Shown here piece by piece: positions 1-34,789 of a stretch of DNA of 34,789 nucleotides. A model generated the notes under the pieces. It worked only from the letters and a program-made list of their open reading frames with translations. It was not told where the DNA came from and made no database searches. Numbering within the stretch: position 1 is the first letter of the stretch; every line of letters starts with the position of its first letter. The position numbers were made by a program, and so were the translations under genes. The stretch covers positions 1 to 34,789 of IMG/VR virus record IMGVR_UViG_3300010938_000095; one strand, given 5' to 3'. The stretch is from a virus.

Positions 1-171
1 TACCTTCTGCATGTCGCGCATCATGGCAATCGCCGCCCTGGCATAGTCAAGTTGAATAGCGTATAGACACACTCTCCTCGCATTCCTCTCGTCGCCTTTG
101 TCTAAGTATTCGTTGAACATCGCCATTAGTTCTTCCTCGGTGTTCTCTGCGTTAAAATTTGGTGATGACAT
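1..171 (-). CDS. Small hypothetical protein, first gene of the leftward operon (runs off left edge)
   Basis: An open frame reads leftward from ATG at 171 to the window edge, giving 57 codons without a stop. The product begins MSSPNFNAENTEEELMAMFN and continues with an amphipathic, Arg/Ala-rich helical stretch. I recognise no family. There is no Shine-Dalgarno site in front of the start. If the window ends are joined through their shared 7 bases, the frame adds only Ala-Thr-Ile and stops at TAA, and that stop overlaps the ATG of the next leftward gene (34771) as TAATG. This would make it a 60-residue protein heading the leftward operon. The coding call rests on the open frame, the divergent promoter region behind it and that join. 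Confidence 0.6.
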   Translation of the reverse strand, partial: MSSPNFNAENTEEELMAMFNEYLDKGDERNARRVCLYAIQLDYARAAIAMMRDMQKV

Positions 172-340
172 ACTTTATAAGTTATCTTTCTAAAAAATGG
201 GTTTTGAGATAGCACTCCCGATAGCTTCAGCTTTCACCAAGGCGTCGCTCGTGCTATCCTATTTCCCATCTGGGACTACTATAGTCTAGCTCGCTTGTTT
301 AGTCAAGCACGCTTGTATATATAACTGTGTATAACCAACC
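172..340. promoter_or_regulatory. Divergent control region with operator-like repeats
   Basis: No gene is visible between the leftward gene starting at 171 and the rightward transcript. Three related hexamers occur: GATAGC at 208-213, GATAGC at 220-225, and GCTATC at 253-258. The first and last extend to a perfect 8-bp inverted repeat (GATAGCAC 208-215, GTGCTATC 251-258). A separate 13-bp palindrome, GACTA-CTA-TAGTC, lies at 274-286, just upstream of the putative rightward -35. Such arrangements are typical of repressor operators between divergent phage promoters. The binding protein is not identified; the HTH protein at 33081-33353 is one candidate by inference only. Confidence 0.55.
295..323 (+). 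promoter_or_regulatory. Putative rightward promoter (sigma70-like)
   Basis: TTGTTT (295-300) and TATATA (318-323) are separated by 17 bases, the optimal sigma70 spacing. The predicted start of transcription is near 330. It lies downstream of the 274-286 palindrome and would drive the rightward early genes from 419 onward. Confidence 0.5.
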
Positions 341-358
341 GTGGCTATACAGAGCCAC
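341..358 (+). other. Short RNA hairpin near the 5' end of the rightward transcript
   Basis: GTGGCT (341-346) and AGCCAC (353-358) form a perfect 6-bp stem around a 6-base loop, about 10 bases after the predicted transcription start. It could stabilise the 5' end of the mRNA. A GTG within it opens an upstream extension of the following gene, but the hairpin and lack of a ribosome-binding site make that start unlikely. Confidence 0.35.
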
Positions 359-418
359 CAAATAGTCCACATAAGGGCTTACGTTGCAATCCTAGCGTGT
401 TTGCGGTATCGTATCCAC

Positions 419-574
419 ATGAAATTCTCTGATGGGCTACCACCAGCAGCACGGAAGATTTATCTCGAACACATGAGGGCCAACGGAAAGAAGGGTGGAG
501 AGGCCACCAAGAAGAAGCACGGCATCGAGCACTACCGGAACATCAACCCATTCGCTAAAAAGAAAGAGGTATAG
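419..574 (+). CDS. KGG-motif small basic protein
   Basis: A 51-residue basic protein starts at ATG 419. Its central stretch GKKGGEATKKKHGIEHYRNI resembles the KGG motif of small stress-induced bacterial proteins (Lys-Gly-Gly, then Thr-Lys-Lys, then an aromatic His-Tyr/Phe stretch). Such short KGG proteins are common in bacteria and phages, and their function is not established. An upstream GTG at 341 would add 26 residues without resemblance to the family and would place the start inside a hairpin, so I prefer 419. It is the first gene downstream of the rightward promoter and is followed by a terminator-like hairpin. It may therefore be transcribed more abundantly than the genes after it. Confidence 0.65.
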   Translation: MKFSDGLPPAARKIYLEHMRANGKKGGEATKKKHGIEHYRNINPFAKKKEV

Positions 575-575
575 G

Positions 576-603
576 TTCTCCACATACTCACAGCTTATCC
601 ACA
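576..603 (+). promoter_or_regulatory. DnaA-box-like pair
   Basis: TTATCCACA at 595-603 matches the bacterial DnaA box consensus (TTATNCACA) exactly. TTCTCCACA at 576-584 differs by one base. Both have the same orientation, 19 bases apart, in the intergenic stretch before the replication initiator gene. Further exact copies are at 8058-8066 (inside a gene) and 30460-30468 (intergenic). Binding by host DnaA is inference. Confidence 0.4.
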
Positions 604-626
604 TTTATAAATTAGTGGTGAAGTTC

Positions 627-660
627 GCTCATGCTACATTCATGGTATGAGCTGTTGTTT
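627..660 (+). terminator. Terminator-like hairpin with T-rich tail
   Basis: GCTCATGCTA (627-636) pairs with TGGTATGAGC (643-652), a 10-bp stem with two G-U pairs and a 6-base loop. It is followed by TGTTGTTTTTA. Its position between the KGG gene and the replication initiator suggests partial termination or attenuation of early transcription. Confidence 0.5.
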
Positions 661-675
661 TTACTCGCTAATTGT

Positions 676-713
676 ACCCTCCCCGCGCTTCACAACAGCG
701 GCGTGTGGAGGGT
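676..713 (+). promoter_or_regulatory. Hairpin that can hide the ribosome-binding site of the replication gene
   Basis: ACCCTCC (676-682) is perfectly complementary to GGAGGGT (707-713), and the stem can continue inward with G-C and G-U pairs. The 3' arm contains GGAGGG (707-712), a strong Shine-Dalgarno sequence placed 8 bases before the GTG at 721. In the folded RNA the site would be paired, so translation of the initiator would be limited. The folding is read directly; regulation by it is inferred. Confidence 0.45.
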
Positions 714-720
714 TTAGTTC

Positions 721-1482
721 GTGAGTATGTCAAAGCACAAATATCGCCTCGTAAAGACAAAATTTTGGACTGACTCCTACGTTCTCGACAAACTCAATCC
801 GGTAGATAAACTTCTCTATCTCTACCTCATCACCAACCCGTACACGGACATATCCGGTGTGTACGAGCTTCCCTTACAGGTCATGGCTGTTGAGACTGGA
901 ATTGATCGGGAAAACATCGAACGAGTTATCCTTCCCCGGTTCGAGAAAGACGGCAAAATTATGTACCAAGATGGGTGGGTCGCCATCAAGAACTTCAAAA
1001 AGCACCAAAGTCTAAATCCGAGCGTCCAAAAGGGAATTGAGGATGGATTGTCGAAAGCACCGCACAAACTAAGGGTTTTTGTAGAGTCTGCCACAGGCTC
1101 TGACAGGCTGTCACAGGCTCCGACAGAGTCCGAGGTATCTAAATCTAAATCTAAATCTAAATCTAAAGATAAATACATACTTCCCGTGCAAAGCACGGGG
1201 GCACAGGTGAATAACCTGATTCTGGCCTTTAAGGACATAAATCCATCCTATGAGAGACTTTATGCGCGGAAACCACAACGGTGTGCGGCTGAAAGGCTTA
1301 TACAGCGATACGGCCTCGAAAGGTTGGAGAAGGTTATAGGCTTCATTGCCTCGAAGCGTGGCGATAGGTTCCTCCCAACCATAACCACCCCGATAATGCT
1401 TGAGGAAAAATGGGCGGCCCTTGAGAACTACGCGGCAAGGGTAAGAAACGAAACGGTTAAAAATAAGATTGTAAAAATATGA
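721..1482 (+). CDS. Phage replication initiator / replisome organizer-like protein
   Basis: The protein has 253 residues if translation starts at GTG 721, the start served by GGAGGG at 707-712; ATG 727 is the alternative. The N-terminal ~110 residues, with NPVDKLLYLYLITNP then SGVYELPLQVMA, resemble the winged-helix N-terminal region of phage replication proteins of the DnaD/replisome-organizer type. A low-complexity linker follows, ending in five Ser-Lys pairs (about residues 140-149). A C-terminal helical domain of ~90 residues contains ERLIQRYGLERLEKVIGF. Such proteins typically bind the phage origin and recruit the host helicase. The linker-coding DNA carries an origin-like element (1092-1199), as in the lambda O gene. 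The stop overlaps the next start as ATGA. The exact family is uncertain; the replication role is fairly likely. Confidence 0.7.
   Translation: MSMSKHKYRLVKTKFWTDSYVLDKLNPVDKLLYLYLITNPYTDISGVYELPLQVMAVETGIDRENIERVILPRFEKDGKIMYQDGWVAIKNFKKHQSLNPSVQKGIEDGLSKAPHKLRVFVESATGSDRLSQAPTESEVSKSKSKSKSKDKYILPVQSTGAQVNNLILAFKDINPSYERLYARKPQRCAAERLIQRYGLERLEKVIGFIASKRGDRFLPTITTPIMLEEKWAALENYAARVRNETVKNKIVKI
1092..1199. other. Candidate replication origin inside the initiator gene
   Basis: Four elements lie in order in the linker-coding part of the initiator gene. Two 15-bp direct repeats (CACAGGCTCTGACAG 1092-1106 and CACAGGCTCCGACAG 1112-1126) differ by one base and are 20 bp apart. A palindrome TGACAG-G-CTGTCA spans 1101-1113. 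Five tandem TCTAAA units (1138-1167) form an A+T-rich tract. A perfect hairpin CCCGTGC-AAA-GCACGGG spans 1183-1199. Lambda ori has the same logic: iterons followed by an A+T-rich unwinding region inside the O gene. The elements are visible; origin function is inferred. Confidence 0.5.
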
Positions 1483-1835
1483 GCACAGAACTAGCCTTAA
1501 ATATGCGCTGCGTGATCCTTAACGGCGGAATCGAAAAATGGATAACAGAGCATCAGGCGAAATTGATACAGGATGCGGTTGAGTCTAACCAAAAATTCAT
1601 CCAACTTGGTGACGAGATGCTTTCGACGTATTCCATCGTTGGAATTTTCACACCAGCGACCCTAGAGGAGCGCAGTAGGCGAAAGAATGGGGAATGGCAG
1701 TGTAAGTACGGGTATTGGCACGATAGAGGAAACGAATGTGGTCACGCAGAAAAGCTGCCGCCCATAAAGGGCACCATCGACGAAGTTTCAGGAAGGGCTG
1801 TATACAAGGCGGTTCAAAGTAAACTCACGAAATGA
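1479..1835 (+). CDS. Hypothetical early protein with possible zinc-binding cluster
   Basis: This 118-residue protein is coupled to the initiator gene by an ATGA overlap and overlaps the next gene by 4 bases, so it belongs to the same early operon. No family is recognised. Near residues 75-92 there is a Cys/His-rich stretch, CKYGYWHDRGNECGH, that could bind a metal ion; the rest looks alpha-helical (for example ITEHQAKLIQDAVESNQKF). There is no Shine-Dalgarno site, so translation probably depends on coupling. Its place between the initiator and a NinG/HNH-like protein suggests a role in replication or recombination, but that is context only. Confidence 0.65.
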   Translation: MSTELALNMRCVILNGGIEKWITEHQAKLIQDAVESNQKFIQLGDEMLSTYSIVGIFTPATLEERSRRKNGEWQCKYGYWHDRGNECGHAEKLPPIKGTIDEVSGRAVYKAVQSKLTK

Positions 1836-2254
1836 AACTATGGAAATGCAGCTATGCGGACGCAAAATTCTCAAAATTCATTCGGGAACGCGACCAAGTG
1901 TGCCAGAGATGCGGCACAGTGAGCTTCCTCACCTGTTCTCATTTCTGGGGCAGAAGACACTCCGCAACCCGATTTGACCCCGACAACTGCGTGGCACTCT
2001 GTTCAGGACTTGGCTCAAACCAATGCCACGAGATATGGGAGAACAAAAAGAACAACGAATATAAACACTTTATGCTTGAGCGACTTGGAAAAAAAAGATA
2101 CAATGAGTTGGAGAAGCGTGCTCGCTCGTTTATGAAACGCACGGACGCGATACTTGAGTGCATGAATCTCCTACATGGACGACACACACGATCCGAATTG
2201 GCGGGTAAAGATAAAGAAACATTATTGGCTAGTAAAGATAATAAAAAACCATGA
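1832..2254 (+). CDS. NinG/HNH-like recombination protein
   Basis: A 140-residue protein with a zinc-binding CQRCG pair near residue 24, then TCSHFWGRR, then RFDPDNCVALCSG and NQCHEIW. This order (C-x2-C, a His next to a Gly-Arg-Arg turn, an F-D-x-x-N-C segment, and a final Cys-His) is that of the lambda NinG/Rap group of HNH-related nucleases, which resolve recombination intermediates. The C-terminal half (EYKHFMLERLGKKRYNELEK) is a basic helical region also seen in phage members. It lies between two overlapping early genes and its stop overlaps the GroEL start. A general HNH nuclease is the alternative name. Confidence 0.65.
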   Translation: MKLWKCSYADAKFSKFIRERDQVCQRCGTVSFLTCSHFWGRRHSATRFDPDNCVALCSGLGSNQCHEIWENKKNNEYKHFMLERLGKKRYNELEKRARSFMKRTDAILECMNLLHGRHTRSELAGKDKETLLASKDNKKP

Positions 2255-3780
2255 AATTAAGAAGAATCGTAGAGCATGGATCGGGAGCGAGAAATAAACT
2301 CGCAAAGGGAGCGAAGTATCTAGCTGAAGCTGTTGGCTCTACTGTCGGGCCGTTTGGTCAAAATTTCTTTTTGGATAAGGGGAATAAAATCACCAATGAT
2401 GGTGCGAAAGTAGCCGCCGAGATAGTGCTTAAAGATGAGATAGAGAACCGAGGAGCTATCGCTGCCAGAGAAGTGGCATCAAAAACTAACGACCAGGCAG
2501 GGGATGGAACCACTACCTCTCTCATTCTCTTTGGAGCCATTTACGAAGCTGCATCACGGAAACTTGCGGACGAGGAGAAGGGAAGAATTGCAGGGGTATC
2601 TCCTTCGGAAGTGGTGCGTCAAATTGAGAACGAGCGGTTAGAAATCACCAAGAGACTGGTGGAGATGGCTGAAGAAATAACCACCGAGGCGCAGTTAATT
2701 AATTCGGCCATCGTATCTGTCGAGGACAGCTCACTCGGTGAGCTTATAGGAAAAGCGCAATGGAAACTCGGCAAGACGGGCGTACTCCTTGCCGAGGAGA
2801 GCGCAGAGCGGGAAAGCTCGGTTGAGTTTGTAAAAGGGGTGAGGATAGATAATGGCCTTGGTACGAGTTTGATAATGAACAATCAGGAGAAACAATGCTT
2901 GGAGGTGGAAGATACGCGTATCATTCTCACCAACCACACCCTCCAAGACTTAAAACCCCTGCAAAAAGTGATAGAACAACTGGTTAAATCTGGGTTCAGA
3001 ACCATCACTATCGTTGCGCGGGCCTTTTCATCCGAGGCAATTCAGATTTGCCTCAAAAACATACACGAAACAGGTGTGAAAATTTATCCCCTCAACGCTC
3101 CGTATGTAGATCAGGCGGAGATTATGAAAGATATGCAGGCGGTACTAGGGGGAACGTACTACCACGATGAGGCATCCTCGCTTGAGGATATGCAACTCTC
3201 CGACATCGGCTTTGCCAAAAGAGTGGTGGCGAGGAGGTACGATGCGGTATTTACCGGGCAGGACACCGATGAATCAAAGAAGCGCGTCGAAGCCCGTGTC
3301 ATGGAATTAGAGAGTAAGCTAAGCGGAACACAGTCAGATTTTGAGCGCCGTACCCTCGGCGAAAGGATCGCCCAGCTCAAAAACGGGTTTGGGATAGTAA
3401 AAGTAGGTTCCCCCTCTGAAATGGAACGCAAGAGGCTTTTCGACAAGTGCGAAGACGCGGTGCAGGCGGTAAGAGCGGCATACCAAGAGGGCGTAGTCCC
3501 CGGTGCGGGGGTAGCGTTTAAGCAAATCAGCGAAACCCTACCGGAATCCTATCTACTCAAGAGACCCCTGCTATCTCTTTACGAACAAATCAAATCATCC
3601 GCCCCCCGCGATTGGGAAGTGGAGGCGTGGGTAAAAGACCCCGTAAAAGTATTGAGAATCGCCCTACAGAACGCCTGTCTCATCGCCGCGAGCCTCGCAA
3701 CCGCAGGAGGGGTAGTAACCGCAGAGAATGCAAAGCTACTCGACGAACTCTTGCGTAAAACAGACGAGACAGACGAGTAG
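2251..3780 (+). CDS. groEL: Phage-encoded chaperonin GroEL (group I)
   Basis: The 509-residue protein aligns by eye with GroEL from end to end. It has STVGPFGQNFFLDK (about 30-43), the nucleotide-site aspartate in TNDG (D50), the signature AGDGTTTS with D85 (GroEL D87), KCEDAVQAVRAAYQEG with D402 (GroEL D398, needed for ATP hydrolysis), the GAGVA turn, and KDPVKV with D463 (GroEL D495). The apical domain is present but divergent. About 30 residues are missing just before KDPVKV, where GroEL has its GNYGYNA stretch, and the Gly-Gly-Met tail is absent. All key ATPase residues remain, so it is probably active. No GroES gene was recognised in the window. It sits between a recombination gene and the packaging genes, which suggests folding of capsid or tail proteins. 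Confidence 0.93.
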   Translation: MKLRRIVEHGSGARNKLAKGAKYLAEAVGSTVGPFGQNFFLDKGNKITNDGAKVAAEIVLKDEIENRGAIAAREVASKTNDQAGDGTTTSLILFGAIYEAASRKLADEEKGRIAGVSPSEVVRQIENERLEITKRLVEMAEEITTEAQLINSAIVSVEDSSLGELIGKAQWKLGKTGVLLAEESAERESSVEFVKGVRIDNGLGTSLIMNNQEKQCLEVEDTRIILTNHTLQDLKPLQKVIEQLVKSGFRTITIVARAFSSEAIQICLKNIHETGVKIYPLNAPYVDQAEIMKDMQAVLGGTYYHDEASSLEDMQLSDIGFAKRVVARRYDAVFTGQDTDESKKRVEARVMELESKLSGTQSDFERRTLGERIAQLKNGFGIVKVGSPSEMERKRLFDKCEDAVQAVRAAYQEGVVPGAGVAFKQISETLPESYLLKRPLLSLYEQIKSSAPRDWEVEAWVKDPVKVLRIALQNACLIAASLATAGGVVTAENAKLLDELLRKTDETDE

Positions 3781-3783
3781 GTG

Positions 3784-3792
3784 TGGTATAAT
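3784..3792 (+). promoter_or_regulatory. Extended -10 promoter predicting a leaderless mRNA
   Basis: TGGTATAAT (TATAAT at 3787-3792) lies directly after the GroEL stop, and the ATG at 3801 is 8 bases downstream, about where transcription should start. The identical 9-mer occurs before the genes at 5757, 14447 and 22116. Confidence 0.65.
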
Positions 3793-3800
3793 GCTTGTAT

Positions 3801-3983
3801 ATGGCAAACTCACGGGCTGGAAAAGAACTTATCAACAAAATTAAGGGGATTCCTAGTGCTATCAAAGGCGCAATAGGTCGTCGCATGGAATTGCAGAACG
3901 CATGGGAAAAGGACATGAGAGCGGGGAAAGGGGAGTATTACGAATCCATCTTCAAAACCGCCAAACGACACCCGAAGAAGTAA
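3801..3983 (+). CDS. Small basic hypothetical protein before the terminase genes
   Basis: This is a 60-residue basic protein beginning MANSRAGKELINKIKGIPSA and rich in Lys, Arg and Gly. No family is recognised. The start at ATG 3801 is favoured because TATAAT ends 8 bases before it; an in-frame TTG at 3795 is an alternative. It ends six bases before the terminase small subunit start. It is the first gene of the packaging/head block, so a role in DNA packaging is possible but unproven. Confidence 0.6.
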   Translation: MANSRAGKELINKIKGIPSAIKGAIGRRMELQNAWEKDMRAGKGEYYESIFKTAKRHPKK

Positions 3984-3989
3984 CTATGT

Positions 3990-4424
3990 ATGGCGACGCT
4001 GAATCAAGAAAAGGTATTTGAGCGTGTTATTTCTAAAGTCGGAAAAAGTCGGAAGGTGTCTATTTCAAAGGAAATGAGGGGAATTTACTCACCGACGTAT
4101 GCAGAACAACCACAACGACTCACTAGAAGCAATGGATGGCAAGAACTTTGTGATAAGTACGGACTCACAGACGAATTCCTCCTCACCTCACTTGCAGAAG
4201 ACATTAAGAAAAAGCCGCAAAATAGGAAAGCGGAAATCGAACTCGCTCTTAAAACAAAAGGAAGAATCTCCCCGGAAGAAAAGCCCGCAAATACTATCAA
4301 CGTCAATATCTACACTGGAGAACAGCTTAAGCGAATTGCCGCCAGAGTTCTTAATGATAAATCAAAGAGCGAGGAGTCACCTGATAGACTTCCTGATAGC
4401 AACGAACCCGAAGTACGAGCCTAA
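3990..4424 (+). CDS. Terminase small subunit-like protein
   Basis: The 144-residue protein has an N-terminal helix-turn-helix-like region, VSISKEMRGIYSPTYAEQP followed by RLTRSNGWQELCDKYGL. This is the pattern of terminase small subunits, in which a helix-turn-helix recognises the packaging site and is followed by a Trp-containing helix. The next gene is an unambiguous terminase large subunit that overlaps it by 71 bases in another frame. The small subunit normally binds viral DNA and hands it to the large subunit. The C-terminal third is charged and probably disordered. Assignment rests on the motif pattern plus position. Confidence 0.75.
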   Translation: MATLNQEKVFERVISKVGKSRKVSISKEMRGIYSPTYAEQPQRLTRSNGWQELCDKYGLTDEFLLTSLAEDIKKKPQNRKAEIELALKTKGRISPEEKPANTINVNIYTGEQLKRIAARVLNDKSKSEESPDRLPDSNEPEVRA

Positions 4425-5733
4425 CTGGCACCATGAAGTCATTGCCAACGAGCTTGAGCACATCGAAGCGTTTGGAGACAGGGATTACAAAGTCCTTCTC
4501 GTGTTTGTTCCCCCAAGACACGGCAAATCAGAACTCTGCTCAATAGGGTTTCCCGCGTGGTACCTTGGGAGAAACCCAGAGAAAGAAATCATTACCGTTT
4601 CGTACTCCGCCGAGCTTGCTCAAGACTTTGGAAGTAAAACGAGGAGTACGGTAGGAAGTGAGACGTATCCGTTTACTGGTGTCTCTCTCAAAGAAGATGA
4701 ACAAGCAAAAGCGAAATGGAGAACTAACCGAGGAGGAAGCTACACGTCTGTTGGAGTTGGTGGGGCGGTTACTGGTCGCGGTGCAAATGTCCTCATCTTC
4801 GACGACCCTATCAAAAACCGCGAAGAAGCTGAAAGCGAAGTCAGCCGTGAAAAAGTCTGGCAATTCTTCACCTCTACCGCTTTCACTCGTCTTGAGCCAA
4901 AAGGAGTGGTTGTGGTTATCCTCACTCGTTGGCACATTGACGACTTGGCGGGCAGAATCCTCAAAAATCCCCAGCTTTCCAAAAGGTGCAAAGTAATCCA
5001 TTTTCCCGCACTGGCAACACAAAAAGAAATCCACCGAGAGGTGGGACAACCGCTGTGGCCGGAGAGATTCCCCGTTGAGTCTCTAAAAGAAATCCAACAG
5101 ACGATAGGGCCGTATGATTGGTCTGCACTATATCAAGGCTCTCCTATACTTACCGAGCGGCAGGAGTTCAAGCCGGAATGGTGGCGCAAGGTGCCGCAGA
5201 GTAGTGTAGACGTAATGAACACGCGCAACTTTCTTACGATCGACACGGCCATTTCAAAGAAATCAAGTGCGGACTATACAGGATTTTGCGATAACAGTGT
5301 AAACCAAGAGAACTTTTGGCACTTCAAAGCATGGAGGATGCGTCTTGGCCCTGAGGAGTTAGTGGATGCAATCTTTACCCTTTACCTTAAAAGAAAATAC
5401 GAGAAGATAGGAATAGAGAGCACGGTGTATCTTGATGGTCTCAAGCCGTATTTAGATGCTGAACAGAGGAAGCGTAATGTGTTTCTTCCCATTGTAGAAC
5501 TCTCACACAACCAGACAAAAAAAGAAATCCGCATTCGCTCACTCATCCCAAGATACGCCGCACGGCAGATATTTCACATTGAGGGGGAGTGTGCTGCATT
5601 AGAGGAGGAGATGCTCCAATTCCCCCAGGGAGTGCACGATGACGTTCTTGATGCCTGCGCGTACCAGTCGCAGATAACTGCGGAGGAAGAGTTGGGAGCC
5701 TTGACTATCCACCTTGCTGACTACGAGGTGTGA
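4354..5733 (+). CDS. terL: Terminase large subunit (ATPase and nuclease)
   Basis: The 459-residue protein pumps DNA into the prohead and cuts it. The Walker A motif is VPPRHGKSEL (residues 52-61, K58) and Walker B is VLIFDDP (D150, D151). The coupling region LTRWHIDDLAG follows. The C-terminal RNase H-like nuclease has TIDTAISKKSSADYTG (D297), GIESTVY and HDDVLDACAY (D429/D430). I chose ATG 4354 because the family begins shortly before Walker A. An in-frame start at 4099 would add 85 Ser/Lys-rich residues fully overlapping the small subunit gene and is almost certainly a shadow. Length is normal for the family. Confidence 0.93.
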   Translation: MINQRARSHLIDFLIATNPKYEPNWHHEVIANELEHIEAFGDRDYKVLLVFVPPRHGKSELCSIGFPAWYLGRNPEKEIITVSYSAELAQDFGSKTRSTVGSETYPFTGVSLKEDEQAKAKWRTNRGGSYTSVGVGGAVTGRGANVLIFDDPIKNREEAESEVSREKVWQFFTSTAFTRLEPKGVVVVILTRWHIDDLAGRILKNPQLSKRCKVIHFPALATQKEIHREVGQPLWPERFPVESLKEIQQTIGPYDWSALYQGSPILTERQEFKPEWWRKVPQSSVDVMNTRNFLTIDTAISKKSSADYTGFCDNSVNQENFWHFKAWRMRLGPEELVDAIFTLYLKRKYEKIGIESTVYLDGLKPYLDAEQRKRNVFLPIVELSHNQTKKEIRIRSLIPRYAARQIFHIEGECAALEEEMLQFPQGVHDDVLDACAYQSQITAEEELGALTIHLADYEV

Positions 5734-5739
5734 AAGGCG

Positions 5740-5748
5740 TGGTATAAT
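5740..5748 (+). promoter_or_regulatory. Extended -10 promoter predicting a leaderless portal mRNA
   Basis: TGGTATAAT (TATAAT at 5743-5748) is followed after 8 bases by the portal ATG at 5757. An earlier ATG at 5750 is followed immediately by a TGA stop, so 5757 is the usable start. Confidence 0.65.
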
Positions 5749-5756
5749 TATGTGAC

Positions 5757-7781
5757 ATGATCGGCGGAAAGATCACTTTTAAGGACGGCGCACCACAAGA
5801 CGGCAAAGGAAACAAGCTGTCTGAGTCTCCGTATCAGCCCTCGTTGGAGGTGCGTAAACTATTCGCCCGTGTACAGAGAGACTTCCAAGTAGCGTGGGAA
5901 TTGCAGCGAAAGCCCCTACGAGAGTTCGACGGGCACTCGCTCCTCAATCGCACTAAACTCGATCAAGAGACATTTTCCGCGTATGTGGGACTAGAATACT
6001 TACCCGTGCACAAGAAGTGGCGATGGCGCGGCAAGAGAAATACGGCTAGGAATAAACTCATCGGCATTCTCGCCCACATGCTCGCGGGTATGCTTTTTCC
6101 TTTTGTGTACGCCAAGAATGAGCGTAATGAGGAGGATAAAATGACCGCACGGGTTATGCGTATCTTGGTAGAGGACGCACTCAAAGGTGCCAAGTATGAG
6201 ACCAAATTCCTCTACATGGTGCTCTCTGCTCTCGTACACCCTGCCGTATTCGTACAAGTGGAGTACGTTGAGGCGATGCAGAATATCAAACAGCGTATGA
6301 AAGACGGAACGATTGAGATTAGGGAAGCTGTGGATAAGGTCCTTTCAGGATTGCATTTGAACATGCTCCCTATTGACGAGGTGATGCTTGGGGATTTTTA
6401 CTCAGGTACGGGGGACATTCAACGACAGCCGTACATCATGCGCCTTCGTAGGATTTCATACGATGAGGCACGAAGCATCTACGGCAAAAATCCGAACTTT
6501 AAGTATGTCGAAGCAGGTAAGACTCGCTGGATAGCGGGGGGAGAGAGCAATATACTCTTTGACGTTGAGTGGGATGAGGCGGATGGGAACTATGTGCAGG
6601 AGCTTACCGCCTACTACCGCTCCGAGGATATGGAAGTGTGCTGGGTAGGCGGGGTATTTATGGGTAACGAGAAGGATGTATATAACTCAAATCCGTTCAG
6701 GCACCGCAGAATGTGTTTGGTAGATAATGACTGGCTCTCTATTCCTATCTATGAGTTTGCAATGTCGGGCTTTGAACCACTTGATCCTGCCGGGCGCTTC
6801 GCGTTTTACAAATCAGGGGCATTCAAAGAGTATTGGGATTACTTAGGAGAGAATAAAATGGACGCTCTTCTGATGGATGGTACCACGCTTGATGTCATTA
6901 AGCCCCTGTTCCTTACCGGCGTTGCAAAAGCTGGTGGTGAAGTGATGATACCAGGAGCTACGATAGCCATGCCGAAAGATGGCGGAGTTGTACCTTACGC
7001 CCTTGGGCCAAACCTTACTGCCGCTATCGCCGCGATGAAAGAACGTCAGCAAGCCATGAGCGAGAGTACGCAGGATAAGATCATGACTGGCGTTACCTCG
7101 CCAAACGTCACCGCGACACAAAGCATTCAAGCAGAACAGCAGGCACGGGTATTCCTCGGCGTATTTGGCCTTATGATTGCCGACCTCGTAAAGCAAGTAG
7201 GAGAGTTAGCGATGGATTGTGTGCTTATGCACTCTACCGTCGGGGAACTTGATGCCTCAGCACCGGAGGCCCTCACCATGAAATACATGACATACCTTGT
7301 AAAAGGCAAAGAGCGCGGCAGGAACGTCACTAACAAGGTGGTATTCACTGATCGCTACATGGGCAAACAAATCACCAAGAAGCAAGCGGATGATCGTGAG
7401 TGGGAGCTGTACGACATGGCAGGAGGTAAGGAAACCGATCAGTATATCTTTGAGGTAAACCCGTATAAATTCGCCCGCACGTCGTACACCATGGCCGTAG
7501 ACGCCGATAGGATGGTATCCCGCTCGATGGGAACCGATAAGATGCAGAAGGACTTGGCGTTTCAGAGAATGACCGACATGCGTGTTATGCCATTCATAGA
7601 CCTTGAGGCGGTTGTGTCAGATTTCGTGATTGACGAGTATTCTGATGGAGACCCCGACCGCTATAAACGCAAAGGTGGCCCTCAAGATGAACTCCGGCAA
7701 ATGGCCGAGTTGGGGGCAGAGCAGGGCGTGGTCGAACAGCCCAGCAGAGGCAGACCGCAATTACAAGACCTAAACTATTAA
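5757..7781 (+). CDS. Portal protein
   Basis: The 674-residue protein directly follows the large terminase. It has the features of large podovirus-type portals: an N-terminal helical region with RVQRDFQVAWELQRKPLREF, a membrane-like helix LIGILAHMLAGMLFPFVYA, and a long central helix around ATQSIQAEQQARVFLGVFGL. The C-terminal part is Gln/Glu-rich. Portals form the dodecameric ring at one capsid vertex through which DNA passes and to which terminase docks. Assignment rests on length, position (terminase, portal, scaffold, capsid order) and overall character rather than on one diagnostic motif. It has no Shine-Dalgarno site and appears to be translated from a leaderless mRNA. Confidence 0.85.
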   Translation: MIGGKITFKDGAPQDGKGNKLSESPYQPSLEVRKLFARVQRDFQVAWELQRKPLREFDGHSLLNRTKLDQETFSAYVGLEYLPVHKKWRWRGKRNTARNKLIGILAHMLAGMLFPFVYAKNERNEEDKMTARVMRILVEDALKGAKYETKFLYMVLSALVHPAVFVQVEYVEAMQNIKQRMKDGTIEIREAVDKVLSGLHLNMLPIDEVMLGDFYSGTGDIQRQPYIMRLRRISYDEARSIYGKNPNFKYVEAGKTRWIAGGESNILFDVEWDEADGNYVQELTAYYRSEDMEVCWVGGVFMGNEKDVYNSNPFRHRRMCLVDNDWLSIPIYEFAMSGFEPLDPAGRFAFYKSGAFKEYWDYLGENKMDALLMDGTTLDVIKPLFLTGVAKAGGEVMIPGATIAMPKDGGVVPYALGPNLTAAIAAMKERQQAMSESTQDKIMTGVTSPNVTATQSIQAEQQARVFLGVFGLMIADLVKQVGELAMDCVLMHSTVGELDASAPEALTMKYMTYLVKGKERGRNVTNKVVFTDRYMGKQITKKQADDREWELYDMAGGKETDQYIFEVNPYKFARTSYTMAVDADRMVSRSMGTDKMQKDLAFQRMTDMRVMPFIDLEAVVSDFVIDEYSDGDPDRYKRKGGPQDELRQMAELGAEQGVVEQPSRGRPQLQDLNY

Positions 7782-7785
7782 CATC

Positions 7786-7983
7786 ATGTACGATTGGGCA
7801 TTGAACAAGACAAAACTCCACTTCGCCAAGGAAGAAGCTGGAGAAGGAGCCACGGAAGAGCAGGTTAAGGCTATCTACGTTCGTATGGCAGGGAAGCTCC
7901 CGTCCGAGGAGGTGAAGGAAGCCCCTGCCAAGAAAGTGGAATCAGAAGAAAAAACAAAGAAGGTCGTTAAGAAGAAAAAGTAA
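7786..7983 (+). CDS. Small Lys-tailed hypothetical protein
   Basis: A 65-residue protein begins MYDWALNKTKLHFAKEEAGE and ends in a long Lys/Glu/Val-rich tail (KVVKKKK). The N-terminal half, with ATEEQVKAIYVRMAGKL, is probably helical; the tail is disordered and basic and could touch DNA or an acidic partner. It is packed between the portal (4 bases away) and the next gene (2 bases away), so it belongs to the head operon. No family is recognised. Confidence 0.6.
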   Translation: MYDWALNKTKLHFAKEEAGEGATEEQVKAIYVRMAGKLPSEEVKEAPAKKVESEEKTKKVVKKKK

Positions 7984-7985
7984 GT

Positions 7986-8363
7986 ATGTCATGGGGAGTG
8001 AGATTGGCGTGCCTGCTCCTTAAACGGGAGTTGAGCCTGCAGGATCAGAATAAACTGTTATCCACAGTGCTATCACGCCTCAGCGCGCTCCCGTTTCGTG
8101 CTATAATTACGACAGATTCTAACGGGCAGATGCTCGTTAATGGTCGTGAAGTGGACATGGAGATGGCGAGACTTTTGCGTGAAAGCGCAAAAGGAGCGCT
8201 AGATAACCGGGCACTTAATTTCGTGTGGGAGCAGGTACGCTACCAAGCCATAACCTTGGGAGTACACCAGAACACCACACCAGAGCAAGGGCTGTTCGCA
8301 AAAGCGGCTTTATGGCTAGAGGAGGAAGTTCGCAAGAACCTTCACACTCTGGCGCAGGAATAG
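7986..8363 (+). CDS. Hypothetical head-module protein
   Basis: A 125-residue, mostly helical protein with no recognised domain. A small strand-rich part (FRAIITTDSNGQMLVNGREV, about residues 37-56) is followed by helices (MARLLRESAKGALDNRALNF). It lies between portal and scaffold-like genes, where phages often encode small assembly or completion proteins. An exact DnaA-box sequence (8058-8066) and a TGCTATAAT (8099-8107) fall inside the gene and may be coincidental. The start at ATG 7986 has no ribosome-binding site but follows the previous stop by two bases. Confidence 0.6.
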   Translation: MSWGVRLACLLLKRELSLQDQNKLLSTVLSRLSALPFRAIITTDSNGQMLVNGREVDMEMARLLRESAKGALDNRALNFVWEQVRYQAITLGVHQNTTPEQGLFAKAALWLEEEVRKNLHTLAQE

Positions 8364-8425
8364 CGACCTCACGCTTATTATTTGAGAGTTAATTGGGACG
8401 ACGAAACCCATAAACGTCAGGCAAA

Positions 8426-9034
8426 ATGAAAAACGAAGAGATTATCACCGCACCTTCGGCGGAAGAAGAGGAGCAGAAGGATAAACCCGAAGAAGCTCCA
8501 GCACCTTCACAAGACCCTGTAGCGAAGGAACGCGAGAGAATCGAGAAGAAGCAGTTTACTCGCATTGAGCGACTCGAATTCGAGAAGCGCAAAATAGAGG
8601 AACAGCTCCAAGAGGAGTACAAAAAAGAGGGCAAAGCACCCGCTACTCCCAAAGACACTCTCGTTACCGTTGAGATGCTCGAAAAGATGCAGAAAGACCA
8701 AGCCCGCAAGACGGCGCTTGAGCTAGCTGACGCTATCGAGGATGAGAACGAGCGGACAGTAGTCAAACACTATCTCGATACTCGTGTCGTTCCTTCAGGA
8801 AATCCGCAGGAAGATTTGAAGTTCGCCCGTGCTGCCGTAAACTCGCTCCGAAACGCGCAGATTGCGGAGGAAACAGCGAGAAAGACAAATGGCAAAAGCC
8901 ACCCGTCCGGCTCCGGTGTCCCAGCTCGTCCTCAAGAGGATGTGGTTGAGTTCACCGCAGAAGAGCTGGTCTTCCTTGGTCCGCCGTATAACCTGACAAA
9001 AGATCAAGTGATTGCGTCGCGGCCCAAAGCATAA
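8426..9034 (+). CDS. Scaffold-like capsid assembly protein
   Basis: A 202-residue, very charged protein. The N-terminal 45 residues are acidic and Pro-rich, followed by a long predicted coiled coil (ERERIEKKQFTRIERLEFEK and onward to about residue 75) and a second helical section (about 95-150). The C-terminal 40 residues are more compact (VEFTAEELVFLGPPYNLTKD). Highly charged coiled-coil proteins directly before the capsid gene are typically scaffolds that shape the prohead and then leave. No protease gene is adjacent and no protease motif was seen, so release may not require cleavage. Assignment is by composition and position. Confidence 0.65.
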   Translation: MKNEEIITAPSAEEEEQKDKPEEAPAPSQDPVAKERERIEKKQFTRIERLEFEKRKIEEQLQEEYKKEGKAPATPKDTLVTVEMLEKMQKDQARKTALELADAIEDENERTVVKHYLDTRVVPSGNPQEDLKFARAAVNSLRNAQIAEETARKTNGKSHPSGSGVPARPQEDVVEFTAEELVFLGPPYNLTKDQVIASRPKA

Positions 9035-9084
9035 TTTCCATATACAGGTTCTGTGGGGGATTACACAACATAACCCTTCACATT

Positions 9085-9570
9085 ATGGCAAGAGGAGACA
9101 TACAACTCCGCACGCCGATTGACGATGCGTTCACCGTATCGTTCGGCACGGCTTCCACCGTCAAGGCTGGTGAGCCAACGAAGGGAGTGGATGCAGCCGG
9201 AGCTAGCCCTTGGTTGGGCACAACGGCTATCATGGTTGACGGCGACGGGACAACTTCCCAGCGCTTTACAGGTATTGCTAAGACTGACAACGCAAACAGC
9301 GCAGTCAGCACTTACCTCCCACTTCCCGGCGTCATTTACCGCGCCAAAGCAAAAGACGCTACTGGTATCGACACGCAAGCAAAAATTATCACCTTCATGG
9401 GTAAGCGTGTGGTCTTTGACCTCACCGCATCTGCGTGGACGGTGGATGCGGCGGCAGCAGATGCAGTAGCAAATTGTGTCACCATAGTCGGTGGTGACTT
9501 CCGAGTACCAGAATTGCATTTCGTCTACGCGCCTAAGGGCACGTTCTTGGCGTTCTGCGTCTCTGCGTAA
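9085..9570 (+). CDS. Probable capsid decoration/stabilising protein
   Basis: This 161-residue beta-rich protein, rich in Ala, Gly, Thr and Val, begins MARGDIQLRTPIDDAFTVSF and lies directly before the major capsid gene. Small beta-rich proteins in this position are often decoration (cement) proteins bound to the outside of the shell. Features such as STVKAGEPTKGVDA and PGVIYRAKAKDATG fit beta strands with turns. I do not see a diagnostic family motif, so a head fibre is an alternative. No signal sequence is present. Confidence 0.5.
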   Translation: MARGDIQLRTPIDDAFTVSFGTASTVKAGEPTKGVDAAGASPWLGTTAIMVDGDGTTSQRFTGIAKTDNANSAVSTYLPLPGVIYRAKAKDATGIDTQAKIITFMGKRVVFDLTASAWTVDAAAADAVANCVTIVGGDFRVPELHFVYAPKGTFLAFCVSA

Positions 9571-9593
9571 TTACTGGCTTAGATTAAGACTAT

Positions 9594-10526
9594 ATGTACG
9601 GTCTAAACAATGCTTCGAGTCCGAATCTTGAGCTGGTAAAGACAGCGCTCGACAAGATCCGCGACGAACAAGTCCTTAAAAATGCCCGCACTGGCAAGGC
9701 AGAGGCAACTGACCCCGTAGTGTTTACGCAGCAAACTGCAACAAACGCGGCGGTGGTCTCCACAGTGCAAGGCGGGGGCGGTTACTTTGAGAAGACGACG
9801 GATGATCTCGCCACAACGAAAGGTGTGACGATTAAGTCCCCAACTCCAAAGACCACCCTTATTGCGCAGTTCAAGAAAGATGTTGATGTTTCCCGCACCT
9901 TCATGGCTGACCAGCAACACGGTTCAGTCGCAAAGGCAATCCGTGGAAACACCCAGAGCTGGCTGGCCAGCCGCGACCGCAACGCTTTCTCGGTGTACGC
10001 TCTTGGTTTTACCACGGCGCTTACCATTGACGGCGTAGCACTGTTCTCGAATTCCCATGTGAATGAGAACGGCGACACTGTAGACAACCTTGAGACGGGT
10101 GCCCTTACAGATACCACGCTCAACACGACCATCGTCTCGCTCCGCAACCAGACCAATCAAACGGGCGTGAAGGTAGGCTATGAGCCTGACTTCCTCCTGA
10201 CTTCCAACGCAGGCCACAAGAACGGCATGACGGTAGCGAAGTCGGTGCTCCGCTCAGGAACGGGCAACAACGACCTCAACTACTACTCGGAACTCTATCC
10301 GGGCATGAAGACGGTCTACAACCACTTCCTCGATGAGACCTCGACTGCCGCCTACTTCGTAGGTTCAGCAGGACATGGTGTCGAGCGCTTCACTCGTGAA
10401 GCTCTCTTCTCCGATCTTGTTGACTGGAAGACACAGCGCAACGACGTGTACATCTACAAGATGCGTGCTCGTGAGGAGGTTGACTCCATCGAGTACAGCG
10501 GCCTTGTAGGTTCAACAGGCGTATAA
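9594..10526 (+). CDS. Major capsid protein (HK97-fold, Mu gpT-like)
   Basis: A 310-residue protein with the pattern of Mu-like major head proteins: a central LFSNSHVNENGDTVDNLETG, then ALTDTTLNTTIVSLRNQ (the long 'spine' helix), then GVKVGYEPDFLLTSNAGH, and a C-terminal FVGSAGHGVERFTRE. In this family NSH-x-N-x-D-N-L marks the domain junction. The position after a scaffold-like and a decoration-like gene agrees. The protein forms the icosahedral shell. Coding is strongly biased to C-ending codons (AAC, GAC, CTC), as expected of a highly expressed gene. The start at ATG 9594 has no Shine-Dalgarno site. Confidence 0.85.
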   Translation: MYGLNNASSPNLELVKTALDKIRDEQVLKNARTGKAEATDPVVFTQQTATNAAVVSTVQGGGGYFEKTTDDLATTKGVTIKSPTPKTTLIAQFKKDVDVSRTFMADQQHGSVAKAIRGNTQSWLASRDRNAFSVYALGFTTALTIDGVALFSNSHVNENGDTVDNLETGALTDTTLNTTIVSLRNQTNQTGVKVGYEPDFLLTSNAGHKNGMTVAKSVLRSGTGNNDLNYYSELYPGMKTVYNHFLDETSTAAYFVGSAGHGVERFTREALFSDLVDWKTQRNDVYIYKMRAREEVDSIEYSGLVGSTGV

Positions 10527-10550
10527 CTATTAGCGTAAACGCAACCAACC

Positions 10551-10928
10551 ATGATTGAAACAATCAAACAATGGGCAGGGACGGTTGCGCTAATGGCAAT
10601 CGCTCTGCTCGTGCTCGTAGGGTGGGGGGCAAGCTCTCCTTCTTTCGGCGGCACGACGAACTTCGACCACATGGACGTGACTGACGGGTACGCGATAAAC
10701 GGCATAAATGTTGTTGACTCTGCGCGTAACGCAGCGTTCGCTGCGGGGACGTTCACAGGAACTATTACGCACGGGAGCAACTCGGCGACTTCGACGCTCG
10801 CCTTACGGCTCTTCTGTGTAGAGTTCTACGCGACCTCATCGGCAACGGTGTGGAACATTAAGCCAAAACTCGACGGCCTCACTGGGGCCACTACGACACC
10901 ATTCGTGTCTGGCTTTGGCGGCTGCTGA
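10551..10928 (+). CDS. Membrane-anchored or exported structural protein
   Basis: A 125-residue protein with a clear N-terminal hydrophobic segment (TVALMAIALLVLVGWGA, about residues 11-27) behind a short charged start, then a Gly/Thr/Ser-rich beta domain. The sequence after the segment, SFGGTTNFDHMDVTDGYAIN, resembles fibre-associated proteins I associate with Parcubacteria. It lies between the capsid and tail genes, so it is probably virion-related, yet it carries a signal-anchor, which is unusual for virion parts. It ends in FGGC; the terminal Cys is unexplained. Function unknown. Confidence 0.6.
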   Translation: MIETIKQWAGTVALMAIALLVLVGWGASSPSFGGTTNFDHMDVTDGYAINGINVVDSARNAAFAAGTFTGTITHGSNSATSTLALRLFCVEFYATSSATVWNIKPKLDGLTGATTTPFVSGFGGC

Positions 10929-10930
10929 GC

Positions 10931-10981
10931 CTCGCGCTTCCACTCACAGCATCAGCTATGGTGCTGTGAGACGGGAGCGAG
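10931..10981 (+). other. Strong intergenic hairpin between head and tail genes
   Basis: CTCACAGCA (10943-10951) and TGCTGTGAG (10962-10970) form a perfect 9-bp stem with a 10-base loop. An outer CTCGC (10931-10935) can pair with GCGAG (10977-10981). There is no T-tract, so this is not a classical terminator. It lies just after the capsid-proximal genes and could reduce read-through or protect the 3' end of the capsid mRNA. The rest of the 117-base gap (10982-11045) holds only a short repeat of ACAAATTA and no gene. Confidence 0.5.
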
Positions 10982-11045
10982 AGATCACAAATTAGATTAC
11001 AAATTAAAGATTACACATGAAACTCACCCTTACATACTCGATACT

Positions 11046-11366
11046 ATGGAGCCGAACTTCTTACAATGGCTGATACTACTCCTTATTGGCCTTCTGTTCG
11101 GGAAGGACACCGTACTCCCCTGGATAGCGCAGAAGTTCGGGTTTAAGGTAAACGGTAACGGATCAAAGGAGGTGATGGCGGATGTGAGAAATGCACTTCA
11201 GCCACTTCTCTCGCGTATGGAGAAACTAGAGTTTTATGCGAATCACGAGACCACTGAACATCTCTATCGGATTGAGGAAGTACAAAAAACACAGTGTAAA
11301 AAGCTGGACAAGATAAGTGAGCACCTAGAGGAAATCCGCATGAACGGCGTAAGAATTAAAACATGA
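11046..11366 (+). CDS. Membrane protein with coiled coil (holin-like or inner-membrane tail factor)
   Basis: The 106-residue protein starts with a hydrophobic segment (LQWLILLLIGLLFG, residues 6-19), followed by a short basic linker and a helical, charged C-terminal half with heptad-like spacing (LSRMEKLEFYANHETTEHLY and LDKISEHLEEI). One membrane helix plus a cytoplasmic coiled coil resembles small phage membrane proteins sometimes called holins. The better holin candidate here is at 29473, next to the lysin, so I keep the name descriptive. Its stop overlaps the next start (ATGA). Confidence 0.6.
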   Translation: MEPNFLQWLILLLIGLLFGKDTVLPWIAQKFGFKVNGNGSKEVMADVRNALQPLLSRMEKLEFYANHETTEHLYRIEEVQKTQCKKLDKISEHLEEIRMNGVRIKT

Positions 11367-12514
11367 AACTTGTCGGCCAACTCAAAGACTCGGTAGCAGG
11401 ACTCCTCACGGGGACAAATTTATCGAATGTCACCAACCTAAATGGCGCAATCGAACGCGCGGCTAGGACATTGGTGCAGCAGGCTGATATTCCTGAAGCG
11501 TCCGGCAAGGAAGCCATAACGCTCTATGATGGGGTATATGACTATGTGGCCCCGGTAACAGTATTCGGCTCTGCCATTACTGATCTACGGCCCCAGGGGG
11601 TGTCACGCTCTATGCTTGACTATGTGTACAAAGACATTCCCGCTGACTTTGATCGAACAAAAGGGTATCTACCGAGTGGATACAAAGTAACGCTTGAATG
11701 GCGGAAGGGGGTGCCCATACTGCGGGTGTCTACCCCAAAGCCATTTCCTCGCGCAAACCTCGACCCCATGAAGGCAATTACGGGGTGGACAGCAGCGGGA
11801 TCGGCATCGGGACTTGCAGAGGATGGGACGGTGTACTACGAAAGCCCCTCATCGCTGCGCCTCACTCTTACGGGAAGCTCTACGGGGACACTGGAGAAAA
11901 CTATCAATCCCCTCAACCTCGCGAAGTTTGAGGATGTGGGCGTGGCGTTTCTCGCCGTGAGGATACCTAACGTAACCAACCTCACCTCTATCGCCTTGCG
12001 TCTTGGCTCTGACTCATCCAATTACGATGAAGTAAGTGCCACAGCAGGATTCCTCGGCGCGTGGGCATCGAATGAGTGGCTTATAGTCGCATTTAACTTC
12101 TCAGGCGCGACTTCAACAGGAACGCCTGATTGGAGTGTGCTTGACTACCTACAGGTACGGGTAGCTCATACCGACACGATGGTGAACTTTCGTGTTGGCG
12201 GATTGTGGATTGCCCTTCCTTCGCCCCATGAATTGCTATTCCAGTCCTCGGCTATCTTTATGGCGGATGGTCAAAATCCCTCGCAGACGATAACGGACGA
12301 CAATGACCAGATACTCCTCAACGATGCGGCGTACACGCTCTTTGAGTATGAGTGCGCTCTGACTATTGCTCTACAAAACGCTGGGGGCGTGGCAACAAAG
12401 CTCACACAGAACCTCACGCAGATACTCCATCACCCGGAGTACGGCCTGTATCCGAAGTACAGTGCGGACAATCCTAGCCAGGAATTACGCACCGTAGGTA
12501 TGTGGTATGACTGA
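11363..12514 (+). CDS. Neck/tail structural protein with carbohydrate-binding-like domain
   Basis: A 383-residue protein. The first ~130 residues (LNGAIERAARTLVQQADIPE, then ITLYDGVYDYVAP) look like a helical/strand connector domain; similar segments open many podovirus neck proteins. About residues 135-290 look like a jelly-roll: GWTAAGSASGLAEDGTVYYE, SLRLTLTGSSTG, NFRVGGLWIA. This is the form of galactose-binding-like modules. The C-terminal 90 residues are again helical (YTLFEYECALTIALQNAGG). It is followed three bases later by the nozzle gene. I infer an adaptor between portal and tail; the exact role is unknown. Confidence 0.6.
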   Translation: MKLVGQLKDSVAGLLTGTNLSNVTNLNGAIERAARTLVQQADIPEASGKEAITLYDGVYDYVAPVTVFGSAITDLRPQGVSRSMLDYVYKDIPADFDRTKGYLPSGYKVTLEWRKGVPILRVSTPKPFPRANLDPMKAITGWTAAGSASGLAEDGTVYYESPSSLRLTLTGSSTGTLEKTINPLNLAKFEDVGVAFLAVRIPNVTNLTSIALRLGSDSSNYDEVSATAGFLGAWASNEWLIVAFNFSGATSTGTPDWSVLDYLQVRVAHTDTMVNFRVGGLWIALPSPHELLFQSSAIFMADGQNPSQTITDDNDQILLNDAAYTLFEYECALTIALQNAGGVATKLTQNLTQILHHPEYGLYPKYSADNPSQELRTVGMWYD

Positions 12515-12516
12515 TT

Positions 12517-14424
12517 ATGAGCAAAGGCGCAGATGATTTCGATTTCAGCCTCGTAGACGAGTTCGAGGGGTACGTTACGTCAAAAGACAAAACAAACGTC
12601 TCTCCTAAGGTTTTAGTGCGCGGATCAAAGAATGTCTACAAAAAAGACTCCGGCACTATCTCTGTGCGACCTGGGCTAAAACGTCTCGGTGTTTCCGATG
12701 ATACGCCACAAGGTGTAAAGGCATCGTTTGAATGGAATACGTCTCTCGCGGTACAGCGACCCTTGCGCGTTCTTGGTGAAAGTCCGGCAGGAAATGACGG
12801 CAAACTCCAAGTGATGTTTGACGGCGTAACCGAGGGGACATGGTACGACTTGCAAACAGGGCTTTCTTTGAGCCGGTACATTTTTGATGTGTACTGGAAC
12901 GACACAGAAAAAAAAGACCGTGTGCTGTTTGTGCGCGGAGACTCAAATATCTACCACTGGAGCGGCGGCATCGCAGTAGCAGCGGCACAGGCCGCGCTCG
13001 GAACCACGCTTACCCTCGCGGACACCTCGAAGACGTGGGCACAGCAAGGATTTACCGCTACCGCGGGAGAGATGAAATTCAAGATTGCGGGGAATACTCA
13101 AGAGTACGAGTACACGGGCGGCACAGATACGAACACCCTCACAGGGATTACTCCTGATTTACCTGAGATTCTGGCGGACGACGTGGTGGTGCAGTCTGTT
13201 CTTGTGGCGTCGGACACTCCGGCGGCGGGGTTTCGCTGCGATTTCATAAAAACTATTGGCAACCAATTATATGTGGGTTCTTACACCTCGCGTTTGATTT
13301 ACATTTCGGCGAATGACAGCTTTACCAATTACACGATTCCCTCTCCCCGTGTAGCAGGAAGCCCTGAACTCTTGACCCTCGACAGCAATCCAAACGGCAT
13401 ATCGTCAAGACAAGGGAAAGCGCATGTATCGGCAGGCATAGGTGAGTGGTACATCGTGGAGTTTAAGGACATTGCCGTCGGCTCGACCCTTACCCAGCAG
13501 ACCGTCGTTGAGAAACAGGAAACCTCCGCGAAGTCTGCTGCTAAAGCCCATGAGTTCATAGACACCATAGGAGATGACATCGTGTACCTCGACCAAGAGA
13601 ATCAACTGCGTATATTCGGCGCGTTCCGCAACCTAACTACCCCAAAGAACCCCTCTATTTCCCTTGCCGTGCGCGAGGAGTTTGAGGAGACGGACTTTAC
13701 GGGAGGGGCGGTACGTTCAGTTGGTGATCTGATTTATGTGACCGCTCCTCTTTCGGGAAAGGTGTACATCCATGAGACACGAGAGAGTGTGGATGGCAAC
13801 GGCAACATCGTCTCGGAGCGATTATGGTATCCACCGTGGATACTCTCTGCCGCCCGCGTGGCTCTTATCGACGGTGTAGAGCATGTTCACTCAACGGAAA
13901 ATCCGCAAATATACCAAGTGTGGAACACGGGGCAGTGGCACGATGATTCACCTTCTGGCGAGCCACTACCCTACGACTGTATTATGCGCATGGCCTACCA
14001 GAATGCGGAACGACGACAGGGGATGATTGCACTCGATAAGGTGTATTTTGAAGGGTACATCTCAGAAGGAACAGAACTAAACGCCCATATCCTCGCTGAC
14101 TACCAGGGATCATCGGCTTCCGTTAATCCTAACGTATCTAGCATATCTTCCTCTGCTCGGCTGTTTTCTGGCTTAAATGCGCCATCGCTAGGGGATTCGT
14201 CTTTGGGAGATAACCCGCTCGGTGATGGACTATCTGACGAAGAAAACGACCAGGAGCGACTGCCGAAGTTCCGCGCTATTTGCGACATAGGCAAGGTGAA
14301 TTGTTTTGAATATCAGATAATCGTGTCGTCGCAGACCGTCGATTCGCGGTGGGAAGTGCTGGCGTTTGGGTCAAATGCGAAACCTGTGGAGAACCAGCAG
14401 GCGGCGTTTCTTCGGAAGACTTAA
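12517..14424 (+). CDS. Tail nozzle / tail-hub protein (podovirus type)
   Basis: A 635-residue beta-rich protein beginning with VLVRGSKNVYKKDSGTISVR and PGLKRLG (about residues 33-58). This 'real or missing ligand, then RPG-L-K' opening is shared by podovirus tail-tube/nozzle proteins of the P22 gp10 / T7 gp12 type. Repeated strand motifs such as IFDVYWNDTEKKDRVLFVRG and GNQLYVGSYTSRLIYISAND fit a beta-propeller. Near the C-terminus is a short repeat, SLGDSSLGDNPLGDG. The protein would form the tip of the short tail. Its presence, with no tail tube or tape-measure gene, is the main evidence for a podovirus-like particle. Confidence 0.7.
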   Translation: MSKGADDFDFSLVDEFEGYVTSKDKTNVSPKVLVRGSKNVYKKDSGTISVRPGLKRLGVSDDTPQGVKASFEWNTSLAVQRPLRVLGESPAGNDGKLQVMFDGVTEGTWYDLQTGLSLSRYIFDVYWNDTEKKDRVLFVRGDSNIYHWSGGIAVAAAQAALGTTLTLADTSKTWAQQGFTATAGEMKFKIAGNTQEYEYTGGTDTNTLTGITPDLPEILADDVVVQSVLVASDTPAAGFRCDFIKTIGNQLYVGSYTSRLIYISANDSFTNYTIPSPRVAGSPELLTLDSNPNGISSRQGKAHVSAGIGEWYIVEFKDIAVGSTLTQQTVVEKQETSAKSAAKAHEFIDTIGDDIVYLDQENQLRIFGAFRNLTTPKNPSISLAVREEFEETDFTGGAVRSVGDLIYVTAPLSGKVYIHETRESVDGNGNIVSERLWYPPWILSAARVALIDGVEHVHSTENPQIYQVWNTGQWHDDSPSGEPLPYDCIMRMAYQNAERRQGMIALDKVYFEGYISEGTELNAHILADYQGSSASVNPNVSSISSSARLFSGLNAPSLGDSSLGDNPLGDGLSDEENDQERLPKFRAICDIGKVNCFEYQIIVSSQTVDSRWEVLAFGSNAKPVENQQAAFLRKT

Positions 14425-14430
14425 AAATAA

Positions 14431-14439
14431 TGGTATAAT
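14431..14439 (+). promoter_or_regulatory. Extended -10 promoter predicting a leaderless mRNA
   Basis: TGGTATAAT (TATAAT at 14434-14439) is followed after 7 bases by ATG 14447. It sits immediately after the nozzle gene stop, in the same arrangement as at 3784, 5740 and 22101. Confidence 0.65.
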
Positions 14440-14446
14440 TTAGTAT

Positions 14447-15769
14447 ATGTTGACTGCCCTTAGCACAGCGTTTTTTGCAGGAATCATTGCCTTCTCATCT
14501 TTGTTTGGCGGCACGGACCAGTCATTCTCTGCTTTCAACCCAACAGGCGGCGGGACATACCGTCTTGCGGCTTCTATAGGAACCACGGACACTAGTATTC
14601 GCCTGTCCTCATTCAAAGAACCAATCTCAAACATCCCCTACACAATGGCGTACCTCGGCTCGGATGTCGGGTACGGCACACTTTCGCCCCAGTCCTCCCG
14701 CTCAGAGTTCGTGTCATTCTCTGGCATTACGCAGAACACCGACGGCTCAGCGACACTCACGGGTGTCGTGCGCGGATTGGTTCGTACCACCGCATCGGGG
14801 GATTGCGGAGTTGCTTCTACAACCTTGCGCCAAGCGCATCCGGGCCAAAGTATCTTCATCCTTTCCAACTCTCCTTGTTTCTACAAGGAATACCCGGTAA
14901 AGCAAAACACCGAGTACATAACGGGCGCGTGGGGCTTTCAAGGTACTGCCCCGACCTCAACCATCTGCGCTAGTGCAAATGAGTTGTGTAACAAAGCGTA
15001 TGTCGATGCTACGGCCAACCAGGGTGCGGCGACCTCTACCGAAACCAACGGCGGTATTGTTGAACTCGCAACTGCCGAAGAAGCTGCCGCGTCGTTTGAT
15101 GGAGGGGTGAGTAAACCTACCGTGCTACAGAGCAAGTACGCCACATCTACTCCTACCCCCTCGTGTTCTACGTTCTGTGTTGTTATCGCTACTGCGGGGA
15201 AGATTTCGCAGGCTTTCATCGACCTGACGCAGACATTTGCATGGGCGGCGCTGCATACTTTCTCCGCGGGTTTTCTCTCAACCGCTTCTTCTACCGTGGA
15301 TGCTGAATTCACCGTAACTGGCACGACAACGCTTAGCGCCGGGATACTCACCGTCTCTACAACGACGGCAACCTCTACCTTCGCCGGGAATCTCCAAATC
15401 TTGAAAAATGCAACCACCACGAACCTTTATGTCTCTGATAACTGCGTTGGCTGCTCGATGACCTATACGGGCAGTTCGACCAATTTTAACGTAAGCTCCG
15501 GTGCGGTAACTTTCACCGGCTCTATTCCTACAAAAGCAAACACGGCGCTCTGCAACTATGAGACTGTCATCAACACATTAACCCGCAGGGGAAATGCCCA
15601 TTTCACACGTTCAGGTATGACCGTAGCATCTCTTAGAGACAGAACGTCAGGAAATAGTGACGCTGCCTCGTACACTCTTACATGGAGCGGAGCGAATTTC
15701 GTCGTAACAGAAACCATCGATAACAACAGCAACTCGTCTATTAACGGCACCTGTTATTGGTATAGATAA
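14447..15769 (+). CDS. Tail fibre/spike-like protein with N-terminal hydrophobic segment
   Basis: A 440-residue protein starting with MLTALSTAFFAGIIAFSSLF, a hydrophobic signal-like segment. A conserved beta module follows (FNPTGGGTYRLAASIGTTDT to about residue 150, ending in PGQSIFILSN). Then come a helix (ELATAEEAAASF), Ser/Thr-rich strand repeats (TVTGTTTLSAGILTVSTTTA) and a compact C-terminal domain with CNYETVINTLTRRGNAHFTR. The sequence style matches fibres from Parcubacteria-linked phages and prophages as I remember them. It probably contacts the host surface. The hydrophobic N-terminus is unexpected for a cytoplasmically assembled virion protein. Confidence 0.65.
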   Translation: MLTALSTAFFAGIIAFSSLFGGTDQSFSAFNPTGGGTYRLAASIGTTDTSIRLSSFKEPISNIPYTMAYLGSDVGYGTLSPQSSRSEFVSFSGITQNTDGSATLTGVVRGLVRTTASGDCGVASTTLRQAHPGQSIFILSNSPCFYKEYPVKQNTEYITGAWGFQGTAPTSTICASANELCNKAYVDATANQGAATSTETNGGIVELATAEEAAASFDGGVSKPTVLQSKYATSTPTPSCSTFCVVIATAGKISQAFIDLTQTFAWAALHTFSAGFLSTASSTVDAEFTVTGTTTLSAGILTVSTTTATSTFAGNLQILKNATTTNLYVSDNCVGCSMTYTGSSTNFNVSSGAVTFTGSIPTKANTALCNYETVINTLTRRGNAHFTRSGMTVASLRDRTSGNSDAASYTLTWSGANFVVTETIDNNSNSSINGTCYWYR

Positions 15770-15771
15770 CT

Positions 15772-17298
15772 ATGCCTACCCAAACTGAAGAACAGCGGCA
15801 AGCGGCTTTCACAGCAGCGGGCCTTACGCCAGGAGAGCAGGAGGCAGTAAAGGCAGGGCGTCCATACTCGCCCGCAGCTCGCGGCGATGATTTTGCGTCT
15901 GATTTTGAGTCAGGACTGAACCAAAGGGGGCTATCTCTTGAAGAAGCTGTGCGGCAGCATGGCTCTGTCACGGGCGCTTTAGAGTTTTTTGGCGGCTCCA
16001 CACTCTCCAATGCAAACATATTAGATAACAAGATAAGTCTGCTCGATACGCGAGCAAAAGGATTGCCGTCATTTGGCGGTGATGCGTATGGCTCAAAACA
16101 AGGCGCAGAGCTTGGTTCAACCTATTCCTACGAAGACATCCTCGGCATAGGAAAGAAGAAAAAGAACATAGAAGATTTGCTGGCAGACGATCCGTATGCC
16201 GCCTCAATGTTTCAACTCTTGGAGGACACGCAGGGGACGGCGGATCGCAACTCGCAGGAGTTAATCGCCAACATACAAAATCGGTTCGCCCAACGGCAAG
16301 AGGAGCAGTCAAGATATAACGCACAGAACTTGGCAGCGGTAAAGCAAGCATTGAATCTCGGCGGTTCGTCACGCTACGCTCCCATATCGTCAACGGGTAT
16401 TGTCTCAGCGCAGGAAGCGGCGGGAGTGCGTGCGATAGCTGATTTACAGGCACAGGAAGCGCAGTATATCTCCGAAGCACGGCAAGCTCACCAAAGTCAA
16501 AACTATCGCCTTCTTGAGCAGAAACTCAATCTCATTGAGGGCGTGCGGCAGAATAAACTTAAAGCCGCCGAAGCCTTGAATAAGGAAATAACCGCACGGG
16601 ATACCAAGCTACGCACAGAATCGGCGGTGTTTGACGCGCTCGGCGCAGGAGCAACCGACGCACTCTCAGCGTACCAATACCTACGCTCACAGGGGCTGAA
16701 CGTGCCGATTGAGGAGATAGACAAGATACTCAAAATAGCCAACCCACCTGAAAGCATGGCGGGACTTTCTGCCGACTACCGCACCTTCCGAGAAATGCAG
16801 AAGAGAGGAGAAATACCGAAGGAGTGGGAATACTTCGACTACCTACGGGCGGTGGGGAACGCACGGAGGGTGGAGACGGAAGGAGGGGGGCAAGCGGCGG
16901 TTGCACCACAAAAAGCCAAAGTTCCTCCATACGAACAGTGGTGGCCTGACTATCTGAAGACTCCTGAAGGGAAGGCGCTCGCGCAGAAATTTGGGGGAGA
17001 TAACATCGGACTAGCAAAGGAACTGCGGAAAGTACATGCTTCTATGGGAGACACGACGCCACCCCTAAAAGCTACGAATACCCAGCTGCAAAAGCTCTCT
17101 TCTGCTCGCCTCGACAAGTCTCCGACTGCAACGCAAGAGTTTTTCTTGACAGGAACAAACACAACCTTCCAACAGTGGTTTACTCGTGAAATCTCGCCTG
17201 AAATTGCTGGCCCTGTTACGAGACAAGAAATGGCAGAGGCGTATCGAATGTGGCAAGACAGCACTAAAAAGAAATCTACTTCTGGCAGAACTCCTTAA
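15772..17298 (+). CDS. Internal virion (ejection) protein-like
   Basis: A 508-residue, Ala/Gln/Glu-rich, largely helical protein. A long helical section runs from about residue 130 to 290 (NSQELIANIQNRFAQRQEEQ, then QAQEAQYISEARQAHQSQNY and beyond). The C-terminal part has PPYEQWWPDYLKTPEGKALA and ends in a basic tail. Podoviruses carry such helical proteins inside the capsid and inject them with the DNA to bridge the host envelope. Position, directly before the giant polyvalent protein, agrees. There is no conserved catalytic motif, so the call rests on composition and context. Confidence 0.6.
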   Translation: MPTQTEEQRQAAFTAAGLTPGEQEAVKAGRPYSPAARGDDFASDFESGLNQRGLSLEEAVRQHGSVTGALEFFGGSTLSNANILDNKISLLDTRAKGLPSFGGDAYGSKQGAELGSTYSYEDILGIGKKKKNIEDLLADDPYAASMFQLLEDTQGTADRNSQELIANIQNRFAQRQEEQSRYNAQNLAAVKQALNLGGSSRYAPISSTGIVSAQEAAGVRAIADLQAQEAQYISEARQAHQSQNYRLLEQKLNLIEGVRQNKLKAAEALNKEITARDTKLRTESAVFDALGAGATDALSAYQYLRSQGLNVPIEEIDKILKIANPPESMAGLSADYRTFREMQKRGEIPKEWEYFDYLRAVGNARRVETEGGGQAAVAPQKAKVPPYEQWWPDYLKTPEGKALAQKFGGDNIGLAKELRKVHASMGDTTPPLKATNTQLQKLSSARLDKSPTATQEFFLTGTNTTFQQWFTREISPEIAGPVTRQEMAEAYRMWQDSTKKKSTSGRTP

Positions 17299-17299
17299 T

Positions 17300-20200
17300 A
17301 TGTCAGTGCTTGATATAGTGCGGAAAAAGTTGGAGACTCCGAGCTTTTCTTCAGGAGATGTCTCGGGGCCAACGAGTCTAGGGCAGCTTCCTACTCCAAA
17401 ACTCACCACTACGTTGGCTTCCCAGAAGAGCGTTACTTCTTTGGTGAAAGAAAAGTTAGAAGCTCCAACGAAGCCGCAAGGGTTAGTAAAAACATTACTG
17501 AAGAAAATACCGTCTGCGGTAAAGACTAGACTCAAAGAGTTCGATACAAGTGAGCGCGAACGGCTCGCAACGCAAACCATAAGGCAACGGGCCGTCACGG
17601 AACTTATTGAGCGACCCGCAAAGATCGGGAAGTTTCTGGCGGTAGATATGCCCGTGGCGTTTGTCTCTACGCTGGGCAAGACTATAGGCGAGCACTTCCA
17701 ACCCTCACGAGAAGCACAGGTAGCATACAGAGCAGAGGATAAGCCAATAGACAAGATCGCGGACTTCCTTAAAGTTGAGAGGAGCGAATCGTGGCAGCAG
17801 ATAAAGGAAGCGATTGACGAGTACACAAAGGACAGTCCAGTCGCGACGCCGTGGGAGAAAGAAAACCTTGGACTCACGGTAGCTATAGCAGGGTTCGCAG
17901 CCGACGCGTTCTTCCCCGGTGGGAAGAAGAAACTCAGTGAAAAAGCGATACAAGAGCTTGTGAAGACGGTCGATACGAAACTGGTGGCAGACATTCTTGT
18001 GCGTGAGGGAGTTCCTCGGCAGCTTGCTGAGGCAGCGAGTGAAAAGGTCGCACTGGCTCGAACGACGCAAGAGGTGAACGAAGCACTAAAAGTATCTTCA
18101 CAGAATGTGTTGCGTACTGCGGCGGGTACTTCGGAAGAGATAACGCCATCACAAGCAACAGCCATCCCCAAAACAGTAAAAGGAACAGACGATATAACAG
18201 CCTCCATCTCCAAAGCCAAAGCCTCTGGTCAGTCTGGGGAAACTATTACTTTATATCGTGCCGCACCCAAGTTTCCGCCTGATAAGTTTGATGTAGGGAC
18301 ATATTTTGCAGATGATGCAGGAAAGGCAAGATATTATTCAGAAAGCCACTATAAAGGAAATCCAGCCGATATTAAGGTTGAGCAATTTACACTACCAAAA
18401 AGTGCCGTTTTTAGAGAACCAAGCACGGGTAATTATATTCTTAAGGGAGAAGCACCTGTCCAGCGAGCAGTCGCAAATGACCTCACTACTTCCATCAAAT
18501 CCGCCAAACAAAGTGGTCAGTCTTTTGATGAGTGGGTGAAGGGGCAGAAAGCAACCGATATTTTAAGAACAAGAGCAACTGCGTTAAATAAAGAAGCTGA
18601 TAATTTAGTAGTGAGAAGAAAGCAACTTTCAGAATTAACCGCCATTGAAGGAACGGCAAAAGCCACGAGAGAAAACCGCCGACTTATTGGTGAAGTAGAA
18701 AAAATAGATAAAAGAATTGCTCAAATAAAAAAAGAAAAATTTAATTTGGACTCCCTTCTAAAAGCAGAGTGGGATGGGGTTAGCGATACCGAAATTGCTC
18801 CCAGTCAGTTTGGTGTGAGCCGGGAAGTGGCGGCTGACCTTGAGGAAGCCATTGCGAGGTCACTCCCAGAACAAACCCCCCAAAGAGCAAGAGTAGTCCA
18901 AGAACTCCAGTCCAGCCGCCTAATTGCTTCATTACCACCAAATAAACAGATTCCTGTTGGAAAGTCAATAGCTGAGGAATACTCAAAGTGGAGCAAGGCG
19001 AAGGCGACGATAGCGAGTGGATGGACAAAAATACGCGAGGTGGCGCAGGATAGCTTCATCCGTGCGCGCAAGCTGCAGCAGGCGGTTACCGGCAAGAAAG
19101 TGACCGAGGTGCCGGAGAACATAAACATAGACCTCGCGGAGACGCTTTTTCACGGGCGCGTGCATACGCGGCTAGAGGAAGTAAAAGGTATCGTCACGAA
19201 GATTGACCGAGACATTGTAAAGACTTCAAAAACACTCGGCATAACTGACGACGTATTCAAGACGGAGATAGATAGCTTCCTCCATGCTCGGCACGCACTT
19301 GAGAGAAACGCCAAGTTAGGCGATGGAGCGGCGGGGCTAACTAACGCAGAGGCAAAAGCGATACTCGCAACCATAGAAAAATCTCCTCACAAGGCGCAGA
19401 TACTAAAGATTGCAGAGGAAATACAAGCCGTAAATCGTCAAACACTTCAGACACTTCTCGACGCGCAGGTGATAGATAAAGAGCTGTTTGACCTACTCAC
19501 CAAGACCTACAAGAATCACGTGCCACTTCAGCGTGTAATGGGAGAGACAGACGATGTGGTGGATGTGCTCTCTGCAAGAGGGTTTGATGTTAAAACGACA
19601 GGCATACGCAGAGCGGTAGGAAGCGATAAACCTGTAGCTGACATCCTGACGAATGTCGCGGCAAACGTTGAAGCTGCCGTCGTTCGTGCGGAAAAGAACT
19701 TGGTAGATCTTACAACGCTTCGTTTTGCGCGGGCGAATAAAGACCTCGGGTTGTTTGAAGAAATCTCACCGAAGGCAATAGGCAAGACTTTTGAAGGAGA
19801 CAAGATACTATTTCAACAAGTTACTGATCCGAGCGTATTAGCGCTTCGAGAGAACGGCAAGCCTGTGTATTTGAAGGTCAACGACCCACGTCTGGCAGTT
19901 ACTCTCAAGGGCGTAAGCACCGAGAAGGTGCCGACGCTGCTCCGTGGCATCGCATTTGTTACCCGCATCTACGCAGGTCTGCACACTCGCTTCAACTATG
20001 AGTTTGCTTTTTCAAATCTTGTTCGAGATACGCAAGAAATGATGGTAGAGGTGGCGAATCGTAGAGGGTTCAGAGAAGCTGCGAGCGCAGGCAAGAAACA
20101 ACTTTTTGAGAGTAAAAAATCGATAGTTGATTTCCTCATGGGCAAAGATACAGCAGGGGCAAAGTTGTACGTACAAATGAAAATGGATGGAGGTACGACA

Positions 20201-22096
20201 GGGGGACTAGCTGCCTCGACGCGCCAACAGGTGCAGTTGGATATAGTGTCTATCCGGGCGATGAATCGTAGTAACCCACGTGCAGCAGCTATAAAAGCTA
20301 TTGAGATGATAGATAAGTGGAATACTATTTTTGAGGATGCGACGCGCCTCTCTGCGTACAAGACCGCGCTCGAAGGTGGCGCAAGTAGAAAACAGGCAGC
20401 GTTCTTAGCAAAAGAGTCGAGCGTAAACTTCAACAAAAAAGGTACAGCAGGGCCGATAATCAACGGCCTTTACATGTTTTCCAATGCCTCCATTCAAGGT
20501 ACAACCAAGGTTCTACGGGCAATGAAGAATCCAAAAGTGGCAGGCGCAGTTATTGGCTCAGTTGGCGCGACGGTGTACGCGGTGAATGAGTGGAACACGA
20601 GTGTAGACCCCGATTGGCGGCTTAAAATAAGCAAGTTTGACCGCTCCTCAAACATGACTCTTATGCTCCCGACTGACGATGGGACGGTGCGGTACATCAC
20701 TGTCCCTGTCGCGTGGGGGCTGAAGCCCATAAAGGTGACGATGGAGTACCTCTACGACGCGGCAGATGGCATGGGAGACTGGCAGGACGCGATGAGAGGC
20801 ATCCTTACATCTGTCGCAGAATCATACAATCCGCTTGCAGGTGACGAAAACCTCTTAAACACAGTTACCCCGTCGGTGCTGAAAGTGCCGATGGAAATAT
20901 CTCGCAACCGTGCGTGGTACGGAGACCAGATACGTCCTGAGTACGACCCCAATGCTCCCGATTCAACGAAGTATTTTAGGAGTATTGAAGACACTCTCCT
21001 CGGCAGAGCAGCAGTGAAAGGAACGGCCGCGCTCTCAGAAGCCTCCAATGGAGGTATTGAAATATCTCCTGCGAATATCGTGTACGCATTCCGACAATAC
21101 ATCGGTGGTGTTGGTCGTTCAGCAGAGAAAATCATCAACACCATAACAGGAATCTCAAAAGGAGAAGATGTCCCCGCAAAAGAGTTGCCGGTCCTAAGTC
21201 GTTTTTACAAGACCACGGATGAAGAGACGATGCTTAATCGCGTCTTCTATAACGAGCGCGAGCGAATAAACAAAGAACAGGCACAACAAAAGATAAGTGA
21301 CATACGCAGGATTACTCCGCTTTACGAGATCGCGCAGAAATACCTAGACGAAGGGAATGAAGAAAAAGCACAAGCCATAGTAGACGCCCTTTCGGACGAC
21401 GACTACGACGTATACAAGAAGCTCAAGGCCGCCGATAAGCGGCGGGACACTTCTGCGCTTCAAGCAAAGATGCTCCCCGTGTACCGCTCTAACCAAGAGC
21501 TTATCTTGCAAGGCAGAGCATCCGAGGCGCAGGCGGCGGTGGAAGCGCTCTCTGACGAGGAATACAAGGCATACGAGCGTGTGAAAGAAGTGCTTGGTAC
21601 CTCGTCTCCAAAAACAAAAGTAGGAGACGTGTACGGGCGGAGTGCGCTAGGTGTTGTATCTGATTACGCTCGTGCTTTTGTCACTGACCCCGGCAACGCA
21701 CTTAAAGCACTTTTGACCAAGGAGAAACTGGGCTTGGTGGAAGGCAACCTTGTGGAACTCCAACGGTTTTATGGCATAGATTTCCGCGACGAAGGCGGGT
21801 CGCAAGAGTACAAGCGCACCCTCATGGCCTCACAAGGAATTCCATGGAGTGAAGCGGAGAACTGGAAACTAGAACATATCACGCCTGTCAAAGCTGGTGG
21901 CGACAATTCGGATGGAAATCTAATGCTCGTAGATACTCAAATGCACAATTTCTTCACCCCGATTGACATTATTGTAGGCAACGCAGTCCGAACTGGCACC
22001 ATCACACGGAAACAAGCCACGGCGATAATGCTTGACTTCAAGGTGTACAAGATTATGACCGCTGAGGAGGTTATTCAGGCAATTAAGGACAAGTAA
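17300..22096 (+). CDS. Giant polyvalent virion protein: ART-like, LPD38-like and HNH-like parts
   Basis: The protein has 1598 residues from ATG 17300, one base after the previous stop; an upstream frame from 17186 is a shadow. Reading along: an N-terminal helical region; an ADP-ribosyltransferase-like module at about 300-395 (LYRAAPKF at 318-325, then GTYFADD, ARYYSE, LPKSAVF); helices; a central region at about 870-1300 with FEFA-type NLVRDTQEMMVEVANRRGF, resembling the large-polyvalent-protein domain LPD38; two helical repeats (QAIVDALSDDDYDVYKKLKA and QAAVEALSDEEYKAYERVKE); and a C-terminal HNH-like nuclease motif with H1526, N1540 and H1549 in LEHITPVKAGGDNSDGN. Polyvalent proteins are injected with phage DNA and act early against the host. 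Residues ~300-560 are encoded by more A+T-rich DNA. Confidence 0.75.
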   Translation: MSVLDIVRKKLETPSFSSGDVSGPTSLGQLPTPKLTTTLASQKSVTSLVKEKLEAPTKPQGLVKTLLKKIPSAVKTRLKEFDTSERERLATQTIRQRAVTELIERPAKIGKFLAVDMPVAFVSTLGKTIGEHFQPSREAQVAYRAEDKPIDKIADFLKVERSESWQQIKEAIDEYTKDSPVATPWEKENLGLTVAIAGFAADAFFPGGKKKLSEKAIQELVKTVDTKLVADILVREGVPRQLAEAASEKVALARTTQEVNEALKVSSQNVLRTAAGTSEEITPSQATAIPKTVKGTDDITASISKAKASGQSGETITLYRAAPKFPPDKFDVGTYFADDAGKARYYSESHYKGNPADIKVEQFTLPKSAVFREPSTGNYILKGEAPVQRAVANDLTTSIKSAKQSGQSFDEWVKGQKATDILRTRATALNKEADNLVVRRKQLSELTAIEGTAKATRENRRLIGEVEKIDKRIAQIKKEKFNLDSLLKAEWDGVSDTEIAPSQFGVSREVAADLEEAIARSLPEQTPQRARVVQELQSSRLIASLPPNKQIPVGKSIAEEYSKWSKAKATIASGWTKIREVAQDSFIRARKLQQAVTGKKVTEVPENINIDLAETLFHGRVHTRLEEVKGIVTKIDRDIVKTSKTLGITDDVFKTEIDSFLHARHALERNAKLGDGAAGLTNAEAKAILATIEKSPHKAQILKIAEEIQAVNRQTLQTLLDAQVIDKELFDLLTKTYKNHVPLQRVMGETDDVVDVLSARGFDVKTTGIRRAVGSDKPVADILTNVAANVEAAVVRAEKNLVDLTTLRFARANKDLGLFEEISPKAIGKTFEGDKILFQQVTDPSVLALRENGKPVYLKVNDPRLAVTLKGVSTEKVPTLLRGIAFVTRIYAGLHTRFNYEFAFSNLVRDTQEMMVEVANRRGFREAASAGKKQLFESKKSIVDFLMGKDTAGAKLYVQMKMDGGTTGGLAASTRQQVQLDIVSIRAMNRSNPRAAAIKAIEMIDKWNTIFEDATRLSAYKTALEGGASRKQAAFLAKESSVNFNKKGTAGPIINGLYMFSNASIQGTTKVLRAMKNPKVAGAVIGSVGATVYAVNEWNTSVDPDWRLKISKFDRSSNMTLMLPTDDGTVRYITVPVAWGLKPIKVTMEYLYDAADGMGDWQDAMRGILTSVAESYNPLAGDENLLNTVTPSVLKVPMEISRNRAWYGDQIRPEYDPNAPDSTKYFRSIEDTLLGRAAVKGTAALSEASNGGIEISPANIVYAFRQYIGGVGRSAEKIINTITGISKGEDVPAKELPVLSRFYKTTDEETMLNRVFYNERERINKEQAQQKISDIRRITPLYEIAQKYLDEGNEEKAQAIVDALSDDDYDVYKKLKAADKRRDTSALQAKMLPVYRSNQELILQGRASEAQAAVEALSDEEYKAYERVKEVLGTSSPKTKVGDVYGRSALGVVSDYARAFVTDPGNALKALLTKEKLGLVEGNLVELQRFYGIDFRDEGGSQEYKRTLMASQGIPWSEAENWKLEHITPVKAGGDNSDGNLMLVDTQMHNFFTPIDIIVGNAVRTGTITRKQATAIMLDFKVYKIMTAEEVIQAIKDK
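18190..18531 (+). repeat. Direct repeats flanking the ART-like module inside the polyvalent gene
   Basis: The peptides TASISKAKASGQSGE (from about 18194) and TTSIKSAKQSGQSFDE (from about 18485) are near-copies, about 290 bases apart, and bracket the ART-like module. The shared core is S-I-x-x-A-K-x-S-G-Q-S. The DNA copies are diverged. The layout suggests that the module entered or was duplicated through this repeat. Confidence 0.5.
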
Positions 22097-22100
22097 ACCG

Positions 22101-22109
22101 TGGTATAAT
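22101..22109 (+). promoter_or_regulatory. Extended -10 promoter predicting a leaderless fibre mRNA
   Basis: TGGTATAAT (TATAAT at 22104-22109) is followed after 6 bases by ATG 22116. It lies a few bases after the stop of the polyvalent protein gene. Confidence 0.65.
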
Positions 22110-22115
22110 TTGTCT

Positions 22116-22868
22116 ATGAAAATGCTCCGTTCTCCTATACGGTCACAACCATCTGCCCTGACGGGGGTAGCAGAAATACTGAAATTGGTACGCGAGCTAA
22201 ACTTCTTGCGCTCGGTGTTAATTCACACCATCGAACAAGCAAAAGATGCACTAAAACGAGCTGAAATCATCCAGCGTGGCGAGAGAGGACCCCAAGGGCC
22301 GAAAGGAGATAAGGGGGATTCAATAGTAGGGCCACCCGGCCCACAAGGGCCACGAGGAGAAAAAGGGGAAGCAGGAGTGAGTCCGTCAATTATTGAAATC
22401 GCCGACTTCGTACAATCACGCATCAATCTCCCTAAGGATGGTAGAGATGCCGATGTTGAACAGGTCGCCTCGCGGACACTTGAGTTGATTCTCAAGAGCA
22501 AGAAACTCACCACTGATCATATCAAAGGACTCAAGGAAGAAATCGCCTCGTACCGTAACCAGCTTGCTCTTGGTAACGGACAAATGCGCGGCGGGGGGGA
22601 TACGGTAGTGGCTGGTAGCGGTATAACCATCTCAGACAATGGGCTGGGGCAAAAGGTAATAAATGCCTCTGGTGGTTCGACTGGTTCGACTGAATGGCTT
22701 ACCCCCACTGGCGACGTGGATGCAATGAACGTCGTTTTTGGCGTTGCAAGTGAACCAAATGAGGTGCTCTCTGACGGTATTGTGTATGTATCGGGACAGG
22801 GCTACTCTTATGGGGGTGGAAATATAACCCTATCAGTACCCCCGTCTCAATACATTCGCTATCGGTAA
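22116..22868 (+). CDS. Collagen-like tail fibre protein
   Basis: A 250-residue protein. The N-terminal 55 residues are helical (ILKLVRELNFLRSVLIHTIE), suited to trimerisation or particle attachment. A collagen-like Gly-X-Y stretch follows at about 57-85 (GERGPQGPKGDKGD and GPPGPQGPRGEKGEAG), interrupted once by SIV. Then comes a helical part and a C-terminal beta section with GGGDTVVAGSGITISDNGLG, which resembles the tip repeats of phage fibres. Collagen-like segments are frequent in phage fibres and form triple helices without hydroxyproline. The start ATG 22116 fits the promoter spacing; TTG 22110 is in frame but falls within the promoter spacing. Confidence 0.75.
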   Translation: MKMLRSPIRSQPSALTGVAEILKLVRELNFLRSVLIHTIEQAKDALKRAEIIQRGERGPQGPKGDKGDSIVGPPGPQGPRGEKGEAGVSPSIIEIADFVQSRINLPKDGRDADVEQVASRTLELILKSKKLTTDHIKGLKEEIASYRNQLALGNGQMRGGGDTVVAGSGITISDNGLGQKVINASGGSTGSTEWLTPTGDVDAMNVVFGVASEPNEVLSDGIVYVSGQGYSYGGGNITLSVPPSQYIRYR

Positions 22869-22869
22869 C

Positions 22870-25800
22870 ATGAAAAAAACACTCATCATCTCTTCGATTA
22901 TCGGGTTGTTCTTGGGGGGAATCATAGGCGTACAGTATTTCAAACAGTATTTCAAAAGTGCGGAACCGACTTTGGGAGCCGCTGTTTCTTGGGATGGGAA
23001 CTTTTCAACACAAATCCTCCAACCCATGCAAGCGTTTTGGGGCGCACAAATACGCGGTGATCATTTTGTTTCAACCTCTACCACAGCAATAAACACCCTC
23101 CCGCAAGCATTCTTTACCCAAGCATCGTCAACGGAATTTTGTCTGACGGGGGACACCTGTATCGGTGTGTGGCCTATAGGCGGAGTCTCTACAGGCGGAG
23201 TATCTACCTCTACGAACGAAACAGCAGGCCGTGTCCCGTATTGGACGAGTAATTCAGGCACTCCGGCCCTCTTAGGTGAAATAGCCACCGGCACCGTCTC
23301 ATCCTCTGGCGGGATCACCACCACGGCATCTCGCTACGTCCTCAATGGTGCATTGACTATTGGCTGCACAGCGGCTACGGCCGCAGCCACGGGATGTCTT
23401 CAAAGTGCCGACTGGAGCAACTTCAACAACAAGATTTCTTCTTCCTCACTCTCTGCGGGCTTTCCTCTTTCATACGATTCAGGCACGGGAGCCTTTTCAT
23501 GGATTGGTCTAGCCAGCTCATCAAACATCGCAGCTCCACAGGTTCTCTACGCCACCGGAGCTAACACGTTTGCTTCAGTAGCTACAGGCACAATCTCCTC
23601 TTCAGGAGGAATTACGACCACAGCTGGCCGTGCGGCTCTTGGAGGGACGCTCGCCATAGGCTGTACGGTCGCTGATGGTAGCAACGCCGGGTGCCTCTCC
23701 GCGACTGATTGGAGCACGTTCAATAGCAAACAAGCAGCTATTTCCGTCACCTGGCCCATCACGCTTTCAGGGGCGACGGTGGGCTTCAACGGCCTTGCTA
23801 CAACGTCAACCTGGACTAATGGACAGCTCGTCTATGTCAACAGTGGCAATACCGTCACGAGCGTAGCCACAACCACTCTCTCAGGAACCGCCAACCAGAT
23901 CTCTATTTCAAATTCTCCGGTAGTCATAGGTGCATCTGGCGCGGTTCTTTCACTTCCTTCCCACGTCATTTTCCCTGGAAACTTCCAAGCTACGCAATCC
24001 ACAACGACCCACGCCACGACCACGGGCAGCTTCTACATCACCCCGCTCGGCACTGCCGCAGGCACCTTCCTGGCCGCAGACCCCACGGGCCGCGTCATTG
24101 CGACGACGAGTCCGAGTGGCGCACCTGGAGGCTCTAACACCCAACTCCAATTCAATGACAATGGGAGCTTTGGTGGAGCGGCTATTACCTATGAGATTTT
24201 TGATGGCTGGGTGCCCGCACTACGCGGCGATTCAAACGGCCTACACATTCTAGGAAACGGCGGCGTAGCGGCACTTTTCTCCGATGATACTTACTCCAGA
24301 GGATTCTCTGCCGAAGCAACCGACGTAAACATCTATGCAGTCAGTGATCCTGGCGAAAAGATACGGCTTTTCACCCAGGGCGGTCAGTACGATTTCGCCG
24401 GTGATTTCGCCAACCTTAAGTATGGTATCCTCGACTTCTCCTCTATTGCCGCTACCGACAAACGGTTCCTTCTGCCTAATCTCTCCGGCACCTTCCTTCT
24501 CGCCACCGGTACACAGAACTTCATTTTAGGAAATGGCACGTCCTCCAGCGCCACCACCACCAACCTCTTCGCCACCACCGCAAGCTCGACCAACCTCTTC
24601 TCGACGTCACTCACCACCGGCCTTGCAACCACCAGCCAGGCGACCACAACCGTTCTCTCTGTCTCACGCATAGCCTCCACCACTGCCCTCACCATCTCCG
24701 GCCTCGGCAACGGCTCCACCCAGTGTCTCCAGATCAGTGGAACGGGAGCAGTATCCGGAACGGGAAGTGCTTGCGGTGGTGGCAACTCCAAGTGGGCTAC
24801 TTCGACGGCAACCGGATATCCGTCCGATACTGGCATTTCGCCAAACGGAGCGATCTTCGTCGGCATCGGCACCACGACGCCGCGCTGGGCGCTCCAAATT
24901 GCCTCCTCGACCAGATCACAGCTCACGCTCACCGACCAGAGTGCGGGCACAAACCTCAAGCACTGGTCGGTGCGCTCAGCCGGAGGCAACCTCTACTTTG
25001 CGACGAGTTCCGATAGCACATTTGCGACGTCGACGGGGGCTGGGCCGCTCACAATCACAGGCAACGGCAACGTCGGGATTGGGACGACGAATCCTATAAA
25101 CGGCAAGCTGGAAATCTCGCAAATTTCGGCGAGCGCGGTAAGCGTATATGCGGGGGCCAATATGAGTTCCGTCAACGCAGCTCCGACATTCCGCGCACAA
25201 GCCTACTCTCCATCGTATGAGCTCCTTGATAAGGACGGAGTGCAAAACTGGTACTTTGGGCTAGACGACAATGATAGCGACAAACTCAAAATTGGCCGCG
25301 GTTACGGGCCGCATCAGGGGGTTGCCGTGGCGATTACGATCAACACCTCCGACGACGTCGGCATCGGCACTAACGTGCACAACAGCAGGTTGACCGTCAC
25401 CGGCGCTTCGGGCGCATCAACGAATGCCGATAGCGGCGTTGGCATATTTAAATTGACGACTGGCACGGGGCTTTCTACTGACAATTCGCTTCTCTTTGGC
25501 GTTCTAGACGACAACTACAGCTGGATACAGGCCTCTGATCCTGGCAACCAGACGCGCAATCTCGTTCTTCAAGCCTCTGGTGGCAACGTCGGCATCGGGA
25601 CGACGAGTCCAATTTCGATGCTCGACATCAAGGCAGCCACAGGTGACGGCAGCGGCATCCATCTCGAACGTAACGGATGGACGTCCAAGTTCCGTATCGG
25701 AGCAGTCGGTGCTGAGGGCGATGATTTCTGGCTCACCAATAATTACAAGGTATCGACCGGTGCAGTAGACTCGGCAGGTGATAGTGGTTCGACCTTCACT

Positions 25801-26721
25801 CGCTTGGGCACCAATTTTGTGAGTTTTGGTACCGCGCTTGCCGGAGCAGGAGTTCCGGTCGAACGTATGCGCATCGACAGCAGCGGCAACGTCGGCATTG
25901 CGACATCTTCACCGTGGCGGAAGCTCTCGGTCACCGGCACGGTCGCGGTCAACGGCCTTGGCACGGGCACCGGCGGTAATTATGTCTGTATAGACACGAG
26001 CACGTGGGAGATCTTGCGCGGCAATGGCTCTGCCTGCACCGCTTCTTCGATTCGCTTTAAGGAAAATATTGAGAACATTAACTACGGTCTTGCTTCGCTT
26101 CTTAAGCTTCGTCCGGTATCCTTCGCCTTCAAAGCGGATTCAAATATGGGCGAGGGGACACGTCTGGGCTTTATCGCAGAAGAGATGGCGACGATCATTC
26201 CTGAGGTGGTCACATTCGACAGCGAAGGGCAGCCGTTTGGTCTCGACTACCCGGTCCTTACCGCTGTGCTCACTAAAGGCGTACAGGAGCTTTACACCGG
26301 CATTGCGCCGATGTTGGCCACGACCACCGCCTACGAGCTTACCCTTACGCCAACCACGACTGTCTCCACGACGACACCGTGGGTGGGCACGTTTGGCAAC
26401 GCGAGCACGGGCCTTAAGGACGCGATCAACCATTTCGCGGTGCAATTCTATCAGCAGTTTAATCGCACCCTCTCACCGCGCGTCATTCGCGGCGGCGTGT
26501 ACGCCATCGTGGGTATATTCGATCGCATCTTCGCTAAGGAGGTGCACACGGACAAGCTCTGCCTCGCGGATAGATCGGGTGAAACTTGTATTACCCGCTC
26601 GCAACTCGATGCGCTTATCGCCGGAGTCGCCGCGGGTGGCGGAACGCCTGCCGACCCAGCAACCCTTCATTTAAATGGCCTTATCAACTCCGACGGAATC
26701 ATAAACATCTCCACACAATGA
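22870..26721 (+). CDS. Large tail fibre with C-terminal S74 intramolecular chaperone
   Basis: A 1283-residue fibre. It opens with a signal-anchor-like segment (TLIISSIIGLFLGGIIGVQY, residues 3-22). Thr/Ser-rich beta repeats follow, including two 99-residue tandem units (23284-23877), Thr-rich triplets near residue 560-590, and several GNVGIGTT-type repeats. The C-terminal domain SSIRFKENIENINYG, with LGFIAEEMATIIPEV, is the peptidase S74 (endosialidase-type) chaperone: S1059 and K1064 fit the Ser-x4-Lys self-cleavage site. Cleavage before S1059 would release about 225 residues, longer than a minimal S74 domain; the last 60 (VHTDKLC, TCITRSQLDALI) resemble the ends of Parcubacteria surface proteins. 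It probably carries the main receptor-binding function. Confidence 0.85.
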   Translation: MKKTLIISSIIGLFLGGIIGVQYFKQYFKSAEPTLGAAVSWDGNFSTQILQPMQAFWGAQIRGDHFVSTSTTAINTLPQAFFTQASSTEFCLTGDTCIGVWPIGGVSTGGVSTSTNETAGRVPYWTSNSGTPALLGEIATGTVSSSGGITTTASRYVLNGALTIGCTAATAAATGCLQSADWSNFNNKISSSSLSAGFPLSYDSGTGAFSWIGLASSSNIAAPQVLYATGANTFASVATGTISSSGGITTTAGRAALGGTLAIGCTVADGSNAGCLSATDWSTFNSKQAAISVTWPITLSGATVGFNGLATTSTWTNGQLVYVNSGNTVTSVATTTLSGTANQISISNSPVVIGASGAVLSLPSHVIFPGNFQATQSTTTHATTTGSFYITPLGTAAGTFLAADPTGRVIATTSPSGAPGGSNTQLQFNDNGSFGGAAITYEIFDGWVPALRGDSNGLHILGNGGVAALFSDDTYSRGFSAEATDVNIYAVSDPGEKIRLFTQGGQYDFAGDFANLKYGILDFSSIAATDKRFLLPNLSGTFLLATGTQNFILGNGTSSSATTTNLFATTASSTNLFSTSLTTGLATTSQATTTVLSVSRIASTTALTISGLGNGSTQCLQISGTGAVSGTGSACGGGNSKWATSTATGYPSDTGISPNGAIFVGIGTTTPRWALQIASSTRSQLTLTDQSAGTNLKHWSVRSAGGNLYFATSSDSTFATSTGAGPLTITGNGNVGIGTTNPINGKLEISQISASAVSVYAGANMSSVNAAPTFRAQAYSPSYELLDKDGVQNWYFGLDDNDSDKLKIGRGYGPHQGVAVAITINTSDDVGIGTNVHNSRLTVTGASGASTNADSGVGIFKLTTGTGLSTDNSLLFGVLDDNYSWIQASDPGNQTRNLVLQASGGNVGIGTTSPISMLDIKAATGDGSGIHLERNGWTSKFRIGAVGAEGDDFWLTNNYKVSTGAVDSAGDSGSTFTRLGTNFVSFGTALAGAGVPVERMRIDSSGNVGIATSSPWRKLSVTGTVAVNGLGTGTGGNYVCIDTSTWEILRGNGSACTASSIRFKENIENINYGLASLLKLRPVSFAFKADSNMGEGTRLGFIAEEMATIIPEVVTFDSEGQPFGLDYPVLTAVLTKGVQELYTGIAPMLATTTAYELTLTPTTTVSTTTPWVGTFGNASTGLKDAINHFAVQFYQQFNRTLSPRVIRGGVYAIVGIFDRIFAKEVHTDKLCLADRSGETCITRSQLDALIAGVAAGGGTPADPATLHLNGLINSDGIINISTQ
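23284..23877 (+). repeat. Two 99-codon tandem repeats in the fibre
   Basis: ATGTVSSSGGITTTASRYVL (from 23284) and ATGTISSSGGITTTAGRAAL (from 23581) begin units exactly 297 bases apart. Each contains a Cys pair (IGCTxAxxxxxGCL) and DWSxFNxK. They look like repeated fibre knob modules. Confidence 0.65.
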
Positions 26722-26761
26722 CCCCCTCCATTACCAACATGCGCGGTTCGCCTATGTAGCA

Positions 26762-27517
26762 ATGAACTCACCCAAGATTGTTTTTCTTGACCTCGAAACG
26801 CGACCCTTACTGGGTTACACGTGGGGGAGATACGAGACGAACGTTTTGGAAGTTTATCAATCGTGGGCCATCCTCTCCTTCGCCTACAAATGGCTTGGAG
26901 AGAAGCGCATCCACATCAAAGCGCTCCCTGACTATCCGAGGTACAAGAAGGACAAGCAGAATGACCGCGACCTTGTGCGCGACCTATGGAAGCTCCTCGA
27001 CGAAGCGGAGGTGGTGATTGCCCAGAATGGGGATTCGTTCGACATCAAGAAGGCACGCGCACGTTTCATCTACCACGGGCTTAAACCCACCTCGCCTTTT
27101 AAGACCATCGACACCATGAAGGTAATGCGCCACCGCTTCGCATTTGATAGCAACAAGCTCGACGACGTTTCTAAGGAGCTGAAGATCGGCGCGAAGCTCC
27201 CACACACCGGCTGGAATCTCTGGAAGGGCTGTATGGAGGGGAACATGAAAGCGTGGGCGCTCATGAAGCGCTACAACGTCCACGACATCCGGCTACTCGA
27301 AAAGCTCTACCTCAGACTTCGGCCGTGGATAGAGAACCACCCCAACTACAATCTCTACTTAGGCTCCCGCATGAACTGCCCCAACTGCGGCGAGCCGACA
27401 CTTCAGAAGCGGGGAACGTTAGTACAGCGCTCATATATCTATATTCGCTACCAGTGCAAGAACTGCGGCAGGTGGAGCAAAGGAGAAGCACTTAAAAGCC
27501 TAAAACCTGTTTCATGA
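26762..27517 (+). CDS. DnaQ/RNase H-like 3'-5' exonuclease with zinc ribbon
   Basis: A 251-residue protein with the three exonuclease motifs of the predicted RNase H-like (PF13482-type) 3'-5' exonucleases: FLDLETRP (D10, E12), AQNGDSFD (N89, D94) and YNVHDI (D175). A C-terminal zinc ribbon (CPNCG at 206-210, CKNCG at 232-236) would bind nucleic acid. The full acidic set is present, so it should be catalytic. The gene lies between fibre and lysis genes rather than with the other recombination genes, and its stop overlaps the next start by four bases. Roles could include host DNA or RNA degradation; substrate unknown. Confidence 0.75.
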   Translation: MNSPKIVFLDLETRPLLGYTWGRYETNVLEVYQSWAILSFAYKWLGEKRIHIKALPDYPRYKKDKQNDRDLVRDLWKLLDEAEVVIAQNGDSFDIKKARARFIYHGLKPTSPFKTIDTMKVMRHRFAFDSNKLDDVSKELKIGAKLPHTGWNLWKGCMEGNMKAWALMKRYNVHDIRLLEKLYLRLRPWIENHPNYNLYLGSRMNCPNCGEPTLQKRGTLVQRSYIYIRYQCKNCGRWSKGEALKSLKPVS

Positions 27518-27936
27518 GTGAGAATCCGAAAGACAAAGTAGGTCGAACTAAAGTTCCTTTTCATGTGATTCCGCCTCAAGTGTTGGCGGAAGTAGCGCTC
27601 GGCCTCTTTGAAGGTGGGAGGAAGTACGGCGAATATAATTATCGCGCTGCCACCGTCGCAATATCCGTCTACTACGACGCAGCTCTCCGGCATCTAACGG
27701 CCTTCTATGAGGGGGAAGACATCGACCCCGACTCCGGCCTTCACCACGTCAGCAAAGCCATCACCACACTCACAGTGCTGCGCGATGCCCTCCTCAACAA
27801 CAAGTTTTTAGACGACCGACCTCCGAAGCCGACTAACGCAGAGTGGATGAAAGAAGCAAACGCCAAAGCAGCCGCCATTGTGGACAAGTACCCTAATCCA
27901 GTGCCGCCGTTTACTGATACTATGAAGGGTACATGA
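27514..27936 (+). CDS. MazZ-like dATP/dGTP diphosphohydrolase family protein
   Basis: A 140-residue protein with the signature of the dATP/dGTP diphosphohydrolase N-terminal family (DUF5664, to which phage MazZ belongs): VPFHVIPPQVLAEVALGL, then GGRKYGEYNYR (34-44), then YYDAALRHLTAFYEGEDIDP (53-72) and DSGLHHVSKA (73-82). In this all-alpha MazG-like fold the Glu/Asp cluster binds metal and cleaves a dNTP to dNMP and pyrophosphate. It starts inside the exonuclease stop and overlaps the next gene by four bases. PurZ and DatZ, partners of MazZ in 2-aminoadenine phages, were not seen, so the role may simply be nucleotide-pool control. Confidence 0.75.
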   Translation: MSENPKDKVGRTKVPFHVIPPQVLAEVALGLFEGGRKYGEYNYRAATVAISVYYDAALRHLTAFYEGEDIDPDSGLHHVSKAITTLTVLRDALLNNKFLDDRPPKPTNAEWMKEANAKAAAIVDKYPNPVPPFTDTMKGT

Positions 27937-29291
27937 ACCGTGGCGTTGATCTTGAACGCGAGATAGCCGAACAGCGTGGCGATGAGTGGAAGTTTGGAGC
28001 CGCCTCTCCCGCGTGCGTCTTTGCCGTATCCCTCAAAGATCGCAGCCTCTCCCTACCCAATGGCGAGCTTCAGCAGGGCTTGGAAGATTTTAGCGATTGT
28101 GTCACTCGCGCTTACCTCAACATTCTTGAGACGAAGTTCACCTACCGCTACCGCGCCAATCTCATCAAGGAGGAAAACGCCAAGTGGCTTTTCGAGAAAG
28201 GCTACGTCACATTCCGCGACGGCCTTCCCTACGTTGAGTTCAGTGACCGCTTCACCGCGATCAAGGGCGGAACCACCCGCACAGGTGCCTCCCTCAAAGC
28301 ACCAGCCCAGGCCATTCACCAGTACGGCCTTATTCCAAAGTTCATGCTGCCCAAGGAGCCGACTATGCGCTTTGACGACTACCATGATCCGAGCAAGATC
28401 ACGCCGGAGATGGAGGAGATCGGCAAGCAGTTCCTTCGTCGCTTCGCAATCAACTACGAGCAGGTTTCCGTTGCCGACCTCGACGCGCTTCTCACTATGG
28501 ATATGGCGAACATTGCGGTGTGCGCGTGGCCGGAGCCGCAAAATGGCGAATATCCGCGAACCGATGGCCCTTTCAACCACGCAGTCATGGCATTTGGCCT
28601 TCCACGAACCTTTATATTCGACAACTACCCTGAGACGTATTCCGACTCGCGAGAGTGGGTGAAGAAGATCGCCGCCAATTACAAAATCTACGACTATGGC
28701 TACCGCATCTACGTCTCATCCGAGACGACCGAGGAAGAGCGTCGCATCCAACTCACCATCTTCCAGGTGCTCCTCAAGTACGGCCTCATCAGCTTCTTTG
28801 CGGAAGCATGGAGACGCTTTTGGAAACCGGCTATAGACACTTCCCCTACCGTTCCCCCAGTGCCGGCACCAGCGCCGGAGAGCAACCGCGAGCGGCTTCA
28901 CGAGGAGGCACTTCTCTCCATCGGCACCGACGCTTCACCGCTCGACCACACCCCCGACGAGTTCGGCTGTGCTGAAAGCCTCTCACTCATTGTCAGGCGA
29001 GCCTTTCCCGATTTCAAAGCCCCGTTCACCTCAACCATCGACCTCGCCGCCTATCTCGACAAACGCACCGACCTCTTTAAGCGCACCATAATATACAAGC
29101 CAGGATGCATTATCGTCTCTCCACGAGTAGGCACCGTGCCAGGTCACTGCGGCTTCTTTACCGACGGCTCCCGCATCATCTCCAACGACAGCAAGAGTGG
29201 CCTCATGCAGAACAACTACAGTTGGAATGGATGGGTGCAAGAGTTCAAGGATCGTCGCGGACTTCGTATTTTTATATGGGAGCCTCTATGA
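27933..29291 (+). CDS. Tandem cysteine peptidase: papain-like plus CHAP/NlpC-like
   Basis: A 452-residue protein with two cysteine-peptidase-like domains. The first (about 45-265) is papain-like (C1): DCVTRA with C56 at a helix start, NHAVMAFG with H216, and FDNYPETY with N231, the usual Cys-His-Asn order. A hydrophobic helix (FQVLLKYGLISFFAEAW, about 277-293) and a Pro-rich linker (305-316) follow. The second domain (about 335-450) has GCAESL with C346 and PGHCGFF with H405, then SNDSKSG, as in CHAP/NlpC-P60 peptidoglycan hydrolases. It precedes the lysis cassette, so a peptidoglycan or surface-protein cutting role fits. I know of no named protein with exactly this pairing; I cannot check novelty here. 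Confidence 0.65.
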   Translation: MNRGVDLEREIAEQRGDEWKFGAASPACVFAVSLKDRSLSLPNGELQQGLEDFSDCVTRAYLNILETKFTYRYRANLIKEENAKWLFEKGYVTFRDGLPYVEFSDRFTAIKGGTTRTGASLKAPAQAIHQYGLIPKFMLPKEPTMRFDDYHDPSKITPEMEEIGKQFLRRFAINYEQVSVADLDALLTMDMANIAVCAWPEPQNGEYPRTDGPFNHAVMAFGLPRTFIFDNYPETYSDSREWVKKIAANYKIYDYGYRIYVSSETTEEERRIQLTIFQVLLKYGLISFFAEAWRRFWKPAIDTSPTVPPVPAPAPESNRERLHEEALLSIGTDASPLDHTPDEFGCAESLSLIVRRAFPDFKAPFTSTIDLAAYLDKRTDLFKRTIIYKPGCIIVSPRVGTVPGHCGFFTDGSRIISNDSKSGLMQNNYSWNGWVQEFKDRRGLRIFIWEPL

Positions 29292-29464
29292 CTTACTTTG
29301 GTTCACAGCAAGGGAGCGCGTTTGGGGAGGATCACTTCCCCTCTACGCTACATGTCTCCCTACGGGGAAATGACCAAAAGAACACCCATAAAAAAAGGCT
29401 TTTTGAGCCATTTCCCCAGGCTGTGGACATTGCACGTTTTATGAGGGGCGCTTATCAGATATAA
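29288..29464 (+). CDS. Doubtful small ORF coupled to the peptidase gene
   Basis: ATG 29288 overlaps the preceding stop (ATGA) and opens a 58-codon frame, MTYFGSQQGSAFGEDHFPST and onward, with a basic middle and the end RFMRGAYQI. No family is recognised. Its DNA contains a long inverted repeat (29364-29417) and its end lies on the holin promoter, so the stretch may be mainly regulatory. Translational coupling is the only argument for a gene. Confidence 0.3.
   Translation: MTYFGSQQGSAFGEDHFPSTLHVSLRGNDQKNTHKKRLFEPFPQAVDIARFMRGAYQI
29364..29417. repeat. Long inverted repeat upstream of the lysis cassette
   Basis: GGGGAAATG (29364-29372) and CATTTCCCC (29409-29417) are perfect 9-bp arms. Inside them CCAAAAG can pair with CTTTTTG with one bulge, giving a stem of roughly 15 pairs. 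The loop also holds the self-complementary AAAAAG-G-CTTTTT. A T-tract after the right arm is missing, so a standard terminator is not indicated. It lies about 45 bases upstream of the holin promoter and could control lysis timing. Confidence 0.5.
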
Positions 29465-29465
29465 T
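29460..29465 (+). promoter_or_regulatory. -10 box predicting a leaderless holin mRNA
   Basis: TATAAT (29460-29465) ends 7 bases before the holin ATG at 29473. Unlike the four TGGTATAAT sites it lacks the TG extension (AGATATAAT), so it may be weaker or need an activator. Confidence 0.5.
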
Positions 29466-29472
29466 ATACAAT

Positions 29473-29652
29473 ATGGCACCCAGCTACATAGCAGCGATTG
29501 CGGCCATCTTAGTAAACCTTCAGGGTTTGCTAGGCCTCGATTTCTTGCCTGACCAGTGGGTAATGTTCTTGACCGTCGGCTTTGGCATAGTCATTGCCAT
29601 CCGCCAGATTCTCACAGGACGTTCCACCGTTGTCGGCAAACGACCGAACTAG
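29473..29652 (+). CDS. Candidate holin (two membrane segments)
   Basis: A 59-residue protein beginning MAPSYIAAIAAILVNLQGLL. Two hydrophobic stretches (YIAAIAAILVNLQGLLGL, about 5-22, and WVMFLTVGFGIVIAIRQIL, about 29-47) are separated by a short loop with Asp and Pro-Asp-Gln, and a basic tail (GRSTVVGKRPN) follows. This is the classical form of a small class II holin. The stop lies 11 bases before the probable lysin start, giving the usual holin-lysin order. There is no Shine-Dalgarno site, but a TATAAT box ends 7 bases before the ATG. Function rests on topology and context. Confidence 0.65.
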   Translation: MAPSYIAAIAAILVNLQGLLGLDFLPDQWVMFLTVGFGIVIAIRQILTGRSTVVGKRPN

Positions 29653-29663
29653 CAACTTCTCCG

Positions 29664-30317
29664 TTGGTTCTCGTCGAACCATTCGGGAATGAGAAGCGAC
29701 TGAAACTCCCCTATATTCGACACTTGTTTTCGACACTGTGCATCTATCTTTTCTGTAATAGCCTCGCACTCGCAGCCCCACCCCTCTCCAGACAGTTGGA
29801 GGCGGCTTCTTCACACCCCCAGGAGATAATTCTTTCCGTCGCTGACGAGTACGGCGTCTCGCGCTCTTTGATGACCAACATAGCATACAGTGAGTCTCGC
29901 TTCGATCCGTCAGCTGACAACGGCTATGACCGAGGACTTTTTCAAATCAATCGCAGGTACCACCCTGACGTTTCAGACGAGTGCGCCTTTGACGCTCTGT
30001 GCTCGACCAGGTGGGCCGCACAGCGTATCAAGGACGGCTATGCCCACGAGTGGGCTTCTGCTAACTGCTACCTATTCGTCAAAGCTCGTATCAAAGGACT
30101 TCCCCCGTCGAGTGAGTTAAAGCCCAACAGCACGCCTAAAATCGGCGCTGTGGCCTTGTTTGATTACGATGGAGTGAAACACTACGCCGAGGTAGTGTCG
30201 CTCAGTGCTGACCATTTTAGAGTGTTTGAGAGCAATTACACGGCGGGGCTCATCGACTACCGCGACGTCTCCTACGCCGACCCCTCACTTAAAGGATTTT
30301 GGGACAAGAGTATGTAA
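29664..30317 (+). CDS. Exported bifunctional lysin: SLT-type transglycosylase plus CHAP-like domain
   Basis: A 217-residue protein if started at TTG 29664; TTG 29724 is the other reasonable start, and both leave a signal sequence (HLFSTLCIYLFCNSLALAAPP, cleavage likely after ALA). The first domain has the lytic-transglycosylase core: GVSRSLMTNIAYSESRFDPS with catalytic Glu (E77), then DRGLFQIN. The second, from about residue 133, has ANCYLFVKARIKGLPP (C135), IGAVALFDYDG and KHYAEVV (H173), the order of CHAP/NlpC-type amidase-endopeptidases. It would cut both glycan strands and peptide stems. The signal sequence suggests Sec export, with the holin needed mainly for timing. A terminator follows. 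Upstream in-frame starts run through the holin gene and are unlikely. Confidence 0.75.
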   Translation: MVLVEPFGNEKRLKLPYIRHLFSTLCIYLFCNSLALAAPPLSRQLEAASSHPQEIILSVADEYGVSRSLMTNIAYSESRFDPSADNGYDRGLFQINRRYHPDVSDECAFDALCSTRWAAQRIKDGYAHEWASANCYLFVKARIKGLPPSSELKPNSTPKIGAVALFDYDGVKHYAEVVSLSADHFRVFESNYTAGLIDYRDVSYADPSLKGFWDKSM

Positions 30318-30512
30318 GGTCGAGCAGATTGTCCCAATCAAATAGAAAACTACTGTGGCTAATTCGACTGGTCACGGTTGGTAAACACTTTTAGGAAGCA
30401 AAAAGCCCCTTCTTAGGGGCTTTAGCTTTACTTCTGAAGTTTTTTGATGAAGGAAGGGGTTATCCACAGGTCTAAAAAGTGGCCCTATACACTCGTATCC
30501 ATGTGTTTTTCA
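30318..30512. other. Intergenic gap between lysis genes and accessory cassette
   Basis: No gene is visible. The gap contains the terminator at 30402-30423 and an exact DnaA-box sequence, TTATCCACA, at 30460-30468. The first ~80 bases show nothing I can interpret. Confidence 0.6.
30402..30423 (+). terminator. Intrinsic terminator of the lysis/late operon
   Basis: AAAGCCCC (30402-30409) pairs perfectly with GGGGCTTT (30416-30423) around a 6-base loop, with an A-run before and TTTAGCTTTA after. It can therefore act in both directions. It separates the late operon from the accessory cassette. Confidence 0.8.
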
Positions 30513-30521
30513 TGATATAAT
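30513..30521 (+). promoter_or_regulatory. Extended -10 promoter of the accessory cassette
   Basis: TGATATAAT (TATAAT 30516-30521) matches TGnTATAAT. The predicted start of transcription is near 30528. Unlike the leaderless promoters, the first likely start codons are 31 bases (30559) or more downstream. The leader contains a near-palindrome (AGTTCTTTT-AAAAGAGAACT, 30537-30556) that could be an operator or RNA hairpin. Confidence 0.6.
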
Positions 30522-30558
30522 TAAGGTGAACATCACAGTTCTTTTAAAAGAGAACTCG

Positions 30559-30789
30559 ATGAGAAAACGCTCCACCAGAAGACGCAAGCGGATTCGTAGT
30601 TTCCGCCGCGCGTACAACATGATGCTAGTCGCTCTCTTGAATGGAGGAAACTATGTCGGAGAGTTTGAAGAAACGTCGCGCGGCTCTGAAATGGATGCGC
30701 GACTACAACCGCCGCACTACGCTCGACTGCGGCCACCACAGGGGGAATCTGCCGCCCGTAAAGGTCGGAAAGTTCACCGTATGTGGTGA
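30559..30789 (+). CDS. Possible short basic peptide at the head of the cassette
   Basis: ATG 30559 opens a 76-codon frame whose first ~32 residues, starting MRKRSTRRRKRIRSFRRAYN, are strikingly basic. The remaining part overlaps the next gene (30653-30868) in a different frame and looks like its shadow. A GTG at 30526 in the same frame lies too close to the promoter. The ORF may be a real leader peptide that couples translation to the next gene (its codons pass through that gene's GGAGGA site), or may be spurious. Confidence 0.35.
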   Translation: MRKRSTRRRKRIRSFRRAYNMMLVALLNGGNYVGEFEETSRGSEMDARLQPPHYARLRPPQGESAARKGRKVHRMW

Positions 30790-30868
30790 AGGATGCGCTC
30801 GGTTCATCTACCAGCAACACGCCAAGGAGGATGCCCATTTGCAAATCGTGGCGAAGAAGCCGCGATGA
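30653..30868 (+). CDS. Zinc-binding micro-protein 1 of 3 (CGHH...Cx3C)
   Basis: A 71-residue protein from ATG 30653, preceded by GGAGGA at 30643-30648, a strong Shine-Dalgarno site. The N-terminal 22 residues are basic; then LDCGHHRGNLPPVKVGKFTV leads to VCGEGCARFI. Potential metal ligands are C26, H28 or H29, C44 and C48, so the second half-site is C-x3-C. The next two genes encode proteins with the same C-x3-C half-site and a similar VxCxxGCA stretch (CGEGCA here, CNNGCA next). This resembles TRASH/MYM-type treble-clef zinc fingers. Function unknown; metal or nucleic-acid binding is inference. Confidence 0.65.
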   Translation: MSESLKKRRAALKWMRDYNRRTTLDCGHHRGNLPPVKVGKFTVCGEGCARFIYQQHAKEDAHLQIVAKKPR

Positions 30869-31038
30869 GCCGCGAGGACAAGCTTCTTTTGTTGCTGTAC
30901 ACGCCGAAGTGCGGGTACTGTAACAGTGACCTCTCCGATATGGAGAGACTCGTGTTCGACCACAAAACACTTCGGGTGTACTGCAACAATGGCTGCGCCA
31001 TCTGGGGCGAAGCGCGTGAAAAGGGACTCGTGAAGTAG
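30865..31038 (+). CDS. Zinc-binding micro-protein 2 of 3 (TRASH-like CxxC...Cx3C)
   Basis: A 57-residue protein starting at ATG 30865, which overlaps the previous stop (ATGA). Ligands are C16 and C19 (KCGYCNSDL) and C40 and C44 (VYCNNGCAIWG). The spacing C19-x20-C40-x3-C44 agrees with the TRASH motif (C-x19-22-C-x3-C), first described in proteins of metal trafficking and sensing. It has no separate Shine-Dalgarno site, consistent with coupling to the upstream gene. The short length leaves room for this domain only, so it probably acts as a small binding or adaptor protein. Confidence 0.65.
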   Translation: MSREDKLLLLLYTPKCGYCNSDLSDMERLVFDHKTLRVYCNNGCAIWGEAREKGLVK

Positions 31039-31047
31039 GAGGCTACT

Positions 31048-31245
31048 TTGACAAGCGTGCGCCATCCTCGTCGCGACGAACGTGGAAGTGTCTGCTGTTG
31101 CGGGTGCGGCAAGCCGTTCATCGTCGGGGATGGCCACTTTCTCCTCGGTGATGTCGTTGTACGGGGCGAGCCGTACCTTGCATTCCTACCCTTCTGTACT
31201 TGGACGTGCCTTCTCAATTACCACCCCACTCTTGGCGAATGTTGA
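31048..31245 (+). CDS. Zinc-binding micro-protein 3 of 3 (TTG start)
   Basis: A 65-residue protein started at TTG 31048; AGGAGG at 31037-31042 is five bases upstream, which decides this unusual start. The Cys-rich N-terminal site is GSVCCCGCGKPF (C16, C17, C18, C20) and the second site is PFCTWTCLLNY (C50, C54), again C-x3-C. The arrangement resembles YHS/TRASH-type fingers, where an FCSxxC-like turn follows a beta hairpin. The spacing between the two half-sites (29 residues) is longer than in its neighbour. Its last base pairs overlap the next small ORF (TGATG). Confidence 0.6.
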   Translation: MTSVRHPRRDERGSVCCCGCGKPFIVGDGHFLLGDVVVRGEPYLAFLPFCTWTCLLNYHPTLGEC

Positions 31246-31379
31246 TGGAGGATCAAGTGGAACCGTCTGTACTTCGTCAGAAGCGAGACCCGTTCAGGCA
31301 TCTTCTGCTGCACCTCAAGGCCCTTATCTTGCTGAACCTACTCGCCGTGCTCATTGCACTGGTGAGAATCCTCAACTAA
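31245..31379 (+). CDS. Small single-pass membrane protein
   Basis: A 44-residue ORF, ATG 31245, overlapping the preceding stop (TGATG). Sequence: a charged N-terminus (MEDQVEPSVLRQKRDPFRH) followed by a hydrophobic helix LILLNLLAVLIALVRIL. No Shine-Dalgarno site; it would be coupled to the upstream gene. Its stop lies within the AAAGGAGG site of the next gene. Small size makes it uncertain, but overlap, frame and clear membrane helix support it. No family recognised. Confidence 0.5.
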   Translation: MEDQVEPSVLRQKRDPFRHLLLHLKALILLNLLAVLIALVRILN

Positions 31380-31390
31380 AGGAGGCCACT

Positions 31391-31564
31391 ATGTACGAGA
31401 AGATTCTTCTCGCGCTCCTAGTCGGCTTCCTCTGCGCCCTTCTGTGGAAGGGCGAGGTGAAGTCGGCACCTGCCACCCGCTCCGAAAAGGATCTGGTGGT
31501 TCCACTGTGTAGCTTTGGTCCGCTTTATGGGCCGTGGACGGAGGCACCATGCGAAAGGCCATAA
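31391..31564 (+). CDS. Small membrane-anchored protein
   Basis: A 57-residue protein, ATG 31391, with the strongest Shine-Dalgarno site of the window (AAAGGAGG, 31378-31385). The start MYEKILLALLVGFLCALLWK is a signal-anchor; the rest (about 37 residues) is exposed and includes two Cys (PLCSFGPLYGPWTEAPCERP), which could form a disulphide outside the cytoplasm. A longer frame starting at 31082 is a shadow of the upstream gene. It overlaps the next gene by 16 bases. Confidence 0.6.
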   Translation: MYEKILLALLVGFLCALLWKGEVKSAPATRSEKDLVVPLCSFGPLYGPWTEAPCERP

Positions 31565-31914
31565 AGTACGTTCTCAACACGCTTGCCTTCCTCGTTTTTG
31601 TGTGGATGTGCATCGTGGTTCTCAAGCTTGTTACGCCCTACGCTCATTCACACGAATTTTATTCGAAGTGGATGAAACCCCATAAGCCGACGGAGAGCTG
31701 TTGCAATAACCGTGACTGCTTCGAGGTGGAGGGGAGGAAGCTCCCGAACGGGCGCTATCAGGCATTTGTTGACGGGGAGTGGATAGACATCCCACCTGAA
31801 ATCGTGCTTGACCCTCTCAAGCCCGAAAATCAGTCACCGGGGGGCTACCACCTCTGTCGTGACCCATTGACGAAAGAACTCTTTTGCTTCCGCGAGGAGG
31901 AAGTTAAGATGTAG
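31549..31914 (+). CDS. Cys-rich membrane-anchored/exported protein (CCxxxDC type)
   Basis: A 121-residue protein; ATG 31549 has GGAGG just upstream (31539-31544 region). The N-terminal helix YVLNTLAFLVFVWMCIVVLKL anchors it. The exposed part has EFYSKWMKPHKPTESCCNNR, then DCFEVEG, GEWIDIPPEIVL, GGYHLCRDP and LFCFREE. The pattern 'Tyr-Ser-x-Trp-Met-x-Pro ... SCC...DC ... W..IP ... HLC ... FCF' is one I associate with periplasmic proteins of alphaproteobacteria such as Rhizobiales. Five conserved Cys suggest disulphides or metal binding. Function unknown. A likely import into a phage with a different host; convergent terminators follow. Confidence 0.65.
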   Translation: MRKAIKYVLNTLAFLVFVWMCIVVLKLVTPYAHSHEFYSKWMKPHKPTESCCNNRDCFEVEGRKLPNGRYQAFVDGEWIDIPPEIVLDPLKPENQSPGGYHLCRDPLTKELFCFREEEVKM

Positions 31915-31980
31915 GCACACGGCTCCTCCCTCCCGTGTGCTTAAACTGGAAGGACTAGAAATAGCCCTTCCTTTCTTTTA
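31915..31980. terminator. Terminators between convergent operons
   Basis: Two hairpins lie back to back. GCACACGG (31915-31922) pairs with CCGTGTGC (31933-31940), 8 bp. GGAAGG (31948-31953) pairs with CCTTCC (31966-31971) and is followed by TTTCTTTTA. The rightward cassette ends at 31914 and the leftward operon ends at 31988, so this is where the two transcription units meet. Confidence 0.65.
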
Positions 31981-31987
31981 ACCAAAT

Positions 31988-32545
31988 CTAGGGCATGTTT
32001 TCTTGCCCCGCTCCTTTCTGTTGTACTTTGCCATTGTACAGTATTACAACATCTTTTGTTTTTCTGCCGTACTCTAGCATTTCCTCTATAGTTTCTGTGC
32101 TGTAAATATCTACCGTTAAGCCGTGTTTTTGGTGTACCCATTTGGCGGTTCTGTCTTTCACTACATATTTATTTCCATCTACTAAAGCAATACTTCCTAA
32201 CGGTATATCTCTATCACTTACCGCTACTGCTCCGACATGAGGGTATTCCCCGTTTGCCATAGTGTCCCCTGTCCATCCGTATTTTGTAACACTTGCTGTG
32301 CCTTTGTATATTACTTCCTCCTCGCCCACGCACTCTACTACTTCTAATTCGCACGGGCTTGGTAGTTCTTGCTGTGGTGCCTCGTAGCTAATGCGGTAAG
32401 GCTGTAATAGCACGGCTATTGCCGCGGTTACTATAATCGCTCCTAGCACTGCGTTGCGTATAAACGCTTCGCGCTTTTTTGCTCGGCGCTCGCGTCTGCG
32501 TCGGTAAGTATCTCGCGTTAGCCATTCGGGTATATCGTATTTCAT
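31988..32545 (-). CDS. Membrane-anchored 3D-domain protein (double-psi beta barrel)
   Basis: A 185-residue protein. The N-terminal ~30 residues are very basic (TYRRRRERRAKKREAF); a membrane helix follows (VLGAIIVTAAIAVLL, about 33-47). The C-terminal 3D domain (about 85-172) shows SVTKYGWTGDTMANG, GAVAVSDRDIPLGS, VVKDRTAKW and LTVDIYSTETIEEMLEYGRK. The three aspartates of the family are visible in SDRDIP, KDRTA and TVDIY. 3D domains occur in MltA-type transglycosylases and resuscitation-type cell-wall proteins. It is last in the leftward, early-type operon, away from the lysis genes, so entry or superinfection control is as likely as lysis. Confidence 0.75.
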   Translation of the reverse strand: MKYDIPEWLTRDTYRRRRERRAKKREAFIRNAVLGAIIVTAAIAVLLQPYRISYEAPQQELPSPCELEVVECVGEEEVIYKGTASVTKYGWTGDTMANGEYPHVGAVAVSDRDIPLGSIALVDGNKYVVKDRTAKWVHQKHGLTVDIYSTETIEEMLEYGRKTKDVVILYNGKVQQKGAGQENMP

Positions 32546-32572
32546 AGTTTTAATTTCATCTCTTTATCTTAA

Positions 32573-33061
32573 TTAGGTTCTAAAATAGCGATTATTGGCT
32601 GCTTCCCGGAGTCTTTTAATCGGTGGATACTCCGCTCTCGCTGGTGGCGCGCTGTCCTGCCATTTTAGGAATGCCTCACTGTCCGGTACTCCTAAACCCT
32701 GCTCTCCCATCCAGTTCAATATATCCTCAATATACTTTTTTAGTTTTACTCTGGACACCCCCGCCAGGGAGATGGTGGTTTCACGTTTCTTGCCGTGTAT
32801 GTCTGTGAAGAAATGAGAGCCCAGGAACTCTGCTTTGAGTGCGTTGTGGACTTCCCTTACATCCTGCCAACGAGTGTTTTGTAACAGGTTGTATGGTAGG
32901 ACGGCTCCCCGGTAGAAGCGGTGCATTCTTGCTGAAGCAACGTCAGTTGCCTCAATAAGAATTGGTTTCCCCTCCATTTTGTCAAAAAAAAGAGATTCCT
33001 GGTATTCAGAGAAGAAAGTAATCTTTCTGGCAATTACTCTAGCGTGAAACCGGGCCATCAC
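32573..33061 (-). CDS. NinB-like recombination protein (tentative)
   Basis: A 162-residue protein; GTG 33061 or ATG 33058 can start it, with AAGGAG partly overlapping the start region. The core RFYRGAVLPYNLLQNTRWQD followed by VREVHNALKAEFLG and KLKKYIEDILNWMGEQGLGV matches a phage protein pattern I associate with NinB-type recombination mediators: an N-terminal sheet, a 'W-x-x-V-x-E-V-H-x-x-L-K' helix, a beta hairpin, and a helix ending before 'G-V-P-D'. NinB-type proteins bind single-stranded DNA and help recombination. Neighbours (SSB-like and exonuclease) agree. The family call is by memory and moderate. Confidence 0.5.
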   Translation of the reverse strand: MMARFHARVIARKITFFSEYQESLFFDKMEGKPILIEATDVASARMHRFYRGAVLPYNLLQNTRWQDVREVHNALKAEFLGSHFFTDIHGKKRETTISLAGVSRVKLKKYIEDILNWMGEQGLGVPDSEAFLKWQDSAPPARAEYPPIKRLREAANNRYFRT

Positions 33062-33080
33062 TCCTTGCTGGTCACTGTTT

Positions 33081-33353
33081 TCATTTAGTAAGTCTTACGA
33101 CCGGCCTCCCATCCACCTCGACGATCTGTGGTGGCGTATAGGGTGCCCAATTCTTCAAGTAATAGCGGTAGTTTTTAGTTCCCGGAATGAATCCGCTCTT
33201 CTCCTCATCGAACAGAACACCTTTTCTTTTAAGATCATTGATCCTCGCTCCGAGGCGCAGCGTGAGGCCGGATTTAATACAATCGAAGTTATCTATGTAT
33301 CCCTGCTCTTTGAGAATGCGCAGGACGCGGGCGTTTTGACTAGTTTTCGTCAT
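33081..33353 (-). CDS. Small helix-turn-helix DNA-binding protein (HTH_39-like)
   Basis: A 90-residue protein. TSQNARVLRILKEQGYIDNF, then CIKSGLTLRLGARINDLKRK and GVLFDEE, is the layout of winged HTH proteins of the HTH_39 type, in which 'R-L-x-x-R-I-x-D-L-x-x-x-G' forms the recognition part. After the wing comes a short Pro-rich tail (WAPYTPPQIVEVDGRPVVRL). It overlaps the upstream gene by 14 bases. It could regulate the divergent promoters or control replication genes; the sequence does not say which. Confidence 0.7.
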   Translation of the reverse strand: MTKTSQNARVLRILKEQGYIDNFDCIKSGLTLRLGARINDLKRKGVLFDEEKSGFIPGTKNYRYYLKNWAPYTPPQIVEVDGRPVVRLTK

Positions 33354-33786
33354 CGAAAGGGCTGGCTATATCTTCTCCAAAGTCAGGGGGTAACGACCCG
33401 TCAGAGTTACGATCTGGCCTTCTGTTACGATCTAGCCTTCTGTTGCCTGATAAATGGCCGTGAATGTCCGAAAGAAGGGTCTCAATGGCCTGTAAACGGG
33501 CAACCAAGGGGCTTATGTCGACTCCTTGGGGGGTTTTAGGGGGGAGTTTGAACTTCTTTTGTATGTTCCCGTTGTACTCCTCCTCGTAAATCTCCAATTC
33601 TTGAGTCGTTCCTTCCCACTTATCAGGAGGAAAGGGAAGGAATCCTGATACCCATACATTCGGACCGAACTCCTTGGTAATGAGACTGGTGCGGTATGAA
33701 GGCTTGCCCCATTTGTTTACGATCTTCGTACCGTCCTTCTTTACGTCGGTAAACGTACATTTGGTAATAGTTATTGGTCGGGTCAT
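33340..33786 (-). CDS. SSB-like single-stranded DNA-binding protein
   Basis: A 148-residue protein. The N-terminal ~95 residues look like an OB fold: ITITKCTFTDVKKDGTKIVN, SYRTSLITKEFGPNVWVSGF, then EEYNGNIQKKFKLPP. The C-terminal 50 residues are a helix, an Arg/Asn/Asp-rich linker (GNRRLDRNRRPDRNSD), and an acidic end (PPDFGEDIASPFDDEN). Bacterial SSBs end in an acidic tip with a final Pro-Phe; here Pro-Phe is followed by four more acidic/polar residues. It starts within the stop of the exonuclease gene. No standard SSB signature is seen, so the name is by analogy. Confidence 0.6.
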   Translation of the reverse strand: MTRPITITKCTFTDVKKDGTKIVNKWGKPSYRTSLITKEFGPNVWVSGFLPFPPDKWEGTTQELEIYEEEYNGNIQKKFKLPPKTPQGVDISPLVARLQAIETLLSDIHGHLSGNRRLDRNRRPDRNSDGSLPPDFGEDIASPFDDEN

Positions 33787-34592
33787 AGAGTTGGTAGGTC
33801 GTTTATTATCTTATAAAGTCCCAAAGCGTGTAGGAATGCTTGTTTGTTGGTCTCGTAGGCATACGACTCCTTCACCTCGAAACCTCCGTCTTTTCTAAGG
33901 TTGATAATCATGTTTCCATCAAAGGAAACGTCAGGGTACATCTCTTCGTGCATTAACTGATACGCCGCGGTTTGAAAAAACATAGGCCAGTAGATTGCGT
34001 TGTTGGTCTTAATGTCACCGATGTACCTTTTCCAATTCATTTCAAAGATAAGGTCGCAGGTTCCGGCAAACCAATAATTCTTAGAGTACATACGTTTCTC
34101 GGCTGCGAGGAAAGTCACGTTGTTTTTCTGCGCCCATTCCGCAAACGGTTTAATTGAGTCAGGGTACGCCGCAAAAGGTTTCCCTGCGTACCTTTCTAAG
34201 CATTGGACTACGAAATTCTCCACAATGGAGTGTGTATCGGTCCCCTTACTCGCCGCGTCGTCTTTCTTCCTACGATGAGCTGTTTTAGCTTGGTTAAGGT
34301 CTTCCTCGGTGACGCGATACATTCCATCGCCTGGTTCCGTTTGATTCCAGGAGCAGTTTTCACGGATGTACTTTACTGTTTCGTTGGCCGCCCATTGGAT
34401 CAACGAGGGTTTCGCTATGATCTCCAGAACACTCGTCACACCGATAAGGGGCGAGCCGTCCAACGTGTAGAGATGTTTCTTCTCGTCAAAAATAAAGCTC
34501 GATGACTCCACAGTGAGGACAGATTTGTCCTGTGACTCGTCGGGCTTCGATTTCGATACTCGACCAGGTTTCTTTACAGATTTTGCATTCAT
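33783..34592 (-). CDS. PD-(D/E)XK exonuclease (RecB/Cas4-like)
   Basis: A 269-residue protein. The N-terminal ~30 residues are Lys/Ser-rich. The core starts with FIFDEKKHLYTLDGSPLIGV, then KGTDTHSIVENF (H121), FLAAEKRMYS (E165), FAGTCDLIFEM (D180), and YIGDIKTN (D193, K195). This is the RecB-family nuclease pattern: His, Glu, 'G-T-x-D', 'D-x-K-T'. No Cys cluster for an iron-sulphur centre is present, so it is nearer to phage exonucleases than to true Cas4. With the SSB-like and NinB-like genes next to it, it probably forms the phage recombination module, processing double-strand ends. The set of active-site residues is complete. Confidence 0.8.
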   Translation of the reverse strand: MNAKSVKKPGRVSKSKPDESQDKSVLTVESSSFIFDEKKHLYTLDGSPLIGVTSVLEIIAKPSLIQWAANETVKYIRENCSWNQTEPGDGMYRVTEEDLNQAKTAHRRKKDDAASKGTDTHSIVENFVVQCLERYAGKPFAAYPDSIKPFAEWAQKNNVTFLAAEKRMYSKNYWFAGTCDLIFEMNWKRYIGDIKTNNAIYWPMFFQTAAYQLMHEEMYPDVSFDGNMIINLRKDGGFEVKESYAYETNKQAFLHALGLYKIINDLPTL

Positions 34593-34609
34593 GTAATGCG
34601 GTTATGTAT

Positions 34610-34771
34610 TTAGAAGGGGTTTTTTGCTGGTTTTCTTCGGAGGTCATGTTTCATTTTTTCAATTATTTTCCTCTCTTCCTCTGGAGTAGCAAGGCCCCAT
34701 ATTCTATTGCACTTCAGACAGTATCCCCAGATTATAAGATCACTGTAGTGTGTTGGGTTTTGGCAAGTCAT
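34610..34771 (-). CDS. Small zinc-finger-like peptide
   Basis: A 53-residue ORF, ATG 34771 to TAA 34610, reading MTCQNPTHYSDLIIWGYCLK and on. Cys3, Cys18 and Cys21 (CLKCNRIWG) with His8 could bind zinc; the C-terminal part is basic (KHDLRRKPAKNPF). It fits between the left-edge gene and the exonuclease gene on the same strand. If the window ends are joined through the 7-base overlap, its ATG overlaps the preceding stop as TAATG, a normal coupled start. No family recognised. Confidence 0.55.
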   Translation of the reverse strand: MTCQNPTHYSDLIIWGYCLKCNRIWGLATPEEERKIIEKMKHDLRRKPAKNPF

Positions 34772-34782
34772 TATATGGTTGC

Positions 34783-34789
34783 TACCTTC
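34783..34789. repeat. Terminal 7-base overlap with the window start
   Basis: The final bases TACCTTC are identical to positions 1-7. Merging them gives a sensible gene join on the minus strand (see findings). A 7-base match can be chance, but the gene context makes a circular or permuted genome plausible. Confidence 0.45.

Follow-up and report, generated by a model that had tools for sequence, protein, structure and literature searches.

A moron-like cassette of small genes with Shine-Dalgarno signals in a phage of a probable Patescibacteria host

Results

Our analysis concerned the whole of a 34,789-base stretch of an IMG/VR virus record (hereafter, the window), on which the terminase, portal, capsid, fibre and lysis genes run rightward and a short leftward block occupies the right end. 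The phage also encodes a GroEL-like chaperonin (2251-3780; Cpn60_TCP1, E 5e-23), which is 60% identical to its counterpart in the related record G003. Between the lysin gene (29664-30317) and a leftward gene (31988-32545) lies a cassette of six small open reading frames, o1-o6, with the following features:

30402..30423, + strand: terminator-like hairpin AAAGCCCCTTCTTAGGGGCTTT between the lysis genes and the cassette; 9-bp stem without mismatch, weak T tract
30513..30521, + strand: TGATATAAT, extended -10 promoter box of the cassette
30522..30652, + strand: leader, about 125 nt, containing a hairpin; an alternative Arg-rich ORF begins here
30653..30868, + strand: o1, 71 aa, Cys/His-containing peptide; SD GGAGG (-9.3 kcal/mol)
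30865..31038, + strand: o2, 57 aa, CxxC...CxxxC peptide; without SD, ATGA overlap with the o1 stop
31048..31245, + strand: o3, 65 aa, seven Cys, TTG start; SD AGGAGG (-10.2 kcal/mol)
31257..31379, + strand: o4, 40 aa, small membrane protein, GTG start; SD GGAGG (-9.3 kcal/mol)
31391..31564, + strand: o5, 57 aa, small membrane or exported protein; SD AAAGGAGG (-10.9 kcal/mol)
31549..31914, + strand: o6, 121 aa, exported Cys-rich protein; SD GGAGG (-8.9 kcal/mol)
31912..31980, + strand: two 3' hairpins, the first with loop CTCCTCCCTC, the second followed by a T-rich tail
3784-3801, 5740-5757, 14431-14447, 22101-22116 and 29460-29473: leaderless-type promoters, by TATAAT spacing

An earlier note on this DNA had described a perfect terminator, the TGATATAAT box, six packed or overlapping small genes at 30653-31914 and two 3' hairpins, one of them T-tailed, and each of these elements was recovered: all six ORFs are present, the 3' hairpins fold much better than shuffled sequences (z = -4.6), and the stem of the upstream hairpin is indeed perfect, though terminator matches in the region are not enriched (7, against 10.5 in shuffles). 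The promoter and terminator of its own that characterise a phage moron are thus found at the level of sequence. In another frame, an Arg-rich ORF (MRKRSTRRRKRIRSFRR...; 30559-30789) begins in the leader and overlaps o1, and its status as a gene is uncertain. The loop CTCCTCCCTC of the first 3' hairpin (31915-31941) is able to pair with the SD sites of the cassette.

The cassette box and four of the phage's leaderless-type promoters are all of the TGNTATAAT class, which occurs six times in the window, always on the + strand, against 0.64 expected. At five phage starts (3801, 5757, 14447, 22116 and 29473) TATAAT ends 6-8 nt before the ATG, a spacing that we read as the mark of putative leaderless mRNA. 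Unlike these starts, the cassette box is followed by the long leader and by Shine-Dalgarno (SD) sites. The earlier note had counted four strong sites in the block; anti-SD pairing energies revealed five at classical spacing, before o1, o3, o4 (from the GTG at 31257, now added; an alternative ATG at 31245 overlaps the o3 stop), o5 and o6. Its remark that such sites are almost lacking in the rightward structural genes is borne out, since SD pairing elsewhere in the window is at the random level or lower, and since the starts of 256 genes of the phage and its relatives are depleted of it, with a mean of -0.88 kcal/mol against -2.26 in an upstream control and with 4.3% of genes at -6 kcal/mol or below against 10.5% (approximate figures, because gene starts were assigned by simple rules). 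Given this depletion, four SD-led genes among six would arise by chance with a probability of about 5e-5, a value that assumes independence among genes and was calculated only once the block had been singled out.

Searches of Pfam, PHROGs and NCBIfam returned nothing above cut-off for the six proteins, and a concatenated tblastn of the cassette proteins of the window and of G003 against phages and plasmids also gave nothing, which is a weak null for proteins as short as these. For o1-o5 no relatives were detectable; the Cys spacing of o1-o3 suggests putative metal-binding peptides, and the hydrophobic segments of o4-o6 suggest a role at the envelope. By contrast with o1-o5, o6 could be assigned to an unnamed family of exported, Cys-rich proteins with the pattern HxxY...SCCNxxDC...HxC...CF: after an N-terminal hydrophobic segment it carries H, Y, SCC, DC, GxW, P, HxC and a final C in that order. 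Its relatives lie on plasmids of Alphaproteobacteria (Microvirga, Skermanella, Bradyrhizobium) and also on alphaproteobacterial chromosomes, and the family was found in 3 of 190 alphaproteobacterial genomes, in none of 240 patescibacterial genomes and in two IMG/VR contigs, so that by sequence matches it appears in this analysis only in Alphaproteobacteria and virus contigs. A further IMG/VR contig, L002, was discarded as spurious, the match lying inside an unrelated 413-aa ORF. A PDB profile search and a fold search with o6 gave nothing significant, with a predicted model whose confidence was only 69.

The related phage records searched, among them many fragments, yielded no relatives of o1-o6. 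Of the relatives near full length, G003 is the closest (TerL 73%, MCP 63%, GroEL-like protein 60%); it carries at the same junction an unrelated block of three Cys-motif peptides and one exported protein, and no homology was detected in the two pairs of Cys-motif proteins compared between it and the window. This block likewise has strong SDs (-11.3 and -10.5 kcal/mol, plus a GGAG), and its codon usage fits the phage less well than that of any of 18 of its own genes. Its leader (L018, about 13500-13660) includes a CTGCTCTTTAAC stretch resembling an rRNA boxA, and after its last gene (L018, 14470-14510) stands a sequence like the 3' half of a tRNA; no tRNA was called at the G003 junction. Another record, G014, shares the flanking leftward gene with the window at 62% and has, downstream of a similar terminator, just one ORF, of 70 aa, whose SD is poorly spaced. 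Hence, the absence or replacement at the same site that is expected of a moron is seen among the relatives, within a comparison limited by fragments, and the cassette is, by this comparison, separable from the late operon. The self-contained, accessory character proposed in the earlier note agrees with this, and the inseparability that would have spoken against it was not observed.

The composition of the cassette tells a different story. The same note had proposed codon usage as a check; the window cassette matches the phage's own codon usage, and we reject foreign codon usage for it. The deviating composition of a moron is thus lacking in the window cassette and present in the G003 block.

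Relatives of the fibre were found in 18 of 287 Patescibacteria genomes against 1 of 289 from Alphaproteobacteria, and in 51 of 347 genomes of one Patescibacteria order, and the tetranucleotide correlations of the phage are highest with members of the same order. Genes of this order show no average SD excess, and their -10 boxes peak 6-7 nt before the starts. The 16S rRNA 3' ends (read at loci L270-L298, and also L262, L264 and L267) are without CCUCC in all 29 cases that could be read from this probable host order, e.g., TCGTGGATTATTTCAAATTGAA, while five other Patescibacteria genomes retain GGATCACCTCC. TerL gave no clear host, its relatives lying in contigs binned to several phyla; an Ignavibacteriae contig (L034, TerL 60%) had no match at 1e-4 to any other gene of the window and was for this reason not counted as the host. 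No relative of the major capsid protein that could reveal the host through a prophage was found in the 347 genomes. Judging from fibre, composition and promoter spacing, we consider it likely that the phage infects this anti-SD-less order, and its host is probably an ultra-small bacterium whose ribosomes are without the SD-reading sequence. Since the 16S tails lack CCUCC, the SD signals of the cassette would be foreign to such a host. The chromosomes of the order contain sporadic SD-led accessory genes; groups of small SD-led genes, some with Cys motifs, were seen at L328 1173-4342 and L311 4591-5454. In the literature searched, coverage of which was partial, we met no description of this order as having lost the anti-SD.

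Discussion

We postulate, with a probability of roughly one half, that the cassette is a moron-like island, that it came from the gene pool of SD-using bacteria, probably Alphaproteobacteria, and that its products act on the cell envelope. Its own extended -10 promoter would drive transcription of the island, terminators would insulate it, and it would have retained the SD signals of the source pool, while in the probable host its genes would be started independently of SDs or by coupling. The exported o6 and the small membrane proteins o4 and o5 probably act at the envelope, with o1-o3, the putative metal binders, as possible cytoplasmic regulators or adaptors; the likeliest purpose may be to help take over the host or to keep competing phages out. 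Both the SDs and o6 are accounted for by import from an SD-using pool, which is favoured because sporadic SD-led accessory genes also occur in the chromosomes of the anti-SD-less order. Against it stands the cassette promoter, which belongs to the phage's own class, and the phage-like codon usage implies that a recent import would need a donor of similar composition. The earlier proposal that the block came from an SD-using host thus holds for o6, with its alphaproteobacterial family, and finds no support in the codon usage of the window cassette, while that of the sister cassette in G003 does support a foreign origin. Only o6 speaks for an alphaproteobacterial source, because o1-o5 are without detectable relatives. 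Since no integrase was recognised within the window and no capsid relative was found in the 347 genomes, we speak of the cassette as moron-like; a strict moron, carried by a temperate phage, would be a further presumption.

The same SD signals could be read in other ways. Possibly the true host has an anti-SD, being of another Patescibacteria lineage or another bacterium, in which case the SDs work and mark a strongly translated accessory operon. The host assignment draws on fibre, composition and promoter spacing, with no prophage or capsid relative found, GGATCACCTCC is kept in five other Patescibacteria genomes, and TerL relatives are spread over contigs binned to several phyla; the phages as a group are nevertheless depleted of SD pairing, and this, like the closest matches in composition, indicates the anti-SD-less order, and we regard a host with an anti-SD as rather doubtful. 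It has also been considered that the GGAGG sites serve an RNA-binding regulator, or the CUCCUCC loop of the 3' hairpin, and so let the operon regulate itself. This loop pairs with all five sites at -10 to -16 kcal/mol; such pairing is, however, a trivial consequence of CCUCC and may be due to chance, each site lies at the classical SD distance from its start codon, and no matching loop was noticed when we read the G003 block at its 3' end, which makes self-regulation very improbable.

A more far-reaching idea is that selection preserves the operon for expression in a second type of cell, one that uses SDs and is likewise entered by the phage, for instance a larger bacterium carrying the patescibacterium; there the SDs would function and proteins of the o6 type would act in the envelope. 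The retention of five well-spaced SDs in an otherwise SD-depleted phage, the presence in G003 of another, unrelated block with SDs at this place and the alphaproteobacterial family of o6 are consistent with it, and there is a published precedent, in which CRISPR spacers tie some phages to both CPR and non-CPR bacteria (PMC10746230). The junction might then be a dedicated slot, in phages of anti-SD-less Patescibacteria, for SD operons that their own host ribosomes do not read and that are expressed in another, SD-using cell, probably the larger bacterium that carries the patescibacterium. However, isolated SD-led accessory genes also stand in chromosomes of the anti-SD-less order, where a second cell is no cause, which weakens the claim that such SDs need another cell; furthermore, the pattern comes from just two phages, and entry of this phage into another cell type is itself conjecture. 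We therefore judge both the second cell and the dedicated slot unlikely, and prefer the imported island.

If the host assignment holds, the cassette offers a sequence-level test of whether phages of episymbionts also act in the larger partner cell, namely the search for gene blocks with ribosome signals that only the partner can read. SD-led genes would also provide a way of spotting imports in anti-SD-less genomes. A further outcome of our analysis, directly checkable, is that the whole order seems to lack the 16S anti-SD and to have leaderless-type promoters.

The probable host order resembles the bacteria without a CCUCCU anti-SD surveyed by Amin et al. (2018; PMC6107228) in having the same kind of 16S tail and genes without SDs; that survey names Bacteroidetes, Mycoplasma and Carsonella, while a word search of its text yielded no Patescibacteria or Parcubacteria. 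The phages of Liu et al. (2023; PMC10746230) are, like this one, CPR-type phages with features compatible with a second bacterium, but the evidence there consists of CRISPR spacers and stop-codon use, and here of SD sites in one cassette, without spacers. With the alphaproteobacterial members of its family o6 has in common the N-terminal signal or anchor, HxxY, SCCNxxDC, GxW, PP, HxC and C(F/V), at just 28-35% identity and, unlike them, within a phage operon alongside other small genes. In comparison with phage morons, the cassette is distinguished by ribosome signals that its probable host would not read, and expression from a lysogen is for the cassette a presumption, no integrase having been recognised; like them, it consists of extra genes with their own promoter and terminator, set between phage modules and absent or swapped in relatives.
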